Origin: Spirochaetia bacterium
Lineage (GTDB): Bacteria; Spirochaetota; Leptospiria; Turneriellales; JAOUOS01
Reading direction: 5' to 3'
DNA length: 64,000 bases
NCBI GenBank assembly: GCA_029880265.1
Contig: JAOUOT010000005.1
Location: 62,001-126,000, forward strand
Shown: positions 1 through 64,000 of the stretch, in pieces
How positions within the stretch are numbered: position 1 is the first letter of the stretch
Layout of the letters: every line of letters begins with the position of its first letter
Made by a program: the position numbers and the translations under genes
The notes under the pieces: model-generated
What the model saw: only the letters and a program-made list of their open reading frames with translations
What the model was told of the DNA's origin: nothing
The model's database searches: none

Positions 1-75
1 ATAGACGCGATGGACGCATACCAAAAGACCGCAAAAAACGACATAACATTCATTGACGAAGCGTATTTTACCTGA
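1..75 (+). CDS. 3' end of an unidentified protein gene
   Basis: An open frame enters from the left edge and runs 24 codons to a TGA. The visible C-terminus ends in FIDEAYFT. The residue mix is soluble and charged, without a membrane segment. The stop lies 27 nt before tRNA-Arg and about 110 nt before prfA, on the same strand, so the gene may belong to the same transcript. Too little is present to name a family. That it is coding at all rests only on the open frame and codon use like that of its neighbours. Confidence 0.5.
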   Translation: MDAMDAYQKTAKNDITFIDEAYFT

Positions 76-102
76 AAACTATCCCTATGAGGTACATCAA
101 TA

Positions 103-175
103 GCTCCCATAGCTCAGATGGATAGAGCGGTGCCCTCCTAAGGCATGCGGCCAGGTTCGAGTCCTGGTGGGAGCG
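103..175 (+). tRNA. tRNA-Arg (anticodon CCU)
   Basis: The sequence folds as a complete cloverleaf. The acceptor stem is GCTCCCA/TGGGAGC. The D arm GCTC/GAGC encloses AGATGGATA. The anticodon stem GTGCC/GGCAT holds loop CTCCTAA, which gives anticodon CCU and reads AGG (Arg). The T arm is CCAGG-TTCGAGT-CCTGG, and the discriminator base is G175. CCA is not encoded. It ends only 9 nt before the prfA start codon, so the tRNA 3' end must be processed within what becomes the prfA leader if they are cotranscribed. Confidence 0.95.
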
Positions 176-184
176 AAAAAATAT

Positions 185-1249
185 ATGAGCGATAAATTAG
201 AAGAAAAATTAACACGATTTAAAGAAATAGAAAGCCAGTTATCTGATCCGAAGATAATTTCTGATCCGCAAAAACTATCAAAGCTTTCTCAAGAAAGAGC
301 GAGGTCTCTGCCTTTAATAGAAGTCATTGAAAAAAGCAAGTCGGTTGAGAACCAAATAAAAGAGATATCTGACCAGTTGAAATTTGAAAAAGACGAAGAG
401 CTAATTGAGGTTTTAGACGAAGAACTGGCGTCTTTAGAAAAAGAAAAAGAAAAATTAACCATCAAAATAGAAGAATTAATGCTGCCTAGAGACCCTGACG
501 CGGGTAAAAATGTCTTCTTAGAAATCAGAGCGGGAACCGGAGGCGACGAGGCCGCTTTATTTTCCAAAGACTTATTTCGAATGTATTCAAGGTATTTTGA
601 CGAAAAAGGCGTAAAATACGAAATTATTTCAATGCAAGAAACCGGCTTGCAGGGTTTTAAAGAAATCATATTATTAGTCAAAGGAGAAGAGGCCCACGAA
701 CTAATGCATTTAGAAGCGGGCGGTCATCGCGTACAAAGAATTCCCGAAACAGAATCGGGCGGCAGAGTGCATACGTCTGCCTGCACCGTGGCGGTTATTC
801 CCGAGGTTTCAGAAAGCGAACTCAACATAAACCAGAACGATTTAAGAATTGACGTTTTTCGATCGTCGGGGCCGGGCGGGCAAAGCGTAAACACTACCGA
901 CTCGGCGGTAAGAATCACTCATATTCCCACAGGCATTGTCGTCTCTTGCCAGGACGAAAAATCGCAGCATAAAAACAAAGCAAAAGCTCTTAAAATTTTA
1001 AGGGCGCGTATTGCCGAACAAGAAAAGATTTCTCAAATGTCTAAATTGCATGCAGAGAAAAAAGCGCAAATAGGAACCGGAGATCGTTCCGAAAAAATTC
1101 GAACTTATAATTTCCCTCAAAATCGTATGACCGATCATAGAATAGGCTATACCTCGCATAATCTTGACAGAGTGATGGAAGGCGACATAGAAGACTTGAT
1201 AGAGGCCCTTCATGAATGGGAAAAAAAACAAAAACTTGAAAACGCCTGA
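185..1249 (+). CDS. prfA: peptide chain release factor 1 (RF1)
   Basis: RF1 recognises UAA and UAG in the ribosomal A site and triggers release of the finished peptide. The 354-residue length matches the family. The GGQ motif that enters the peptidyl-transferase centre lies in SSGPGGQSVNTTDSA. The stop-codon recognition tripeptide is PxT-like (PET in RIPETESGGRVHTSA), which marks RF1 rather than RF2. An in-frame GTG at 167 would start the protein inside tRNA-Arg, so the ATG at 185 is chosen. No prfB-type frameshift is present. The next gene starts 3 nt after the stop and is probably cotranscribed. Confidence 0.96.
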   Translation: MSDKLEEKLTRFKEIESQLSDPKIISDPQKLSKLSQERARSLPLIEVIEKSKSVENQIKEISDQLKFEKDEELIEVLDEELASLEKEKEKLTIKIEELMLPRDPDAGKNVFLEIRAGTGGDEAALFSKDLFRMYSRYFDEKGVKYEIISMQETGLQGFKEIILLVKGEEAHELMHLEAGGHRVQRIPETESGGRVHTSACTVAVIPEVSESELNINQNDLRIDVFRSSGPGGQSVNTTDSAVRITHIPTGIVVSCQDEKSQHKNKAKALKILRARIAEQEKISQMSKLHAEKKAQIGTGDRSEKIRTYNFPQNRMTDHRIGYTSHNLDRVMEGDIEDLIEALHEWEKKQKLENA

Positions 1250-1252
1250 TAA

Positions 1253-2359
1253 ATGGATTTTTTTTCATGGAAAAACGCTCTTAAAAAATCACATATTAAT
1301 TATTTTTATTTTGCGTTGATTCTTTTTTTACTGGGAATAGGCCTGAATATCATTCTGGCTTCTTCTTCTTTTTTGGCGCGACAACAATACGGCGACCCCT
1401 TTTTCTTCTTTAGAAAGCAGGCGGTATACGCCTTAATTTCGGTAATCTTTTTTATTGCAATTGTTCAAGTTCCCTATCGCATCTGGAAAACGGCGGCATG
1501 GCCGCTGTACTTTTTATCTATCGCAACGTTGTTTATAGTACTGTTCCCCCCTTTAGGGAAAAAAGTCGGCGGCGCTTTCAGGTGGCTTCAATTCGGATTT
1601 ATTACGGTTCAACCGTCTGATATAGCAAAGTTTTCAGTAATTTTACTTTTATCAAGAATATTTGCCAATTCAGAAGATTCCGACGCGGCCAAAACGGCGA
1701 CTGCTTTAATTATAATATTTCTTCCCGTCGCCCTTATCGCAATAGAGCCCGATTACGGCACAGCTTTGCATCTTGTTTTTGCGTCTTTTTTTCTGCTTCT
1801 TCTTACGGGATTTCCCGTTTATGTAATGGGAGTTATTTTCGTCACATTGTTGCCTGCCGCATATATCAGCGTCAGCAAAGTCGCCTATATATGGGAGCGG
1901 CTTGTAGCTTATATTGACCCTTACAAGTATCGCTTTGAAAGAGCGTATCAGCTTATTGCATCTTACCGCTCTTTTTTAGCCGGCGGCATGTGGGGTCAGG
2001 GCCTAGGCGAGGGAACAAGGCGGCATAACTTGCAGGCCAGACATACCGATTTTATATTGGCCATAATAGCCGAAGATCTTGGTTTTGTGGGAATTGTTTT
2101 TATTTTATGCCTTTACTTTTTTATAGCCGTCTACGGTCTGCACAAAATGTCAAGAATAGAAGATAAATTCGGCCGTTTATTTGGGTCGGGAATTTTGCTT
2201 CTTTTTATTACGCAGGCTATTATGAACATAGCTGTAACCACCGGGCTAATGCCCACAACCGGAATTAATATTCCTTTATTAAGCTTTGGCGGAACTTCTC
2301 TTTTAACATATATGTGCTCGATGGGCATTATCTTAAGCATTATGCGGGAAAACCCTTAA
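1253..2359 (+). CDS. ftsW: SEDS-family peptidoglycan polymerase (FtsW/RodA)
   Basis: This is an integral membrane glycosyltransferase that polymerises lipid II, either at the septum (FtsW) or in the sidewall (RodA). The 368 residues carry about ten hydrophobic segments. SEDS signatures are VQPSDIAKF near residue 120, FERAYQLIAS, GGMWGQGLGEGTRR, ARHTDFILAIIAEDLGFVG and the C-terminal PTTGINIPLLSFGGTSLL. The ARHTDFI...AEDLGF and PTTG...SFGG blocks look more like FtsW/SpoVE than RodA, but I cannot settle this without alignment. It follows prfA by 3 nt. Its partner transpeptidase is not visible here. Confidence 0.85.
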   Translation: MDFFSWKNALKKSHINYFYFALILFLLGIGLNIILASSSFLARQQYGDPFFFFRKQAVYALISVIFFIAIVQVPYRIWKTAAWPLYFLSIATLFIVLFPPLGKKVGGAFRWLQFGFITVQPSDIAKFSVILLLSRIFANSEDSDAAKTATALIIIFLPVALIAIEPDYGTALHLVFASFFLLLLTGFPVYVMGVIFVTLLPAAYISVSKVAYIWERLVAYIDPYKYRFERAYQLIASYRSFLAGGMWGQGLGEGTRRHNLQARHTDFILAIIAEDLGFVGIVFILCLYFFIAVYGLHKMSRIEDKFGRLFGSGILLLFITQAIMNIAVTTGLMPTTGINIPLLSFGGTSLLTYMCSMGIILSIMRENP

Positions 2360-2368
2360 ATAAATTAT

Positions 2369-3550
2369 TTAAAGAAATCGTCGAAAAGGCAAAAGCAAAA
2401 ATACTATAAGCCTAATCGGCAAATCTTTTTTTTCGGCCCAGATACTGTGTTTTTCAATCCATTGAATTTTTTTCTCGACGTCTTTTATAAAAGGCGGATT
2501 TTTTCTAAAAACATGAATATCAAGATTATGAAAAAAACTTCTGGAATCTACATTCCCCGAGCCTACGCCAACCCAGTCGTCAAAAATAAATACCTTGCTG
2601 TGATTAAACCTGTCTTTATCTTTTCGCGTTTCTTTTCCATGAAAAAGAAACACCTGAACGCCATATTTAATCAGCTTTCTCGCCAGATATAACGAAACAT
2701 ATTGAATTAAAATCAAATCGGAACGATATGATAAATAAAGTCGTACATCGGCGCCTTTTTTGGCTTTTTTAATCAAGCGTCTTAAAAAGCTTTTTCCGGG
2801 AACAAAATAAGGGGTGATAATATAAATTTTTTTTCGGCTTATTTTGATAAGATTTTTAACAGCCTTCGCGTAGCGAAGGCGGCCAATATTGTTATTTTCA
2901 AAATTTAGGGCCTTTATGCGTATTCTATTTTTTTTTTTGTACGGATATAAAATCGCCTCATTGGCTTTTTTTCTATTTAAAGACAGTATATCTCTAATCT
3001 GATACCTTAAACGCCGCATGGTGTCTAGATGTATATTTAAAAGTTCTTTTACAATAATCGGATCTGTTGTCATATAAAAGGCGTCTAACCAGCGAGTTTT
3101 GTCTGAATACATTTTAGAAGCGGCGTTCATGATGTTGAATCCACCTGTATACGCTATTTTTTCGTCAATAATGATAATTTTTCTATGATCGCGTCTGAAA
3201 AAAACCAGTAAAAACCAGATAAGCCATACGGGATATTTTAAGTTTATTTTCTCTAAAAAACGACGGCGCTTATTTTTTAGAATACCCCTGTAACGAATGA
3301 CTTCGACGCCATTAGTTTTCATGTTTTCCCAAAAATTCGCCGAACTCGAAAAAGAGCCTATTCTGTCGTAAATAACTCTTACTTTAACCCCTCTTTTTGC
3401 GGCTTTAATTAAATGGTCGCTCCATGCTTTGCCCGCTTCATCGTCTCTAAAAATGTACATTTCAAGAAAGATTGATATCTTTGCATTCTGCATCGCAGAA
3501 AAAGCCGATGAATATAATTCGTCGCCTTCCCAGAAAACGGTTTCTGTCAT
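2369..3550 (-). CDS. phospholipase D / cardiolipin-synthase-like protein
   Basis: The protein has two HKD (HxKxxxxD) phosphatidyltransferase motifs: H122-K124-D129 (HRKIIIID, followed by GGFN) and H317-K319-D324 (HSKVFIFD, followed by GSGNVD). These give the paired active site of bacterial cardiolipin synthases and related PLD enzymes, which join or hydrolyse phosphatidylglycerol through a phospho-His intermediate. Unlike E. coli ClsA it has no pair of N-terminal membrane helices, so it resembles ClsB-type enzymes. A short hydrophobic stretch near residues 108-118 could seat it on the membrane. Its ATG overlaps the end of nfeD by 4 nt, which implies translational coupling. The exact lipid substrate is not shown by the sequence. 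Confidence 0.85.
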   Translation of the reverse strand: MTETVFWEGDELYSSAFSAMQNAKISIFLEMYIFRDDEAGKAWSDHLIKAAKRGVKVRVIYDRIGSFSSSANFWENMKTNGVEVIRYRGILKNKRRRFLEKINLKYPVWLIWFLLVFFRRDHRKIIIIDEKIAYTGGFNIMNAASKMYSDKTRWLDAFYMTTDPIIVKELLNIHLDTMRRLRYQIRDILSLNRKKANEAILYPYKKKNRIRIKALNFENNNIGRLRYAKAVKNLIKISRKKIYIITPYFVPGKSFLRRLIKKAKKGADVRLYLSYRSDLILIQYVSLYLARKLIKYGVQVFLFHGKETRKDKDRFNHSKVFIFDDWVGVGSGNVDSRSFFHNLDIHVFRKNPPFIKDVEKKIQWIEKHSIWAEKKDLPIRLIVFLLLPFRRFL

Positions 3551-4905
3551 GCTTTTTCAATGACCACTCGATGGCCCTTGACTTCGGTTATTTTTATTTT
3601 TTCGCCTTTTTCGATATAGTCTCCCCGGCTAACAGCGTCAATTCTTAAGCCGTCGACGACGACAATGCCCGCCGGCCTTAATACCGTATCGGCAACGCCG
3701 GTTTTGTTTAAATAACCGATAAGCTTGGCTTCTCCCATTTCATCGGGATCTGAATTTAATTTTTCATTGAGAAAGAAAAAAGTATTTCTTTTGGCAATTT
3801 TAGGCAAAAGCTTTGCCAGAAATAAAAATCCGGCGATTGTTACTACCAATGAAAAGGCTAAAACCCACAGGCCCTCGTCAATATTCGTGATTCCATAGGA
3901 CCATAAAATAGATCCGAAAATAGAAGCTCCCCCCATAATGCCCGCGACTCCAAAACCGGGAATCACAAAAACCTCAATAAGCAAAAGCAAGATGCCCAGC
4001 GCGAAAAGAGCCGGAGCCTCCCAGCCTGAGGCGCCAATCATAATTCTTGAAATAAAATAAATCGATAAAAATAAAATTCCCGCCGTTCCGGGTATGCCCC
4101 ATCCGGGAGATTTTATTTCTGCCATCAGGCCAAGAAATCCTAAAGCGATTAAAATTCCCGAAACAATAGGATGCAGAAAAAAGGCCAGCAGTTTATCTTT
4201 AAACTCGGGTTTAAAAGCGATAATTTTTGCGTTTTGACGTTCTTCTTTTATTAGTATATCGTACAAAGATTCAGCCGAATAATCGGCGATACCCGTTGAT
4301 AGCGCTTCGTTTGTAGAAAGAGTTAAGAGCTTTCCTTCGGGTTTTTCTATGCCGTGCTCTTTTTTTGTCAAAACAAGAGTTTCGTCAACAAACGCCTCGG
4401 CTATTTCAGGATTTTTTCCCGACGCTTCTGCGGCCGAACGCCATGCCGCTCTGGCCACCGAGATGACTTTTTCGGGAGCTTTTTTCATACCTTCGGCGCC
4501 GCCCGCAAATACGGGAGTAGCGCCCCCGATTACCGCCCCTTTGCTCATAATAAGTTTTTTGCAAGATAACGCAATCAGAGAACCCGCAGAAATAGCGTTT
4601 TTATTTACAAAGCAAAGAGTTTCTCTTCCGTAGCTTTGAATAAGATTTTTGATTTTTAACGTTGATACAAGCTCTCCGCCCGGGGTATCTATTTCAACAA
4701 TAACCAGCGCGGGATTTTCTTTATTTGCGGTTTCAAAAGTTCTGCCTAAGAAAGAAGCGTATGAGGCGTCTTCCATTTCTTCTAAAGAGTGAGGCAGTAT
4801 ATGATAGACGGTCGCTTGATTGACATTTTGCGCGCTTATAGAGATACTTACTATAATGACAAAAATAAATACAATAAAAGAGAAAATATATTTTTTATTA
4901 ACCAT
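3547..4905 (-). CDS. NfeD-family membrane-bound serine protease
   Basis: This is a long-form NfeD, normally linked to stomatin/SPFH membrane proteins. A signal or membrane segment (FSFIVFIFVIIVSISISA) is followed by a ClpP/SppA-type protease domain. That domain carries the GGELVST motif, NAISAGSLIA with the likely catalytic Ser, and GAVIGGATPV. Four or five membrane helices follow at about 235-365. The last ~65 residues form the NfeD OB-fold (GEAKLIG...GIVVVDGLRIDAV). The first ATG in the frame (4941) would add 12 residues; the ATG at 4905 gives a cleaner signal sequence and is used here. No stomatin gene is adjacent. It is coupled to the downstream phospholipase D gene. Confidence 0.85.
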   Translation of the reverse strand: MVNKKYIFSFIVFIFVIIVSISISAQNVNQATVYHILPHSLEEMEDASYASFLGRTFETANKENPALVIVEIDTPGGELVSTLKIKNLIQSYGRETLCFVNKNAISAGSLIALSCKKLIMSKGAVIGGATPVFAGGAEGMKKAPEKVISVARAAWRSAAEASGKNPEIAEAFVDETLVLTKKEHGIEKPEGKLLTLSTNEALSTGIADYSAESLYDILIKEERQNAKIIAFKPEFKDKLLAFFLHPIVSGILIALGFLGLMAEIKSPGWGIPGTAGILFLSIYFISRIMIGASGWEAPALFALGILLLLIEVFVIPGFGVAGIMGGASIFGSILWSYGITNIDEGLWVLAFSLVVTIAGFLFLAKLLPKIAKRNTFFFLNEKLNSDPDEMGEAKLIGYLNKTGVADTVLRPAGIVVVDGLRIDAVSRGDYIEKGEKIKITEVKGHRVVIEKA

Positions 4906-4959
4906 ATTAAGGGAAAGTAAAAAAATGAAACAAAAAGTCAATTTTTTATTTTACTTTAT

Positions 4960-4966
4960 ATATAAT
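4960..4966 (+). promoter_or_regulatory. possible -10 element for the SanA-like gene
   Basis: TATAAT lies about 22 nt upstream of the ATG at 4988, in the short divergent gap between nfeD and the SanA-like gene. The hexamer is a perfect sigma70-type -10 box, but the -35 position (around 4937-4943, GTCAAT) matches poorly. The assignment is by motif only. Confidence 0.35.
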
Positions 4967-4987
4967 TGTTTTTAATTGTACTTTCAA

Positions 4988-5665
4988 ATGTTAAAAAAGA
5001 TTTTTGTATATTCTTATAAATTTTTTATTCTTTTATTTATAATAATGACCATTTGGAACGTAACTTTATATTTTAAATACAAAAACCGCATCTACACAGA
5101 AATCTCAACACTGCCGCCAATGCAAACGGCTCTTGTTTTGGGAACCAGCGTAAAACCAGGCGGCAAACCGTCTGTTTTTTTGTTAGAAAGATTAGACAAG
5201 GCGGTTGAATTGTACCGGAATCATCGCGTTCAAAAACTATTATTAACGGGAGATAATACGGGAAAATACTATGATGAAGTAAACGCCATGAGAGAGTATG
5301 TATTAAAATATAACGTTAACTCAAAAGATATTTTTTTGGATCATAACGGCATAAGAACTCTAGATTCTATATTTCGGGGCAAAAATAAATTTCTGATAAA
5401 AGACGCCGTTTTAGTAACGCAAAAAATTTACCAGCCGAGAGCCTTATTCTTAGCCGAAAGCTTTGATTTAAAAGCGGTTGGTTATGCCGCCGACAGCGGG
5501 CGCGTAAAATTATCAATTTATAACATGGCAAGAGAATTTTTTGCGCGTTATCTGGCGATCATTGACGTTTATTTATTAAATAAAAAATCTAAATATATGG
5601 GCAAAACAATATCTATTTCAGGAAACGGCGAGAAAACATGGGACAAAGAAATTATGCCCGAATAA
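4988..5665 (+). CDS. SanA/YdcF-like DUF218 envelope protein
   Basis: The protein has a single N-terminal membrane anchor (about residues 5-25) and then a DUF218 domain. It matches the SanA branch: ALVLGTSVKPGGKPS, LLLTGDNTGKYYDEVNAMREY, a DHNGIRTLDSI segment with the conserved acid, and VLVTQKIYQPRALFLAE. E. coli SanA affects envelope permeability and vancomycin tolerance at high temperature; its chemistry is not firmly known. The ATG at 4988 is used because an upstream TTG would add only four residues. The gene stands alone, divergent from nfeD and convergent with the response regulator. Confidence 0.75.
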   Translation: MLKKIFVYSYKFFILLFIIMTIWNVTLYFKYKNRIYTEISTLPPMQTALVLGTSVKPGGKPSVFLLERLDKAVELYRNHRVQKLLLTGDNTGKYYDEVNAMREYVLKYNVNSKDIFLDHNGIRTLDSIFRGKNKFLIKDAVLVTQKIYQPRALFLAESFDLKAVGYAADSGRVKLSIYNMAREFFARYLAIIDVYLLNKKSKYMGKTISISGNGEKTWDKEIMPE

Positions 5666-5676
5666 AAAATATACTT

Positions 5677-6153
5677 CTATTCATTTTTTCTTTTAACTTC
5701 TTCGGCTCTTATGTCTAAGTTGTTTAACATATAGGTATTTTCGAGATTTTGATGGTACTTATTTATTAACTTAGAGATACTGTCTTTTAAGCCTTGCTTT
5801 TCCCAAGGTTTCTCTATATATTTACTGATTATTTGATTGTCAGACTCGTTTTTTGCCTCTTCAATATCTTCCTGGGCGGCAAGAAGAATTTTAATAGCGT
5901 CTGGCAGCTTCTTATGAACCTTCATAATTAACTCATTGCCGCTCATTGCAGGAAGCCTGTGATCGCTTATTATCATTTCAATAATATTCTTTTTCTCAAT
6001 AAGATTTTCTATGATATTGATAGCCTCCGCGCCGTTTGAAGCGGTCTTTACTTCATGCGTTGAATTAAAATTTTCTACCAGTTGATTTTTTAAAGCGTTT
6101 AAAACTTTTTCTTCGTTTTCTACGCAAACGATATAACCTTTTCGTTTTATCAT
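5677..6153 (-). CDS. single-domain response regulator
   Basis: A receiver domain fills most of the 158 residues. The acidic pocket is ENEE at 12-15, the probable phospho-acceptor is D64 (IISDHRLP), and the conserved Lys lies in YIEKPWEK. The KPW ending is typical of receivers from RpfG/HD-GYP or kinase-linked systems. The switch Thr/Ser normally found after strand 4 is replaced by Ala (ILLAAQED), which may alter output. No DNA-binding or enzymatic domain follows, only a short charged tail. No cognate kinase is adjacent, so its partner is unknown. Confidence 0.8.
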   Translation of the reverse strand: MIKRKGYIVCVENEEKVLNALKNQLVENFNSTHEVKTASNGAEAINIIENLIEKKNIIEMIISDHRLPAMSGNELIMKVHKKLPDAIKILLAAQEDIEEAKNESDNQIISKYIEKPWEKQGLKDSISKLINKYHQNLENTYMLNNLDIRAEEVKRKNE

Positions 6154-6298
6154 AATATCCTAAAACATTGATACCTTAACAATATATTCACAACAAGATT
6201 ATCGCTGTCTTAATATTGCCGGTATTTGCTTTATCCCCCCTATTAACGCAAGTTATTGTATCTATTTTATAAAAATTTAGAAAAAAACGCCATTTTTT

Positions 6299-6907
6299 TT
6301 ACTCTCCCAAAAGTCTGAATACCTTTTTTGCCCATGCCTTCCATAACAAATGGGGGCGCTTTCCCGCCGGAAGTTCTTTGAAATATATAGTTTCATAAAG
6401 GGGCGTTTGCACATAATTTTGATAAAGATTAGGAAAATATCTTGTTTCTAGCATCATGCTCCCTTTTAATAAAGACGCGATTGATTTTAAAACCTTTTTT
6501 TCGTCTCTTGAAAATAAATCTTCAAATAAAATAGAGGTTTTATAAACAAAGCCTTTCATGACCAGCGGCCTTCCTTCGCTTGAATTTTCTTTTTCTATGT
6601 TCGGCACGACTTCAATTTCGCCCTTAGCCAGCATCAAATGAAATATTTCATTGAAAAAAACGGGTTGCGGGCTTCCTTCTACGTGAAGATAGGGAAGTTC
6701 GGTTATGGGTTTGCTATATTTTTGAAAATAATGACCGTCAGCGTAAAATAAATGCTTGCATAGTTTTATTCTGTCAAGTTTTTCGGGGAGTTCGTTTATG
6801 AAAAAAAGTACTGCGGCCCTAAGCTTTAAAGCCTGAGGCATTGCCGAAAAAATATCCGATGTTTTTTTTTCCTTTTCGCCGGATTCTTTGTTATTATCTA
6901 TAGACAT
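6299..6907 (-). CDS. Panacea (DUF4065)-like protein
   Basis: The protein has 202 residues. The core RIKLCKHLFYADGHYFQKYSKPI followed by a GSPQPVF segment resembles the Panacea/DUF4065 fold (SocA/GepA type), in which a short 'LqKLlYya...gkpi...GPv' block is typical. The later FSRDEKKVLKSI is in the place of that family's conserved 'fs..E..vl' segment. Panacea domains commonly act as antitoxins or as adaptor/sensor modules. No toxin-like gene flanks it, so this may be a solitary member. Its start codon shares the tetranucleotide CATG with the divergent lipB start. Function beyond the fold is not supported. Confidence 0.5.
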   Translation of the reverse strand: MSIDNNKESGEKEKKTSDIFSAMPQALKLRAAVLFFINELPEKLDRIKLCKHLFYADGHYFQKYSKPITELPYLHVEGSPQPVFFNEIFHLMLAKGEIEVVPNIEKENSSEGRPLVMKGFVYKTSILFEDLFSRDEKKVLKSIASLLKGSMMLETRYFPNLYQNYVQTPLYETIYFKELPAGKRPHLLWKAWAKKVFRLLGE

Positions 6908-8006
6908 GAACTTTACTTATCGGTATTTGGGAACTGTAGATTATAATGAATCATTAAACCTCATGGAAGAAAAAATTCTTACCGCGGCAAATGAAAATAC
7001 ATGTTGTTTTTTTGGCCTACAACACCCTGAAATCTATACACAGGGAATCAAAACGCAAAAAGAGCATATACTGTCATCAAAAATAAATATAGTCTCGGCG
7101 AGAAGAGGCGGCTCTATAACTCTGCATAATCCCGGACAATTGATTTTATATACGATAATACCCTTAAAGTACATTACAACCGGCCTTGAAACATATATTC
7201 GATATTTAGAGTCTGTCATGATTGAGGTTTTGTTTCAAATGAATATTAACGCTTTTTGCATACCCGAACATAGCGGCGTCTGGACAAACAAAGGCAAAAT
7301 CGGTTTTGTCGGCATAGGCGTTAAAAAAAAGACGGTATTTCACGGTATCTCGCTGAACATAAATAACGATTTAAGCGGCTACAAAAAAATTATTAGCTGC
7401 GGATTGCCTTTGCCCGTTACGAAACTCTCTGAACTTAATGATATATATGGCAAAAAAATAAATATTTCTGAAGATATCTTTGAACGAATTTCAAGAAAGA
7501 TGAGCCGCCTTCTTCAAACCAGACTTATGCCTACCGTTAAAATGACTTTAAAATCGCATTTGCAATATTATGAAAAGTATTTTAGAAGCTCGTCTTTGTC
7601 TTTAAAAATTGGCATGCTTTATTTTAACTGCCAAAAATACTGGCATGCGCATGAAGTATGGGAATTTTTCTGGCGACTCTATAAAAATACCGAATATGGA
7701 AGATTTCAAATGGGGCTAATACAGCTTTCTTCGGGCTTATATAAATTAAACGAAAAAATAAATATTATTGGAAGCTTAAGCCAGATTAAAAAAGCCAGAG
7801 AAAAGCTTTATGATAACCAATATACGAATAAAGCGCTATACTCGAGCGATTCAGATAAAAATATCATTGAATATATTGACTTATTGATTTCAAGAATTGA
7901 GCGGCTTAATATTACAGAGAACACAAAAAGTTCAAAAGAAATTGCAAAAAAAATATTTTCACCGTATCTCATTGTCTTAAAAAGCGATTATGAGTCTATT
8001 ATATGA
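6906..8006 (+). CDS. lipB: octanoyltransferase LipB fused to a DUF309 domain
   Basis: LipB moves octanoate from acyl carrier protein to lipoyl domains, the first step of lipoate synthesis. The N-terminal half has all hallmarks: RRGGS at 67-70, HNPGQ at 74-78, the catalytic Lys in NKGKIG (K131), FHG at 145-147 and the catalytic Cys in SCGLP (C165). Residues from about 225 form a DUF309 domain (YFNCQKYWHAHEVWEFFW, then MGLIQLSSGLYKL), a small helical family of unknown function normally found alone. The 366-residue length, against roughly 210 for LipB alone, confirms a fusion. The start overlaps that of the divergent Panacea-like gene. The stop overlaps the next gene by 17 nt, so the two are probably coupled. 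lipA is not in the window. Confidence 0.88.
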   Translation: MNFTYRYLGTVDYNESLNLMEEKILTAANENTCCFFGLQHPEIYTQGIKTQKEHILSSKINIVSARRGGSITLHNPGQLILYTIIPLKYITTGLETYIRYLESVMIEVLFQMNINAFCIPEHSGVWTNKGKIGFVGIGVKKKTVFHGISLNINNDLSGYKKIISCGLPLPVTKLSELNDIYGKKINISEDIFERISRKMSRLLQTRLMPTVKMTLKSHLQYYEKYFRSSSLSLKIGMLYFNCQKYWHAHEVWEFFWRLYKNTEYGRFQMGLIQLSSGLYKLNEKINIIGSLSQIKKAREKLYDNQYTNKALYSSDSDKNIIEYIDLLISRIERLNITENTKSSKEIAKKIFSPYLIVLKSDYESII

Positions 8007-8643
8007 AGTATTGCCGGTAGGCGATTTGCAGTGCAACAGCGTTATCTTGTATGATCCCGATAGTAAAGAAGCCGTACTATTTGACCCCGGCGACGAAGCG
8101 GAAAATATCTTAAATTCGTTAAAAAGATTATCGTGCAAAATAATATCTATCGTACACACCCATGCTCATTTTGATCACGTTATGGCGACCGAAAAAATTA
8201 TAAAAGAAAATTCTGAAAAAATTCCTTTATATCTGCATCAAGAAGATAAATTTTTATGGGAGAAATTAAGCGATCAGACAGCATCTTTCGGTATGCCTTC
8301 TGATATAAAAACTCTGCCTCAAATTGATAAATGGCTCAAAGACGACGACATTATTACGATTGGCGGCGAAAAGATAAAAACAATTCATACGCCGGGGCAT
8401 AGCCCGGGGTCATGCTGTTTTTTTTACGACAATAAAGACAACCCCATTTTAATTTCGGGAGATACCGTTTTTTACGGCTCTATAGGCCGAACCGATCTCT
8501 GGGGAGGTGACATGAGCCAACTAATGAATTCTATTCACGATAAGATTATTGGCCTGCCCGACGAGACAAAAATTATTCCAGGGCACGGCCCTTCAACCAC
8601 AATAAGCGAAGAAAAAAAACATAATCCTTTTTTTGTGCGATAA
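7990..8643 (+). CDS. MBL-fold hydrolase, glyoxalase II-like
   Basis: This is a metallo-beta-lactamase fold hydrolase of 217 residues. The zinc-binding motif HTHAHFDH spans residues 56-63. Further metal ligands sit in TPGHSPGS, SGDTVF and IPGHGPST. This set fits the YcbL/glyoxalase II-like branch, which hydrolyses thioesters such as S-lactoylglutathione or related persulfides. The C-terminal glutathione-binding domain of true glyoxalase II is absent. It overlaps lipB by 17 nt and lies 2 nt before the ATP-grasp fusion, so the three genes look like one operon. The physiological substrate cannot be read from the sequence. Confidence 0.85.
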   Translation: MSLLYEVLPVGDLQCNSVILYDPDSKEAVLFDPGDEAENILNSLKRLSCKIISIVHTHAHFDHVMATEKIIKENSEKIPLYLHQEDKFLWEKLSDQTASFGMPSDIKTLPQIDKWLKDDDIITIGGEKIKTIHTPGHSPGSCCFFYDNKDNPILISGDTVFYGSIGRTDLWGGDMSQLMNSIHDKIIGLPDETKIIPGHGPSTTISEEKKHNPFFVR

Positions 8644-8645
8644 TC

Positions 8646-10940
8646 TTGAATATGCCGGCCCATAAAAATATTGCGGTTATTATCGGGGCGGGTTTATTGC
8701 AGGTTAATCTTATAAAAGAAGCCAAAAAAAGATATAAAGTCATCGTTATCGATCAAAACAATAAAGCCCCCGGAGCGCGTTTAGCCGACATTTTTTTTTT
8801 AATTTCAACAAGAGATACATCCGCCATAATTAACTCTCTTAAGCCTTTTAAAAAAGAAATCGCCTTATGCGCAGTATCGGGAACCGATATGACGCCTACA
8901 GTGGCCGCCGTTAATGAAGAATTTAATTTGCCGGGAATAAATAAAAAACAAAGTCTTGTGCTTTCAAACAAGGGTAAAATGCGGCATTTTTGCTTAAAAA
9001 ATAATATAGATCAGCCCAATTTTATCGTTACCAAAAAAAAAGAAGAAGCCTACCAGTGGGCCAAAAATAGTTCGCACCCCCATGGGTTTGTCATAAAGCC
9101 TACTCAAAATATGGGAGCAAGAGGCGTTATGCTTCTTCGGTCTGTTAATGACTTATCTTTTGCGTTTGAATATGCGGCCTTTTATTCGCATGAAAAAGAA
9201 ATCATTCTCGAAGAATATTTACCGGCAGACGAATATTCGGTAGACGCCCTTGTTTTCGAAGGAAAATCTTTCGTTACCGGCTTTGCCGATCGCGTTATTG
9301 AAATCAAAGAAAACCGCTATTTTATAGAAACCGGTCATACAATGCCTTCGCGAGCCGGCAAAAAAATATGGGACGCCGTAAACATCTGTATGCAAAATTT
9401 TGCCGACTCGCTTTCAAAGTTATCGAAACGACCCTATCACGGCGCCCTAAAGGCCGATCTTAGGCTTTACAATAATAAAATTTATATAGGCGAAATGGCC
9501 GGTCGTTTATCGGGCGGATACATGAGCACCCATACATATCCCTTTGCGTCGGGCAATAATTTAATGAGCGCTTATCTTGATATTTTAGAAAATAAAGTTC
9601 CCTCATTTATTAAAAAGAATAAAAATAACGCCTACAAAAAAGTCTGCATAGAAAGAGCCATAGTATCTCCCGTAGGCAGGCTTGAAAAATTTGACATGGG
9701 CCCGTCTATAATTTCAAAAGATGAAAATAAATTAAAAAAGAAATTTGTTCACTACAAGAAAAAAGATCTTATTTTTCCTTTAAAAAACAACATAGGAAAG
9801 TTAGCGAATTTTATCATTACTTCGAAAACGCGCGATAGCGCCGAAAAATTCTGGAAAAACATAAATAAAAATATTAAATACAGCGTGACATTGCCGATCT
9901 TTGAAAATAAAGCAATAAGGCAAGAAGCCAGAAAGAAATTTAATAAAAAATTCTGCAAAGTTTGCTGCGTTTGCAACGGAATAAATTGCGCCTCGTCGGT
10001 ACCCGGCATGGGAGGTTTAAAAGACGGTAGTTTGTTTAAAAAAAATATTGAAAGCTTTAATCGCATAAAAATAATCGAAAAGAAACCCGTAAAAAATATA
10101 CGCAAAGAAAAAATTAATCTTTCGTGCGAAATGTTTGGCCAGACTTTTTCGGCCCCTGTATTTTGCGCCCCTATAACCGGCGCCGTAACAAATTTAGGAG
10201 GATGCATCGCCGAATGGGATTTAGGAATAGAAATTGCCGAAGGAGCCCTGTTATCTAATGTACTGCCTTTTTTCGGCGACGGCGCCTCTGAAGACAAATA
10301 CCATATATCATTAAGCGTCATAGAGCAAACAAAAGCGGGATTGCCCGTATTTAAACCGAGAAAAAATAATAACGATATTATAAAAAGAATAAAAGAAGCC
10401 GAAAAAATAAACTCTCTGGCATGGGGAATCGATATTGACGCCGTAAAACTAAAAACTCTTGAAATAAAACATATTGAAACTTCAAAAAAGAATCTTGCCG
10501 ATCTGAAAATTCTCGCTAAATCGTCTTCTCTGCCGTTTGTCGTTAAAGGAATTTCTTCAAAAAAAGAAGCCGATATGGCGGCAGATTCTGGCGCATATGC
10601 CCTGGTTATCGGCAACCACGGCGGCAGAGTCAGCAATTTACTGCCCGATACAGTAAGCCTTGTTGAAGAGTTGGCTTTTTACATAAGGCAAAAACACCCC
10701 GATATAAAAATTCTCGCCGACGGAGGGGTTCGTTCAGGCGGCGATATTTTTAAACTGCTTGCTCTAGGCGCAAACGCCGTACTGATAGGCCGCCCCGTCG
10801 CGATAGCCGCCGTAGGCTTAGGAAGAATCGGCGTTCATTCACTATTGCAAAACTATATTTCTCAATTAACAGAAGCAATGAAAAAAACCGGGGTTTCTGA
10901 CGTTCAACAGATTAATCGTGATCATATAAGATTGGGTTAA
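8646..10940 (+). CDS. ATP-grasp domain fused to FMN-dependent oxidoreductase
   Basis: Two enzymes are joined in 764 residues. Residues ~1-400 form an ATP-grasp ligase of the PurK/carbamoyl-phosphate-synthase-like type: VIIGAGLLQ at the N-terminus, GFVIKPTQNMGARGVML as the ATP lid, and EYLPADEYSVD. Residues ~430-764 match FMN-dependent alpha-hydroxyacid oxidase-like proteins: PVFCAPITG, LPFVVKGIS, ALVIGNHGGR, ILADGGVRSGGD and VLIGRPVA. A Cys cluster opens the second half (C437, C440, C441, C443, C448, then VPGMGG). Stand-alone FMN proteins of anaerobes carry a similar block, by my recollection. It is the last gene of the lipB operon. Substrates are unknown. The joined arrangement suggests a two-step reaction on one intermediate, which is inference. 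Confidence 0.8.
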   Translation: MNMPAHKNIAVIIGAGLLQVNLIKEAKKRYKVIVIDQNNKAPGARLADIFFLISTRDTSAIINSLKPFKKEIALCAVSGTDMTPTVAAVNEEFNLPGINKKQSLVLSNKGKMRHFCLKNNIDQPNFIVTKKKEEAYQWAKNSSHPHGFVIKPTQNMGARGVMLLRSVNDLSFAFEYAAFYSHEKEIILEEYLPADEYSVDALVFEGKSFVTGFADRVIEIKENRYFIETGHTMPSRAGKKIWDAVNICMQNFADSLSKLSKRPYHGALKADLRLYNNKIYIGEMAGRLSGGYMSTHTYPFASGNNLMSAYLDILENKVPSFIKKNKNNAYKKVCIERAIVSPVGRLEKFDMGPSIISKDENKLKKKFVHYKKKDLIFPLKNNIGKLANFIITSKTRDSAEKFWKNINKNIKYSVTLPIFENKAIRQEARKKFNKKFCKVCCVCNGINCASSVPGMGGLKDGSLFKKNIESFNRIKIIEKKPVKNIRKEKINLSCEMFGQTFSAPVFCAPITGAVTNLGGCIAEWDLGIEIAEGALLSNVLPFFGDGASEDKYHISLSVIEQTKAGLPVFKPRKNNNDIIKRIKEAEKINSLAWGIDIDAVKLKTLEIKHIETSKKNLADLKILAKSSSLPFVVKGISSKKEADMAADSGAYALVIGNHGGRVSNLLPDTVSLVEELAFYIRQKHPDIKILADGGVRSGGDIFKLLALGANAVLIGRPVAIAAVGLGRIGVHSLLQNYISQLTEAMKKTGVSDVQQINRDHIRLG

Positions 10941-11057
10941 TACCCCCAGTAGTCTCACTGTGGCGTTCGACAGGCTCACCACACGCAGCCGTGGGCCACA
11001 GAAAGTCAGAGAAAACCTCGGTAGGCTACAGGCCGCTTGGCTATGCTTAATTATCGC
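10941..11057 (+). other. GC-rich gap with inverted repeat between the FMN gene and the array tail
   Basis: The gap holds an inverted repeat CTGTGGC (10958-10964) / GCCACAG (10995-11001) around a block containing GTTCGACAGGCTCACC. It is richer in G+C than its surroundings. It could end transcription from either side or be the remnant of a dispersed repeat. No poly-T tract follows the stem, so a classical terminator is not supported. Confidence 0.4.
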
Positions 11058-11093
11058 ATTTAGAATATTAGAAATTTTTATTTAGTCTTAGAC
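11058..11093 (-). repeat. degenerate terminal CRISPR repeat
   Basis: This is the leader-distal repeat. Relative to the consensus it has C3 to T, C6 to G and G11 to T (plus-strand positions within the repeat). In crRNA sense the handle becomes TCTAATATTCTAAAT, so TCTAC can no longer pair with GTAGA. The half facing the last spacer is intact. It is therefore the decayed end of the array, and no usable crRNA should form from sequence beyond it. Confidence 0.9.
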
Positions 11094-12608
11094 GGCGTAT
11101 AAAGGACTGTTAGCGTTAAATCTACAATAGTAGAAATTTTTATTTAGTCTTAGACTTTCTGCCGCTTCAAGAGTAATATATTTATCTACAATAGTAGAAA
11201 TTTTTATTTAGTCTTAGACAAAAAATGGGAAAAAATAGTTGAAGAAAATCTACAATAGTAGAAATTTTTATTTAGTCTTAGACACGAAGCGGGCGACTGG
11301 GCTCTGTCGGATCTACAATAGTAGAAATTTTTATTTAGTCTTAGACATGAAAATGTCAGCGCGTACCAGGAAAAATCTACAATAGTAGAAATTTTTATTT
11401 AGTCTTAGACTATGAACATAGAAACACGAGACGACCTATCTACAATAGTAGAAATTTTTATTTAGTCTTAGACATTGAATACCCGTATTTTTATTTTAAA
11501 TCTACAATAGTAGAAATTTTTATTTAGTCTTAGACCCGTTTCTACGGCGGGGCAATCTCTTTTCGATCTACAATAGTAGAAATTTTTATTTAGTCTTAGA
11601 CCCTTTTAAAAATAAAACACCCTTTTGTCATCTACAATAGTAGAAATTTTTATTTAGTCTTAGACGTTTATCGAATTTGAGCGGATTGAATTATCTACAA
11701 TAGTAGAAATTTTTATTTAGTCTTAGACAGCTGTATTTATACAGAAGGTCAAGGAATCTACAATAGTAGAAATTTTTATTTAGTCTTAGACCTCTGCGCC
11801 ACCGTCTAAGATTTTATCATCTACAATAGTAGAAATTTTTATTTAGTCTTAGACTTTCAAAATGAATATCGATACCGTTCTATCTACAATAGTAGAAATT
11901 TTTATTTAGTCTTAGACGAAGAATAACCCGCCTTGCTTACGCTGATCTACAATAGTAGAAATTTTTATTTAGTCTTAGACATTATCGCGTCTTGTCTTAT
12001 TGGCCGGATCTACAATAGTAGAAATTTTTATTTAGTCTTAGACAAGTAAAACAAGTATTTTCAGGATCATATCTACAATAGTAGAAATTTTTATTTAGTC
12101 TTAGACTTTTGACGCGCTAGTCAATCGCTATTCATCTACAATAGTAGAAATTTTTATTTAGTCTTAGACATTAAATTATTAGTATCTCGTAACAAATCTA
12201 CAATAGTAGAAATTTTTATTTAGTCTTAGACCACCGAGCGCTTGTTCTTCCCAGCCTGATCTACAATAGTAGAAATTTTTATTTAGTCTTAGACATTTAC
12301 TGATTACAAAACGTCTATGCCATCTACAATAGTAGAAATTTTTATTTAGTCTTAGACCAGAAGACGAATTTAAAAGTGTGCATGTTATCTACAATAGTAG
12401 AAATTTTTATTTAGTCTTAGACTTTTTTAGTAAAAAATGCTTCGCTAGATCTACAATAGTAGAAATTTTTATTTAGTCTTAGACAAAAATGATGCGCTGA
12501 ACACCGAACGATCTACAATAGTAGAAATTTTTATTTAGTCTTAGACTACTATCCGATACCCTAGAAGGTCAAATCTACAATAGTAGAAATTTTTATTTAG
12601 TCTTAGAC

Positions 12609-12764
12609 ATTCTCTAGTTATCTTTTTGGCGTCGTCATCTACAATAGTAGAAATTTTTATTTAGTCTTAGACTTTCTTTTATCGACGTTAAGGCATTCGG
12701 ATCTACAATAGTAGAAATTTTTATTTAGTCTTAGACATTCTCTAGTTATCTTTTTGGCGTCGTC
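12609..12764 (-). repeat. duplicated spacer within the array
   Basis: The 28-nt spacers at 12609-12636 and 12737-12764 are identical (both begin ATTCTCTAGTT and end GGCGTCGTC). One different spacer (12673-12700) lies between them. Internal recombination between repeats or a second capture of the same protospacer would explain it. Confidence 0.95.
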
Positions 12765-13863
12765 ATCTACAATAGTAGAAATTTTTATTTAGTCTTAGAC
12801 TTTAATCCTATGCGCCCGCTACATCTACATCTACAATAGTAGAAATTTTTATTTAGTCTTAGACTATTATGCTGATCAAGTAAGTGCTATAAATCTACAA
12901 TAGTAGAAATTTTTATTTAGTCTTAGACTTTCTTTATATCATTATACTTTGCGGTATCTACAATAGTAGAAATTTTTATTTAGTCTTAGACATATGAACA
13001 CAGATACCCTGAGTATGATCTACAATAGTAGAAATTTTTATTTAGTCTTAGACGATACGGTGCAAATAGGGCGATAAATATCTACAATAGTAGAAATTTT
13101 TATTTAGTCTTAGACATAGGTCCCCTAATGGCTCTAGTCGATCTACAATAGTAGAAATTTTTATTTAGTCTTAGACTACTCCTTGACGCCAGTCACGTCT
13201 TATCTACAATAGTAGAAATTTTTATTTAGTCTTAGACCATTTCAGTTACAATTATGGCAAGAAAATCTACAATAGTAGAAATTTTTATTTAGTCTTAGAC
13301 TTTTATCAATATAATATCGATGCAAAATCTACAATAGTAGAAATTTTTATTTAGTCTTAGACGACAATCAGAGAGGCTCTTATAATATATCTACAATAGT
13401 AGAAATTTTTATTTAGTCTTAGACCACAAGACGCGTCGGATCAAATTATCATCTACAATAGTAGAAATTTTTATTTAGTCTTAGACTCCCTTTCTACCAT
13501 TATACAATGCCCCGATCTACAATAGTAGAAATTTTTATTTAGTCTTAGACAATATGCGCCGCTTCAGTACGTGTCAATCTACAATAGTAGAAATTTTTAT
13601 TTAGTCTTAGACTCTTTGTATCTTAAGCCGCACGGTACATCTACAATAGTAGAAATTTTTATTTAGTCTTAGACATAATATTAGAAATAGAAAAATATCA
13701 AATCTACAATAGTAGAAATTTTTATTTAGTCTTAGACTATATGACACATCCGTTAAGTTTATTATCTACAATAGTAGAAATTTTTATTTAGTCTTAGACT
13801 CGTATGTCCATGCGTATAAATAACCATATCTACAATAGTAGAAATTTTTATTTAGTCTTAGAC

Positions 13864-14039
13864 CCGTTTTTGAGTTGTCAAAGAACAAATATTGCCAAAA
13901 ACATTAAAAAACAGGCTAAAATCAACAAATTTACAATGCGCTTTAACCAAATTTCTATATTTTTTTATTAAAAAATCCATAGACACATCGGTTTGCATAT
14001 CACAGGAAAAATCTCTGTTTTCGCTTTGTCAATACTTAT
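13864..14039 (-). promoter_or_regulatory. CRISPR leader
   Basis: This AT-rich 176-bp non-coding segment lies between the cas2 stop and the first intact repeat, on the side from which the array is read. This is the expected position for leader, array promoter and adaptation signals. On the minus strand TTGACA occurs at 14032-14027 and again at 13881-13876, directly before the first repeat, but neither has a convincing -10 at normal spacing. No terminator separates cas2 from the array, so read-through from the cas operon is possible. Confidence 0.75.
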
Positions 14040-14312
14040 TTATTCGAAAATAACTAAATCACTTTCTTCATTAATTGCATAGCCAAATCTATGAATTTCT
14101 TTATGGTTCAAGTCAAATATTATAACACTATCGGCTTTTGTAAATTTTTTTTCAAAATCGTTTCTTATCTCTGCCATAATATTTTTTAATATTCTTTCTG
14201 AATTTTCAATTTCATATACAGAAAACTGTAATCGGCGCCCATACTTTTTTAAGTATCTGGAAAATTTGGTTCTTAACTTATCGTTTGTTATGTCATAACT
14301 TATTATCAACAT
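14040..14312 (-). CDS. cas2: CRISPR-associated endoribonuclease-fold Cas2
   Basis: Cas2 forms the dimer at the centre of the Cas1-Cas2 integrase that inserts new spacers. The 90-residue protein begins MLIISYDITNDK, the usual Cas2 beta-strand with its conserved Asp. It continues with KYGRRLQFSVYEIE, a typical second block, and has the compact ferredoxin-like length. A TTG at 14327 would overlap cas1; the ATG at 14312 gives the standard N-terminus and leaves an 11-nt gap after the cas1 stop. It is the last cas gene before the leader. Confidence 0.93.
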   Translation of the reverse strand: MLIISYDITNDKLRTKFSRYLKKYGRRLQFSVYEIENSERILKNIMAEIRNDFEKKFTKADSVIIFDLNHKEIHRFGYAINEESDLVIFE

Positions 14313-14323
14313 GATTCTACAAA

Positions 14324-15298
14324 TCAATTAGAAATTGAAAATATAGGATATTCTCTTATGTCTTTGTCTTGAAAAAAACATCGATAAAATTTTTGTATAA
14401 ATATAAATATTTCTTCTTTATGGTCTAATAAATCATGAAATAATGAATCTGTATAATGTCTACTTTTATTCTTTCTTAAAACATAAATATTTTTTAAAAG
14501 CTTGAAATCTTCATCTTTATATTTTTTTAAATTAAAACCTTTTCGTATATTTTTATCAATTATGCATCTGAAAGGTTCTACAAAGTCACAAACAAGAGAT
14601 TTTCTTTGATAAAAAAGGCGATGATAAAAACCTTTATAAACATCAAAACCGTATAACCTTAAATTAGCCTCGATAAAATTAAATAAAAATGTATAACCAA
14701 TATCCATTAAAGTATTTATTGGATCTATTTTAGTTCGCGGTTTTCTTGATTGCCAACCATGTTCAGAAAAATACGCTTTAAAATATATTTTACTCGCATT
14801 GCCTTCTTTTCCCAATAATTTTGAATTAACCCCATTCTCATCTGAACCCAAACCATATAATATGTCAGAAATTCTTTCTATTGCATGAGAAATTTCACTA
14901 TTCTTGTTTCTTAAATATTTTAAATTATTTACTTGATTTGAAATTTTTAAACGTACAAAATACAAAGATAAATTAAAATTATCATTTTGTAGGTACTGCT
15001 TTTCTTTTAATAACGTATTGCCTTCAGAGTATGCGCCCATGTATGAGTACGGCTTGAAATTATCTTTTAAGAATATCAATGAAAAACCATACTTTGAAGA
15101 TTTTTCTAAAAGATGGCTTGTGATCGTAATAGACCCAATTACGATCACAGCGAATATTTTAATACATGGCATTTGGTTTTTTATTTTCCCCGTATCTTTT
15201 TCTTCGAAAACAAGATTTTCATTTGAAAAACGAATTTTATCTTCTTTAGAAAAAATAAAAACTATACTCTTATGCTGAAAATCCTTTAAACTAAGCAT
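14324..15298 (-). CDS. cas1: CRISPR-associated integrase Cas1
   Basis: Cas1 is the metal-dependent integrase of CRISPR adaptation. The 324-residue protein has the metal ligands expected of the family: E165 in LLGKEGNASKIYF, H226 in GFYHRLFY, and D238/E241 in CDFVEPFR. DPINTLMDIGYTFLFN corresponds to the conserved 'NP.N..L..GY' helix. The N-terminal beta domain (residues 1-90) is present. The gene overlaps cas4 by 13 nt at its start and lies 11 nt before cas2. The locus order cas12a-cas4-cas1-cas2 is the usual type V-A arrangement, and the gene appears intact. Confidence 0.96.
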   Translation of the reverse strand: MLSLKDFQHKSIVFIFSKEDKIRFSNENLVFEEKDTGKIKNQMPCIKIFAVIVIGSITITSHLLEKSSKYGFSLIFLKDNFKPYSYMGAYSEGNTLLKEKQYLQNDNFNLSLYFVRLKISNQVNNLKYLRNKNSEISHAIERISDILYGLGSDENGVNSKLLGKEGNASKIYFKAYFSEHGWQSRKPRTKIDPINTLMDIGYTFLFNFIEANLRLYGFDVYKGFYHRLFYQRKSLVCDFVEPFRCIIDKNIRKGFNLKKYKDEDFKLLKNIYVLRKNKSRHYTDSLFHDLLDHKEEIFIFIQKFYRCFFQDKDIREYPIFSISN

Positions 15299-15855
15299 GT
15301 TTCTATACTCAAATTATAATCACACAAGCCATTATAAATACATTGTTTACATTTTTCTTTATTTGCTTTAAATTCATTACGAAGATTATACGATTTGATT
15401 TCCTCAATTACATTTTCAAATTCTTGTTTTTCTTTTTTAGACGGTATGTGAATATGATATCTTTTGTTATCTGATAGAGAATGGAATACAAGTTTTTGAA
15501 TGTCAAAACCCATTTCAGTCATACAATAATATTGAGCGTACATTTGATATCTATACCCGTCATAAATTTTTATTATCTTGCGTTTTCGTTCTATCAATAT
15601 TTTATTATCGCTGTCATATATATCTATTTTTCCAAAAATATTATATCGTTCTGAATATACTTCCATGTTTGTTATAATATTTTTCTTTGTTGAAAATTTA
15701 TTTTCTTCAATGACTTTATGGGCAATTCTACCCTTCGTTTGGGCTTCATTGTGGTAATTTTTTTTAGAATAATTGCCGTAAATATTGTGAAAATAAATCG
15801 AACGCGGGCAGAAAATAAAATCGTTCAAATATGAAATAAGAATATAAGATTCCAT
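15286..15855 (-). CDS. cas4: CRISPR-associated exonuclease Cas4
   Basis: Cas4 is a RecB-family nuclease with an iron-sulfur cluster that trims prespacers and selects those next to a PAM. The four cluster cysteines are visible as C16 (FIFCPRSIYF) and C169, C172 and C178 (CKQCIYNGLC). The nuclease core has GRIAHKVIE, GKIDIYD, the IERKRK motif and RYQMYAQYY, the QxxxY motif. The length of 189 residues is normal. It starts 21 nt after the cas12a stop and overlaps cas1 by 13 nt, so the adaptation genes are translationally linked. Confidence 0.93.
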   Translation of the reverse strand: MESYILISYLNDFIFCPRSIYFHNIYGNYSKKNYHNEAQTKGRIAHKVIEENKFSTKKNIITNMEVYSERYNIFGKIDIYDSDNKILIERKRKIIKIYDGYRYQMYAQYYCMTEMGFDIQKLVFHSLSDNKRYHIHIPSKKEKQEFENVIEEIKSYNLRNEFKANKEKCKQCIYNGLCDYNLSIETCLV

Positions 15856-15876
15856 AACATATATTCTACTATTTTT

Positions 15877-18800
15877 TTATTTCATCTTTTCTATTTGTAA
15901 TTTCACTACATCTTGCTTTTGAGCGTAATTTTGCCAGTCTTCTTTGGTTACGGTAAAACTTTTTATAAATTTAATGAATTTTTCTGCAAGAGGCGAAAGT
16001 TTTTTATTCTCATATAAAGAAATAACCTCAGGAACTTCTCTGCCGACAATAAGACACCATTCTTCTAATAGCGGTTTTAGCAATGTTTCGTCTTTATATT
16101 TTTTCAGCTCGGTATTATAATTTATAATTTTATTCTTGTCTAAAATCCCATGAAGTTTTTGACGAAGTAAATTCTTATGCAGTATAATTATGCCTTTTCT
16201 GGCAATATTATACGCGCCGTTAGCGTCGCCGTTTTTGGGCAAAATGCTCTCGCTTTCTCTGAGATTTTTACTGTTAAAAAACGGTTCAACCGGAGAAGAT
16301 ATAAAATCATTTTCATCTTTGCCTTTTTCAATGTCGGGGTCGGTAACTCGAAGATTTAATATAAGAGTAAAATAATAATGTAATGATTTTATAACAGAAT
16401 CATCGACTTTCTTTAGCAGAGGCAATAAATTTTCTTCAACTGTATATTCAATATTCGCTTTTTGAAATAATGAAATAACTTCTTCATTCACATTGAAAAA
16501 AATATTTTCTTTTTTATTTTTATCGAACCTTGAACGTTCTACACAACTGCATACCTTCCAAATCGTGTTTGACGGCAAATTGTCAATATCGCCGCTGTAA
16601 AGTTTTCTTAAATCATAAATAAACTCAAAGTACTTTCCGTTATATTTTATGCTCTCAAATTTTTGGAAAAAATCTCTTGTTTTTAACTTGTCATACTGGT
16701 GGTATATATTCTGCATATAACCTGTTACAGGATCGACCTTTGAAGTATAACCGGCTGTTGTATAAAAAAGAATGCCCGATTGTTTGCCGAGTTTTTCAAA
16801 ACTTTCAAACTGCCCTGTTAACTGCCACGCATTCAAATAGTGCCCAGGTTTGCCAAATTCTTTTTCTTTAAAAACAAGATAATTTAATTTTTCAATTAAA
16901 GCGCGTTCAAATTTCTGGTAAACCTGTTTTTCAACCTTAAAACGGCCCCTTTTGAAACCGGCATTTAAATCTTCAAGAACAACAATCGCATTATTATCAA
17001 TAATAAGTCTCGCGAGCTTATGAACAATCTGAGATAAGTAGCCCGATTTTAATTCTTTTATGTTTTCAATTGTCTGCCAGCTTTTTCGTGCCGCGTCGCG
17101 GCCTTTTTCTTTTTTATCAAGAATTTCATGATAAGGAGTTTCTATTTCGCCGCCCGTATATTTAGATTTTACAGTATTTAAGCTGCCCTGTTCTAAAATC
17201 TCGCCTTTTTGGTTTATAAGAGAATAGTAAAGCAAATGTTTTTCGCCCCTGTCAATGCCAAGAATGTTTACTTTTTCATTATCTCTTAAAAAGGATTGAA
17301 TTTCAGAATTTAAATAAGAATTACCGTCAGTTTTGAAATTTAAAGTAATGGGGCAGTGAAAGAAATATTTATTCTCTGTAAAACGCTTATCTTTTATCAA
17401 ATCGATATCAAATTTACTAGTCTTTTTACTCGCTTTTACATTTTTATTCGTAAGCGCTTCTCCTTTTTTATGAACAACTCTATTCTTCTCTGCTATCGAC
17501 GCCGGTCTGTAAAAAAGCTCTGCTTCGCCGTTTAATTTAGCGACGACATTTTTAAGATTTTTATCGTCAAAAAGCATGCGCCAATATGTAGTATGTAAAT
17601 TTTCTTTGCCCTTTGAGTGCATCGAAAAATCTTTATTGTATATTTGAAAAAGATAGAGCTTGCCTTCATCGACAAGTTTATCGATATATGCTGATTTTAT
17701 ATTATCAAAGCTTATTTTATAGCCTTGAGATTCAACTTCATGAAAAAATTGAGAAATGTCTTCATACTTTTCAGTATCAGTAAATTTAAAGTTAAAGTTT
17801 TGCCATTCTGGGTGTTTTTGTAGAGCATTTTTATAAAACTCAACTAAAGTATGACATTCTTTAAGAATGAAATTTTTTGACGATTTCTTAAAGGTTTCAT
17901 TTTCTTTGATTTTCAAAATTAGATTTGAAGGGTTAAAGAATTCAATATTTTTATCGCTAAAAAAAACCTTAGGCAGCATTTTATTGGGACCTGGCAGCAA
18001 CTTATAGTTCACTTTACGATAAGAAGGCTCGTTTTTTGCCGCCAATATTTCTTTTTGCAAATCTTTCTTTCTTTGCATTATTTTAGAATTCGGGTTTTCA
18101 TTGCCATTTGAATTAATTTGATAATCAAAAGAAAAGTTTTTACCTTGGGGCATAATGCCAAGATAGTAGAATTTATCTTTGATGAATAATAAAGATTTAT
18201 TTGCAGTTTCTTTATTTATATCCCAACCCGCAGCCAATGTGCTGTTTTCAAAATTGAGTTTTATTTTATCTATTGAGTACGGTTTTTTGGTCAGATAGTT
18301 TCTTGCTTTATTATACAAATCTAAAACCGAAAACTGCAAAAGCAGATTTTGAAGTCTATTTTGAAAATCTGTGTCTATTTCTTGTTCTTTGGCGAGGTCT
18401 TTGCTTCTTATGATAAAACTGTCAATAAACCTGTGTAATTCAAGGGCAGAATCTAAAAATTCTTTTATTGAATTTTTTGCCTCGTCTTTTTTTTCAAAAG
18501 AATTTTCTTTAAATATTTTTTCAATAGCGCTGTTTTCTGAATTCTTCTTTATCGTATTTTTCTCAGAATGATTTTTATTTTCACACTCAAGCAATGCTTT
18601 AAGCTTATGCTCAATATAAGTTGTAATGCTTATATCTTTGGGCCATGTTTCTTTTAACGCTTCAGGATCGTTTTCAATACAAATCAATATCATTTTATTA
18701 ATATCTTTGAAACTTAGAGTTTTTGCTTTTTTTAATTTAAGTTTTTCGGCTTTAGGCAAGGCATTGCCATTTTCCTGTTTTTTATTTTCAATTAAGTTAA

Positions 18801-20214
18801 AGTAAATATTATCAATCGCGTTAAAGCCGCCAAACAAATCAACAGAAATTTTTCTTATGAATTCGCGCGAAAGATAAAATAAGTCAGGGTTTGATTTTAT
18901 TTCACTGAATAAATATTTAAATTCTTCATAAACCTGTTCTATAAAATTTCTCTTTTTTTGTGCGCCCGTTTCTATCAGGTTTCGATCTTTCTTGCTGAGA
19001 ATATCTTCATAAAAATATTTTAACTCTCTAATTAAATCTTCATCGTTTTCAAAAGCGTCTATGAAATTTCTCTCTGAATCGCTTAGAATCTGCTTATATA
19101 ATGGTTGAAGGGCAGAAAAATCTCGTTTCTCGCCATGAAGCTGCTGCCTTGTAAGATTAATAATTTCGTTAATGCCTTGAATTTTTTCTTTGCCTGCCTG
19201 CGCCGGCAAGCCGCCAAGAGTTATATTGTAAAGATCAATACCTTCTTGTGAAATAAAATGCAGAAAAGATTCGGGATTAAATGTATTTTCGATTGAAATA
19301 AGCGCGTTTCTGTTTTTAAGCTCTTTTTGCAGACGTTTCAATTTATCATTTACAGAAAAATTGGCTTCTTTTAACTTTTTAACGTTTTCGGTTTTTTGAA
19401 TATTCGCCTGAAATTTTTGCCATCTTTGTATATTAGCGAAAAAGAAATCGAGATTTTCTTCAAGAATACGATGAGCAATGGAGGTTTTTTTAAGTTTTTT
19501 ATTATCGCCTTCGGTATCATAAATGTTTTTTCGGTTTTGATTAAAGCCGCTAAAATAGGTTGTAAAACCTGTAAATGAATTTACTACTTCAGCAAGCTCT
19601 TTTTTTAAATACTCTGTATTGTCGTCTTTAGTTATATCTATCGCATTTTTTTCAAGAAGCCATCTTAATATAGAAAACGAATCGCTGTTTTCATGAATAA
19701 GGCTTACGCCATTTTTTTTAATTGAAAATTTTTCAGATTCGATATTTTTCATCTCTTTTTGAGAGAGATTCTTCCAATCATTCGCGGCTTGTTCAAAAGC
19801 TTCTTTTAATTTCTTAGAAAATTTCAATTTTTCTTCTTGTAGAAGATCTTTTTTATTATCATTTAGCGCGTCAGAATTCGCGTTATCACGATTGAGCCAT
19901 AGCGAGAATAAGTTCTCTATATCATCAGATTTAATTATTTTTGAAAGTATTTCATAATCAAGAGCTTTACTTATGAAAAGCTGGTGCATTTTATTCATGG
20001 CTTTTTTCAAGACTTTATAATTATCAGCTAAATCTTTATCTTTACCGCTGGTGATATTATGACCGTTTTCCCAATGACTTTCAATAATATTGTGTTTTTT
20101 AATGTTTTCTTCTGTCTTGCCGACAGGCTTTAATTCAAATCGCAGTGTTTTTTGTACTTTATACCTTTGGGTAAAATTGTCCCATATACATTTATTATTT
20201 TTTTTGTTATTCAT
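15877..20214 (-). CDS. cas12a: CRISPR effector nuclease Cas12a (Cpf1), long form
   Basis: Cas12a processes its own pre-crRNA and cuts target DNA with a single RuvC site. The N-terminus has TQRYKVQKTLRFELKPVGKT. The wedge region includes LPKVFFSDKN, YLFQIYNKDFS and KLNGEAELFYRPAS. RuvC-I is GIDRGEKH (D988), the bridge helix is near ARKSWQTIENIKEL, RuvC-II is VLEDLNAGFKRGRF (E1081), and RuvC-III is GDANGAYNIARKG (D1330). The Nuc lobe has WKVCSCVERSRF and DFISSPV. All three catalytic acids are present. At 1445 residues it is longer than As (1307), Fn (1300) or Lb (1228). Extra sequence lies before RuvC-I, including a Lys/Asn-rich stretch near 540-575, and between RuvC-III and the C-terminal TKEDWQNYAQ. 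ATG 20214 follows GGGGGTT and a promoter; the 20286 start lies upstream of that promoter. Confidence 0.97.
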   Translation of the reverse strand: MNNKKNNKCIWDNFTQRYKVQKTLRFELKPVGKTEENIKKHNIIESHWENGHNITSGKDKDLADNYKVLKKAMNKMHQLFISKALDYEILSKIIKSDDIENLFSLWLNRDNANSDALNDNKKDLLQEEKLKFSKKLKEAFEQAANDWKNLSQKEMKNIESEKFSIKKNGVSLIHENSDSFSILRWLLEKNAIDITKDDNTEYLKKELAEVVNSFTGFTTYFSGFNQNRKNIYDTEGDNKKLKKTSIAHRILEENLDFFFANIQRWQKFQANIQKTENVKKLKEANFSVNDKLKRLQKELKNRNALISIENTFNPESFLHFISQEGIDLYNITLGGLPAQAGKEKIQGINEIINLTRQQLHGEKRDFSALQPLYKQILSDSERNFIDAFENDEDLIRELKYFYEDILSKKDRNLIETGAQKKRNFIEQVYEEFKYLFSEIKSNPDLFYLSREFIRKISVDLFGGFNAIDNIYFNLIENKKQENGNALPKAEKLKLKKAKTLSFKDINKMILICIENDPEALKETWPKDISITTYIEHKLKALLECENKNHSEKNTIKKNSENSAIEKIFKENSFEKKDEAKNSIKEFLDSALELHRFIDSFIIRSKDLAKEQEIDTDFQNRLQNLLLQFSVLDLYNKARNYLTKKPYSIDKIKLNFENSTLAAGWDINKETANKSLLFIKDKFYYLGIMPQGKNFSFDYQINSNGNENPNSKIMQRKKDLQKEILAAKNEPSYRKVNYKLLPGPNKMLPKVFFSDKNIEFFNPSNLILKIKENETFKKSSKNFILKECHTLVEFYKNALQKHPEWQNFNFKFTDTEKYEDISQFFHEVESQGYKISFDNIKSAYIDKLVDEGKLYLFQIYNKDFSMHSKGKENLHTTYWRMLFDDKNLKNVVAKLNGEAELFYRPASIAEKNRVVHKKGEALTNKNVKASKKTSKFDIDLIKDKRFTENKYFFHCPITLNFKTDGNSYLNSEIQSFLRDNEKVNILGIDRGEKHLLYYSLINQKGEILEQGSLNTVKSKYTGGEIETPYHEILDKKEKGRDAARKSWQTIENIKELKSGYLSQIVHKLARLIIDNNAIVVLEDLNAGFKRGRFKVEKQVYQKFERALIEKLNYLVFKEKEFGKPGHYLNAWQLTGQFESFEKLGKQSGILFYTTAGYTSKVDPVTGYMQNIYHQYDKLKTRDFFQKFESIKYNGKYFEFIYDLRKLYSGDIDNLPSNTIWKVCSCVERSRFDKNKKENIFFNVNEEVISLFQKANIEYTVEENLLPLLKKVDDSVIKSLHYYFTLILNLRVTDPDIEKGKDENDFISSPVEPFFNSKNLRESESILPKNGDANGAYNIARKGIIILHKNLLRQKLHGILDKNKIINYNTELKKYKDETLLKPLLEEWCLIVGREVPEVISLYENKKLSPLAEKFIKFIKSFTVTKEDWQNYAQKQDVVKLQIEKMK

Positions 20215-20244
20215 AATAACCCCCATGTTTCTGTATCTTGCATA

Positions 20245-20270
20245 TTTATATATTAAACCCATTTTGTCAA
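20245..20270 (-). promoter_or_regulatory. candidate promoter of the cas operon
   Basis: On the minus strand TTGACA (20270-20265) is a perfect -35 box. An A/T-rich -10 region follows, with TATAAA at 20250-20245 at a short 14-nt spacing; overlapping TAAATA gives 16 nt. Transcription would start near 20237, about 23 nt before the ATG at 20214. This supports the shorter Cas12a start. Identified by motif only. Confidence 0.45.
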
Positions 20271-20342
20271 ATCTAAACAGCCGCAAGTGCGCACAATTAA
20301 CGTCTTTCGCATAATATTATTATACAAAACATGAAATAGTTT

Positions 20343-20371
20343 AAACGACATACTCATGTCGTTTTTCATTT
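20343..20371 (+). terminator. possible intrinsic terminator, plus-strand sense
   Basis: The 9-bp stem AAACGACAT (20343-20351) / ATGTCGTTT (20356-20364) has loop ACTC. It is followed on the plus strand by TTCATTTTT, an imperfect T tract. No plus-strand gene lies just upstream, so it would serve only an antisense transcript across the cas12a 5' end. It may instead be incidental. Confidence 0.3.
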
Positions 20372-20473
20372 TTAATAAAAATAAATATTTATAGCCCAGC
20401 GCGTACACGATGTACGCGCCTCTGGAGCGACTCTGTGCACGAGGCACAGCGGAGCGGGTTTCTTCTTTCTTTG

Positions 20474-20530
20474 TTACTTTCTTTCTTCTTTATACCGCGT
20501 ACCCGAAGGGTGAAAGAAGAAAGAAAGTAA
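20474..20530. repeat. 18-bp perfect inverted repeat
   Basis: The arm TTACTTTCTTTCTTCTTT (20474-20491) is exactly complementary to 20513-20530, with a 21-nt spacer containing CGCGTACCCGAAGGG. The arms are pure pyrimidine/purine blocks apart from the TTAC end. There is no poly-T tail and no transposase, so terminator or IS-end roles are unsupported. A cruciform, a small RNA structure or a miniature mobile-element remnant are possible. Confidence 0.7.
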
Positions 20531-20729
20531 ATTATGTTTTTGATTAAAACTTTTATTAAAAAGTTTGGCTGAATACGACTCATAACCGGTTAAAACCCGC
20601 GTCAATAAAACAATGATTTACACGAAGATATCCGATAAGTAAATTGACACAGCAATTAAGATGAAAAATTATGTATTAAAGTTGCGTTAGACGGCCATTG
20701 CATATTGCAATGGGGTACATATACTGTTC

Positions 20730-22724
20730 ATGAGAAAGAAATATATTTATTTTTATTTGTTACCGTTATTTTTTAGCGCTTTATTTTTATTTAATAACGC
20801 GTATGCCCAGCAAATTCCCGAAACGCCGGCGGCAGAAGCCGAGTTATTTCACCTGGGTGCCGAAATAAATACCCCTTATTCAGAATATATGCCCGTCATA
20901 ACCATTGACGAAGACTATATTTATTTTCAATCAGATCGCCCCGGCGGCATGGGCCAGACGGGCGATTTTGATATATGGAGGTCTCTTAATAAAACCCTGG
21001 GAAGCAGGCGACCCGTTTTTAATTCTCCCGAAAATATCGGATTTCCGATTAATTCTGAGGGTTTTGAAGGTTTGCCTTCTGTAAGAAAAGCCGAAGACGG
21101 CGAATGGGAGATGTATTTTACCTCTGTATCTTCAATGGGAAGAAGCGGACCAGACGAAACAAATATTTACTACTCGCGAACTATCCACGGAAAATGGACA
21201 AATCCTGAACCTGTCACGGGAATCAACACGCATTTTAACGATAGAATGCCTTCTATCTCTTTAGACGGTAAATTATTATATTTTTCATCTGATAGACCCG
21301 GAGGGTTTGGAAAAGACGATTTATGGGTTTCAGAATATGATAACAAAACAAAACGCTGGAAGAACCCCGTTAATTTGGGCCTAAAAATAAACGGCCCCGC
21401 TTCAGAAATATCTCCTACAATTCACACCGACGGAATAACGCTTTATTATTCTTCAAATAAAAAAGGCGGAGTCGGAGGGTTTGATATCTATGTAACTCAA
21501 AATCTTGAGCGTAAAGATCTTACAAGCTGGAGCGATATAAAAAATCTGGGAATTCCCTATAATTCTGTCAGCGACGACGAACATCCGTCTGTAAATTTAG
21601 GCGGTCGATACATGTATTTTTGTTCAAACCGCGACGGCGGTTACGGCAACTTTGATATCTACAGGGCAAAAATTCCAAAATTTGCCAAACCAATCGTCGT
21701 GGTAAAAATGCAGGGAAGAGTTCATGAGGCCGATACAATGAAAGGGATTGAAGCGAACATTAGAATTGAGGGCCGGCAAGATTCAAGAAATATCACAACC
21801 GATTTGCCCAACGGTTCATATTGGGCAAATTTTATTAATAACCGAATTTATAAAATATTAATATCGGCTCCGGGATACGAGCCTGAAGAATTCACTTTAG
21901 ATTTGCGCGAAATTCATGAACCCGATCTTATAAATAAAAATTTTCTATTAAAAAGACGAACAGGTATTCCGTCTGAATTTACGTTCAATATTTCGTTTTC
22001 TAATAAACTGGGTCAAAAGCTAAAGCCTTCTGTTTATACAAAACTGCTGCCTACTCAAAAAAAAGAAAGAGAAATTACGCCAGTTGAAGATAAGGCCCAA
22101 AAAAAATATATTTATAGGTTTAATCTTCATATACCGGCAGAAATTGAAGGCGCGGCAGAAGTACAGCGTTTTATAAATAATCTATCGGTAGAAACATCGG
22201 CGACGCTGCCAGGTTATGACGTATTTTTAGAAAGCTTTTTTCCTAAAAACTATATTGATATTACTCAAAAAGACATCGGCCGGCAGTTTGACATTGATTA
22301 TACAATGCTTAAACTTGGCTCTGAGTTCCCCATGACGCTGCCTGAAGATCTAAAAAACATGAGACGTATCTATACGATATATTTTCAGACAAATATATAT
22401 TCAGAATATAAAGAAGAAGATAGAAAAAATTTGATGAAAATAATATCGGCATGGAAAAGCGCGCCCGAAATGTTTATTGAAATTCACGGTCATACCGACG
22501 CAGAAGGCGGCAAACCGCATAATATATGGCTATCAAAAAGAAGGGCCGAAAATGTTAAAAAGTTTTTAACTGAAAACGGCATAAGCGAAAATAAGATAAT
22601 TATAAAATGGTTCGCAGATTCGCGCCCCGTAGCCGAGAACAAAACAGAACAGGGTAAATCAAAAAACAGACGCACCGAAATTTTTGCCTATTCAAAAGAA
22701 GATACAAATGCAAAAAACAAATGA
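20730..22724 (+). CDS. PD40 beta-propeller protein with C-terminal OmpA domain
   Basis: A signal peptide (hydrophobic residues 5-22, cleavage near AYA-QQ) marks this 664-residue protein as exported. Residues ~45-330 carry at least five PD40/WD40-like blades ending in motifs such as YFQSDRPGG, YFSSDRPGGFGKDDLW, YYSSNKKGGVGGFDIY and YFCSNRDGGYGNFDIY. A carboxypeptidase-regulatory-like segment follows (GRVHEADTMKGIEANI). Residues ~545-655 form an OmpA domain (IYFQTN...IEIHGHTDAEGG...LSKRRAENVKKFL...NRRTEIF) that binds peptidoglycan. Such proteins tether the outer membrane or assist export systems. The next gene starts inside its last codons (17-nt overlap). Confidence 0.88.
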   Translation: MRKKYIYFYLLPLFFSALFLFNNAYAQQIPETPAAEAELFHLGAEINTPYSEYMPVITIDEDYIYFQSDRPGGMGQTGDFDIWRSLNKTLGSRRPVFNSPENIGFPINSEGFEGLPSVRKAEDGEWEMYFTSVSSMGRSGPDETNIYYSRTIHGKWTNPEPVTGINTHFNDRMPSISLDGKLLYFSSDRPGGFGKDDLWVSEYDNKTKRWKNPVNLGLKINGPASEISPTIHTDGITLYYSSNKKGGVGGFDIYVTQNLERKDLTSWSDIKNLGIPYNSVSDDEHPSVNLGGRYMYFCSNRDGGYGNFDIYRAKIPKFAKPIVVVKMQGRVHEADTMKGIEANIRIEGRQDSRNITTDLPNGSYWANFINNRIYKILISAPGYEPEEFTLDLREIHEPDLINKNFLLKRRTGIPSEFTFNISFSNKLGQKLKPSVYTKLLPTQKKEREITPVEDKAQKKYIYRFNLHIPAEIEGAAEVQRFINNLSVETSATLPGYDVFLESFFPKNYIDITQKDIGRQFDIDYTMLKLGSEFPMTLPEDLKNMRRIYTIYFQTNIYSEYKEEDRKNLMKIISAWKSAPEMFIEIHGHTDAEGGKPHNIWLSKRRAENVKKFLTENGISENKIIIKWFADSRPVAENKTEQGKSKNRRTEIFAYSKEDTNAKNK

Positions 22725-23094
22725 CGACTTCTTATTAATCTCTCGCCATCTTGTAATGCCCCAGCATTTAAATCCTAATAATCATATTTTTGGCGGGCAA
22801 CTTCTAGCGTGGCTAGATAAAGATATTTATATATTTATATGCAACAAGCTTAAATATAGAATGTTTGTTACCGTTTCAATGCATAATGTCAATTTTAAAA
22901 AACCGGCATATCCGGGCGAGATTCTTGAAACATACGGCCAATTAAAGCTTGTAAAAAGAACGAGCGCCTCTGCATACGGCAAGGCGGTAGCTTTTGATCC
23001 TGAAACGGGCAATTCAAGAGAAATCATCGCCTGCGAACTAACCTATGTGGCCATTAATGAAAAAGGAAAACCCGTTCGCATAGAAAATATTTAA
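22708..23094 (+). CDS. hotdog-fold acyl-CoA thioesterase (YciA-like)
   Basis: This short 128-residue hotdog protein belongs to the YciA/acyl-CoA hydrolase group. HLNPNNHIFGGQLLAWLDKD carries the conserved 'N..g..fGG.ll.w.D' block, with the catalytic Asp near residue 38. FVTVSMHNVNFKKPAYPGEIL is the second family block. It hydrolyses acyl-CoA thioesters; chain-length preference is unknown. The ATG at 22708 overlaps the PD40-OmpA stop by 17 nt, while an earlier in-frame start at 22684 would extend the overlap. Its stop overlaps that of the convergent malic enzyme gene by 4 nt (TTAA), so no terminator fits between them. Confidence 0.83.
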   Translation: MQKTNDDFLLISRHLVMPQHLNPNNHIFGGQLLAWLDKDIYIFICNKLKYRMFVTVSMHNVNFKKPAYPGEILETYGQLKLVKRTSASAYGKAVAFDPETGNSREIIACELTYVAINEKGKPVRIENI

Positions 23095-25361
23095 CTTTTT
23101 TTCTTTACTTTCAACATGGTTACGGCCGCCAAATCGACAATCTCATGAACTTCTGCGTGTCGTTGCATAATATTAAACGGTTTTGTCGTATCGGTTAAAA
23201 TCGGCCCTATTACGGTTGCGTTGCCCAGGCGTTGTAAAAGCTTATATGAAATATTTGCCGAGTTTAATTCGGGAAAAATCAATAAATTTGCTTTTTCTTT
23301 TAAGGTTGAAAAAGGAAAGTTTTCTAAAAGATACTCTTCTACCACCGCCGTATCTGCCTGCATTTCTCCGTCTACTGTCAGATCAGGATATTCTTTCTTT
23401 AGTATTTCAACCGCTTTTTTAACCTTTAACGTTTGCGGATGTTCGGTGCTTCCGAAATTTGAAAACGAAAGCATGGCCACTTTGGGAACATAACCAAATT
23501 CGCGAACCAGTTTGCTTGAGCTTATAGTAATTCTTACTAAATCGTGAACATCGGGCTCTATGTTTAGAGAAGTATCTGAAAAAAAGTATACCTCATTTTT
23601 TATAATGACGATATAAACGCCCGCCGCCAAGGCTTCATGATCGGCATTGCAGATTTTCAGCCCCGGCTTTACGGCTTCGGCATATGACTGGTTTAATCCT
23701 GAAAGATAAGCGTCGGCGTCGCCGTTTAAAACCATCAACGGCGCAAAAATATGATGATCCTGAACTCTTTTGCGGGCCAAAGAATAAGCAAGTCCTTTTC
23801 TTTGTCTTAGTTCATAATATTTTTCTGCGTATTTATCGATATTCGCATAAGTTTGCGGATTTATTATTTTAATATTCTGAATAGATTCATGCGGTATGCC
23901 GATTTCTAGCATTGTTTTTTTTATTTTCTCTTCATCGCCTAATAAAATAGGATGAGCAAAACCTTTTAAATCTGTTTCATAGGCGCTTCTGATAATCTTC
24001 TCGTTCTCTCCGTCGGTAAAAACAAGCCTGCCCGGGTTGCTTCGCGCTTTTTTATAAACTTTATCCATAAAAATAAAATTTTTATTCGTTATAAACATGA
24101 GAGATTTTTTATACTCTTCAAGTTCTTCTTCTGTGTTTAGCGGTTTTTTCGCCACGCCGCCCCGCGAGGCTGCCCAGGCCACGGCGGGAGCCTCCCATAA
24201 AAGCACTCTCGGGTCAAAAGGCTTGGGAATTATATATTCGGGGCCAAAAGAAAATTTTTCGTCTTGATATGCGTGAGATACTTCATCGGGCACCGGCTCT
24301 TTCGCTAAATTGGCAAGCGACTTTGCAGCCGCTATTTTCATTTCTTCTGTTATTTTAGAGGCTCTTACGTCTAATGCCCCTCTGAAAATAAAGGGAAATC
24401 CCAAAACATTGTTTACCTGATTCGGATAGTCTGATCTGCCCGTTGCCATAATTAAATCAGATCTAACCGATTTTGCTTTTGCATATTCAATTTCAGGGTC
24501 AGGATTCGCCATGGCAAAAACAATGGGTTTATCGTTCATGTTTTTAATCATATCTTCATCAAGTAAATTCTTAACCGATACGCCTATAAACACATCTGCC
24601 CCTTTCATGGCTTCGGCAATTGTTCTTTTCGAAGTTTCAACGGCAAAACGCTCTTTATATTCATTCATCCCTTCTTTTCTGCCTTTATAAACAACGCCCA
24701 ATGAATCTATAAACAATATATTTTCTCTTTTAACGCCTATATGCATGATTAAATTAGCGCATGCAATGCCGGCGGCTCCGGCTCCGGCGACGACAACTTT
24801 TACCTCTTCAGCTTTTTTTTTCTGTAATTCCAGCGCGTTCATAAGACCCGCTGTCGCGATAATAGCCGTACCGTGCTGATCGTCATGAAAAACGGGAATT
24901 TCAAGAGTTTCTTTTAATTTTTCTTCAATATAAAAACAATCAGGCGCCTTTATATCTTCTAAATTTATTCCCCCGAAAGTAGGATGCATTAACGAGACAG
25001 CCTTAATTATCTCGTCGGGGTCTGAAGAATCAAGTTCAATATCAAATACGTCAACGTCTGCGAAGCGCTTAAATAATATTGCTTTGCCTTCCATAACGGG
25101 TTTGGCCGCTTTCGCGCCGATGTTTCCTAAACCTAAAACAGCCGACCCGCTGCTAATTACGGCCACGAGATTTGACTTGGCGGTATATTCGTAAACATCA
25201 TCGGGATTTTTTGCAATTTTTTCGCATGGAAGCGCAACGCCCGGGGTATAGGCCAGCGATAAATCATATTGGGTATTGCATGGTTTTGTGGCGATGATGG
25301 CTAGCTTTCCTTTTTTGCCTTTAGAATGATAATCTAAAATTGCCTTTTCTGTAATTTTCAT
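23091..25361 (-). CDS. maeB: NADP-dependent malic enzyme with phosphotransacetylase-like domain
   Basis: Malic enzyme decarboxylates malate to pyruvate. Residues 1-~420 form the malic enzyme part: YTPGVALPCEKI, GNIGAKAAKPVMEGK with the catalytic Lys, FDIELDSSDPDEI, VFHDDQHGTA for metal binding, VVVAGAGAAGIA for NAD(P) and MANPDPEI. Residues ~430-756 resemble phosphotransacetylase (RLVFTDGENEKII, MLSFSNFGSTEHP, DGEMQADTA). In MaeB enzymes this second domain is thought to be regulatory, responding to acetyl-CoA, rather than catalytic. The total of 756 residues is the normal length. MKITEKAILDYH at 25361 is preferred over an earlier start at 25379. It converges with the thioesterase. Confidence 0.93.
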   Translation of the reverse strand: MKITEKAILDYHSKGKKGKLAIIATKPCNTQYDLSLAYTPGVALPCEKIAKNPDDVYEYTAKSNLVAVISSGSAVLGLGNIGAKAAKPVMEGKAILFKRFADVDVFDIELDSSDPDEIIKAVSLMHPTFGGINLEDIKAPDCFYIEEKLKETLEIPVFHDDQHGTAIIATAGLMNALELQKKKAEEVKVVVAGAGAAGIACANLIMHIGVKRENILFIDSLGVVYKGRKEGMNEYKERFAVETSKRTIAEAMKGADVFIGVSVKNLLDEDMIKNMNDKPIVFAMANPDPEIEYAKAKSVRSDLIMATGRSDYPNQVNNVLGFPFIFRGALDVRASKITEEMKIAAAKSLANLAKEPVPDEVSHAYQDEKFSFGPEYIIPKPFDPRVLLWEAPAVAWAASRGGVAKKPLNTEEELEEYKKSLMFITNKNFIFMDKVYKKARSNPGRLVFTDGENEKIIRSAYETDLKGFAHPILLGDEEKIKKTMLEIGIPHESIQNIKIINPQTYANIDKYAEKYYELRQRKGLAYSLARKRVQDHHIFAPLMVLNGDADAYLSGLNQSYAEAVKPGLKICNADHEALAAGVYIVIIKNEVYFFSDTSLNIEPDVHDLVRITISSSKLVREFGYVPKVAMLSFSNFGSTEHPQTLKVKKAVEILKKEYPDLTVDGEMQADTAVVEEYLLENFPFSTLKEKANLLIFPELNSANISYKLLQRLGNATVIGPILTDTTKPFNIMQRHAEVHEIVDLAAVTMLKVKKKS

Positions 25362-25571
25362 TATATTATAAATTAACAAGAATAAAATATTTATGCCAAT
25401 TTTTTATCGTAGCTTCGCGGGTTGAATGATTAAATAATGCTTGTTTATTTGTTTCAATATCGATTTTTTACCAAAATAAAAAAATGGCATATAAATCGTC
25501 GAATATATAATGAGAGTATCCGAAAATAAAAATATATAAAGAAATTAAAATAAATGAAGTAAAGAGAAATT
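25362..25571. other. divergent intergenic region
   Basis: About 210 AT-rich bases separate the divergent malic enzyme and CheX-like genes. They must hold both promoters. I see no strong -35/-10 pair, hairpin or coding frame. A purine-rich AAAGAGAAATT lies just before the ATG at 25572 and may serve as a weak ribosome binding site. Confidence 0.5.
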
Positions 25572-26102
25572 ATGTTTAATAAAGGAATTAAATTAAGCGA
25601 AGAAGAAATAGCCGAAAGCGAAAGAAATATTGAACATTTGATTCAAAAAATGAGCTATCGAATGGCGGTTTTATACCGCATGAAAGAAAGAGGCAGAATT
25701 GTCTTGGGGAACCTCATAAATTCTGAAATTTTGAATTTTAACAACAAAAACCAAAAAGTAGATAAGTTTTCGATGACTTATACGCTGAATATAACGGGAA
25801 CCTTTGACGCGAAAATATATTTAAATTTAGAACCCGAGGCGGCGTTACATATAACTGATCTTTTATTTAAGCAGTATATGGATGTAAATCCCAAAGACTG
25901 GTCTGAACAGGCCATGAAAGAAATATTAAATATTTTTAGCGGTCATCTGGTAACTTTTTTTGACGAATACGGATATACTCTGGATATAGGCGTACCTTCA
26001 GATACAGATCATGATTTTATTAAGTCAAAACCAAGAAGAAAAATTCTATTTCGATTTAAGTCAGACAACCATATAATTCAATTTATTATTGAAATAGATT
26101 GA
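25572..26102 (+). CDS. CheX/CheC-like chemotaxis phosphatase-fold protein
   Basis: The 176-residue protein has an N-terminal helix (residues 8-40) and a core with the CheC/CheX 'E..N..aG' signature: MKEILNIFSGHLVTFF near residues 116-131. The preceding FDAKIYLNLEPEAALHITDLLF matches the central sheet/helix of the fold. CheX removes the phosphate from CheY-P. Only one copy of the Glu/Asn active-site helix is visible. A methyl-accepting chemotaxis protein lies 1 kb downstream on the same strand, which supports a signalling role, but no cheA or cheY is in the window. It could instead be a non-catalytic homologue. Confidence 0.6.
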   Translation: MFNKGIKLSEEEIAESERNIEHLIQKMSYRMAVLYRMKERGRIVLGNLINSEILNFNNKNQKVDKFSMTYTLNITGTFDAKIYLNLEPEAALHITDLLFKQYMDVNPKDWSEQAMKEILNIFSGHLVTFFDEYGYTLDIGVPSDTDHDFIKSKPRRKILFRFKSDNHIIQFIIEID

Positions 26103-26121
26103 ATTATATGTTTTAAGCCGA

Positions 26122-26871
26122 TTAATTTTTAATTACCGCGTCTTCGATAATCACGGGATAAAAATAACCTGAACCGATATCTTTATCGTAAGATGCCTTG
26201 CCGGTTATTAAAACAACATCACCAAGTTTTGTTTTACCGGTAGTCGTGATGGTAAGATCGCTTTGACTTTCTTTACCAGTACCGTCTTGCAGATGAATCC
26301 AGTTTTTACCCATGATACCTTCTGTATATTTTACAACCTTGCCCCTTACAGAGACGCTTTTACCGTTTAAATTGCTTTTTAATAAGTAAATTTCGGCTAC
26401 AGTGTACCCGCCTTTTGCTTTTTCTATAGAACCGGCTTTTATATTGGCTTTTTCTGCCTTGGTATTTTGTTTGGTTGACGGTTGCGCATTAGCTTGCGGC
26501 ATATTAGGAACTTTACCCTGAACAGGTTTGCCGCCAACCTGAAGCCCGCTTACAAAATAAATGTTATCAAAAGTTTTATTCAATGTTTTACTGTGAAAAT
26601 CTTTCATCGGCGTAGTCGGAACAAATGTAACCATATCGCCGACAGATACCTTTACTTGAGAGGCGGCTATCCAAACGCCTTTTCCGTCAACTTCTAAATT
26701 CATATAAGTATATCCGCCTGAGTCCATGGTTTCAGACACTTTACCGGTTATGGGGCCGGCCGCGTTTAGAGCCGCGGCATTTTCAATAACAGGCGCCTTT
26801 TCATCTTCGCTGCAAAAAGCCGAAAATACAATAATTGTAAATAATATTAAATATTTAATTCTGGTTTTCAT
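26122..26871 (-). CDS. lipoprotein with two OB-fold (NrfJ-like) domains
   Basis: A signal sequence ends in a lipobox (FSAFC, about residues 16-20), so the protein should be a membrane-anchored lipoprotein. The first domain (~35-115) matches the NrfJ-like family: TMDSGGYTYMNLEVDGKGVWIAA, VGDMVTF and the conserved MKDFHSKTLNKTFDNIYFV. A Gln/Lys/Ala linker follows, then a second OB-fold (~145-245) with GKSVSVRGKVVKYTEG, WIHLQDGTG and LGDVVLITG. Family members occur beside cytochrome and nitrite-reduction genes, by recollection. Here the neighbour across a divergent gap is a c-type heme chemoreceptor, consistent with a redox link. No enzyme activity is implied. Confidence 0.75.
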   Translation of the reverse strand: MKTRIKYLILFTIIVFSAFCSEDEKAPVIENAAALNAAGPITGKVSETMDSGGYTYMNLEVDGKGVWIAASQVKVSVGDMVTFVPTTPMKDFHSKTLNKTFDNIYFVSGLQVGGKPVQGKVPNMPQANAQPSTKQNTKAEKANIKAGSIEKAKGGYTVAEIYLLKSNLNGKSVSVRGKVVKYTEGIMGKNWIHLQDGTGKESQSDLTITTTGKTKLGDVVLITGKASYDKDIGSGYFYPVIIEDAVIKN

Positions 26872-27066
26872 AGTTAGTCCTTAAAAAATTGAATTTTGTG
26901 AATAAAACTTATTTTTAAGACGCCTTGTCAAATCTTTTTATAGAGTTAGAAAAATACTTGTTTACTTTCATTTGTCTTCAGTCGATAAACATAATACCGA
27001 AAAGGAATAGAGGTTTACGCGAATATAAAAATAGATTATTGATATTCCTGTTATTATAATACAACT

Positions 27067-28887
27067 ATGAAAAAATTTTTATTAGCCAGATTTTCACAAT
27101 ACACCCTTTATCAAAAAATAATTATACCGACAGGTATCTTTTTCATATTGGGCTTTGCCGTCGTATTGCCCTTTATTTTCTTTCAGTCAAAATCTTTTGT
27201 CATTGATAATTCAAGAAAAAACGCAGAAAATATTCTTCAACAATACTCTACGCTGAGGGGCTATTATACAAACAATGTCGTCGCTAAAGTGAAACAGAAG
27301 GCGCCGAATATAAAAATCGATTTTATTCATGAAGGAAAAGAAGATACTATACCTCTTCCGGCGACGATGATTCACGATTTAGGGCAGTTGTTTTCTTATA
27401 ATAAAGATATTGAAATTCAAATGCGGCTTTTTAGCGACTTTCCTTTTCCTAACAGAAAGAAGAGAATACTTGACGATTTTGAAGTAGAAGCCATACGTTT
27501 TTTTAAGGACAGACCGAACGAATCATTCTATAAAGAAGATTTAATTTCAAAGAAAAGAGTTCTTCGAGTGGCAATTGCCGATAGAATGAGCGTACCAGCG
27601 TGCGTTCAGTGTCACAATAATCACCCCTTAACGCCCAAAAGAGACTGGAGAATTAACGATGTACGCGGCGTCTTAGAAGTCATCATGCCTTTAGAAAATC
27701 AGTTGGTACAAAACGCAAATTTAAATTATAAGATAATGGGAATTGTATTTCTAATATTTCTTGTTTTGGCCACGCTCCTTTATTTAACGCTTAGAATTTT
27801 ACCCGAACGAATAAAGAAACTTGCCGAAATTTCAGATTCTTTATATCAGGGAGATTTAAGTATAATAAAAACAATTGAAGAATCAGAAGCGAAAAAGGGG
27901 CGGGATGAATCTCACCAATTGGCGCAGTCAATATACCAGATGGCCTTTAAATTTGGCCATACTATTGAAGTGGTTATAGATATCTTGAAAAATTTATTAA
28001 ACCTTACCCATGAAATGGAGCTTGGCGCGGATGTATTTTCGACAAACATTAACGATCAGGCAAAATCGTTTATTGAGATTTCGGCAAAAATTGACGTGAT
28101 TTCTGATGATTCAGACGCTGTTTCAAGAAATTCGTCGCAGCAGCATAAAATGTTTAGCGAATTAACGGTCTTAAATAACGAACTGGCTGTTCTTGTCAAT
28201 AATCTTAACGGCAAAGTGAACGGAGCTTCTTCTTCAATAAAAAATATTTCTGAAGATGTCATTCGCGGCGAGAAAACAATGAACACAATGACCGAGAGTA
28301 TGGCGACGGTAAGAGAAAGTTCGGCTAAAATGGTTGATGTTGTAGAAATGATAACGGCTATATTTGAGAAGATAAACCTTTTATCGTTAAACGCGTCTAT
28401 TGAAGCCTCAAAAGCCGGGGACGCTGGCAAGGGTTTTGCCGTTGTTGCCGAAGAAATAGCAAAATTAGCCGAGCAAACTTCTCAAAGCATAAAAGATATT
28501 GAAAGTCTTATTGAAATTAATAACGAAGAAATTGGCAAATCTTCAGAAATTACGTCTGACTTAGTGCGGCTTTTAAGCTCTCTTATTACGGGCATTCAAG
28601 ATATCGACTCTATATTTACCGAAATAAAAGAAATGACCAAAAAACAGCTGACAGAGTCAGAAACTATCGGCGGCATCGCTCAAGAAATTTCAAAAACATC
28701 CGGCGAAATAAACGTGGCCGTTCAGGAGCAAAAAGACTCTTTGTTTGGCATAAAAAAATCAATATCGCACTTAAGCAAAATAAACCAGTCAAATACCAAT
28801 GAAGCCCAAAAAGTTGCCTCTAGGGCAAAAGAGCTTAGCCGTACAACGAATGTACTAAAAGAAGAAATTTCATTCTTTAAAGTCTAA
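27067..28887 (+). CDS. methyl-accepting chemotaxis protein with periplasmic c-type heme domain
   Basis: This chemoreceptor has 606 residues. Membrane helix 1 (~17-39) and helix 2 (~225-247) enclose a periplasmic DUF3365 (Tll0287-like) domain. The domain contains a c-type heme motif CVQCH (C179, C182, H183), suggesting covalent heme and sensing of redox state or a gas ligand. The cytoplasmic part has a long coiled coil and the MCP signalling tip [28 protein letters not shown], where CheW and CheA dock. It ends ...EEISFFKV without a receptor pentapeptide. It is divergent from the OB-fold lipoprotein and downstream of the CheX-like gene. Confidence 0.88.
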
Positions 28888-28892
28888 GCCAA

Positions 28893-31800
28893 TCAGCCGA
28901 GTCTGTTTTTTATTTTTTTTGCGGTTTCGTTTGTCGCGTCTATTTTTAACGCTTCATCGGCAAATTCAGAAGCTTTTTGTTTCTTATTCAGGGCAAGATA
29001 TATAGAAGACATATTAACCAGATTTTTATGCATATGCGGATTTCTTAAATAAACTTTTTCGCCAAGCTCTAGGGCTCTTGACAGATTTCCCGATTTTTTA
29101 TTACAATGCGAAGCCACATATAATTGTTCGGTATCGGCCGGGCATAGGGTGATATAATCTTCAATAATAAACGCCGCTTTTTTATACTCTTTTTGAAGAA
29201 TATAGGCTTTTGTCAAATTTTTTAACAATTCGGTATTTGAAGAGTTTAGCTTTAAGCCTCTCTTAAATAAAGAAATCGCATTTTCATAGTTTTTTTTCTT
29301 TAATTCTATTTTACCCTCCTTGAGCTTTTCATTGCCGTCTGAAAAAAATACAATTTCTCTGGTATCTTTTTGTTTTTCTTTGTAAGAGATTCTCATTACC
29401 GATAAATCGTCCGTCAGCTTGCCCGTTTTCAATAAATTTTTATACAGTTTTCTCATGCTTCCTTCTGAGTTTTGTATGATTTCTAAAAACAATGTTTCGT
29501 CTTTATTTATAATTCGCCTGCCGTCTTCATCAAGGCCCATTTCTAAATCGTCTCTGCCGTCAGAGCCTACAAATAATATATCTTTGGGCATTAATTGAAA
29601 TACCGGCGTGTGAACGATGCCCTTTATGCCTAGCGTGCCAAGCTTTCTAAAAATTGTTTCTTCTTCAAGAAATTCGGCCTTTTGATTTCTATACAAAACC
29701 GGATACGGATGTTCAGCGTTTAAAAAATGCAATAACCCCGTGTTATCTTCAATTATGCCGATTATAAGAGAAATTAACATAGAACCTTTAAAGCTTTCAA
29801 AAATGCGATGAAGCTCGACGAAGGCGTTTTTAAGCCAGCTTTCAGGATGTTGATTTTTCATATCGTCAGAAAAACGGGTTCTTTCAATGATAGATTGAAA
29901 TACCGCTCCTAAAACCAGAACGCCACCTGCGCCCTGCATCGATTTTCCCATGGCGTCTGCGTTTAAAAAAACGGTAAATTCTTTATTTTTTAATGAAATG
30001 CTGTGAGCGATACAAATATCGCCGCCTATTTCTTTTCGCCACTTTCTAAACTTAAATTTTTTATTTTGTTTAACCAGAAATTCTATATGAATAGACGAGC
30101 TTTTTACCGAATTTGCGCCAAGAGGATTAATTAAAAGCGAAGTTAGAAAATAGTCTCCGTCTTGCTGGTTTTTTAAGTTTCGCGTTTCTTCTAGCGATTG
30201 ATTGAGATCTTTTGTTCTCTCTTCTACTAGTACTTCAAGATTTTCGGCGTGCTCGACAAGTTTTGCGTTGGCCTTTTTGACAGATTTAACCATATTATTA
30301 AACGACTCAGATATATAACCTACCTGATCTTTTATTCTTACGGGAATAACCGTATCTAAATCTCCTTTATTTACTTTTTCAACCCCGGCCAAAAGATTAT
30401 TTAAAGGAGTCGCCAAAGAGTTCTTTAGAAAAAAAGGAGTGCCAAAAATAAAAACAATGATAACTATGAAGATAACAAGAATTTTTACCGACTGAGGATG
30501 CATATATTCTCTGTAAGAACGGTATGAAAAACCCGTTTCGTATATTTTTTCGTCATCTAAATCGACATAAAGATAAGAGAGGTAATGCTCTTTGTTATTT
30601 TTATTTTCTCTAAATCTCCTTTCTGAGGGTTTGCTGAATAAAGAAAAATATTTTAACAGCTCTTGCTTATTTAACGCGTTATTATTTTTATATTCTATGC
30701 GCACGCCTTCTAAAAAAGGCATAAAGGCTTCATCAGTAAACGAACTGCTCTTATATAAGGCCGATTCAAGGGCGGGCTCTTTTGTTTTTTTTATTTTTGA
30801 CGCGTGATAAACAATCAAATTTTCAAAACCGCTAAGATAATTTAAAAGATCTTCTTTGCTGTATTCGTCTATTGAATATTCAAAATAAGAATCAATTAAT
30901 TTTTTATATCCCGCAAAAGATTTATGATTATTCTTTACCGTCTCTAGAACCTGCTCTTTTAAATTATGATCTGAAAACGATTCAAATTTTTGCCAAAGAA
31001 AAGCGTTTAGAAAATCGGCCGATAACATTTGATAGTTTATAGACCAGCCGTTTTTTTGATAGATATTTGTAAAAGTTCTATCGTTCAAAGATAAAACCGT
31101 AATATAGCTTAAATCTTTCGAATACTTATCTGTTTTATACGCAGAAGCGGTAAAATGATTTTTTATTTCGTCATAGGCCCTGTCTTTGTCGTTTAGAAGC
31201 GAAAATGACAAAGCCTGAAAGCTTAGCAAAAAAAGCAAAAGGCTTATGCCCACAATTTTTGCCATAACGGTTGTTTTATCTTTGGTATGATTCAAATAAA
31301 TTACGACCATAACCGAAAGCCCAGAAATGGTTAAAATGTCATATAAAACCTGATATGCGCCCCTGTCAATCAGGCCCTCTCGGCTTAGCGTATTAAACAG
31401 CGAAGGCAAAATAGAGCTAATAAGAAAAGCAATTAACATACCAAAAACCGCCCAGCGTTCTTTCCCCTTTAAAATTTTCATTTTTAATACAGCCGCAACA
31501 ATAGCGGCTAAAATATAAACCATAATGATTACGGCTATGATAGAGCTTATTTTATCTGCGTTAAAATCCCAGTGCTGGGCATGCGGATGAAAGATTTTTT
31601 CAGAGATTCCTGTAAAATAAATAAAAACGCCTGTCGCCAAAGCGGCAATTAACCATTGGGCATATAAAAAGATTTTTGCCGATTTCTTATGGCGCAATAT
31701 TGAATAATGAAAGAAAAACTGCGTAAAATATAAAAGAAGCGGAAAAATAGCGGCAACGGTAATCCATCGATGATAAGCCGCGGTCTCATTATAATAACAG

Positions 31801-31973
31801 GCGGCTATCACATAACCGAAATTGAATACCGCCAGAGTAAAAAAGGCCCGGCCCAAATATAAAGAAGCTGTTGTTTTTTCGGGCAGTTTTAATAAAAAAA
31901 GACCGACAGATAGCGTAAAAATAAAAGGAATAATCGCGCCTATTGAAAACGAATTAAGATAGATGTCCTGCAT
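28893..31973 (-). CDS. sensor protein phosphatase: 7TM, HAMP, SpoIIE/PP2C, TPR
   Basis: This is a 1026-residue sensor. About seven hydrophobic helices fill residues 10-250. A large extracytoplasmic region follows, then another helix near 490-510 and a HAMP domain (NSLATPLNNLLAGVEKVNKGD). A coiled coil with VEERTKDLNQSLEE leads to a SpoIIE-type PP2C phosphatase domain (~610-840) with metal-binding motifs EIGGDIC, NADAMGKSMQGAGG, VGSDGRDDL and DDLSVMRIS. The last ~180 residues are TPR repeats. Such proteins dephosphorylate anti-sigma-factor antagonists in partner-switching pathways; no such partner gene is adjacent. The QQDGDYFLTSLL segment resembles Leptospira proteins from memory, which supports the spirochaete placement. 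It may be transcribed alone. Confidence 0.87.
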   Translation of the reverse strand: MQDIYLNSFSIGAIIPFIFTLSVGLFLLKLPEKTTASLYLGRAFFTLAVFNFGYVIAACYYNETAAYHRWITVAAIFPLLLYFTQFFFHYSILRHKKSAKIFLYAQWLIAALATGVFIYFTGISEKIFHPHAQHWDFNADKISSIIAVIIMVYILAAIVAAVLKMKILKGKERWAVFGMLIAFLISSILPSLFNTLSREGLIDRGAYQVLYDILTISGLSVMVVIYLNHTKDKTTVMAKIVGISLLLFLLSFQALSFSLLNDKDRAYDEIKNHFTASAYKTDKYSKDLSYITVLSLNDRTFTNIYQKNGWSINYQMLSADFLNAFLWQKFESFSDHNLKEQVLETVKNNHKSFAGYKKLIDSYFEYSIDEYSKEDLLNYLSGFENLIVYHASKIKKTKEPALESALYKSSSFTDEAFMPFLEGVRIEYKNNNALNKQELLKYFSLFSKPSERRFRENKNNKEHYLSYLYVDLDDEKIYETGFSYRSYREYMHPQSVKILVIFIVIIVFIFGTPFFLKNSLATPLNNLLAGVEKVNKGDLDTVIPVRIKDQVGYISESFNNMVKSVKKANAKLVEHAENLEVLVEERTKDLNQSLEETRNLKNQQDGDYFLTSLLINPLGANSVKSSSIHIEFLVKQNKKFKFRKWRKEIGGDICIAHSISLKNKEFTVFLNADAMGKSMQGAGGVLVLGAVFQSIIERTRFSDDMKNQHPESWLKNAFVELHRIFESFKGSMLISLIIGIIEDNTGLLHFLNAEHPYPVLYRNQKAEFLEEETIFRKLGTLGIKGIVHTPVFQLMPKDILFVGSDGRDDLEMGLDEDGRRIINKDETLFLEIIQNSEGSMRKLYKNLLKTGKLTDDLSVMRISYKEKQKDTREIVFFSDGNEKLKEGKIELKKKNYENAISLFKRGLKLNSSNTELLKNLTKAYILQKEYKKAAFIIEDYITLCPADTEQLYVASHCNKKSGNLSRALELGEKVYLRNPHMHKNLVNMSSIYLALNKKQKASEFADEALKIDATNETAKKIKNRLG

Positions 31974-32301
31974 AATAGGGAAAATATTTTATAAATATTA
32001 TTGACTCTAAATCGTCAATAATATTTTCATTTTTTATATGCCATTATTTCGGTACATTAATATCTAAACCGATAATTTGGTTTTTTCTTCGCCAATCGAT
32101 TTTACAGATATTTCAAAAAGCATTAAAGCCTTTTCTTCAAAAAGGGGCCCGGGAACATATGCAGTAATAATTGCCAAATGAAAACCTAACACTTTCAGAT
32201 GGTACAGATTGTAAATTGCATTGACAATCTGTACCATCTGTTTTTTTGCCATATGTTTATTGAAAGAGAAATTTCAAAATCTTTTTCAAATGATTTGTCA
32301 A
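31974..32301. other. intergenic region with 17-bp hairpin
   Basis: These 328 bases separate two minus-strand genes. They contain a 17-bp perfect stem-loop at 32196-32240. A 62-codon minus-strand frame (32064-32252, MAKKQMVQIVNAIYN...) crosses the hairpin. It has no ribosome binding site or recognisable family, so I do not call it. The part next to 31973 should carry the promoter of the SpoIIE sensor. Confidence 0.6.
32196..32247 (+). terminator. strong hairpin with T tract in plus-strand sense
   Basis: CAGATGGTACAGATTGT (32196-32212) pairs perfectly with 32224-32240 around an 11-nt loop. TTTTTTT follows on the plus strand. This has the form of an intrinsic terminator for plus-strand RNA, yet both flanking genes are on the minus strand. 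In minus sense the stem has only an A tract before it. It could stop antisense transcription into the rhomboid operon or be a structured untranslated element. Confidence 0.5.
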
Positions 32302-32985
32302 TCATTTATTCTTCTTCGGCGTTCGTATCAAAAAAAACCGGTGCGTGATAAAGCCGGCGATAAATCCGCCGATATGCGCCCAAAAAGCAATGCCGGGTTT
32401 GCCGGGCTGGCTGGCTAAAATGGCCGTGCCGCTTATAAGCTGCATGATAAACCAAAGGCCAATATATAAGACGGCGGGAACCTCAAAAATCAAAGGATAA
32501 AAAAAGATGGGCACGAGCGTTATAATGCGGCTCGAGGGAAAAAGTCTCATATAGGCCGCCATGACGCCCGCTAAGGCGCCTGAGGCCCCAATAGCCGGAA
32601 TATTTGAATTCATATAAATGACAAAATGGGCCAGCGAGGCAAGAAAGCCCGATAAAATATAAAACAAGAAAAACCTGAAATGTCCCATCATGTCTTCAAC
32701 GTTATCGGCGAAAATCCAAAGCGCCCACATGTTCATGATAAAGTGCGACCATCCGCCGTGTAAAAACATATTTGTAAAGAAACTAAGATAGCCAAACACG
32801 CCTGTTTCATAGGGTTTCTCGGCCGCTATTTTCGCGGGAACAAGACCGAAGGCGTTAAAAAGAGCCGCTCTCTCTGACGGCAAGAGAGTGAGTTCAAAAA
32901 TAAAAACGGCCGCGTTAAGAAGAATGATAAACCATGTAACAAACGGAGTTTTCTCGGCGGGAATAATATCTCTTATGGGTATCAT
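32302..32985 (-). CDS. rhomboid-family intramembrane serine protease
   Basis: The protein has 227 residues and about six membrane helices. Rhomboid hallmarks are HGGWSHFIMNMWALWIFADNVED (loop 1 and helix 2 with His and Asn), the catalytic Ser in IGASGALAG and the catalytic His in FWAHIGGFIAGF. It cleaves membrane proteins within the bilayer; substrates are unknown. The ATG overlaps the stop of the FtsB-like gene by 4 nt, so the chain hisD, hypothetical, LMW phosphatase, FtsB-like and rhomboid reads as one operon on the minus strand. Confidence 0.88.
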   Translation of the reverse strand: MIPIRDIIPAEKTPFVTWFIILLNAAVFIFELTLLPSERAALFNAFGLVPAKIAAEKPYETGVFGYLSFFTNMFLHGGWSHFIMNMWALWIFADNVEDMMGHFRFFLFYILSGFLASLAHFVIYMNSNIPAIGASGALAGVMAAYMRLFPSSRIITLVPIFFYPLIFEVPAVLYIGLWFIMQLISGTAILASQPGKPGIAFWAHIGGFIAGFITHRFFLIRTPKKNK

Positions 32986-33314
32986 TCTTCATCGTCTAAG
33001 GGTTCTATTTTTACGGGCAAAAGTTCAAGGGTCGATATCTTGCCGCTTATTTCAAGAGGAACATAGCCATATCTTTCGCGAAACAGTTTTTCAACGCGGC
33101 TAATCGTCGAATATTCTGCAATCGTTAGACGCAGTTTTTCTGACTTTAAGAAAAGCTTTCTTTTTTCTTTTTCGAGCCGGCTTATTTCATATTTTAAGGT
33201 AGAAACTTTTATGTTGCGCCAAAGATAGGCGAATACAATCAAATGAATTAAAAATACAAATATGAAAATGACAAAAAGATTAATCGATGTTTTTTTTACG
33301 CTTTCTTCTTGCAT
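32982..33314 (-). CDS. FtsB/FtsL-like septum-initiator protein
   Basis: The 110-residue bitopic protein has one membrane helix (LFVIFIFVFLIHLIVFAYLW, ~13-32). A coiled coil follows (~38-75, KYEISRLEKEKRKLFLKSEKLRL), then a short acidic tail. This architecture and size match DivIC/FtsB or FtsL, small scaffold proteins of the divisome. Sequence conservation in these families is weak, so the exact type is uncertain. It overlaps its neighbours on both sides by 1-4 nt. The main division cluster, ftsQ-ftsA-ftsZ, is elsewhere in the window. Confidence 0.6.
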   Translation of the reverse strand: MQEESVKKTSINLFVIFIFVFLIHLIVFAYLWRNIKVSTLKYEISRLEKEKRKLFLKSEKLRLTIAEYSTISRVEKLFRERYGYVPLEISGKISTLELLPVKIEPLDDEE

Positions 33315-33805
33315 TATTTTAACAGGGTCGGATGTTTTTTCTGCAAAAATTTTATGAAACCCTCAACGCTTCTCTCAATCACTTTATAAACATCGTCAAA
33401 AGCGTCGGGCCCGTAGCCGAAAGGATCCATCACGTCAGAGCCGGGGTCAATCTTGTCAAATTCGCGAAGTTTATAAATTTTTTCTTTGGGCACCGCGAAT
33501 TCTGTATGAAGGGTATTAGCGTTGTTTTGATCCATGGCGATAAAATAATCGAAAATATCCTTGTCTTTCATGTGAACCGGTCTTGATTTTTGATGCTGAA
33601 TGTGCGCGCCATATTCTTTGGCAATTTGAACCGACCCCGGGTGCGGGGGCTCTCCGTCGTGCCAGCCCGATGTGCCGGCAGAGTCTATGACAAATTTATC
33701 TTCTAAGTTTTTTTCTTTTATTTTCTTCTCAAAAATGCCCTGCGCCAGAGGCGAGCGGCAAATGTTCCCGAGACAAACAAAAACTATCTGTATAATATCT
33801 TTCAT
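33314..33805 (-). CDS. low-molecular-weight protein tyrosine phosphatase
   Basis: The phosphatase loop CLGNICRS spans C11 to R17, the C(x)5R signature, with C11 as nucleophile. The general-acid Asp lies in DPFGYG near residue 127. IDSAGTSGWHDGEPPHPGS is the second conserved block. The length of 163 residues is typical. These enzymes remove phosphate from tyrosine, often on capsule-related kinases, or from arginine. No tyrosine kinase is visible nearby. It shares 1 nt with the FtsB-like gene and 4 nt with the upstream hypothetical, implying coupled translation. Confidence 0.9.
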   Translation of the reverse strand: MKDIIQIVFVCLGNICRSPLAQGIFEKKIKEKNLEDKFVIDSAGTSGWHDGEPPHPGSVQIAKEYGAHIQHQKSRPVHMKDKDIFDYFIAMDQNNANTLHTEFAVPKEKIYKLREFDKIDPGSDVMDPFGYGPDAFDDVYKVIERSVEGFIKFLQKKHPTLLK

Positions 33806-34275
33806 TTTATTTCTCCGCCTGTAAAAGAATGTATAATAAAAAATCCTATGATTGTCTCTTTTTCTTCGGATGTCGTCTCGTTCAGCAGATTAAAATCTTC
33901 TGTGTCAAACCCCCATGAATGAAAGAAGTAACGGCATATGGGCATAGCTTCTTTTGAAATAAAAACGCCCTCGTTTTGGGTTTTAGAATAAAAAACGGGT
34001 ATCTTGCTTTGTTTTAAAATTTCAGGAACTAAAAGCTGCATCTCCTGAAAAGATACTTCTTCAGATAAAAGACTTTCGTTTTGTTCTTCAAGAGGAAAAC
34101 GCCCTAAATCTAAAAGCCTTATTTCTCTGGTTTTTTTAATGAACTCTGATGCTTCGGATATTTTTTTCGTATATTCGTCTAAAAAATCGCGCCCTAAAAA
34201 CCATCCGCCCGACTTCTCTTTATATAAGTTTTTTATGCCTTCTTTTTCTGTAAGATTTTCTTTAATAATTTTCAT
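33802..34275 (-). CDS. hypothetical protein between hisD and LMW phosphatase
   Basis: This is a soluble protein of 157 residues that I do not recognise. It is rich in Glu and Lys. It contains WFLGRDFLDEYTKKISEASEF near the N-terminus and ICRYFFHSWGFDTEDFN later. There is no signal peptide or membrane helix. The frame extends back to 34335 inside hisD, but ATG 34275 sits 1 nt after the hisD stop and starts naturally (MKIIKENLTEKEG). It overlaps the phosphatase gene by 4 nt. Position suggests coexpression with both neighbours, without pointing to a function. Confidence 0.7.
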   Translation of the reverse strand: MKIIKENLTEKEGIKNLYKEKSGGWFLGRDFLDEYTKKISEASEFIKKTREIRLLDLGRFPLEEQNESLLSEEVSFQEMQLLVPEILKQSKIPVFYSKTQNEGVFISKEAMPICRYFFHSWGFDTEDFNLLNETTSEEKETIIGFFIIHSFTGGEIK

Positions 34276-34276
34276 A

Positions 34277-35602
34277 TTATGATTTTTCAAAACGAGCCTC
34301 GACCGAATATCCGTGTTCGGCGTAGAGCCCCTCAATTTTGCTCATAACTCTTATGGGCTCCAATGATTTTTTCAGACCGTCTTGGCTGCATTTTTGCCAC
34401 GTAATGCGCCGCATAAACGAATGCACGCTGACGCCCGAAGAAAAGCGGCACGCGCGGGCGGTCGGCAGAATATGATTGGTTCCCGAATAGTAATCGCCCA
34501 CGGCTACGGGAGAAAAGTCGCCCATGAAAACGCTTCCGGCGGCGTTTATTTTTTTTAAAAGCGCGTCGTCTTCTCTGGTTTGAATTTCAAGATGCTCGGG
34601 AGCGTAAGCGTTTGAAAATTCAACGGCTTCATTCAGGTCGTTTACAAGATATATTTTTCCGTTTCTTTGAATTGATTCGCGCGTTATTTCTCGTCTCTCG
34701 CCGCGTTTTTCAATGGCCGCTTCTACATGGCTCAATGTTTCTTCGGCCGTCTTTTGGCTCGCGCAAAGCAAGATGGCGCACGCGTTTTCGTCGTGCTCGG
34801 CCTGCGCTAATAAATCATGGGCCAGATAATATGGGTCGGCCGAATCGTCGGCGATAATAAGAACTTCAGAAGGGCCGGCAAAAGAATCAATGCCGCACAG
34901 GTTTTTAGAAAATACGTAGGTTTTAGCCGCCGAAACATAAATATTGCCGGGGCCGTAAATATAATCAACTTCGGGAATGCCCAAATCATCCAGACCCATG
35001 GCCGCCGCTAAAACGGCCTGCGCCCCGCCGGCTTGTAAAACTCTATCGGCGCCAGTCATATAAGCTACGGCCTGCACTATTTCTGGCACACAGCCCGTTT
35101 CTTTATTGGGCGGAGATAGTATGGTAATGTCTTTTACTCCGGCGATTTTTGCCGGTATCACGCCCATTAAAACAGTAGATGGGTAAAGCGCCTTGCCGCC
35201 GGGAACATACAGGGCGACATTGTCAAAAGGCTCAAACTTAAAACCGAGCAGGTTTCCGGCGATTTCGGCTTCGTATCCTTCAGGAACCTGACGTTTGTGA
35301 AACTCTTCAACATTTTTAGCGGCGATTTCAAAGGCCTTTACGGCGTCTGCATTTTCTTTCTTGTATTTTTCAAAAGTTTTTTCAAGAGCCTCTTTTTCAA
35401 GCGAAAGCGGGTTGGGAACAAACCCGTCAAATTTTTCTGTATAATATTTCAAAGCCTCAAGAGAGTTTTCGGCCGTTTTTTTAGCCGCCGGAATTATGGT
35501 TTCAGAAATTACGTCGTCTAAATTAAGCGAGCTTCTTTGTATGACGGCTTTTTTTTCTTTCGCCGATAATTTTGATAAATTTTGAATTTCAATAAGAGCC
35601 AT
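34277..35602 (-). CDS. hisD: histidinol dehydrogenase
   Basis: HisD performs the last two oxidations of histidine synthesis, from histidinol to histidine, using NAD+ and zinc. The 441-residue protein shows VALYVPGGKALYPSTVLM, VDYIYGPGNIYVSAAK, DSFAGPSEVLIIADD, the Zn/catalytic LLAQAEHDENA and GTNHILPT. ATG 35602 (MALIEIQNLSKL) is chosen over an in-frame start at 35620 because it gives the usual N-terminus. No other his genes are in the window, so the pathway is dispersed in this genome. It heads the minus-strand chain leading to the rhomboid protease. Confidence 0.95.
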   Translation of the reverse strand: MALIEIQNLSKLSAKEKKAVIQRSSLNLDDVISETIIPAAKKTAENSLEALKYYTEKFDGFVPNPLSLEKEALEKTFEKYKKENADAVKAFEIAAKNVEEFHKRQVPEGYEAEIAGNLLGFKFEPFDNVALYVPGGKALYPSTVLMGVIPAKIAGVKDITILSPPNKETGCVPEIVQAVAYMTGADRVLQAGGAQAVLAAAMGLDDLGIPEVDYIYGPGNIYVSAAKTYVFSKNLCGIDSFAGPSEVLIIADDSADPYYLAHDLLAQAEHDENACAILLCASQKTAEETLSHVEAAIEKRGERREITRESIQRNGKIYLVNDLNEAVEFSNAYAPEHLEIQTREDDALLKKINAAGSVFMGDFSPVAVGDYYSGTNHILPTARACRFSSGVSVHSFMRRITWQKCSQDGLKKSLEPIRVMSKIEGLYAEHGYSVEARFEKS

Positions 35603-35652
35603 AATCCATTGCAAGATCATGATTCAATATGAAAAGTTTGTTTTTTAAGGTT

Positions 35653-36366
35653 TTACCATTTCAGCCAAATCAGATATTCAATATTTCCTTTTGTACCGGC
35701 TATAGACGACTTAAGCGTATCGACATGCGTAATATTATATTCTTTTAAATATTGGTAAAAATCGTCTAAAAGTTTTTTTCTGTCTGTTTCTTCAGAGACG
35801 ATTCCTTTTTTTAGCGTTTTTTTGTCGGCCTCAAACTGGGGCTTAAAAAGAATAATTCCTTCCCATGAATTTCTAAGTTCCTGAAGACTTTTTAAAACTT
35901 TTCTTATTGAGATAAAAGATACATCGGCCGTGAAATAATCGGGCATAAAAGGCATTTCTTCTTTTTTCAAGCGGCGGATGTTTTTTCTTTCAAATATAAA
36001 AACCCGTTTATCTTTTCTAAGTTTCGGATGCAAAAATCCGTACGCAACGTCTAAGGCGATGACTTTGACGGCCCCTTTTTCAAGAAGCGTTTCGGTAAAA
36101 CCGCCTGTTGACGCCCCGATATCTATAAAAGAGCGGTTTTTTACGTCAAAATTCCATTTTTCAAGAGCGGTTTTTAATTTCTCGGCCGAACGCGAAACAT
36201 GCTCTTTTATGGGTTTTATTCTAATGACGTCTTTTTCTTTTATGGAATATCCCGCCCGCGATTCTACTTTATCGTTAACCAGAACTTTTCCCGCTAAAAT
36301 AACAGATTGCGCCAACGATAGAGATTTTAAATATTCTTTTTCTACGAGATATTGATCAAGCCTCAT
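35653..36366 (-). CDS. tlyA: TlyA-family S4/FtsJ rRNA 2'-O-methyltransferase
   Basis: The N-terminal S4 RNA-binding domain (MRLDQYLVEKEYL...VNDKVESRAGYSIKEKDVIRI, ~1-60) is followed by an FtsJ-like Rossmann methyltransferase. That part has the SAM motif FIDIGASTGGFTETLL at ~82-97, ALDVAYGFLHPKLR and TADVSFISIRKVL. In mycobacteria TlyA methylates 16S and 23S rRNA and affects capreomycin sensitivity; older annotations call it hemolysin. The length of 237 residues is slightly short but complete. The ATG overlaps the stop of the prenyl synthase gene by 4 nt, indicating coupling. Confidence 0.9.
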   Translation of the reverse strand: MRLDQYLVEKEYLKSLSLAQSVILAGKVLVNDKVESRAGYSIKEKDVIRIKPIKEHVSRSAEKLKTALEKWNFDVKNRSFIDIGASTGGFTETLLEKGAVKVIALDVAYGFLHPKLRKDKRVFIFERKNIRRLKKEEMPFMPDYFTADVSFISIRKVLKSLQELRNSWEGIILFKPQFEADKKTLKKGIVSEETDRKKLLDDFYQYLKEYNITHVDTLKSSIAGTKGNIEYLIWLKW

Positions 36367-37241
36367 GAGGCCCTTGAGATAATATACTGGGGCAGAGCCT
36401 GAAATAATTCTGAAGAAGAAAAAAGCGTTTTGGCTTCATTTGTTAATGTTTTTGCCGTCTTATAGGCGATTTTTCTGGCTTTCTCAAGACCGTATAATGA
36501 TACATAGGTAAGCTTATTTTGGTCGGCGTCTTTTCCTGATGTTTTGCCGATGCTTTTTAAACTGCCCGAAACGTCTAAAATATCGTCGGCTATTTGAAAA
36601 AGCTCGCCCGTTTCAAGCGCCCATTTTTCGATCAAAGAAATTTTATCTTTATATTTTTTAGACTCTAAAAACGGCATGACAATAGAAGCCTGAATTAGCC
36701 TTCCTGTTTTTAAATTATGAATTTTTCTTAAGGTTTGAATATTGTTTTTCTTTTGTTCTTCGCAGTCTAAAACCTGCCCCCCTACCATACCATTAGGGCC
36801 CACCGCTTTTGAAAAATAAGAAATTGCCCCTAACGATAAGCCCGATAACAGCATAAGCTCAAAAGACAAACTTTGCAGACCGTCGCCGGCCAAAATCGCC
36901 GTATCTTCGCCGAAAACTTTATGATTGGTAAGACGCCCTCTTCGATAATCGTCGTTATCCATAGCGGGCAAATCGTCGTGAATTAAAGAATAAGCGTGCA
37001 GACATTCAATGGCCGCCGCCGCGCATAAAGCGTTTTTTTCACCTAAACCGCAAATACCGGCGCTTTCAAGAAAAATAACCGGTCTAAGTCTTTTGCCTTT
37101 GCTTTTTAAACTATATAAAATTGCTTTTTTTAATTTAGCGGGAGATTGTTTTAGAGTAGTTTCGTCAAGAATGCCTGAAAGACTTTTTTCCCATTTATTT
37201 TTATGTTTATTATAAATAGTTTTAAATTTGCTTTCAGGCAT
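36363..37241 (-). CDS. ispA: short-chain polyprenyl diphosphate synthase (IspA type)
   Basis: The enzyme condenses isopentenyl diphosphate with allylic diphosphates to make farnesyl or geranylgeranyl diphosphate. The first Asp-rich motif is HDDLPAMDNDDYRRG, and the second is QIADDILDVSGS. KGKRLRPV is the IPP-binding block near residue 50, and GKTSGKDADQNKLTYVSLYG is the C-terminal family segment. The two residues inside the first motif (LPAMD) fit bacterial FPP synthases. The 292-residue length is normal. It is coupled to tlyA, and ndk lies just upstream on the same strand. Confidence 0.92.
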   Translation of the reverse strand: MPESKFKTIYNKHKNKWEKSLSGILDETTLKQSPAKLKKAILYSLKSKGKRLRPVIFLESAGICGLGEKNALCAAAAIECLHAYSLIHDDLPAMDNDDYRRGRLTNHKVFGEDTAILAGDGLQSLSFELMLLSGLSLGAISYFSKAVGPNGMVGGQVLDCEEQKKNNIQTLRKIHNLKTGRLIQASIVMPFLESKKYKDKISLIEKWALETGELFQIADDILDVSGSLKSIGKTSGKDADQNKLTYVSLYGLEKARKIAYKTAKTLTNEAKTLFSSSELFQALPQYIISRAS

Positions 37242-37258
37242 ATCATGCGGTTAAATAA

Positions 37259-37687
37259 TTATTCTTTAACGAGCTCCATGCGGCTAAAGAAGAAATCTGT
37301 TTCAATTTCTGCGTTTTCAACCGAGTCAGAGCCGTGAACGGCGTTTTCGCCTTTTGATCTTGCGAACAATTTGCGAATGGTTCCTTCGCCTGCTTCTGAA
37401 GGGTCGGTTGCGCCTATAACATTGCGCCAATGCTCAATAGCGTTTTCTCTTTCAAGGCACGCGGCAACAAGCGTTCCCGAAGCAATAAACTCGGTAAGCT
37501 CGTTAAAAAATGGTCTTTCGTTATGAACCTTATAAAACTCTTTTGCCTGCGCCTTGGTCAGGCGAATCATCTTTATGCCCCTTATTCGAAAACCTTCGTC
37601 TTCAATTCTCTTTATAATAGCGCCGGTATGACCGTCTTCAACTGCGTCGGGTTTAATCATAATTAGCGTATATTCTTTTTCAAACAT
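37259..37687 (-). CDS. ndk: nucleoside diphosphate kinase
   Basis: Ndk balances nucleoside triphosphate pools by ping-pong phosphotransfer through a His. The active-site motif NAVHGSDS is present. The N-terminal [27 protein letters not shown] and the [15 protein letters not shown] block match the family. The length is 142 residues. A good ribosome binding site (GAGGAG) lies 6-11 nt before the ATG. A perfect 11-bp hairpin sits directly upstream of that site in the 5' untranslated region. The prenyl synthase follows by 17 nt. Confidence 0.96.
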
Positions 37688-37704
37688 GAAATTCTCCTCT
37701 GATT

Positions 37705-37730
37705 AAAACGAATTTATTAAAATTCGTTTT
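37705..37730 (-). promoter_or_regulatory. stem-loop in the ndk 5' untranslated region
   Basis: AAAACGAATTT and AAATTCGTTTT form an 11-bp perfect stem with a 4-nt loop (TAAT in ndk sense), ending about 6 nt before the ndk Shine-Dalgarno GAGGAG. In plus sense it is followed by a T-rich tract (TTTTTTATTT), so it could alternatively act as a terminator toward the PilZ gene. An mRNA stabiliser or translation control element is equally possible. Confidence 0.5.
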
Positions 37731-37816
37731 TTATTTAATCCACAGAAGAAGGCTTAAACTCGACGTCAATTTCTTATCTCAATCTAATTTTTCCCGCGAG
37801 TTACGGCGATACCCGC

Positions 37817-38749
37817 ATGACAAAAAAGCAAAAAAAGATAAAAGGCTTGCCGCTGTTAAAAAGAACCTCAACTTGGATAATTGCATTTTATAAAACGCTA
37901 TCTAAAAATGACAATATTTACAAAGGAAAATTAATGGCAGATCTCAAAGGCGAAATTATTATCGCTCCTAAAACAGTATATTGGGTAGAAATGCCCGGCG
38001 TAATCGGTCAAAAAGATAAATTTTCTCTGCTAACCCAGGATATTCTGTTAATCGAATGTGATCTTGAAAATTTAGAGCAGCTTAATAAAAAAGACGATGA
38101 AAATATCGTATATATTTTTAATTTAGACCGCATTTTTAGAAAAAGGGGCGCCAACAGCATAGACAGAGAACTGCGCTTTTCTCAAGAAATAATAAAGTTT
38201 ATGCAAGAAAGACCAAAAAATAAGGCGCTGGTTCACACTTCTATTTTGCATGAAGATATTAAGAAAAAATTTGAAAGCGAAAAAATTTATTTTTTACAAA
38301 AAAACTTAGAATATAAGCAGATTGCCTTATCGACCGCGCTAAAAATAGTGCAATTTGTCTTTAAGGGAGAGCAGGCTCTGAGAACTCAGGTTCGCGTCAA
38401 CTATTATCCAGAAAATAAAATAAACGTAGATATTTCAAATCTTACGGCCAAAACGCCTAAAGTAAAAGCCTTACTAAAAGACATCAGTATGAACGGCGTG
38501 GGTCTAAAAATATTAGACGGTCAGGATCTTCGATCTTTTAAAGTTAAAGATCTGGTTGAAATGAAAGCGTATTTTCGCGAGGCCACTTTAAAAATATCAG
38601 TAGGTTTCGTTACGCGTCTAAGTCCTGACGATTATGAACTTGGCCTTAACTTTAACCTGAAAAACCACAAGATGATTACAGAAACAGACGCTACCACCCT
38701 TTCGGGCATTGTTTACGAGGCGATAAAAACAGTATTTAAAGAATTATAA
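37817..38749 (+). CDS. PilZ-domain protein
   Basis: The 310-residue soluble protein has a poorly recognisable N-terminal half (~1-190). Its C-terminal PilZ-like domain (~190-300) includes LRTQVRVNYYPENKINVDISNLTA, the KDISMNGVGLKI block (DxSxxG, residues ~222-233) and a late Gly-rich strand ELGLNFNL. PilZ domains bind cyclic di-GMP through an RxxxR motif plus D/NxSxxG. The DxSxxG half is clear but the Arg motif is not canonical, so ligand binding is uncertain. It is divergent from ndk and 12 nt upstream of yjbQ. Confidence 0.7.
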   Translation: MTKKQKKIKGLPLLKRTSTWIIAFYKTLSKNDNIYKGKLMADLKGEIIIAPKTVYWVEMPGVIGQKDKFSLLTQDILLIECDLENLEQLNKKDDENIVYIFNLDRIFRKRGANSIDRELRFSQEIIKFMQERPKNKALVHTSILHEDIKKKFESEKIYFLQKNLEYKQIALSTALKIVQFVFKGEQALRTQVRVNYYPENKINVDISNLTAKTPKVKALLKDISMNGVGLKILDGQDLRSFKVKDLVEMKAYFREATLKISVGFVTRLSPDDYELGLNFNLKNHKMITETDATTLSGIVYEAIKTVFKEL

Positions 38750-38761
38750 ATAAACGCTTAC

Positions 38762-39184
38762 ATGAAATTTTTTCAAACACGATTTAGTCTGCCTCCTTTA
38801 TCGCGCGGATTTCATCTCATAACCGAAAAGATTGCCGCCGCGCTGCCCGATTTAAAAGAAATAGATAAGGGATTATGCCATTTGCTTCTTCTTCATACAA
38901 GCGCGTCTTTGACGTTAAATGAAAACGCCGACGCTTCGGTTAGAGGCGATTTTGAATCTCATTTTAGACATATGATTCCCGAAAACGCGCCTTATTATAG
39001 ACACACCTACGAAGGCGCAGACGATATGCCGGCTCATTTAAAATCTTCGGTTTTAGGAAGTTCTCTTTTATTGCCTGTCTCAAAAGGAAAGTTTGTTTTA
39101 GGAACATGGCAGGGTATCTATTTGGGAGAACATCGAAACCGCGCCTCAGGCAGAAATCTCTGCGCTACCATATTCGGGGCTTAA
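38762..39184 (+). CDS. yjbQ: YjbQ-family (UPF0047) protein
   Basis: This is a compact 140-residue protein of the YjbQ family. It shows CHLLLLHTSASLTLNENADASV, the central HMIPE...YRHTYEGADDMPAHLKSSVLGSSL block, and the C-terminal GKFVLGTWQGIYLGEHRNRASGR. The His and Glu residues of these blocks form a presumed metal site. Some members have weak thiamine-phosphate synthase activity; the physiological role is unsettled. A thiamine-binding-family gene lies 1.1 kb further on the same strand. Its stop overlaps that of the convergent potassium channel gene by 4 nt. Confidence 0.9.
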   Translation: MKFFQTRFSLPPLSRGFHLITEKIAAALPDLKEIDKGLCHLLLLHTSASLTLNENADASVRGDFESHFRHMIPENAPYYRHTYEGADDMPAHLKSSVLGSSLLLPVSKGKFVLGTWQGIYLGEHRNRASGRNLCATIFGA

Positions 39185-40011
39185 ATTTTATTTCCGCAGT
39201 ATTTGCAGTATACGGCGTCAGGCTCGTGCCCTTCTGAAGAACAAAACCGGCAGACTTGCGTAGAAATTTTAGTATGTCCTTTTTTTTGAGACAGCTCTGC
39301 TGAAACAATTCCCGTCGGTACGGCGATAATACCGTAGCCTAAGATCATTAAAACAGCGGCGATGGTTTGACCGAGAGCCGTCTGCGGATGTATGTCTCCA
39401 AAGCCGACAGTGGTCAAGGTTACTATGGCCCAGTATACTGACTTTGGAATACTGGTGAACCCGTGTTCTTTTCCTTCTATTAGATACATCAAGGCCCCAA
39501 GATTAACGACGATTAAAATAACTGTAAATAAAAAGACCGTTATTTTCTGACGGCTTGCCTTTAATGCATCAAATAAGGCGCCGCCTTCTTTGACGTATCG
39601 TCCCAGCTTTAATACTCTAAAAATTCGTATAAGTCTTAAATCTCGAATGACGATCAAAGACTGACTGCCCGGCAATATCAGGCTTAAATAAGTGGGTATA
39701 ATTGAAAGAAAATCGACAATGCCGAAAAAACTGAATATATACGGCCAAACTCTTTTAACAGAAATTATTCTCAGAACATACTCAATAGTAAATAAAATGG
39801 TAAAAAACCATTCTAAGCCCCTCAAAATTTCGGCGTGTTCTTTTTGAAAATCTTCAACGCTTTCTAGCGAAACGACAATTACGCTTATTATAATGCTAAA
39901 GAATAAAAAAAATTCAAAAAGTTTCCCAGAGCGGGTATCGGCCTCAAAAATTAATTCATGTATCTTAAAGCGCAATGACTTAGTTTGTTCTTTTGACGGT
40001 TTTTTTTGCAT
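39181..40011 (-). CDS. voltage-gated K+ channel with C-terminal zinc ribbon
   Basis: This 276-residue protein has six membrane helices. S4 is basic (RDLRLIRIFRVLKLGRY), indicating a voltage sensor. The pore loop carries the potassium selectivity filter TVGFGD in AIVTLTTVGFGDIHPQT. The last ~30 residues hold two CxxC pairs (CRFCSSEG...YCKYCGNKI), a predicted zinc ribbon, where bacterial Kv channels usually end in a coiled coil or nucleotide-binding domain. It would move K+ through the inner membrane in response to voltage. The gene stands alone and converges with yjbQ. Confidence 0.9.
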   Translation of the reverse strand: MQKKPSKEQTKSLRFKIHELIFEADTRSGKLFEFFLFFSIIISVIVVSLESVEDFQKEHAEILRGLEWFFTILFTIEYVLRIISVKRVWPYIFSFFGIVDFLSIIPTYLSLILPGSQSLIVIRDLRLIRIFRVLKLGRYVKEGGALFDALKASRQKITVFLFTVILIVVNLGALMYLIEGKEHGFTSIPKSVYWAIVTLTTVGFGDIHPQTALGQTIAAVLMILGYGIIAVPTGIVSAELSQKKGHTKISTQVCRFCSSEGHEPDAVYCKYCGNKI

Positions 40012-40272
40012 TATATTGACAGTTCTTTTTAGCTGATTATATCAGTCTTTGTTTTATCTGCAAACGAATATTCGCGCGCAAATATAAAAGATTCAAACCC
40101 AATTTTTTTTTATAAACCAGAAAGTCAAAAAGATTTTACAGAGCAAGCCTACATTTTTATTATTCCAATGTTGTCGCGGATGCTCTAATCGCGCTCCCTT
40201 CATCGTCGCTCAGGGCGCGAAAAATGAGCGTTTTCTGCGAAAAAGTTAAAGAAAAAAAGGAGTCTTAAAAAA
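40012..40272. other. divergent intergenic region
   Basis: This holds 261 bases between the K+ channel gene (minus) and the thiamine-binding-family gene (plus). The part 40170-40240 is richer in GC, with short CGCTC/GAGCG complements, but shows no clean hairpin. AAAGGAG at 40256-40262 is the ribosome binding site of the next gene. No other gene is seen. Confidence 0.5.
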
Positions 40273-40590
40273 ATGGAAAAAGATACTCTTCTAATGTTCA
40301 GCATGACGCCCTTAGATAAAGGCGAAAGCGTCAGCAAATATGTTTCGCGTTCCCTTGATATTATTGATAAATCGGGGCTAGAATATCGGCTAAACCCTAT
40401 GGGAACCGTAGTTGAAGGTTCATGGGAAGAAGTAATAAAAGTCATGAGCGACTGCTTTGAAAAAATGTCTTCAGATTGTAACCGCATTTCTGTATCGGCA
40501 AAGTTTGATTTTAGAAAAGGCAAAAGCAATCGCATCAGCGGAAAAATGCAGTCGGTTGAAAATAAGCTGGGCCGCGATTTAAAAAAATAA
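40273..40590 (+). CDS. MTH1187/YkoF-family thiamine-binding-type protein
   Basis: The protein has 105 residues. MTPLDKGESVSKYVSRSLDIIDKSGLEYRLNPMGTVVEGSWEEV is the clear signature of the MTH1187/UPF0045 family, ferredoxin-like proteins that bind thiamine or related pyrimidines as oligomers. KFDFRKGKSNRI corresponds to the family's final strand. The ribosome binding site AAAGGAG lies about 10 nt before the ATG. It precedes a methyltransferase gene by 8 nt. A role in thiamine handling is plausible but not proven by context. Confidence 0.82.
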   Translation: MEKDTLLMFSMTPLDKGESVSKYVSRSLDIIDKSGLEYRLNPMGTVVEGSWEEVIKVMSDCFEKMSSDCNRISVSAKFDFRKGKSNRISGKMQSVENKLGRDLKK

Positions 40591-40598
40591 CAAATGAA

Positions 40599-41195
40599 AT
40601 GAAGTCTGAAAATCTTGACAGATTTTACAAGTTTCATTCAGTTATTTATGATATAACCCGCGTTTTTTTTCTTCCCTGCAGGGCAAAAGCCGTAAAGCTT
40701 CTTAAGCCTATGCCAAATGATACAATCATCGATTTTGGCTGCGGAACGGGATACAACCTAAAGAAAATATACAATCTTTCTTCTGAAACCTCCCTTGTCG
40801 GCGTTGATTTATCGAGCCATATGCTTAAGAAAGCTTCAAAAAAGATTCCCTCGGCAAAATATTATAAACACGATATTGGTACGATCAATATAAAATATAA
40901 AGCCGAAAAAATTATTTCAAGCTACGCTCTTTCAATGGTACCCGATTGGCAAAAAGTCATATTAAATATGAAAAAACATTTGAAGAAAAACGGAACTCTG
41001 GTAATTGCAGATTTTTATAAGTTTTCAGGATTTCTAAAAATATTTTATCCTCCTTTTTCTTTATGGCTGAAGGCGCATGGCGTAACGCCTCATATTGAAA
41101 TTACAGATTTTCTAAAGATACATTTTAAAAATGTCGAAGAAAGTATATTTTATTCAGGATATGCGTTTATTGTAAAAGCTAAAGACCCTGTTTAG
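40599..41195 (+). CDS. class I SAM-dependent methyltransferase
   Basis: The 198-residue Rossmann methyltransferase has SAM motif I IIDFGCGTGYNLKKI (~residues 43-57), VGVDLSSHMLKKASKK as motif II and IISSYALSMVPDWQKV as motif IV. KKNGTLVIADFYKFSG is the post-motif strand. It looks like the UbiE/phosphatidylethanolamine methyltransferase group, yet no substrate-specific feature is visible. The ATG at 40599 is used because the ATG five bases earlier is in a frame closed at once by TGA. It ends directly against the convergent gene. Confidence 0.85.
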   Translation: MKSENLDRFYKFHSVIYDITRVFFLPCRAKAVKLLKPMPNDTIIDFGCGTGYNLKKIYNLSSETSLVGVDLSSHMLKKASKKIPSAKYYKHDIGTINIKYKAEKIISSYALSMVPDWQKVILNMKKHLKKNGTLVIADFYKFSGFLKIFYPPFSLWLKAHGVTPHIEITDFLKIHFKNVEESIFYSGYAFIVKAKDPV

Positions 41196-42209
41196 TTAAT
41201 AAATAGCGTCTCTTTGAGGGCTTGATTTCTTTATGAAGTTAAATATTCTTTCTCTAACCTGCTCTGAAGCGTCAACATAAAGAAAAACATACAGGCCCCT
41301 TTTTTGTTTTGACGGCACTATTTTACCCCTTGAAGTAAAAACAAAATTCTTGGGAATTTCGAGATTGATTTCCCATATTTTATTCGCTTCTAATATTTTT
41401 TCTGCGTTTTCGGTTTTTATTAAAAACAATAAAGAACGATCTGAAATTTTTCTTGTGACCCCTTCTAGTTTGATTTCTTTCTCTTCTTGATTTGCAGGCG
41501 GCGGCCAGGATTTAAAATGAACGGGAAGAAGCAAATCTGTCATCAGATGATCGTCTTGTTTTGAAACAGCAAAACCCGTTATTTTTAAAAACACGGCGTC
41601 TATACTGACTTTTTCGACTGTTGATTTTATAGAATAACTACCCGCTCTTTCTCTGTAGAAAAACAATTCGGCTTCTTTACCCGGCTTTACAGCGGCTGTA
41701 TTCAACCCCGGAACAGACAGTAAAACTTTATCATTTTCAATTTTAACAATTTTTGCCAGATGGTGCTCGGTATTTATGGTTATACTGCAGGTTTCAGATA
41801 TATATAAATCTCTTGCGCTGTTTATTTCCCGCGAAAGAGCTTGCCCCGCAAAAAGCTTTTCGCAAATTAAAGAGCCGGTTTCGGCAGATACTTTTTTTTG
41901 CTGGGTCAAGTAAGAAAACAGTATTTCTTGAAACTGTTTTTGATTGATTACGACTTTATTTGCCATTTGGCCGCTTAACTGATTAAAAAAATCTTTTAGA
42001 AGAGCGATATGAGAATGGTTCAACCCTTGTTTTTCTCCATAGCTTCTAAGAGCATGCCATAGAGCCTTTCGACTTGATATATCTGAATGAAAATAATTTC
42101 GTATAAAATATCCGATAACAGCCGCGCCAATAAGAACGGCAGATACAATAATAAATGTTACAGGCGTTTCGGGAACCTTTAAGAAATCTTGTTGAAGAAA
42201 AACCTTCAT
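41196..42209 (-). CDS. membrane-anchored protein, possibly YcgR/PilZ type
   Basis: An N-terminal membrane helix (FIIVSAVLIGAAVIGYFI, ~19-36) leads to a 300-residue cytoplasmic part. That part contains a helical region (~48-130) and beta-rich sequence (~135-330) such as KIVKIENDKVLLSVPG and GSYSIKSTVEKVS. The layout of a spacer barrel followed by a PilZ-like barrel resembles flagellar-brake YcgR proteins, and spirochaetes have membrane-tethered versions. The canonical PilZ motifs RxxxR and DxSxxG are not clear (RKISDRSLLFLIKT is the nearest), so c-di-GMP binding is doubtful. It lies 4 nt after the rimK-like gene. Confidence 0.5.
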   Translation of the reverse strand: MKVFLQQDFLKVPETPVTFIIVSAVLIGAAVIGYFIRNYFHSDISSRKALWHALRSYGEKQGLNHSHIALLKDFFNQLSGQMANKVVINQKQFQEILFSYLTQQKKVSAETGSLICEKLFAGQALSREINSARDLYISETCSITINTEHHLAKIVKIENDKVLLSVPGLNTAAVKPGKEAELFFYRERAGSYSIKSTVEKVSIDAVFLKITGFAVSKQDDHLMTDLLLPVHFKSWPPPANQEEKEIKLEGVTRKISDRSLLFLIKTENAEKILEANKIWEINLEIPKNFVFTSRGKIVPSKQKRGLYVFLYVDASEQVRERIFNFIKKSSPQRDAIY

Positions 42210-42213
42210 AATC

Positions 42214-43161
42214 TTAATAACCTACTATGTCTTGTTTTCTTTTTGATTTGTAAAGTCTTTCAAGATAAATTATACACTCTTTCGCGATATTGACGCTTGT
42301 CGCTTCTTCAATACCCTCAAGACCGGGCGATGGATTAACTTCTAAAATCAAAGGGCCTCTTTTTGAATCAATTAAATCGACACCCGCAAACTGAAGACCG
42401 AGAGAGTCAACTGCCATTTTAGCCATTCTTTCAGATTCGAGAGACAAATTTACCGAGCTTTGCCTGCCGCCGCGGTGAAGGTTAGCGCGAAATTCCCCTG
42501 CATTTGCCGTTCTCTTCATGGCCGCAATAAGTCTGCCGCCTAATATAATGGCGCGAGTATCGCTGCCTTTTGATTCTTCAATAAATTCCTGCACCAGAAC
42601 ATGCTTGCCCTGCTCTAAAAGACTTTCTAATACAGATCGGGCAGAGCGCTCTGTTTCGGCAAGCATCACCCCTAAACCCTGCGTGCCTTCGGGAATTTTA
42701 ATGATAACCGGCGCTCCCGATACGGCGTCAAGGGCAATGTCAATATCTTCAAGCGCGTCAAGAAAAAATGTTTTGGGAACGCTGATATTGTTCTGCGAAA
42801 GAATCTGCAATGTTCTAAGCTTATCGCGACTTCTTACGATTGCCTGACTGCCATTTAAACTGTGTACCCCCAGCATTTCAAACTGGCGTATTACGGCCTG
42901 TGTGTACATAGTTTTTCTCTGCCCTAGTCTTGGTATAATGGCATGGGGTTTTCTTAGTTTTTCTTTTTGATAATATAAAGAGATATTATTTTTTTCAATT
43001 AACATCGATAAAGAAATCGGCGGCAGTACCCGAATAGCATGATTTCTTTTAGAGGCCTCTTCAAACAATCTTCTTGTGCTATACAAAGACCTGTTGTTTG
43101 AAAGAATAAAAATAGATAATGATTTTAAACTTTTACTGCGCGCGATTGTTATTTTACTCAT
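42214..43161 (-). CDS. rimK: RimK-like ATP-grasp ligase
   Basis: RimK-type enzymes add glutamate residues to protein or peptide C-termini, classically ribosomal protein S6. The 315-residue protein shows LYSTRRLFEEASKRNH at the N-terminus, IIPRLGQRKTMYTQAVIRQFE, the ATP-grasp lid APVIIKIPEGTQGLGVML, LVQEFIEESKGSDTRAII, REALHRGG-type FRANLHRGG and the metal-binding LILEVNPSPGLEGIE. These follow RimK closely over its whole length. About 14 extra residues precede the usual start. rpsF is not in the window, so the acceptor here is an inference. Confidence 0.85.
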   Translation of the reverse strand: MSKITIARSKSLKSLSIFILSNNRSLYSTRRLFEEASKRNHAIRVLPPISLSMLIEKNNISLYYQKEKLRKPHAIIPRLGQRKTMYTQAVIRQFEMLGVHSLNGSQAIVRSRDKLRTLQILSQNNISVPKTFFLDALEDIDIALDAVSGAPVIIKIPEGTQGLGVMLAETERSARSVLESLLEQGKHVLVQEFIEESKGSDTRAIILGGRLIAAMKRTANAGEFRANLHRGGRQSSVNLSLESERMAKMAVDSLGLQFAGVDLIDSKRGPLILEVNPSPGLEGIEEATSVNIAKECIIYLERLYKSKRKQDIVGY

Positions 43162-43282
43162 AAATTAAATTGTGCATCTAAAATGAATTTTATTTTCTTA
43201 AATAAAGTTTTAACGCCGATAACGCCATTTCATTGATCTGCAAATAGCATAAGCTTAATTGACGATAATTTTTTTTATAAGA

Positions 43283-43636
43283 CTAAATATGTTTAATGTC
43301 TTTTTTATTTGTTTTGTCATATCTTTCCTGAAATTCTGTGACTTTCTTTTTCCATTCTTCTTCAGGAACAACTTGTATCTCTGTAGGGAACTTCCATTTT
43401 CTGAATTTTGTAAGGCTCACTATGACGGTATCTGTAATAAAGAAATATTTATTTCCGTATTGAATCAGACCGCCGTTATATGTAGAGTGTTTTCCTTTAA
43501 AATAGATTTTACCTACTTCTTTTACCTTTGTCCAGTCGTCTACGTTTCGAATTGTAGGCACCTTATAAAGATATAATTCTCTGATTCTGTTCTTTTCTAA
43601 GCCGTCTTCAACTAATTTTTGCAGTTGGGAATCCAT
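43283..43636 (-). CDS. hypothetical protein, 117 aa
   Basis: I do not recognise this protein. It is soluble, charged and rich in Lys, Tyr and Trp. It contains IRELYLYKVPTIRNVDDWTKVKEVG, a GGLIQYGNKYFFITDT strand pair and a helical C-terminus (EEEWKKKVTEFQERY). A strong ribosome binding site, AAGGAG, lies about 8 nt before the ATG at 43636, which argues for real expression; an in-frame TTG three bases earlier is ignored. The gene stands alone between rimK and the frameshifted kinase. Confidence 0.7.
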   Translation of the reverse strand: MDSQLQKLVEDGLEKNRIRELYLYKVPTIRNVDDWTKVKEVGKIYFKGKHSTYNGGLIQYGNKYFFITDTVIVSLTKFRKWKFPTEIQVVPEEEWKKKVTEFQERYDKTNKKDIKHI

Positions 43637-43879
43637 CAAGCGTTCTCCTTAAAGTCTTTTTGCAGACATTCGCAATAAATCGAAGACTGCACCTTTCTTT
43701 TTTGTATAATGAAATATATTTTGCGAGAATTACAAGTACTTTTTTTATTCAATTGTAAAAAATAAATAAACATATTCAATATTGCGCGTTTTTATGTTTC
43801 AAAGTCTAAACATAATAGACCCATTATATGTAATTATTTTTTTGGCATAAATCGATATTAATAAATAATAAGGTATTTA
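43637..43879. other. intergenic region
   Basis: These 243 AT-rich bases lie between the divergent hypothetical gene and the hybrid kinase. The Shine-Dalgarno sequence for the former is at the left edge. TAAGG at 43869-43873 precedes the GTG start of the kinase. I see no hairpin or further coding frame. Confidence 0.5.
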
Positions 43880-46361
43880 GTGAAATATAATTTTCATCGC
43901 GAAATAAAGTTGTCTTTATTTCTTTTTTCAATATCAGTAGTTACGATAATTGTCTTATGGGGATTTCTTGTTAAAAAGAGCTCCAATTCTCAACCTGCGG
44001 CTCAAAAAGGCGTAATTGATTTAAGAAACTGGAATTTTGAAACCAATGGGCCGGTTTTATTAAATGGCGAATGGGAATTCTTCTGGCAGAAACGCCTTAA
44101 CCCCGCAGAAAATTTCAATGAAACGGTAAGAAATCCAGAATATATTCATGTTCCTAAGTTATGGAACAATCATAAAATAGACGGTAAAAATCTTTCTTCT
44201 AAGGGTTTTGCCACATACAGGTTAAAAATATTAATAAATCCTCAGGAAGAAAAATACTCTTTATTTATTAAAGACATTCAAACTTCCCATGAATTATTCA
44301 TAGATAACGAAAAATTTTATTCTTTGGGATCTCTCGGCAAGACAGAAGAAACTACAATTCCGAAAGTTGGCGATAAAAAAGTCGATTTTTTTATTCATAA
44401 AAATTATATTATATTGAGTATTCCCGTAGCAAATTTTCATCGCAGATATGGCGGCTTAAAACAGGCGCTTGAATTCGGGTTAGAAAAAGACATTAAAGAA
44501 AAAATTCAAAATAAAATATTAATTACCCTGTTTTTTCTTGGTTCAATATTTTTTGTAGGAATTTTTTGTTTTTCTTTTTATCTGATGAGAAAAAAAGAAA
44601 AATATCTTTTTTATCTGGCGATAATATCTCTTGTAATTATTATAAGGCAATTTTCTCTTCCTGATGTTCTTTCTTTTGCGCTAAAATCGTATGATTATTT
44701 TTTAAGTATGAAACTCAATTATATAACATTTTATATGGGGGTTTCTTTTTTTGCTTTATTTTTACATAATTTTTTTCCGCATGTATTTAAAAAAAATACC
44801 GCTAGAATATATTATTATTCCGGTTTTTTTTCTTCTTTCTTAACCCTCTTTGTTCCCGAATTTTATGCGTCGCTTTATCTTGTAAGAGTCTTCCATTTTA
44901 TCGCTCTTATTTTTCTTATAAATATAATTTATTGTTTAATAATCGCTTTAAAAGAAAAAAAAGAAGGTTCGGTTCTTTTTTTATCGGGTTTCTTATTTTT
45001 AAGTTACGCTTTAACAAATGACATTTTGCTTAATACGAACTGGATACAATCCGCCGAATTGACATATCTCGGATTTTTTATCTTTTTATATTTTCAAACA
45101 TCGCTTTTAATTATAAAATATTCCGCAAACTATAAGACGATCAAGAATCAAAATGAAATATTGAAAAACCTGTTATATCAAAGAGATTTCTTTAAATCTG
45201 CCGCAAAAACTGCTGAAGATATATCTAATGCGAAAAGCCGGTTTTTAGCGAGAATGAGTCATGAAATTAGAACTCCCTTAAACGCCATTTTAGGCATAAC
45301 CGACCTTATGTTAAATACGAAACTTAGTAAAAAACAAAATGAGTATATTAAAACAATACAAAATACAGGCAGTCATTTAGAATATATTATTAACGATATA
45401 ATTGATATTTCAAAAATTGAAAAAGAAAAAATGAATATACATTTAGAAAAATTTGATTTTTTCAATACCGATAAAATCGGTTATCACGATTTATGAAGCA
45501 AAAGCAAAACAAAAAAACCTTTCTTTTTCTTGCGCTCTAGACAAAAACATACCGCGTTATTTAATTTCAGATAAAGAAAGACTTTTACAGATATTATTTA
45601 ACTTATTGAGTAACGCGCTGAAATTTACAGAAAAGGGTAAAATAACAATTAATGTCTCGATAAAATCAAAAAAACTTAAAGATAGAAAAATTGAAATATT
45701 ATTTTTAGTTGAAGATACGGGCGTCGGTATTCCAAAAAATCAGCAAAAAGAAATTTTTAAAATTTTTACGCAGGCTGACGAATCTATTTCAAGAAAACAC
45801 GGGGGGATGGGCGTAGGGCTATCGATTGCCTCTAGTCTTGTTAAATTACTTGAGGGAAAAATCTCGATAGAAAGCAAAGTAAATAAGGGAAGCAAATTTT
45901 ATTTTACAATTTCAGCAGAGATTTCTGATGAAAAAATAATGGCGCCTAAACCTAAAAAAGAAGAAATGCATAAATTAAAAGCAACAAGAAAAAAGAGGTT
46001 AAATATTTTATTGGCTGAAGATGACATGATAAACGCAATGATTACAAGAATACACCTTGAAAAAATGAAACATCGCGTAACTCACGCCAAGAACGGTAAA
46101 TTGGCGCTTGAATATTTTAAGAAGAATAAATTCGATTTAATTTTAATGGATGTAGAAATGCCTGAAATAAACGGAATAAAAGCTACGCAAATCATTAGAA
46201 ATGAAAACAAAACAACAAAATCAAATATTCCCATTATTGCGGTAACAGCTCACGTCGTAGACGAAATAAAACAAGAATGTGAAAAGGCGGGCATGAATGA
46301 TTTTTTAACAAAACCCTTGAATATAAAAAAACTTGAAGAGACTCTTCTTAAATATCAATAG
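43880..46361 (+). pseudogene. hybrid sensor histidine kinase split by a one-base frameshift
   Basis: Two overlapping frames encode parts of one protein. The first (43880-45496, GTG start after TAAGG) has an N-terminal helix, an extracytoplasmic 7TMR-DISM-like domain (DLRNWNFETNGPVLLNGEWEFFW), seven membrane helices and the HisKA box ARMSHEIRTPLNAILG. It ends early. The second frame (continuing to 46361) has the ATP-binding domain (ILFNLLSNALKF, VEDTGVGIPKNQ, GGMGVGLSIA) and a receiver (LAEDD, LILMDVEMP, KPLN). Deleting one T from the run of six at 45458-45463 joins them as ...EKFDFSIPIKSV. All catalytic motifs are otherwise intact, so this is either a recent mutation, phase variation or an assembly error. 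Confidence 0.87.
45458..45463 (+). other. T6 homopolymer at the kinase frameshift
   Basis: Five Ts would keep the kinase in one frame; six are present. The run lies just after the HisKA helix region and before the ATP-binding domain. The two reading frames overlap for about 40 nt around it. Homopolymer length is a common site both of slipped-strand mutation and of sequencing error. Confidence 0.8.
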
Positions 46362-46377
46362 CTTATTATTATATGCA

Positions 46378-46497
46378 TTATTCTTTTTCGTGAATATAAA
46401 CCTTATAGATAACAAGCAAAGCCAAATCAACTAAAAAATGCGTCATCATAGCCGCGTATAAACCAAAAACTTCAAATAGGTATCCCAGCATGAGGCT
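46378..46497 (-). pseudogene. C-terminal remnant of a CPBP-type membrane protease
   Basis: A minus-strand frame of 39 codons reads SLMLGYLFEVFGLYAAM, then MTHFLVDLALLVIYKVYIHEKE and a stop. The GYLFE...THFLVDL segment resembles the last conserved helix of CPBP (CAAX-like) membrane proteases, with its His and Asp. Nothing of the earlier catalytic motifs is present, and a stop precedes the frame. It therefore looks like the stump of a deleted gene. Confidence 0.5.
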
Positions 46498-46683
46498 CTA
46501 TCGCATATTCAATGATAGAGCCCTGAAGTTTATTTATGATATCTTTTAAATAATTTTCAGTCGAAGGCGAATGATACAGAAACATGCCGTAATAAAGCCG
46601 ATAAATTTGCGGATTTTCTTTGGCGCGCCTGAATTTCTGTTTTAGAAAAAAAATAATTGTATGCCAGCTAAGAATTAGCAGTT
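46472..46683 (-). pseudogene. open fragment overlapping the CPBP remnant
   Basis: A second minus-strand frame, closed upstream by TAG, reads ILSWHTIIFFLKQKFRRAK, then NPQIYRLYYGMFLYHSPS, and ends PHAGIPI at a TGA. The sequence is protein-like but has no family I recognise. It overlaps the CPBP remnant in another frame. The junction looks like fused leftovers of two deleted genes. It is too short to judge further. Confidence 0.3.
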
Positions 46684-46692
46684 TCTAAATTA

Positions 46693-47229
46693 TTAACTAT
46701 TGCCGTCAGACTTTATGGGCGTTGAGCAATCTTCACATCCCCATATTTTACCATGCATCCAGCATCCTACGCAAAAACCCAGACTAGATTCAAGCCAGGT
46801 TAGAATAAAACAAATGACTACTACGCCAATTATCCAGAGATTATCAATATTTAATAAACGCATTGTCAAACAGGTAATGCCTAGAAATGCTCCCAACAAC
46901 CAGGCAAAACGCTTTGGCTTAGTAGGCTTCCATATAGGATCAGCCTTAAGAGTAATAAAAGTGCCTACAATACCCATTGGACTTAAAGGGGTTAAGCCAA
47001 AAATGGCGGCTATTGTCATGTCAAAAATAACGAAAGGCCCGACATACAAGACAGGATCCAGTTCGGGCTTAAAAACTAATATGACAATTGTTAAGGCCGA
47101 TAAAATATTTAACAAACCGGCCCTTGCTCTTGTTGCGGTTTCATTAATTCGAAATCCAAAGTTATTATTTATTTTGTTACCCATGGCCCACCATGGCGTT
47201 GTTAAAAAGAGGTTCTTTTTTGATTTCAT
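46693..47229 (-). CDS. DUF4395 membrane protein
   Basis: The 178-residue protein has about four membrane helices and the features of DUF4395: an N-terminal INETATRARAG segment preceding the first helix, DMTIAAIFGLTPLSPMG, and the Cys-rich end LGFCVGCWMHGKIWGCEDC. In other bacteria DUF4395 proteins occur with thiosulfate/sulfur-transfer or thioredoxin genes; none lies here. ATG 47229 (MKSKKNLF) is chosen over an in-frame start at 47259. A plus-strand frame of equal length overlaps it fully and is taken as a shadow. Confidence 0.75.
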   Translation of the reverse strand: MKSKKNLFLTTPWWAMGNKINNNFGFRINETATRARAGLLNILSALTIVILVFKPELDPVLYVGPFVIFDMTIAAIFGLTPLSPMGIVGTFITLKADPIWKPTKPKRFAWLLGAFLGITCLTMRLLNIDNLWIIGVVVICFILTWLESSLGFCVGCWMHGKIWGCEDCSTPIKSDGNS

Positions 47230-47468
47230 ATCAATAAATTCTTTTAAGTATATTAGCAATAAATAATATACGAATTAAACTGTCAATATTATTATAATTT
47301 ACAATTTTTCAACATATATTCTCAAGACGTTAAAAACCTTAAGACCTAAAAATAAATAAAAACTTTTGTTAAAAGAAAAATATAGCTGATACTTTCTTAT
47401 TTATTAGCCTAAAGAAATAAAAATTCTTTACGTTAGAAAGCGCATTAAATTATGAATCTTAAATACAA

Positions 47469-48554
47469 ATGCCCGACATATCTATTATACTGCCCACTTA
47501 TAATGAAAAAGAAAATATAAAAGCTATTATTGAAGAAATATCAAAAAACGTTAAAAAAATAAAACATGAAATCATTGTAGTAGACGATAACTCGCCCGAT
47601 AAAACTTATGAAGCGGCCAGAAAAATCGCCTTAAAGAATAAAAACGTAAAAGTAATTCGCAGAGTTCATGATAAGGGTCTTTCTTCGGCCGTAGTTGACG
47701 GTTTTACCGCCGCGCAGGGAAAGTACCTCATGGTCATGGACGCAGATCTTCAGCATGACGCAAGCGCCTTACCGAAATTTCTTGAAGCTTTTAAGAAAAA
47801 TAAAAAACTCGTAATTGGCACAAGAAAATCAAAAGGGGGCAGCATTGAAAACTGGTCGGCCATTCGAAAATTTATTTCATGGTGCTCTTCATTGCTGGCA
47901 AAAATAGTTTTACCCTACAGCGTAAGCGACCCTATGAGCGGATATTTTGGCGTAGAAAAAAGCTTTTTTGAACAAAACGTCGATTCAATAAATCCGCGCG
48001 GATTTAAAATTCTACTCGAATTTATCATTAAATGCAAAAAAAAAGATATCGAAGAAATCGGCTTTACCTTCAGACCGCGCATTTACGGTCAAAGCAAATT
48101 ATCGGGTAAGGTGATGCTTGATTATTTAATAGGGCTTTATGATTTGCGTTTTGGCAAATATATATCTTTGCAGTTTATTAAATACGGCCTTGTCGGGTTT
48201 TCAGGCGTTTTGGTAAACGAACTTGGCCTTTGGACGGGAAAAACTCTCATAAATTGGAACAATGAAAAAGCGCTTCTTTTAGGCATTGAACTGAGTATAC
48301 TATCAAATTTTTTTCTTAACAATTACTGGACATTTAACGAATATCGCTTAAAGGGATTGTCGGGATTTTTTCGCGGCCTTCTCTCTTTTCATTCTATTTG
48401 CATAGCGGGAGCGGTTATTAACTACGCAATCGCGTTATTTTTGCATGAAAAAGCGAATATCAATATTTATGCCGCAAACTTAGCGGGTATCGTAATGGCC
48501 ACAGCCTGGAACTATCTTATTAATATTCAAATAACATGGAAGACCAAAAGATAA
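47469..48554 (+). CDS. polyprenol-phosphate glycosyltransferase (DPM1-like) fused to GtrA
   Basis: Residues 1-~235 form a GT2 glycosyltransferase of the dolichyl-phosphate mannose synthase type: SIILPTYNEKENI, IIVVDDNSPDKTYE, MVMDADLQHD (metal-binding DxD-like), GTRKSKGGSIENW and PRIYGQSKLSG. Residues ~235-361 are a GtrA-like domain with four membrane helices (FIKYGLVGFSGVLVNELGL, SNFFLNNYWTFNEY, MATAWNYLINIQITWK). Such fusions load a sugar on an undecaprenyl carrier and may flip it for glycan decoration. It precedes ppc by 13 nt on the same strand. Confidence 0.9.
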   Translation: MPDISIILPTYNEKENIKAIIEEISKNVKKIKHEIIVVDDNSPDKTYEAARKIALKNKNVKVIRRVHDKGLSSAVVDGFTAAQGKYLMVMDADLQHDASALPKFLEAFKKNKKLVIGTRKSKGGSIENWSAIRKFISWCSSLLAKIVLPYSVSDPMSGYFGVEKSFFEQNVDSINPRGFKILLEFIIKCKKKDIEEIGFTFRPRIYGQSKLSGKVMLDYLIGLYDLRFGKYISLQFIKYGLVGFSGVLVNELGLWTGKTLINWNNEKALLLGIELSILSNFFLNNYWTFNEYRLKGLSGFFRGLLSFHSICIAGAVINYAIALFLHEKANINIYAANLAGIVMATAWNYLINIQITWKTKR

Positions 48555-48567
48555 TCGCGCCTCTTTT

Positions 48568-51291
48568 ATGAATAATATGAATAAGCTTACAAAAGATATT
48601 CATTTTCTATTAACCTGTTTCAAAGAAATGCTTGAAGAAATCGGCGAAAAAGAAACCGCCGGCATCTTGCCTTACATTAATACAAAAAAGATTACATTTA
48701 AACAAAATACGGCAAGGGCGCTTCAGGCATATTCAATCGCTTTTGAGCTTATAGAAATGGCCGAAGAAAATTATGCCGGTCAAAACAGAAGGCATACCGA
48801 GAATGAAAAAGGATTATCAGATATAATAGGCCTTTGGGGCTACAACATAAAACGATGCCGCGAAAAAAACATCTCGCAGCAAGCCATGCTTGAACAATTA
48901 AAGAATACCCATATTGAAATTGTTCTTACGGCTCACCCTACAGAAGCGAAACGTCCACCGATACTCGAACATCATCGCCAGCTTTATCTTTTGCTGGTTG
49001 ATCTTGAAAACAAAATGTGGACAAATTTTGAAAGAGAAGATATTCGCGGGGCCATTAAAACTGTTTTAGAACAGATATGGAGAACCGGCGAGATAAACTT
49101 GAAAAAGCCCGATATTAAATCTGAAATTGAAAATGTATTGCACTATTTGAAAAATGTTTTTCCTCAAGTGATTAACCGCGTCGATAACAGGTTAAAGCAG
49201 GCATGGCGGCAGGCGGGTTATGATCTGTCTTTATTGAGCCTTTCTGAAAATATGCCGCAAATAACTTTCGGCAACTGGGTGGGCGGCGACAGAGACGGAC
49301 ATCCGCTGGTGACTCCCGAGATAACGAATTACGCGCTTAAAACGCTTCAAGAGACGGCTTTTGTCGTAATTGAAAATACATTATGGAACCTATTTAGAAA
49401 GCTCAGCGTTTCTGAAAACCTTCACAGCATGCCTTCTGAATTTTACAAGCGGCTAAACGTCTTAAAACAAAAACATCCGCATGAGACCAATGAAATTGTT
49501 GAAAAAAATTTCAACGAGCCTTTCAGGCAATTTATTGAATTTATGATTTTATCTCTTCCTAAAAACTTGAAAGAAAACCGTAAGTCTTATTATTTTTCTT
49601 CTGAAAAACTAATTGAAGATTTAAAACTTTTACGAGAAACTTTAATCGCGATGAAAGCCAATCGTCTGGCGCAGACGGAGGTTTTTGCCGCCGAAAGAAT
49701 TGTCGCGAGCTTCAAATTTCATCTGGCTGTTTTAGATATCAGACAAAACAGTGAATTTCATGATAAAGCGCTTTCGCAGTTAATGACGGCCGCCGGCATC
49801 AAAGACGCTAATTACGAAAGCTGGAGCTTTGAAAAAAAAAGAAGCTTTATAGACGGCGAACTAAATTATCCGAGACCGTTTACCCTGCCCGGTTACAACC
49901 TGCCCAAAGAGGCCTCTTCTTTAACGTCATGCTTTAGAATATTATCTGAGCTTATTACAGAATCAAGCTTCAGGGGCATGGGCTGTTATATTGTGAGCAT
50001 GACAAGAGACGTTTCTGATTTGCTTATTCTTTATTTATTTGCGCGAGAGGCTAACCTGTTAAAATTCGACGAGAAGGTTCCATATTTTGAAATGCCGGTG
50101 GTGCCTCTTTTTGAAACCATTGAAGATTTAAAAAACAGCGCCGATATTTTAGAAAATTTCATAACGCATAGGGTTACAAAAAGCTCGATGTTTCGGCGGG
50201 CAAAAAAAGAAAAATCAAAACTGATTAAACAGCTTGTCATGATAGGCTACAGCGACAGCACAAAAGACGGCGGCATTTTAGCGAGCAATTGGCATATAAA
50301 CAGAGCCATGATGAAAATGACGCGTCTCGGCGAAAAATACGGCGTTAAAATAGAATTTTTTCACGGCAAAGGCGGCACAATAAGCAGGGGCGGCGGGCCG
50401 ACGCATCGGTTTATCGAAGCGCAGCCGTCAGGCTCGGTAAACGGCTACATTCGAATAACGGAACAAGGCGAATCAATCTCTCAGAAATACGCCAACCAGA
50501 TGAATGCGGCCCATAATATAGAACTTTTATCGGCGGGCATATTTGGCGTTTCGCTCATAAAAAGAGAGAAAATAACAAAAGAAACCGAAGAAATAGGTTA
50601 TTTTTTAGCCGAAACAAGCAAACAGAAATATAAATCGCTTCTTGAAACCGAAGGATTTATTCAGTTTTATAATGAAGCGACGCCGGTTGACGCCATTGAA
50701 CTTTTTCAAATAGGTTCAAGACCATCGAGAAGATCGGGCAGGCGTACCCTTGAAGATTTAAGAGCGATTCCGTGGGTTTTCAGCCTAAGCCAAAGCCGCT
50801 TTTATTTAACGGGATGGTTTGGCGCGGGTACGGCAATCGAAAATTTAAAAAATCGCGACAGCGCCTCTTATGATTATTTTAAGAAACTTATAAGAAAAAG
50901 TAACGGATGGCCGCTTATGGAATATATTCTTGTCAATATAGAAACGGCGATATCTACGGCAGATTTTGAAGTAATGAAAAATTATTCAGATCTTGTATCT
51001 GATAAAAAAATAAAAGATCGTTTTTCGAAAATTATTTTTGATGAATACCGGTTGACATTGAATATGCTTGACGATGTTTTCGGAAATTCTCTAAAAGAAA
51101 GACGACCTGAACATACGGGAGCCATCGAAAGGCGAACCCTGCCCTTAAGGGCGCTGCATACCGAACAAATTTCTCTTTTGAGGCAATTCCGAAATAAAGA
51201 AAAACAAAGCAAAGAAAAAAAAGAAAAAATTCTAACAAAACTGCTGATTTCAATAAACGCGATAGCCTCGGGCCTAAGAACCACGGGGTAG
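48568..51291 (+). CDS. ppc: phosphoenolpyruvate carboxylase
   Basis: PEP carboxylase fixes bicarbonate on PEP to form oxaloacetate, replenishing the TCA cycle. The first catalytic block is VLTAHPTEAKRP with its active His. GNWVGGDRDGHPLVT, GYSDSTKDGGILAS and FHGKGGTISRGGGPTHR hold the PEP- and bicarbonate-binding residues. The C-terminus SINAIASGLRTTG matches the allosteric tail that normally ends in NTG. The 907-residue length is typical. Malic enzyme, elsewhere in the window, would act in the opposing direction of the anaplerotic node. The last 18 nt overlap the convergent PAS kinase gene. Confidence 0.96.
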   Translation: MNNMNKLTKDIHFLLTCFKEMLEEIGEKETAGILPYINTKKITFKQNTARALQAYSIAFELIEMAEENYAGQNRRHTENEKGLSDIIGLWGYNIKRCREKNISQQAMLEQLKNTHIEIVLTAHPTEAKRPPILEHHRQLYLLLVDLENKMWTNFEREDIRGAIKTVLEQIWRTGEINLKKPDIKSEIENVLHYLKNVFPQVINRVDNRLKQAWRQAGYDLSLLSLSENMPQITFGNWVGGDRDGHPLVTPEITNYALKTLQETAFVVIENTLWNLFRKLSVSENLHSMPSEFYKRLNVLKQKHPHETNEIVEKNFNEPFRQFIEFMILSLPKNLKENRKSYYFSSEKLIEDLKLLRETLIAMKANRLAQTEVFAAERIVASFKFHLAVLDIRQNSEFHDKALSQLMTAAGIKDANYESWSFEKKRSFIDGELNYPRPFTLPGYNLPKEASSLTSCFRILSELITESSFRGMGCYIVSMTRDVSDLLILYLFAREANLLKFDEKVPYFEMPVVPLFETIEDLKNSADILENFITHRVTKSSMFRRAKKEKSKLIKQLVMIGYSDSTKDGGILASNWHINRAMMKMTRLGEKYGVKIEFFHGKGGTISRGGGPTHRFIEAQPSGSVNGYIRITEQGESISQKYANQMNAAHNIELLSAGIFGVSLIKREKITKETEEIGYFLAETSKQKYKSLLETEGFIQFYNEATPVDAIELFQIGSRPSRRSGRRTLEDLRAIPWVFSLSQSRFYLTGWFGAGTAIENLKNRDSASYDYFKKLIRKSNGWPLMEYILVNIETAISTADFEVMKNYSDLVSDKKIKDRFSKIIFDEYRLTLNMLDDVFGNSLKERRPEHTGAIERRTLPLRALHTEQISLLRQFRNKEKQSKEKKEKILTKLLISINAIASGLRTTG

Positions 51292-53592
51292 CCTTATTTG
51301 CATGGTTGTTCCTTTTGACGAAGTCGTTAAAACCTTTATATCGCCTTTATGACGTTTTATAATTTTTTTGCATATAGTAAGCCCCATACCCGTACCGGGA
51401 TAAGTCTCTCTTGAGTGAGCTCTTCTGAAAATATCAAAAATCGAGTTGACCGATTCTTTTGGTATTCCCATGCCGTTGTCTTGAATCGAAATAAAAAAAT
51501 ATCTTTTATCTTTTTTCGCTGAAAATATTCGAATCTGCGGATTTCTGACGTATTTTCCTTTCTGATTTTTAGGCATAAATCGTATGCTGTTTGAAATAAG
51601 ATTCATGAATACTCTTATTAACTGCGATTTGTCACCCTTTAAAATCGGTAAGTTTTCAAAAACAACCGAAGCTTTAGTTTCAGAGATAAGAAGTTTCATA
51701 TTTACGACAGCGGTTTGCGCAATATCATTTAAATCAACCATATCGAACGTTAATTTATTGGCGCCTGCTCTTGAAAATTCAAGCATTGAAAAAATCATTT
51801 CTTGTATTCTGACCGAGCCGTCGACGGTATAATTAAAATATTTTTTTAACTTTTCGTCTATATCATACTCAATTTTTTTTGAAATCAAACCGATATAATT
51901 TGCCACCATCCTCACCGGTTCCTGAAGATCATGCGCAATAATATAAGAAAACTGTTCAAGTTCGTTATATGATTCTTTAAGATCTATAGTTTGTCTTTTT
52001 AACTCAATTTCAATTTTTTTTCTCGCGGTAATATCTGTCGCTATGCCTTCGCTTATAATGCCGTCGTCTCCTATTAATATTTCAATACACCTGTCTCTAA
52101 ACCAAAGATAATTTCCCTTAGAGGTTTTAATGCGATATTCAATATCATACCGAATTCCCGTTTTAATGTCTGCAATTGCCATAGTTACCGTCTTTTTGTC
52201 TTCAGGATGTACTGATTCAACCCATAAATAAGGTTTTTCATAGAACTCTGATAAAGAGTAGCCTAAAATATCTTCGGCTTTTGAAGAGTAATAAATTCCG
52301 CCTTTAGCCTGCGAAAAACGATAAAGAATATCGGGCGAAGCTTCGACAAGACGCCTGTATTTTTCTTCAGAAGATATGAGCTTTTGATATGTTTTAACAA
52401 TATTTGTGACGTCTCTTACCGCTACCAGACCCGCAATCACAAAATGCCTGTCGTCATGCACCGGAATGCATCTGACTTCATAATTTAACCCGCGATATTC
52501 TATCTGCCGGTTTAACTCAATGCCGTTGAATACGTCTTTATAACCGGGCCATATTTGATCTAAAATTTCTTCAGGCAAAATTTCATGTATTGTTTTATTT
52601 TCCATTTCTGTCGTTTCATAATTCATATTTTGTTTCGTCGCCCCAAAAGCAAAACCTCCCCCAGAGGCAAGGCATACGAAATCGCGGTTAATTAAAAACA
52701 ACATGTTATCATTTAAATTTGACAGCATGGTCTTAAATTTAAACTCAAAAAATCTATTTTTATTTTCAAATATTTTTTCTTTTGTAATGTCAATCGAATA
52801 TAAAAGCATGTTTTCGCTATTATGTATTTGTATTTTCTTGAAATAAAAAGAAGTATACTTTATTATGCCTGATTTCATTTTCATATTAAATTTAATACTA
52901 TCTGAAAAATCTGCATTTTCATTTCTTATAAAATATTTAATAAAATCTTTTTTTGACGTAAAGGTCAGCTTCTGAAAAAGGTCAGATAAAAGAATATCGT
53001 TATTATTATCTTCGCCGATTATATTTCTGAAAATTTCGTTACATTGAAATATTTTATTGTTCCCTAAATTTATAATTCCGATTCCTACGGGACTGTTATT
53101 AAAAATTGTTCTGAAATTTTCTTCGGCAGATATTCTTTCGTTTGTTTCTTTCAGGCTTTTAGCCATTTCTCGAATAGCGGCATATTCCTGATCTAAACAG
53201 TTAATGCCGCAAATTAAATATTTTTCTTTTGTATGAGCAGAAATAAAGAGATTATATTTTATTTTATAAATAGAATTTTTTTTATCGATAAATTGATAAT
53301 CTCTGATTAGTGTCGTGTCGTTTTTTTCAAAAACGTATTTTATTCTGTCTTTAAATACTAAAAGAGCTTGAGAATCAATAATATTCGAAAGCGTTTTTAG
53401 CTTTTTTTCTGCAAGTTCGGGAAACATTCTTAAGGCTTCGCTATTTGCAAAAATAATTTCCAGATCTTTATCGACTACAATATGCGGCAGAGGCGAAACT
53501 TTAATTAAAGAAAAATCATCTTTATTTTTTTGCGATATGACCCTTTTTTTTGTCTTAGGGCTTTTAGGGTCATTTATAATCGGTTCGACCAT
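51274..53592 (-). CDS. multi-PAS sensor histidine kinase, cytoplasmic
   Basis: The 772-residue protein lacks membrane segments. At least four PAS-like units are visible: ~28-130 (PLPHIVVDKDLEIIFANSEAL), ~155-270 (RTIFNNSPVGIGIINLG), ~285-400, and ~415-530 (RLVEASPDILYRFS...SVHPEDKKTVTMA). The kinase part has the phytochrome-like HisKA box FSYIIAHDLQEPVRMV and an ATP-binding domain with FMNLISNSIRFM, ISIQDNGMGIPKE and GTGMGLTICKKI. The HDLQEP form is common in light and cytoplasmic redox sensors. No receiver gene is adjacent. It converges with ppc (18-nt overlap), and its promoter side faces a large palindrome. Confidence 0.9.
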   Translation of the reverse strand: MVEPIINDPKSPKTKKRVISQKNKDDFSLIKVSPLPHIVVDKDLEIIFANSEALRMFPELAEKKLKTLSNIIDSQALLVFKDRIKYVFEKNDTTLIRDYQFIDKKNSIYKIKYNLFISAHTKEKYLICGINCLDQEYAAIREMAKSLKETNERISAEENFRTIFNNSPVGIGIINLGNNKIFQCNEIFRNIIGEDNNNDILLSDLFQKLTFTSKKDFIKYFIRNENADFSDSIKFNMKMKSGIIKYTSFYFKKIQIHNSENMLLYSIDITKEKIFENKNRFFEFKFKTMLSNLNDNMLFLINRDFVCLASGGGFAFGATKQNMNYETTEMENKTIHEILPEEILDQIWPGYKDVFNGIELNRQIEYRGLNYEVRCIPVHDDRHFVIAGLVAVRDVTNIVKTYQKLISSEEKYRRLVEASPDILYRFSQAKGGIYYSSKAEDILGYSLSEFYEKPYLWVESVHPEDKKTVTMAIADIKTGIRYDIEYRIKTSKGNYLWFRDRCIEILIGDDGIISEGIATDITARKKIEIELKRQTIDLKESYNELEQFSYIIAHDLQEPVRMVANYIGLISKKIEYDIDEKLKKYFNYTVDGSVRIQEMIFSMLEFSRAGANKLTFDMVDLNDIAQTAVVNMKLLISETKASVVFENLPILKGDKSQLIRVFMNLISNSIRFMPKNQKGKYVRNPQIRIFSAKKDKRYFFISIQDNGMGIPKESVNSIFDIFRRAHSRETYPGTGMGLTICKKIIKRHKGDIKVLTTSSKGTTMQIRLPRGS

Positions 53593-53801
53593 AGCATCAG
53601 TAGTTTATTCATAAAGAGAGCGTAAACTCTTATTTTATTATTTTTTTGGCCTATAACGAGGATGGTTATGGGGTGTATAGGCGCGCGTACGCGTGCCTAT
53701 ACACCCCATAACCTAAACTATTTTTTTCATTTGACAAAACCGGAAAAAGATATATTATGTCGCATTAGCGGTTAGTATATTGGAGAATTCCGCCTAAATA
53801 A
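53593..53801. other. divergent intergenic region with 50-bp palindrome
   Basis: This region lies between the divergent PAS kinase and AI-2E permease genes, so it should carry promoters for both. Its main content is the palindrome at 53664-53713. A TTGACA box on the plus strand at about 53731 precedes TATATT near 53750, which could form a promoter for the permease-ftsQAZ operon. No gene is present. Confidence 0.6.
53664..53713. repeat. 50-bp near-perfect palindrome
   Basis: GGTTATGGGGTGTATAGGC (53664-53682) is exactly complementary to 53695-53713. The 12 central bases GCGCGTACGCGT continue the dyad, with only the outermost G/T pair as a wobble. The whole 50-nt unit therefore forms one uninterrupted hairpin or cruciform, with almost no loop. 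It lies between divergent genes, not after a stop codon, and has no T tract. A protein-binding operator, a replication or repair-related site or a mobile-element relic are possible. Confidence 0.85.
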
Positions 53802-54881
53802 ATGGATATAAAAAAAAAATATAGCTTTTTAGATATTACCCGTCTTTTGCCCTGGTTGTTTTTAGTTATATTTTTGGTTTTTCTGTTCCTTGTTTTCATT
53901 GTATACCGTTCATATCTTATGTCATTTTTTGCCGCCGGCATTTTATATCTTTTATTTCGCCAACCCCATGAGTTATTTTTAAGGTACATGCCTGAAAATC
54001 AAAATTTAACGGCGGCTATTTCGGTTATTTTTGTTTTTCTGGCCGTCATGCTGCCTTTAACATACATTGCCGTTTCAATCGTTACAGAAACGTCTATTGC
54101 CGTAAATCATCTAAGAGAAATACTCACAAAACAAAATATTGAAGAGTTCTACGGCAAAAATTTATGGATAAAAGACTGGGTATCGCTTGAAACCGGCGAT
54201 CTGCGTAAATTTCAAACTCAAATACTGGAAATGTCAAGAGAAATCGGCATAACTGTTTTTAGCAGCACGCAAAAAATTCTCTCAGGCTCTTTTAAGATTA
54301 CGGTCAATTTCTTTTTGGCGCTTGTTATACTGTTTTTCTTTTTCAGAGGCGGCGAAAAAATAAGCGAAGTCATCTATAAAAACCTTCCCTTTCCCCGTGA
54401 AATAGAAAAGCAAATCGGCGAGAAAATATTAAATGTATTAGACGCCGTTGTCAAAGGCAATCTTTTGATCTCGGTAATACAGGGTATTATGATAGGTCTG
54501 CTTTTTTGGATTTTCGGCTTATCAACGCCTGTTCTCTACGGATCTCTGGCCGCTTTTTTTGCTCTTATTCCTGTTGTAGGCACCATGATTATCTGGCTTC
54601 CCGCTTCTATATATTTATATAGCACAGAAAGCGCCGCATTGGCGATTTCTTTAGCCGCGTTGGCTTTTGGCATTTACTTTATTCTTGAAAATATAGTAAA
54701 ACCGAACCTTTTAGATAAAAAGCTTAAACTGCACCCTTTATTTTTATTCTTGGCTCTTCTCGGAGGTTTAACCGAATTTGGCGTCAAGGGTCTTATTTTG
54801 GGTCCTTTTTTTGTTACAGTTTTCTTAACTCTTTGGGAACTTCTAAGACTATGGAACACCTCTTATGGTAAAATGGAATAA
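53802..54881 (+). CDS. AI-2E family transporter (YdiK/PerM-like permease)
   Basis: The 359-residue membrane protein has about eight helices. Family signatures are YLLFRQPHELF near the N-terminus, the amphipathic middle region, and the C-terminal LFWIFGLSTPVLYGSLAAFFALIPVVGTMIIWLPA and ILENIVKPNLLDKKLKLHPLFLFLALLGG blocks. Members export small solutes; the AI-2 assignment of the founder does not extend to all. It starts the plus-strand operon with ftsQ, which it overlaps by 17 nt. Its place upstream of division genes is unusual but may only reflect operon structure. Confidence 0.88.
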   Translation: MDIKKKYSFLDITRLLPWLFLVIFLVFLFLVFIVYRSYLMSFFAAGILYLLFRQPHELFLRYMPENQNLTAAISVIFVFLAVMLPLTYIAVSIVTETSIAVNHLREILTKQNIEEFYGKNLWIKDWVSLETGDLRKFQTQILEMSREIGITVFSSTQKILSGSFKITVNFFLALVILFFFFRGGEKISEVIYKNLPFPREIEKQIGEKILNVLDAVVKGNLLISVIQGIMIGLLFWIFGLSTPVLYGSLAAFFALIPVVGTMIIWLPASIYLYSTESAALAISLAALAFGIYFILENIVKPNLLDKKLKLHPLFLFLALLGGLTEFGVKGLILGPFFVTVFLTLWELLRLWNTSYGKME

Positions 54882-55635
54882 AAAAAGAATCATCCTTTTA
54901 TCGGGCGCCGCTTTTTCATTAGCGGGTCTTATTATTTTAATTTATATTTCTTTTTTCTTTCGCCCCTCAGGCATGGGGTGGAACATTCTCGTCAAAGGGA
55001 ACAAGCATATTCAAGAGAATGAAATTAAAGAAACTGTGCTTTATCTTCTAAGAACTCTTCCTGACGGGGCCTCGGCCTCTGATATTGAAAAAGCTTTAAT
55101 GTTTAATCCGCGAATAACCCATGCTGCGGTAAAGATACGCCCCGGAAAATTGATTCAAGTAGAAATTATAGAAAATGAGACCGGTTATCTTGTTCATATA
55201 AATTTGAATAAGAAAACTATTCTGGCCGAATATGACTTAAAAGACCTGTTAATGGCAGAATCTGATTTAAGCGAAAATAACAGGGAACTTGATTCAAGAT
55301 TGCCTATTTTCTATTTGACCGTACCGAAAGAAAATAAAAACTATGCTGAGAATATAAGAAGAGACATAATTCAGTTATGGGCTCGAACAAAAGAAGACTA
55401 TGGTTTTATATGGGAAAGAATAAGCGAAATAGAAATAACGGCGGTTTCAAGAAAGAAACCCGGCTTTTTTATATACACTGCCGCCGCCCGCGCGCGAATA
55501 TTTACCCAGATTCCGTTAAAAGAAGATTTTATGGAAAGGTTATGGGCGGTTATGTATATGCTTGAAAAAATCGATAAAACCAAATGGTATACAATTGAAA
55601 TACACTATGATCATGCGTTGGTGCGCGAAGCGTAA
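54865..55635 (+). CDS. ftsQ: cell division protein FtsQ (POTRA domain)
   Basis: The 256-residue bitopic protein has an N-terminal membrane helix (~8-28, LLSGAAFSLAGLIILIYISFF). A POTRA-like domain follows (WNILVKGNKHIQENEIKETVLYL...LMFNPRITHAAVKIRPGKLIQVEIIENETGYLVHI). A C-terminal beta domain completes the protein. FtsQ links FtsB and FtsL to the divisome. Sequence similarity is low, as usual, but position directly before ftsA and ftsZ makes the call firm. It overlaps the AI-2E gene by 17 nt and lies 9 nt before ftsA. Confidence 0.87.
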   Translation: MVKWNKKRIILLSGAAFSLAGLIILIYISFFFRPSGMGWNILVKGNKHIQENEIKETVLYLLRTLPDGASASDIEKALMFNPRITHAAVKIRPGKLIQVEIIENETGYLVHINLNKKTILAEYDLKDLLMAESDLSENNRELDSRLPIFYLTVPKENKNYAENIRRDIIQLWARTKEDYGFIWERISEIEITAVSRKKPGFFIYTAAARARIFTQIPLKEDFMERLWAVMYMLEKIDKTKWYTIEIHYDHALVREA

Positions 55636-55644
55636 AATATAAAA

Positions 55645-56868
55645 ATGAGAGAAGACGAAAGAATAATAACGGCTATCGACCTGGGTTCGTCAAAGACTGT
55701 CGCTTTGATTGCCAGAGTTTTACATCCAGAAGAAATTGAAATTATAGGCCTTGGCGTTGCCGCCGCAAGGGGCATTAAAGCGGGCGCCGTAACAAATATC
55801 GAACAAACGGTTCGAAGCATAAAAGAATCAGTTGAAGAGGCCGAACTCATGTCTGCGGCAACGGTAGGCTCTGTCTCTATAAATATTTCAGGAAAACATG
55901 TAAAAGGCGATAACTCTACCGGCGTCATTGCGATTACCAATAAAGACAGAATTGTTTCTTCGCAAGATATTATGAGAGTTATTGACGCCGCCCGGGCCAT
56001 AAGAATTCCGGCAGATCAAGAAATACTTCATGTTTTATCGCGAGAATTTAAGGTAGACGACCAAAACGGCATAAAAGATCCGACGGGCATGGTCGGCGTA
56101 AGACTTGAGTCAGAAGTGCATATTGTGACCGGCAGCGCTACGCATTTACAAAATACCGAAAAAGCCGTCAATGAAGCGGGTCTGCACGTACACGATAAAA
56201 TTTTATCTTCACTCGCAAGCAGTCACGCTTTTTTAACAGAAGGCGAAAAAGAGCTGGGCGTGGCCATTGTAGATATTGGCGCAGGGGTAATCGATCTTAT
56301 CATCTATGTAGACGGCGGGGTGGCCTATTCTTCGACTATTTGCATAGGCGGTCAGCATTTAACGCAAGATATTTCAATCGGATTAAAAACTCCTATTGAA
56401 GCGGCAGAGATGCTGAAAAAAAAAGACGGCTATGCAATCGCTTCTGAAATTGATCCTTCAGAGATGATAGAAGTACCGTCGGTAGGGGGCAGAGAGCCTC
56501 GCGTTGTGACACGAAAAGAATTAGCAGAAATTATGGAAGCGCGAATGCGCGAATTATTAGAATTAATTGATCATGAACTGATAAAATCGGGAAAAAAAGG
56601 CATTTTAGCAGGCGGAGTTATTTTCACAGGAGGAGGTTCTCTTGTAGAAGGCCTAATTCCTCTTGCCGATGAAGTGCTGCAGGTTGGAGCGTCCGTAGGG
56701 TTTCCAAAAGGCTTGTTGGGTATAGCCGATAAAATATCTTCCCCCGTATTTTCGACTGCCGTAGGTATGATTCATTACGGAGCTAAATACGGACAAGAAA
56801 AACAAAAAACATCAATGGGAAAAGGTATTTTATCAAAAATGAAGGGCTGGATTCAAGAAAATCTTTGA
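55645..56868 (+). CDS. ftsA: cell division protein FtsA
   Basis: FtsA is an actin-like ATPase that tethers FtsZ filaments to the membrane. The 407-residue protein has the phosphate-1 motif TAIDLGSSKTVALIA, the 1C domain with ISGKHVKGDNSTGVIAI, phosphate-2 VAIVDIGAGVIDLIIY and the adenosine motif GVIFTGGGSLVEGL. The C-terminal amphipathic membrane helix appears as LSKMKGWIQENL. The ATG at 55645 lies 9 nt after ftsQ. ftsZ starts 40 nt later. Confidence 0.95.
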   Translation: MREDERIITAIDLGSSKTVALIARVLHPEEIEIIGLGVAAARGIKAGAVTNIEQTVRSIKESVEEAELMSAATVGSVSINISGKHVKGDNSTGVIAITNKDRIVSSQDIMRVIDAARAIRIPADQEILHVLSREFKVDDQNGIKDPTGMVGVRLESEVHIVTGSATHLQNTEKAVNEAGLHVHDKILSSLASSHAFLTEGEKELGVAIVDIGAGVIDLIIYVDGGVAYSSTICIGGQHLTQDISIGLKTPIEAAEMLKKKDGYAIASEIDPSEMIEVPSVGGREPRVVTRKELAEIMEARMRELLELIDHELIKSGKKGILAGGVIFTGGGSLVEGLIPLADEVLQVGASVGFPKGLLGIADKISSPVFSTAVGMIHYGAKYGQEKQKTSMGKGILSKMKGWIQENL

Positions 56869-56908
56869 TTTTTTTGAATCTGCCAAATAATATAAAGCGG
56901 AGGCAGTT

Positions 56909-58105
56909 ATGCTAGCGTTTGAAGAAGAAGAGAAATCCCCGGCAATTATAAAAGTTGTCGGCGTTGGCGGCGCGGGAATGAACGCCGTAGAAAGAATGTT
57001 TAACCTGAATTTATCAGGCGTAGAAATTATCGCGATGAATACCGACGAGCAGGTCTTAAAAAAGAAGCCTGCCCATAAAAAAGTGCATCTTGGCACGAAA
57101 ATGACAAGAGGCATGGGGGCGGGCGGCAGACCAGAAGTAGGAGCTCAGGCGGCTCTTGAAGACAGAGATAAAATTGTAAACGTCTTAAAAGGGGCCGACA
57201 TGGTTTTTATTACCGCTGGTATGGGCGGGGGCACGGGAACGGGAGCTTCTCCTATAGTCGCCGAAGTAGCGAAAGAGATGAAGGCCCTTACGGTCGGGGT
57301 TGTCTCAATGCCATTTAAAAGCGAGGGTCGGCAGAAGTCAGAACTTGCCAAGAAGGGGCAGAATAATTTGCGCGAAAAGGTAGATACCTTAATTACGATT
57401 CCAAATGACGCTATTTTCAAGGTAATTGACAGAAATACGCCTATTAATCTGGCTTTTAAGGCCATTGACGACGTATTGGCCAAATCTGTAAAAGGAATAA
57501 GCGATATAATAAATTCTACGGGCGTCGTAAATGTCGATTTTGCGGATGTAAGAACGGTAATGAGTCAAAATGGAGACGCTGTAATAGGCGTAGGTTTTGG
57601 CGAAGGCGAAAGCAGAATTTCTGACGCCTTACAGCAGGCAATTCACCATCCTCTTTTAGAAGATAAACGTATCGACGGAGCTACAGCGGTACTAATCAAT
57701 GTTGTGGGCGGCAATGATTTAACCATGTATGAATTAAATGAAATACAAGAAACAATTCATGAAATGGTCTCAAAAGAAGCGCATATGATAGTCGGATTTA
57801 CCGAAGATCCGGGAAGAGAAGATCAGGTAAATATAACCGTAATAGCGACAGGGTTTGAAAGCGGCAGGCCAATGAGCATAGATAACGGCCTTTCTGCCGA
57901 TTCTAAGAATAAAACAAGCGCTTCTTATTCAGATATTTATTCAAAGCCGAAATCGGCGGAAGAAAAAACAACCGAGCCTCAAATAAGGTTTTCTAAAAAT
58001 AACTTAGACTATACCGCGCCCCAGCAGCAAGGGCTTAATTTTCCGAATGTTGAAACCGATTTAGAAAAACTGAATATACCCGCTTTTTTGAGAAAGAATA
58101 AATAG
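56909..58105 (+). CDS. ftsZ: cell division GTPase FtsZ
   Basis: FtsZ polymerises into the Z ring. The 398-residue protein has [17 protein letters not shown] at the N-terminus, the tubulin signature [26 protein letters not shown], the T7 loop [11 protein letters not shown] and the T6-like [10 protein letters not shown] disordered linker (~320-385) leads to the C-terminal peptide [11 protein letters not shown], which binds FtsA. The ribosome binding site GGAGG at 56899-56903 is strong and fixes the start. It follows ftsA and precedes comEC by 17 nt. Confidence 0.98.
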
Positions 58106-58122
58106 AATTTTTGGGGCGGTAA

Positions 58123-60021
58123 ATGTTTACCGGAACTCTTTTTCTAACATATATCGCCGTTGTCTTGCTGTCTTCGGCGATAGTTCCTTTTTATGTAAAA
58201 ATATTTTTTTTGTTTTTGCCTTTCTTCTTTTTTTATTTTTGGTATTTAAATTTTAATTGCGCCAGAAATTTTATTATAACCAGTTTTATATCAGGGCTTA
58301 TAATCGGCGCATTGGCCGGTATTTTTTCGGCAAGAAGTTTTCAAAACGATAATCATATAATATTTGAGAATAAAATAATCAAGAATACCGGCGTTGTCTA
58401 TCAATATTCAAATAAATCTATTGTAGTTAAAACTGAAGATTATCGCCTGCGTCTTTCGTCTCTGCCAGATAATATGCCAAAAATATTAAACGGTTTTGTC
58501 ATATCTTTCGAGTGCTCTCCCAAAAAATACGATACTATTTCAACCTTCACAGCGTTAGAAATTTTACAGGGAATATACGGAATTTGTTATACGAAACAAT
58601 TAGAACTGGTTTCAGAGCCTACCGGGTTTGAAAAATTAAGACTAAAGATTTATTCGCATATTGAAAACAGGTTAAATTCTCTTCCTGAAAATTCTCTGGC
58701 AAAAGGTTTTTTACTGGCCGATTCATCTTCGATAAATCCTAAAGAAATGGAGATCTTTCGTAAAATGGGCACGGCCCATCTTTTTTCGGCGTCAGGACTT
58801 CACCTTGGTCTTCTTTACGGATTATTCTTTCTTCCTTTTTCATTTTTTGGATACAAAAAAACGGGCGCCATATCTGGCCTTCTTATTTCGCTTTTATTTC
58901 TTATACTTTTAGACTTTAGAATATCTTTACTAAGGGCCTTTCTGTTCTTAAGCATTTATTTATTACTTAAAACAACAGACAGAAAGCCGCCCGCTTATTT
59001 GGCTCTTTTTTCGGCGGCTGTTTTTATCGAAATATTTTTCCCAAGGTCTTCTTTTTCGCCTTCTTTTATATTATCTTTCGGAATTACCGCCTCTATTTTA
59101 TTTTTGTTTGAATATTTTAGAGAATATTTTCTAATAAAGAATCAATATTTAAAAGATCATCTTTCTTTATCGGTATCGGCTTTTTGCGGTTCTGTTTTTC
59201 TTTCTCTTTGGCTTTTTGATTATATTCATGCGCTTTCATTGCTTTATAATTTTTTATTGGTTCCTATATCGGGAATTTATCTGGCCTCTGTGATTTTTTC
59301 CCTTTTCTTGCCTTATATAGAATACCTGGTGAAAGCTTTAGACGAAATATTTCATTTTTTTTCATTTGCCCATAATTTTTTATGGAACAGCAGATTTCCT
59401 GAAATCAATTATTTATATACAGCGATTTGGGCCGTCTTGTTTTATATATGTCTTTGCGCGTTCATTTATTATGCATATAAAAAACAATTTTGGATTATTC
59501 GCAAACAAAACTTAATCTTATTTATTTTATTTATTTCATATTTTGGTCAATATTTTTTCTTTCAATATCCAAAAACGGCCGTCAAACCTTTTGCCCATGG
59601 AATCTTATATTTTGAAAACCGAAATCTTATCGCAATGGGTCAAAAGGCGTCTTATATCGCTGAAAACAGCGCGCAAAAAATATTTAATACTTCAGGCTTA
59701 CCGGTTTGTAACGTGATCTCTGATTTGTCTTTGGCAAAAGAATCAAAAAAATATCTTGTAACGCCATGGGAAAATATTACAATCAAAGAAAATACATTTG
59801 ATAAGGATTTTATAAGTTATAACAATCGCTGTTTTTTATTCTACGCGAAAATGAATCCCGAGAACTGGAAAAAAGATAAGTTTTCTTCATGTCAAAGTCT
59901 TTTTTTAATTCAATCAAAAAATGATAAAATAAATTTAGAAGAATGGTACGATTTTTTTATGCTCTTTGGTTTGAAGAATAAACCCAAACTCCTATCGTAT
60001 AATAAATGGAATTATGATTGA
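58123..60021 (+). CDS. comEC: ComEC/Rec2-family DNA uptake channel, short form
   Basis: ComEC carries single-stranded DNA through the inner membrane during transformation. The 632-residue protein has N-terminal helices and an OB-like soluble region (~90-180). The Competence domain core is present, with GTAHLFSASGLHLGLLYGLFF (canonical HL...SGLH) followed by many helices, including FRISLLRAFLFLSIYLL and FSPSFILSFGITASIL. The C-terminal ~130 residues lack the metallo-beta-lactamase HxHxDH motif found in full-length homologues. This suggests a form without nuclease, which occurs in some lineages. It is the last gene of the fts cluster. Confidence 0.85.
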   Translation: MFTGTLFLTYIAVVLLSSAIVPFYVKIFFLFLPFFFFYFWYLNFNCARNFIITSFISGLIIGALAGIFSARSFQNDNHIIFENKIIKNTGVVYQYSNKSIVVKTEDYRLRLSSLPDNMPKILNGFVISFECSPKKYDTISTFTALEILQGIYGICYTKQLELVSEPTGFEKLRLKIYSHIENRLNSLPENSLAKGFLLADSSSINPKEMEIFRKMGTAHLFSASGLHLGLLYGLFFLPFSFFGYKKTGAISGLLISLLFLILLDFRISLLRAFLFLSIYLLLKTTDRKPPAYLALFSAAVFIEIFFPRSSFSPSFILSFGITASILFLFEYFREYFLIKNQYLKDHLSLSVSAFCGSVFLSLWLFDYIHALSLLYNFLLVPISGIYLASVIFSLFLPYIEYLVKALDEIFHFFSFAHNFLWNSRFPEINYLYTAIWAVLFYICLCAFIYYAYKKQFWIIRKQNLILFILFISYFGQYFFFQYPKTAVKPFAHGILYFENRNLIAMGQKASYIAENSAQKIFNTSGLPVCNVISDLSLAKESKKYLVTPWENITIKENTFDKDFISYNNRCFLFYAKMNPENWKKDKFSSCQSLFLIQSKNDKINLEEWYDFFMLFGLKNKPKLLSYNKWNYD

Positions 60022-60039
60022 TGTTGGTCTCTATGATAT

Positions 60040-60498
60040 TTATGAAGCATCGTTATGATGTTTATGATGCAAATGATCAATTTCAACAGTCGCAATACTA
60101 ATATCGTCAATTAATGATTGAGCCTGCTTTGACAAATACCGCAAAAGAGTCGGTTGGTCGATAAATCCCATGCCCATAAGTACAAAACCTAATTTCTCTT
60201 TGGTTTGTTCTTGCTTTTCCAGGGCTCTGTTAAGTTCAGTTTCTGTAATAATGCCTTCTTTAACGAGAACTTCGCCTAATTTAAGTTTTTTTGGAGCGCT
60301 TTGGGTTTCTAGCCCGGCGTCTGCAAGTTTTTTTTGTTCTTCCAGAGTTTCTGCTAAACCATTTGGCTCAACAAAACCCATCTCAAGCAAAATAGCCCCA
60401 ATAAGACCCCCGCGTTTTTTTTGTAGCTCCAGAGCTTTCGTCAATTGTTCTTCAGATACCAAACCCTTTTTGATTAGTAAATCGCCTAACTTGATCAT
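60040..60498 (-). CDS. tandem MshEN-like (GspE N-terminal) domain protein
   Basis: Two repeats of about 60 residues match the GspE/MshE N-terminal signature 'lGdlLv..g.it..qL..aL..Q': LGDLLIKKGLVSEEQLTKALELQKKRGGLIG (~4-34) and LGEVLVKEGIITETELNRALEKQEQTKEKLG (~74-104), each followed by a GF segment and a second helix. MshEN domains can bind cyclic di-GMP, but here no ATPase domain follows. A His/Lys-rich tail (DHLHHKHHNDAS) ends the 152-residue protein. GAGGG precedes ATG 60498. The window also has PilZ-type proteins, so a c-di-GMP adaptor role is possible but unproven. Confidence 0.7.
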   Translation of the reverse strand: MIKLGDLLIKKGLVSEEQLTKALELQKKRGGLIGAILLEMGFVEPNGLAETLEEQKKLADAGLETQSAPKKLKLGEVLVKEGIITETELNRALEKQEQTKEKLGFVLMGMGFIDQPTLLRYLSKQAQSLIDDISIATVEIDHLHHKHHNDAS

Positions 60499-60562
60499 CA
60501 ATTATACCCTCGCTTAAAATATAAAAATTTTTCGTTTGATAAGCTGTAAAACTCTTTATTGT

Positions 60563-60606
60563 ATTTTAATAAAAAAAGCGGCTTATGCCGCTTTTTTTAT
60601 TAAAAT
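60563..60606 (-). terminator. bidirectional intrinsic terminator
   Basis: A 20-bp perfect inverted repeat has the GC core AGCGGC/GCCGCT, loop TTAT and A/T flanks giving a T7 tract on both strands. It lies 20 nt after the stop of the minus-strand lipoprotein gene at 60626, so it should end that transcript before the MshEN-like gene. It also has the form to stop plus-strand RNA. Confidence 0.88.
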
Positions 60607-60625
60607 ATTTTATTTCCTGAATAGT

Positions 60626-61090
60626 TTAGTTTGCCGCGCTGGCGCCTGATTCAACTCTATCTTTTAAGTTTTCGGCGCGAACTCTGTAAACAATTTCACA
60701 GTTATGTTCTTCGTCATAAGTAATTTTAGCTATTTCGCCGCCCTTTACCAAGCCTTCAAATTCTTTAGTAATAGCGATACCTGTAGACTCGCCGCTGTCA
60801 GACCCTGAAGCGCCTGCAATTCTTGCGCCGACAAAAAGCTCGACAACTCTTTTTTGAGCGCTTAATAAAGCCGCCTCTTTTGCCTGTGTCTTTCTTTTTA
60901 CCAGCCCTTTTGCGTCAGGCGCCGGCGCTCCAAGCGCGACTACCTGAAATGTGTCGTCATCAAGCCACCCCTCAGTAGTATAACTATCTCCGTCAAGCTG
61001 CGATTCTTGGGTACCGCCGCAGGCGCCTGAAAAAAGCATAAAGGCAGACAACATTACTGCCGTAAAAACCGTAATTAAAGTTTTTTTCAT
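60626..61090 (-). CDS. lipoprotein, LPP20-like
   Basis: The 154-residue precursor has a signal peptide and the lipobox FSGAC (C24). The mature protein begins GGTQESQLDGDSYTTEGW. It has a central QAKEAALLSAQKRVVELFVGA helix that recalls the LPP20/'LPP repeat' lipoproteins, in which an 'A...A...A...l...' helix follows a short strand. A later strand pair (EIVYRVRAENLKD) is consistent. It has its own terminator at 60563-60606 and a 188-bp upstream region. Function is unknown; an outer-membrane location is likely. Confidence 0.75.
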   Translation of the reverse strand: MKKTLITVFTAVMLSAFMLFSGACGGTQESQLDGDSYTTEGWLDDDTFQVVALGAPAPDAKGLVKRKTQAKEAALLSAQKRVVELFVGARIAGASGSDSGESTGIAITKEFEGLVKGGEIAKITYDEEHNCEIVYRVRAENLKDRVESGASAAN

Positions 61091-61278
61091 TTTGAACTCC
61101 TTTGTGTGGATGTAATCGCATTTAATGGTCTCAAAACCTTAAAAACTTCAATTACATCCCCTATATATGATGTATAAAAAATATGATTAGATTAGTCAAC
61201 AATTTTTTCAAAAAAATTAACGTAGTAGACTAAAGACAAATGCCTTGACGCAATAATAATGAAACCGTAAACGATCGT

Positions 61279-61647
61279 ATGAAATTTCTTTTAAGAAACC
61301 TATTTACATTATTTTTCTTTTTTGTCTTTTTTGTAATCTCGCAAGATTTATTAAATAGTCTTATAAATACCGAAAACGCGTCTGTATATAAATTAAGCTG
61401 GCAAAAATACGCAATTTATCTTGTTTATTTTTTTATATTATTTATGCTAAGCAGGCTGACCGTCGTTTCGTTTAAGAAAAAAACATGGCAAAGAGAATAT
61501 GAAGAAGAGACAGATATAAAAATAGAACCTGAAAAAACATCAAAACCCGATAAACCCATTGACGTAATAAAACCAAAAACTGTCGAAAAAGAAGATGTCC
61601 CGAACGTCTCTAAGAAAAATAAATCAAAAAAAAGTAACAGCTTTTAA
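61279..61647 (+). CDS. small two-helix membrane protein
   Basis: The 122-residue protein has two membrane helices (LFTLFFFFVFFVISQ, ~8-22, and YAIYLVYFFILFMLS, ~45-60). A hydrophilic, Lys/Glu/Pro-rich cytoplasmic tail follows (~68-122). The family is not recognised. The tail has low complexity and ends KKNKSKKSNSF. It precedes the OMP-like gene by 47 nt on the same strand. No sign of frameshift or truncation. Confidence 0.6.
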   Translation: MKFLLRNLFTLFFFFVFFVISQDLLNSLINTENASVYKLSWQKYAIYLVYFFILFMLSRLTVVSFKKKTWQREYEEETDIKIEPEKTSKPDKPIDVIKPKTVEKEDVPNVSKKNKSKKSNSF

Positions 61648-61694
61648 CTTCTTATTTGTTTTAATTATAGAAGAAACATTCTAAGGAGTTGAAA

Positions 61695-62342
61695 ATGTAC
61701 AAGAAAATCACAATTTATTTAATATTTTTTTTAGCGTCTTTTTCTGTCTATGCAGAAGAACATGACAAAGAAAATAACGCTGAAAATGCAAAGAATATTG
61801 GAATCGCAGAAAAAGCCGAAGAAGAAAAAGAAGAAAAAGAAGAAAAGAGAAAAGATAACGGATATCTGTTTAGCGGCGTAAAAGCAAAAGGCGGCGGCGG
61901 AAGTTCTTTTATTTTTTACAGTTTTGGCCCTCATTTAAAATCAAATCTCTTTCTAGGAGCAAAAGGATATTTAAATCTAGGGAAAAATATAAGGTTAGGC
62001 GGCATGGGAGTGGGCATGACAAAATTCGGAACCCAAAAGAATGCATTAGGTTTCGGAGGTCTTTGGGCACAGTTTCTTTTAAGGTTTGATCCCTTAATCA
62101 TTGGGCCCGGATTTATGATTGGCGCAGGCGGTCGTTCTGAGAATTCTGATATGGCTTCTGACGATGAAAGAAAAGAAGAAGGATTTTTTGCTGCGCATGT
62201 ACATTTTGATATTGAACTTAGATTATTCAAAGCAATATCAATGAGCGTTACGACGGGCTATACGGCTCTGGCGTTCCCAGATAAATCAAAGAATAATTAT
62301 GGCGCCAATGCGGGGTTTGCGTTTAATTTCGGCGTATTTTGA
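61695..62342 (+). CDS. predicted outer-membrane beta-barrel protein
   Basis: A signal peptide (ITIYLIFFLASFSVYA-EE) precedes a short Glu/Lys-rich charged segment (EEEKEEKEEKRK) and then alternating hydrophobic/Gly-rich strands, such as SSFIFYSFGPHL, LGGMGVGMTKFG and AISMSVTTGYTALAF. It ends GFAFNFGVF, with a C-terminal Phe typical of barrel proteins inserted by the Bam complex. The mature part would form a small barrel of about eight strands. AAGGAG at 61682-61687 fixes the ATG at 61695. Ligand or role is not evident. Confidence 0.7.
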   Translation: MYKKITIYLIFFLASFSVYAEEHDKENNAENAKNIGIAEKAEEEKEEKEEKRKDNGYLFSGVKAKGGGGSSFIFYSFGPHLKSNLFLGAKGYLNLGKNIRLGGMGVGMTKFGTQKNALGFGGLWAQFLLRFDPLIIGPGFMIGAGGRSENSDMASDDERKEEGFFAAHVHFDIELRLFKAISMSVTTGYTALAFPDKSKNNYGANAGFAFNFGVF

Positions 62343-62372
62343 AAAAAGCAATAAACTTGATATAAAGTAGCT

Positions 62373-64000
62373 TTATTTTTTAGCAACAAGACTTCTAAGC
62401 TGAAGTTCCTTAAGTTGCTTTATATCTACCGAAGATGGAGCAAGGCTCATCATACACTGCCCCTTTTGAGTTTTGGGAAAGGCAATAACGTCTCTGATTG
62501 AAGAGAAACCCAGGGCAATCATTAAAAGCCTGTCAACCCCAAAAGCGATGCCTCCATGCGGGGGCGCGCCGTATTTTAGAGCTTCTAATAAAAACCCGAA
62601 TTTCATCTGGGCTTCTTCGTCTTTAATATTTAGAAGGTTGAAAACGGCTTTTTGGGCCTTTTCTTTATGAATACGAATGCTTCCGCCGCCAATTTCAACG
62701 CCATTTAATACCATATCATAAGCGTTTGACCGTATTTTTAACGCAGCTTCCTTATCTTCTTTCGACAATGTTTCTTTTTTGCCGAGTTCCAGCAATTTCT
62801 CAAGGTCTTCTTCGACAACCGTAGTAAACGGATGGTGCAATGACGATAAGTTTTGCGTCTCTTTATCTAATTCAAACAGAGGAAAATCGACAATCCAAAG
62901 AGCGCTCCATTTGTTCGCGTCTATAAGATTAAACCGCTCGCCCATTTTCAAACGCAGCGCGCCAAGAGTGGCAAAAACAACATCGGATGTATCGGCGGCA
63001 AAAAAGATGATATCGCCTTTTTCGGCCTTTGTAAGCTCAATAAGTTTTTTTTGACTGTCTTCGGGAAGAAATTTTGTAACAACCGATTCTAACCCTTCTT
63101 CGCCGTATTTTATCCACGCAAGGCCCTTGGCTTTATAATCTTGCGAAACCCATTTTGTCAAATCGTCAATTTCTTTTCGTGAAAGAGCCGCGCCTCCCGG
63201 AACTCTAAGAGCCTTAACGCGTCCGCCGCTTTCTGAAACTTTTAAGAAAACCTGAAATTCTGTTGTTTTGGCCCATTCTCCGAGTTCTGTTAAAGGCATT
63301 TCAAATCGGGTATCAGGTCTGTCGGTACCGTAAGTTTCTACCGCTTCATGATACGATATTCGCGGAATATTTTCTGAAAGCTGCACGCTAAATACGTCAT
63401 TTAAAGACGTTTTTATCATGTCTTCCATAAGGCGCATGAGCATTTCTGCGCTTATATAGCTCATCTCAAGGTCAATTTGCGTAAATTCAGGCTGTCTGTC
63501 TTTTCTTAAGTCTTCGTCTCTAAAACAGCGCGCTATTTGATAGTATTTTTCAACCTGACTAATCATTAAAATCTGTTTAAAAATCTGCGGAGACTGTGGC
63601 AGAGCGTAAAAATCGCCTGCGTTTAAACGGCTAGGCACCAGAAAGTCTCTTGCCCCTTCGGGAGTAGATTTATTTAATATGGGGGTCTCTACTTCCCAGA
63701 ATTCTTTATTGTCTAGAAAATTACGAATAGACTTTATAAATAAATGCTTTTTTTCAAGAGCCTTCTGCATGGGAGCTCTTCTTAAATCAAGATAACGATA
63801 TTTCAGGCGTATCTCTTCAGAAGCTTCGTCTTCGTGTTCGTCAAGAGTAACCGGAGAAGGCTTCGCCTTATTTAATACAATGAGGTTTTTAGCCAGCAGT
63901 TCGACTTCGCCCGTAGGCAGTTTGGGATTTACGGCGTCTTCGGCTCTGGCGCGCAGAGTTCCTTCTACAATAATAACGTCTTCTGCTCTTAGGGCATCGG
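62373..64000 (-). CDS. aspS: aspartyl-tRNA synthetase, 3' part (start beyond the window)
   Basis: AspRS charges tRNA-Asp. The gene enters from the right edge and its N-terminal ~60-70 residues lie outside. Visible are the end of the anticodon-binding OB domain, the link RYLDLRRAPMQ upstream of 63770, class II motif 1 (FWEVETPIL), the QSPQIFKQ block, motif 2 (YYQIARCFRDEDLR...EFTQIDLEMS), a bacterial GAD insertion, and motif 3 (GGIAFGVDRLLM). The internal Met at 63770 is not the true start because the frame continues upstream without a stop. It is the last gene of the window and converges with the OMP-like gene. Confidence 0.95.
   Translation of the reverse strand, partial: DALRAEDVIIVEGTLRARAEDAVNPKLPTGEVELLAKNLIVLNKAKPSPVTLDEHEDEASEEIRLKYRYLDLRRAPMQKALEKKHLFIKSIRNFLDNKEFWEVETPILNKSTPEGARDFLVPSRLNAGDFYALPQSPQIFKQILMISQVEKYYQIARCFRDEDLRKDRQPEFTQIDLEMSYISAEMLMRLMEDMIKTSLNDVFSVQLSENIPRISYHEAVETYGTDRPDTRFEMPLTELGEWAKTTEFQVFLKVSESGGRVKALRVPGGAALSRKEIDDLTKWVSQDYKAKGLAWIKYGEEGLESVVTKFLPEDSQKKLIELTKAEKGDIIFFAADTSDVVFATLGALRLKMGERFNLIDANKWSALWIVDFPLFELDKETQNLSSLHHPFTTVVEEDLEKLLELGKKETLSKEDKEAALKIRSNAYDMVLNGVEIGGGSIRIHKEKAQKAVFNLLNIKDEEAQMKFGFLLEALKYGAPPHGGIAFGVDRLLMIALGFSSIRDVIAFPKTQKGQCMMSLAPSSVDIKQLKELQLRSLVAKK

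Follow-up and report, generated by a model that had tools for sequence, protein, structure and literature searches.

In the pseudaminic acid pathway N7 stems from an amino group that is normally acetylated by PseH. The flagellin glycan of Treponema denticola, reportedly described by Kurniyati et al. in 2017, is said to be a mono-acetylated nonulosonic acid with a 2-methoxy-4,5,6-trihydroxyhexanoyl group on N7. The computed mass of a mono-N-acetyl pseudaminic acid residue (274.116) plus this group is 450.185, and the hydroxyl groups of the acyl chain so described are placed as they would be in 2-keto-3-deoxygluconate after reduction at C2 and O-methylation. Flagellins of T. denticola bear a glycan of 450.2 Da, and the Treponema flagellin glycan is reportedly indispensable both for motility and for the assembly of filaments (PMC9481697). 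Among the papers searched, none assigns genes to the unusual acyl group of this glycan.

In Shewanella oneidensis, sfmABCDE is a flagellin-modification operon in which SfmE (SO_3265) is an ATP-grasp_4 protein (PMC3765264). The flagellin glycan of Shewanella comprises a mono-N-acetyl nonulosonic acid of 274 Da and a methylatable moiety of 236–264 Da, and loss of SfmE shifts the flagellin mass less than loss of SfmA to SfmD (PMC3765264). When we searched the literature for effects of gene loss on the flagellin glycan, this SfmE deletion was the only case found. According to its published description, SfmE resembles the protein described below as an ATP-grasp_4 ligase linked both to a methyltransferase and to a flagellin whose mono-N-acetyl nonulosonic acid bears a further moiety that can be methylated; SfmE is without an FMN domain. 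The acid of the Shewanella system is apparently made by a thiamine-diphosphate (TPP) enzyme and a FabG-like reductase, unlike what we consider here for an FMN protein. A putative D-alanine ligase in the peptidylamido-glycan locus of Clostridium difficile type B flagellin (PMC5207245) embodies an analogous idea and was set aside as too remote.

The fusion protein and its two halves

We analyzed a stretch of 64,000 nucleotides from a Spirochaetia bacterium (the window). The fusion gene and its parts are located as follows:

8646..10940, + strand: fusion gene, ATP-grasp ligase plus FMN hydroxyacid-dehydrogenase-like protein (open reading frame, Pfam, orthologues, alignment A1, model mf4dff6e09d22)
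8646..9896, + strand: ATP-grasp half of the L-amino-acid-ligase type, residues 1–417 (Pfam ATP-grasp_4, fold match, conserved residues)
9897..10937, + strand: FMN-dependent hydroxyacid-dehydrogenase-like half, residues 418–764 (FMN_dh at E = 2.7e-47, fold match)
9954..9989, + strand: Cys cluster C437-X2-C440-X2-C443-X4-C448, a possible Fe-S or metal site (invariant columns)
10545..10547, + strand: K634, aligned with the flavin-contacting Lys of glycolate oxidase (alignment)
10617..10628, + strand: H658-G-G-R661, catalytic His/Arg motif NHGGR (invariant in 33 of 33 fusions)

The reading frame comprises 764 codons from a TTG at position 8646 and contains no internal stops; an in-frame ATG two codons further on (position 8652) is an equally possible start. 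The sequence-only reading had described a single polypeptide of 764 residues with an ATP-grasp and an FMN hydroxyacid-oxidase-like domain, and the reading frame, the Pfam matches and the fold matches agree with it. Conserved residues confirmed the two domain assignments as well. The best AlphaFold2 model has a mean pLDDT of 91.4 and a pTM of 0.91.

A match to the fusion query was found in 61 of 61 genomes in our set of relatives, mostly as full-length fusions. In most of 60 relatives the full-length query corresponded to a single, stop-free reading frame, with identities of 58% within the same family and 34–46% elsewhere. Full-length fusions occurred in dozens of families of a phylum-wide sample, and both active sites were intact in all 33 aligned fusions. 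Genome sizes and gene content (FlaA, spiro-SPASM, small genomes in which the system is missing) indicate that the phylum is Spirochaetota. A single scan of genome contigs with the full protein as query returned only distant FMN_dh matches from Pelagibacterales. The fusion is real, old and conserved; its parts are ordinary.

The ATP-grasp half has the three-domain ATP-grasp fold in common with the L-amino acid ligases BL00235 (PDB-entry 3vot), BacD (3vmm) and RizA as well as with 4dim. A fold search of the PDB gave TMt values of 0.85 for 3vot and 0.79 for 4dim. Residues 147–295 matched Pfam ATP-grasp_4 (E = 8e-9). LAL_C2 had no Pfam match in the window protein and was clearly matched in orthologues (E = 1e-9 to 1e-17). 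K109, K151, the loop from N155 to G160 (with A158 nearly invariant), D271, E283 and R287 are invariant in the 33 fusions; the fold, the ATP lysines, the glycine-rich loop and the Mg-binding acidic residues of the L-amino-acid-ligase superfamily are all present. In contrast to the L-amino acid ligases, this half carries a conserved signature of its own (EIAxRLSGG), is fused to FMN_dh and occurs in the context of amino-sugar and glycan synthesis instead of dipeptide synthesis.

Pfam FMN_dh (PF01070) covers residues 613–762 of the window protein together with a weaker N-terminal stretch. The PDB folds matching this half are mandelate, glycolate and long-chain hydroxyacid oxidases (TMt 0.77–0.83), and the TIM-barrel fold and the catalytic core of Lys, Asp and HxxR are shared with glycolate, lactate and mandelate oxidases. 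The flavin and catalytic core residues of PF01070 are represented by K634, H658, R661 and D598. K634, H658, R661 and D596/D598 are invariant in the 33 aligned fusions, and NHGGR aligns with SNHGAR of glycolate and lactate oxidases.

Two features set this half apart from the FMN-dependent α-hydroxyacid oxidases. In place of their usual N-terminus it opens with the motif CX2CX2CX4C, whose residues C437, C440, C443 and C448 are invariant in the 33 fusions, with the exact spacing in 32 of them; each of the 14 stand-alone FMN homologues checked has the cluster as well. A five-Cys cluster from C437 to C448 had been described for the window protein; four of these residues hold and C441 varies. The lineages bearing the FMN/Cys4 protein are presumably mostly anaerobic. 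On the substrate side, the Tyr and the second Arg of glycolate oxidase are absent from the sequence alignment, in which an unconserved loop reading KPR stands opposite LYVYKDR. The substrate of the FMN half therefore probably differs, and identity as an ordinary hydroxyacid oxidase appears less likely from this alignment.

Individual lineages show decay of one half. In f14-like fusions, among them locus L051 (7842–9992), the fused FMN half is without its motifs, and an intact, separate FMN gene is present in genome G055 (L056). The catalytic His of the fused FMN half is replaced by Arg in G050 (f9-like, L050). In G063 (f21-like, L079) the fused ATP-grasp half is decayed and a separate ATP-grasp copy is present.

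Gene neighbourhoods and co-occurrence

Two genes precede the fusion gene in the window:

6888..8006, + strand: lipB-DUF309 fusion that opens the local operon (a neighbour only in close relatives)
7990..8643, + strand: metallo-β-lactamase-fold (glyoxalase II-like) hydrolase, upstream of the fusion (Pfam, neighbourhood)

All three genes share one strand, and neighbouring genes overlap or lie a few bases apart. The operon noted in the sequence-only reading is thus real in the window, but it is conserved only in close relatives. Among the 40 loci examined, lipB-DUF309 adjoins the fusion in four (L034, L039, L040, L068) in addition to the window. A fifth (L065) has lipB without an evident DUF309 near the fusion, and the loci with lipB next to the fusion nearly all belong to the same order. 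The glyoxalase II-like gene adjoins the fusion only in L034 and L036. A search for a conserved lipB/glyoxalase neighbourhood across the family found it in close relatives only. In the window genome the fusion is unlinked to flagellin-glycan genes; this genome has spiro-SPASM at C22 with the methyltransferase orthologue a few kb away, five matches to PF01973 and a PseI/NeuB-like match (E = 1e-66).

In treponeme-like and other families the ATP-grasp and FMN halves are encoded by separate genes. The split ATP-grasp gene lies in an operon with the order spiro-SPASM (TIGR04321), a gene whose product matches no known family, CTP_transf_3, PseG-like/Methyltransf_23, ATP-grasp, Amidase_3, GerMN and FlaA, which is complete or nearly so in 15 genomes from many families. 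Its products include a radical-SAM spiro-SPASM protein, a CMP-sugar synthetase (cytidylyltransferase), an N-acetylmuramoyl amidase and the flagellar sheath protein FlaA. G097 is a single-contig genome of T. pallidum size (1,139,633 bp), which we assume to be T. pallidum. Here the FMN gene is part of an equivalent operon with spiro-SPASM, cytidylyltransferase/PseG/methyltransferase and a HAD phosphatase, and the ATP-grasp gene is located elsewhere. Each half is therefore independently found in the same operon. Among the fusion loci, the methyltransferase orthologue lies directly upstream in L043, and PseG-like/methyltransferase is nearby in L053. Many split-gene genomes are without an FMN homologue, and the FMN step is therefore dispensable or replaceable.

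The stand-alone ATP-grasp proteins (L091, L095, L054) carry a conserved C-terminal extension of about 150 residues (...GxFWxALLKGGYQGAxWYxDT...) with no Pfam match, which occupies the place of the FMN half in the fusions. A protein of about 330 residues ('c3', L130:2663–3658), without a Pfam or NCBIfam match, is usually encoded between spiro-SPASM and the cytidylyltransferase. Throughout the phylum spiro-SPASM (TIGR04321) co-occurs and co-localises with flagellin-glycan genes, which suggests a role of this radical-SAM family in the flagellin-glycan pathway. To our knowledge the family has no assigned function. Two T. denticola-like genomes have an in-frame TGA that resembled a selenocysteine codon and turned out to be the upstream stop.

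The phylogenetic profile covered 393 genomes, with presence defined as E < 1e-20 and unlisted negatives taken as the complement, which agreed with the stated counts. ATP-grasp and spiro-SPASM agreed in 372 genomes (295 with both, 77 with neither, 21 discordant; Fisher 4e-58, relatedness ignored). For ATP-grasp and PF01973, the family that includes Maf, agreement reached 381 genomes (305 with both, 76 with neither, 12 discordant; Fisher 9e-67, again ignoring relatedness). The absences fall in f38 and f49, in a single genus of f45 and in part of f50, and sister genera in f45 and f50 keep all of the genes; several co-losses are therefore likely. Fragmented assemblies make up most of the discordant genomes. 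G359 and G386 (f49, genus g151) have ATP-grasp without Maf or spiro-SPASM and look like true exceptions; their ATP-grasp homologues are possibly paralogues for another amino sugar.

Outside the phylum, plasmid-borne ATP-grasp homologues were found in pseudaminic-acid clusters of three organisms. The cluster of Solidesulfovibrio contains pseF, methyltransferases, FabG, a transketolase pair, ATP-grasp, pseB and pseC, that of Aureibacter pseB, pseC, pseF, ATP-grasp, a PseG-like gene, an acyltransferase and pseI, and that of Sinorhizobium RAC02 PseG, ATP-grasp, an epimerase and PseI. Further plasmid homologues adjoin DegT-type or WecE/RffA aminotransferases together with sugar transferases, and one S. 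meliloti homologue has a different context. Our analysis points to the acylation of amino sugars in bacterial surface glycans as a common task of ATP-grasp ligases. A transketolase pair adjoins ATP-grasp in the amino-sugar loci L208 and L224, on plasmids of Solidesulfovibrio and Staphylococcus epidermidis; it resembles the sfm-encoded TPP enzyme of Shewanella.

Proposed reaction and alternative explanations

Synteny of the split orthologues, co-occurrence with Maf and spiro-SPASM and homologues in pse clusters elsewhere link the protein to the flagellin nonulosonic-acid system (NulO synthesis, CMP activation, Maf). Because of these links and the intact active sites we assign the fusion to flagellin-glycan synthesis, and the earlier statement that no known pathway matches was too pessimistic. 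A role of the protein in this synthesis is very likely. We estimate a probability of roughly 65% that the fusion acts as a bifunctional enzyme in the N-acylation of the pseudaminic-type nonulosonic acid of flagellin. The ATP-grasp half probably ligates an amide to the amino sugar, and KDG-type chemistry is a tentative assignment for the FMN half. In the literature searched, neither the combination of domains nor its assignment to flagellin-glycan acylation appears to have been described.

We propose the following reaction sequence; which acid is used, in which direction it reacts, what donates the electrons and that acylation takes place on the sugar nucleotide are inferred. The FMN/Cys4 half would interconvert a 2-oxo and a 2-hydroxy acid, in the simplest case reducing a KDG-like 2-keto-3-deoxy sugar acid to 2,4,5,6-tetrahydroxyhexanoate and taking up the electrons via the Cys cluster. 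Known hydroxyacid oxidases work in the oxidising direction, which counts against a reductive FMN half. The co-conserved methyltransferase would then O-methylate the acid at C2. As a carboxylate-amine ligase, the ATP-grasp half would activate the hydroxylated carboxylic acid with ATP and form an amide between this acid and the 4-amino nitrogen of the precursor sugar nucleotide, the future N7. The decorated sugar would be CMP-activated and placed on flagellin by Maf, and the fusion would keep the FMN and ligase steps together.

The ATP-grasp half would thereby replace PseH at the same step. PseH has a GNAT fold and uses acetyl-CoA, whereas the substrates of the ATP-grasp half would be ATP and a free acid. 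PseH scored above the curated cut-off in one of 169 genomes; this is weak evidence for its absence, because spirochaete PseI-like proteins mostly miss the PseI cut-off too. In its complete form the proposal is of an undescribed ligase/flavoenzyme that reduces a KDG-type 2-keto acid via a Cys4 (possibly Fe-S)/FMN relay and amidates it onto a pseudaminic-acid precursor, as the missing step of the spirochaete/Treponema flagellin glycan, replacing PseH phylum-wide; this we put forward as a possibility that is open to considerable doubt. If true, it would supply the missing step of a glycan pathway that Treponema-like cells need for motility. The analysis provides specific, testable gene assignments for the ATP-grasp ligase, the FMN/Cys4 oxidoreductase, the methyltransferase and the radical-SAM protein spiro-SPASM. 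The gene set so assigned is kept in nearly every Maf-bearing genome sampled, including the T. pallidum-sized one.

The most serious alternative agrees that the ATP-grasp half is a flagellin amino-sugar ligase and takes the FMN half to be unrelated to the acyl chain, serving the anaerobic metabolism of 2-hydroxyacids in general, or chiefly a structural or regulatory purpose, and being fused for stability. It would account for the FMN_dh/Cys4 homologues of Clostridia, which stand alone and distant from glycan genes, as well as for the genomes that are missing the FMN gene and the lineages with a degenerate fused FMN half. We nevertheless consider it unlikely, as the FMN active site and the four Cys residues are invariant in the 33 fusions, the FMN gene of G097 sits in the flagellin-glycan operon, and in G055, the genome checked, the degenerate fused half comes with a separate intact FMN gene. 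A quite improbable explanation is that the ATP-grasp half is a ligase of the dipeptide (L-amino acid) type with a peptide substrate; it might then serve cell-wall turnover, for instance, alongside its operon neighbours, the amidase and GerMN. Its nearest folds are indeed the L-amino acid ligases 3vot and BacD, the orthologues carry LAL_C2 and the amidase gene adjoins ATP-grasp in the split operon; yet f38 genomes, which still need a cell wall, are without the gene, Maf and spiro-SPASM together, and the genes around the homologues elsewhere concern pseudaminic acid and amino sugars, not peptides.

Even less probable is an enzyme that acts with the lipB-DUF309 and glyoxalase II-like products on a thioester or a lipoyl/glyoxal-type intermediate. 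The common strand and tight spacing in the window and the few loci that repeat one or both neighbours speak for it, but the arrangement is essentially confined to one order and the neighbours vary freely elsewhere, while the split orthologues lie in the flagellin-glycan operon and the profile tracks Maf and spiro-SPASM. The local operon misled the earlier functional reading: of the thioester or dipeptide-like intermediate suggested there, an amide-type intermediate comes close, and the lipB/glyoxalase context is unsupported. The chance that the fusion is an assembly artefact or a pseudogene is negligible. We found no evidence in its favour, and the orthologues refute it: the homologue search recovered intact full-length fusions throughout the phylum from assemblies made independently, some of them consisting of one or a few contigs, and the two-domain AlphaFold2 model is of high confidence. 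Our preferred reading is N-acylation of the flagellin nonulosonic acid.

Other genes near the fusion

The genes mnmG, mnmA, gidB and parAB are recurrent neighbours of the fusion and were discarded as local synteny rather than function. In the window a SocA/Panacea-domain gene (6299–6907) is divergent from lipB-DUF309. The pair of SocA and lipB-DUF309 is kept in L034, L039, L040 and L068, and L037 has SocA alone near the fusion.

A Type V-A CRISPR-Cas locus (11050–20286) lies directly downstream of the fusion. Its Cas proteins were identified by eye from the translations:

14040–14327: open reading frame consistent with cas2
14324–15298: open reading frame consistent with cas1
15286–15855: open reading frame consistent with cas4
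15877–20286: Cas12a-like open reading frame of 1469 amino acids

The CRISPR array consists of about 45 repeats of ATCTACAATAGTAGAAATTTTTATTTAGTCTTAGAC at a spacing of 62–66, and one spacer region occurs twice (12626 and 12754).

Follow-up and report, generated by a model that had tools for sequence, protein, structure and literature searches.

The cas12a gene at 15877-20214 on the minus strand of the window, that is, the whole stretch of 64,000 nucleotides analysed here, which comes from a bacterium of the spirochaete phylum, encodes a protein of 1445 amino acids with an unusually long C-terminal tail, in which one real, single block of about 60 residues is, according to the alignment, inserted and private so far. 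The protein is likely a type V-A Cas12a belonging to a long subclade, the insert being a probable surface helical elaboration with only a small effect on catalysis.

Apart from the insert, conserved sequence features indicate that the protein is most likely an ordinary Cas12a, a DNA-targeting type V-A effector. The gene starts with an ATG at 20214, a few bases after a GGGGG that is a plausible ribosome-binding site, and ends with a stop codon at 15877-15879. The curated Cas12a profile TIGR04330 matches residues 12-1347 with 946.9 bits (cutoff 300), five Cas12a Pfam domains are present, among them the Nuc domain PF18510 (E 1.5e-19), and the sequence relatives in the PDB are Cas12a/Cpf1 entries. 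The D-E-D triad is kept as D988 in RuvC-I (17251-17253), E1081 in RuvC-II (16972-16974) and D1330 in RuvC-III (16225-16227), all on the minus strand, and the spacing from the first to the last of these acids, 342 residues, is normal for the family (median 345, range 333-373, n=101). An earlier note on this DNA had given the coordinates and length of the gene, the three catalytic acids and the normal RuvC-I to RuvC-III spacing, and all of these proved exact. In addition, the Nuc arginine R1289 is invariant in the alignment with other Cas12a, and H915/K924/K941 correspond, in a pairwise alignment, to H843/K852/K869 of FnCas12a, which we take to be the crRNA-processing residues of that enzyme. 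The GWxxxK motif of the PAM region is retained as GWDINK from residue 663 and the LLPGPNKMLPKVFF segment is intact; an effect on PAM use, raised in the earlier note, is thus not indicated. A zinc ribbon and an insertion domain in the nuclease lobe characterise Cas12a2, Cas12a3 and Cas12a4 (PMC12851939); none of the PDB sequence matches of the protein carries one of these three labels, and its Nuc domain is that of Cas12a, both of which speak against membership in these families. When its own genome was searched for Cas12a, the single match was the protein itself.

The surrounding locus looks like a complete type V-A CRISPR-Cas system, canonical in gene content and repeats apart from the insert. 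On the minus strand, cas12a is followed by cas4 of type V (15286-15855; TIGR04328, 222.1 bits, cutoff 70), cas1 of type V (14324-15298; TIGR04329, 359.5 bits, cutoff 300) and cas2 (14040-14327; TIGR01573, 45 bits, cutoff 24.5), and a CRISPR array on the same strand spans 11058-13863, with 44 spacers between 45 repeats of 36 nt that end in TCTACTATTGTAGAT, the last repeat being degenerate. The repeat end UCUAC-UAUU-GUAGAU (TCTAC-N4-GTAGA in DNA) folds as the usual Cas12a-type hairpin, a fold unremarkable against shuffled sequences (z -1.6). The conserved residues and the locus together suggest that the effector would process its own pre-crRNA, find a DNA target next to a T-rich PAM and use its single RuvC site to cleave the two strands. 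Comparison of the spacers with phage records gave no usable protospacer or PAM, the matches listed having E values of 0.2 or worse. One spacer, GACGACGCCAAAAAGATAACTAGAGAAT, occurs twice in the array: counted from the leader side, its copies are numbers 18 and 20, separated by a different spacer.

Several further observations were made in the window and in the viral records. Two open reading frames on the plus strand of the window have composite domain content: 6888-8006 contains both a lipoyl ligase A/B catalytic domain and a DUF309 domain, and 8646-10940 combines an ATP-grasp part with an FMN-dependent dehydrogenase domain. Solitary Cas12a-type repeats AATTTCTACTNTTGTAGAT are found in Leptospira phage vB_LbrZ_5399-LE1 (KF114879.1; L161:760-870) and in the viral contigs L165, L173, L176/L190 and L182, where, by eye, each is immediately preceded by a type I-like repeat end (GTGGATTGAAAC or ATGTGGGGTTGAAAC-like) and closely followed by a terminator-like stretch. 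Judged likewise by eye, these are candidate RNA anti-CRISPRs (Racr, PMC10651486) directed against type I and type V-A together.

For comparison, Cas12a genes were gathered from 80 genome contigs, kept from 424 relatives found; the contigs were scanned with an alignment as query, a single-protein query having given no match. Whole-genome searches covered the window's own phylum and own class, the phyla of one Lentisphaeria and one Phycisphaerae genome, the class Lentisphaeria and the order of an Opitutae genome. Several of these searches sampled genomes evenly out of larger groups, and the 104 distinct complete C-termini obtained are a modest sample; one sequence, L106, is identical to another, L042. 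Viral and plasmid records yielded two weak short viral matches and one plasmid match to Cas12a, and phage records yielded no match. One of the genes collected, L107 (G018:C1:628999-632706), contains one in-frame TGA that splits it into open frames measuring 665 and 605 aa, either a pseudogene or a sequencing error.

In the tree, the protein groups at 100 support with five sister Cas12a: G027 (L007/L110), from its own class, L024, L025 and L026 from Lentisphaeria, and L065 from Opitutae, which share 42-51% identity with it in aligned columns. A terminal DVVKxQ-like end is common to all of them except L026. The first catalytic acid falls late in the protein because of several extra stretches upstream, namely residues 157-195, 701-724, 45-56, 276-289 and 411-418. 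The REC1 element at 157-195 (19630-19746, minus strand), for which a second model of residues 1-653 predicts short helices at 171-174 and 176-188, and the element at 701-724 (18043-18114, minus strand), upstream of the LLPGPNKMLPKVFF segment, were both found in L065, L024, L025 and L026 in a focused alignment, and a similar KGVSL stretch, judged by eye, occurs in the G027 gene within its N-terminal half. The three smaller extras have low occupancy among relatives in the MAFFT alignment, the comparison with sisters having covered 157-195 and 701-724. As a private feature, growth of the recognition lobe was therefore rejected for its two largest additions, which are common to the sister clade; the earlier note had placed growth both there and in the tail, of which the tail stands as special and the lobe is only partly borne out.

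A separate group of long Cas12a, L010, L122, L123 and L158 (genomes G019, G004, G025 and G972; about 1370-1490 aa), occupies a long branch that has 100 support, and the 157-195 element aligns in this divergent group as well. Their sequence is altered at the site occupied by LLPGxNKMLPKVFF in other Cas12a, and their C-terminal ends are extended past the terminal Trp. The tails of L122, L158, L010 and L123, at 70-87 residues, were considered as carriers of the same insert and set aside, as most of the extra residues follow the conserved Trp and the branch is a separate one.

The tail is where the protein departs from its relatives. It has 115 residues after D1330, against 23-87 in the other 103 distinct complete C-termini, 43-64 in the sisters; the next longest tails measure 87, 77, 74 and 70, and the median, the protein itself included, is 46.5. 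The distance between D1330 and the conserved Trp in the terminal helix amounts to 97 residues; in 98 others its median is 36 and it never exceeds 54, which puts the net size of the insert at about 61 residues. The alignment places the insert at residues 1364-1420 (15955-16125, minus strand), with uncertain edges that may extend it to 1353-1420, and columns 1364-1420 are nearly empty in relatives, with a mean occupancy of 0.001 among 88 of them (MAFFT). The insert is missing from 103/103 other Cas12a C-termini compared. Past it, homology to sister ends resumes in the terminal segment TKEDWQNYAQ... (residues 1421-1445; 15880-15954, minus strand), where TKEDWQNYAQKQDVVKLQIEKMK stands opposite SKRDWQEYVQSDAVVKAQTAKLNK of L024, and the extra residues are therefore an in-frame insertion and neither a read-through nor a frameshifted end. 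The earlier reading of the tail as unusually long and enlarged by one block, and not by scattered small loops, is borne out in this sample, as is its presumed rarity among ordinary Cas12a; the note had also asked whether close homologues share the insert, and all five sisters lack it.

At the DNA level the insert is, as judged from its composition, in-frame, coding-like sequence. The 204-nt stretch encoding residues 1353-1420 is free of stops in frame, a state reached by 0.07% of 20,000 base shuffles, and its codon score of 0.241 falls inside the spread seen elsewhere in the gene (0.285 +/- 0.085), against values of -0.42 and -0.53 in the two alternative forward frames. Its GC content, 0.279 against 0.309 +/- 0.034 for 68-codon windows across the gene, is unremarkable, and no second DNA copy was found in its own genome. 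For a feature carried by one genome only, a 50-contig draft of which no second strain was found, an error of assembly might come to mind, or a recent and damaging insertion into a gene that is decaying, but either is highly improbable given the stop-free frame, the gene-like codon usage, the ordinary GC, the lack of another genomic copy, the homology that continues past the insert up to the stop codon and the intact remainder of the locus. As for its source, a repeat, a mobile element or a self-duplication was rejected, since the window and the protein itself gave only weak short matches (best E 0.034) and the genome no second copy; a recognisable domain was rejected likewise, with no Pfam match to the insert even at E 10 and nothing better than E 0.098 in a PDB sequence search. 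That the insert is in frame, coding-like, flanked by homology and absent from 103 others counts for a lineage-specific gain, and the variable length of the loop between the RuvC-III and terminal helices across the family, with 32-54 residues from D to Trp elsewhere, counts for the elaboration of that loop. The alignment thus shows that this lineage gained about 60 residues as an in-frame segment, in a loop of variable length.

An AlphaFold2 model of residues 640-1445, built with 68 aligned sequences (mean pLDDT 85.9, pTM 0.84), matches solved Cas12a structures in Foldseek, the best being 8qwf. In this model the insert takes the form of four short helices, 1366-1372, 1376-1390, 1394-1402 and 1406-1418, in agreement with the earlier expectation of a helical element, at a low pLDDT of 46-68 per block that returns to 86-94 in the conserved terminal helices. 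Just ahead of it the RuvC-III helix is lengthened to 32 residues (1329-1360; 16135-16230, minus strand). Because this helix starts with D1330 and is followed by the insert, the insert is probably located at its far end and not, as the earlier note had it, beside the catalytic site; an ideal helix, rising 1.5 A per residue, would put roughly 45 A between D1330 and the point where the insert begins. The helical bundle, predicted at low confidence, could nevertheless fold back.

These predictions bear on whether the insert acts on catalysis. It might be a regulatory element packed against RuvC/Nuc that tunes target release or trans-cleavage, to which its position in the model directly after the RuvC-III helix, the substrate loading performed by a private nuclease-lobe insertion in Cas12a3 (PMC12851939) and the switching of activity by a domain inserted into the RuvC of Cas12a (PMC12328240) lend some support; the long helix, which suggests that the insert begins far from D1330, and the lack of conserved relatives of the insert in which constraint could be detected make this unlikely. 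That the insert serves as a surface for interaction or shielding, directed for instance at anti-CRISPR proteins or at a second Cas protein, is decidedly unlikely: nothing specific pointing to it was found, and neither Pfam nor the PDB contains a significant relative of the insert sequence, even if private surface elements of defence proteins are in general a common target of conflict. It is very unlikely that the insert forms a new functional subdomain with a role in choosing or loading substrates, in gating the release of products or in blocking anti-CRISPR proteins, an arrangement that would be comparable in kind to the tRNA-loading domain of Cas12a3. An insert whose open frame and helical character have been maintained could be functional, and artificial insertions that are tolerated or switch activity (PMC12328240), together with substrate loading in Cas12a3 (PMC12851939), leave room for one. 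The surface helical elaboration favoured here is consistent with the model and the alignment: the insert would fold as a small surface bundle where the RuvC-III helix ends, away from D1330, and catalysis would probably be little affected; the bundle may offer a binding or shielding surface. If neutral, the insert would mark a natural insertion-tolerant site after the RuvC-III helix of Cas12a, useful for engineered fusions; if functional, it would represent a module for control or interaction, specific to this lineage, in a widely used family of genome-editing enzymes. In both cases it adds only a little to the known diversity of Cas12a.

Among known systems, the closest solved structures by both sequence and fold are ReChb Cas12a (PDB 8qwd/8qwe/8qwf) and FnCas12a, whose domains and catalytic residues are as in the present protein; they differ in being shorter, with 1261 and 1300 residues, respectively, and in having no tail insert. 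The Cas12a-M57 family, the largest Cas12a found in its survey at about 1,400 aa on average (PMC7757703), is similarly large, a likeness in described size. Cas12a, RuvC included, can accommodate artificial domain insertions, and these can switch its activity (PMC12328240). The tRNA-loading domain of Cas12a3, a private nuclease-lobe insertion with no structural relative in the PDB and a proven substrate loader (PMC12851939), resembles the insert in that both are private insertions into the nuclease lobe; Cas12a3, however, is a different family with a zinc ribbon and carries its insertion at 855-960, whereas the insert described here adjoins the terminal helix.
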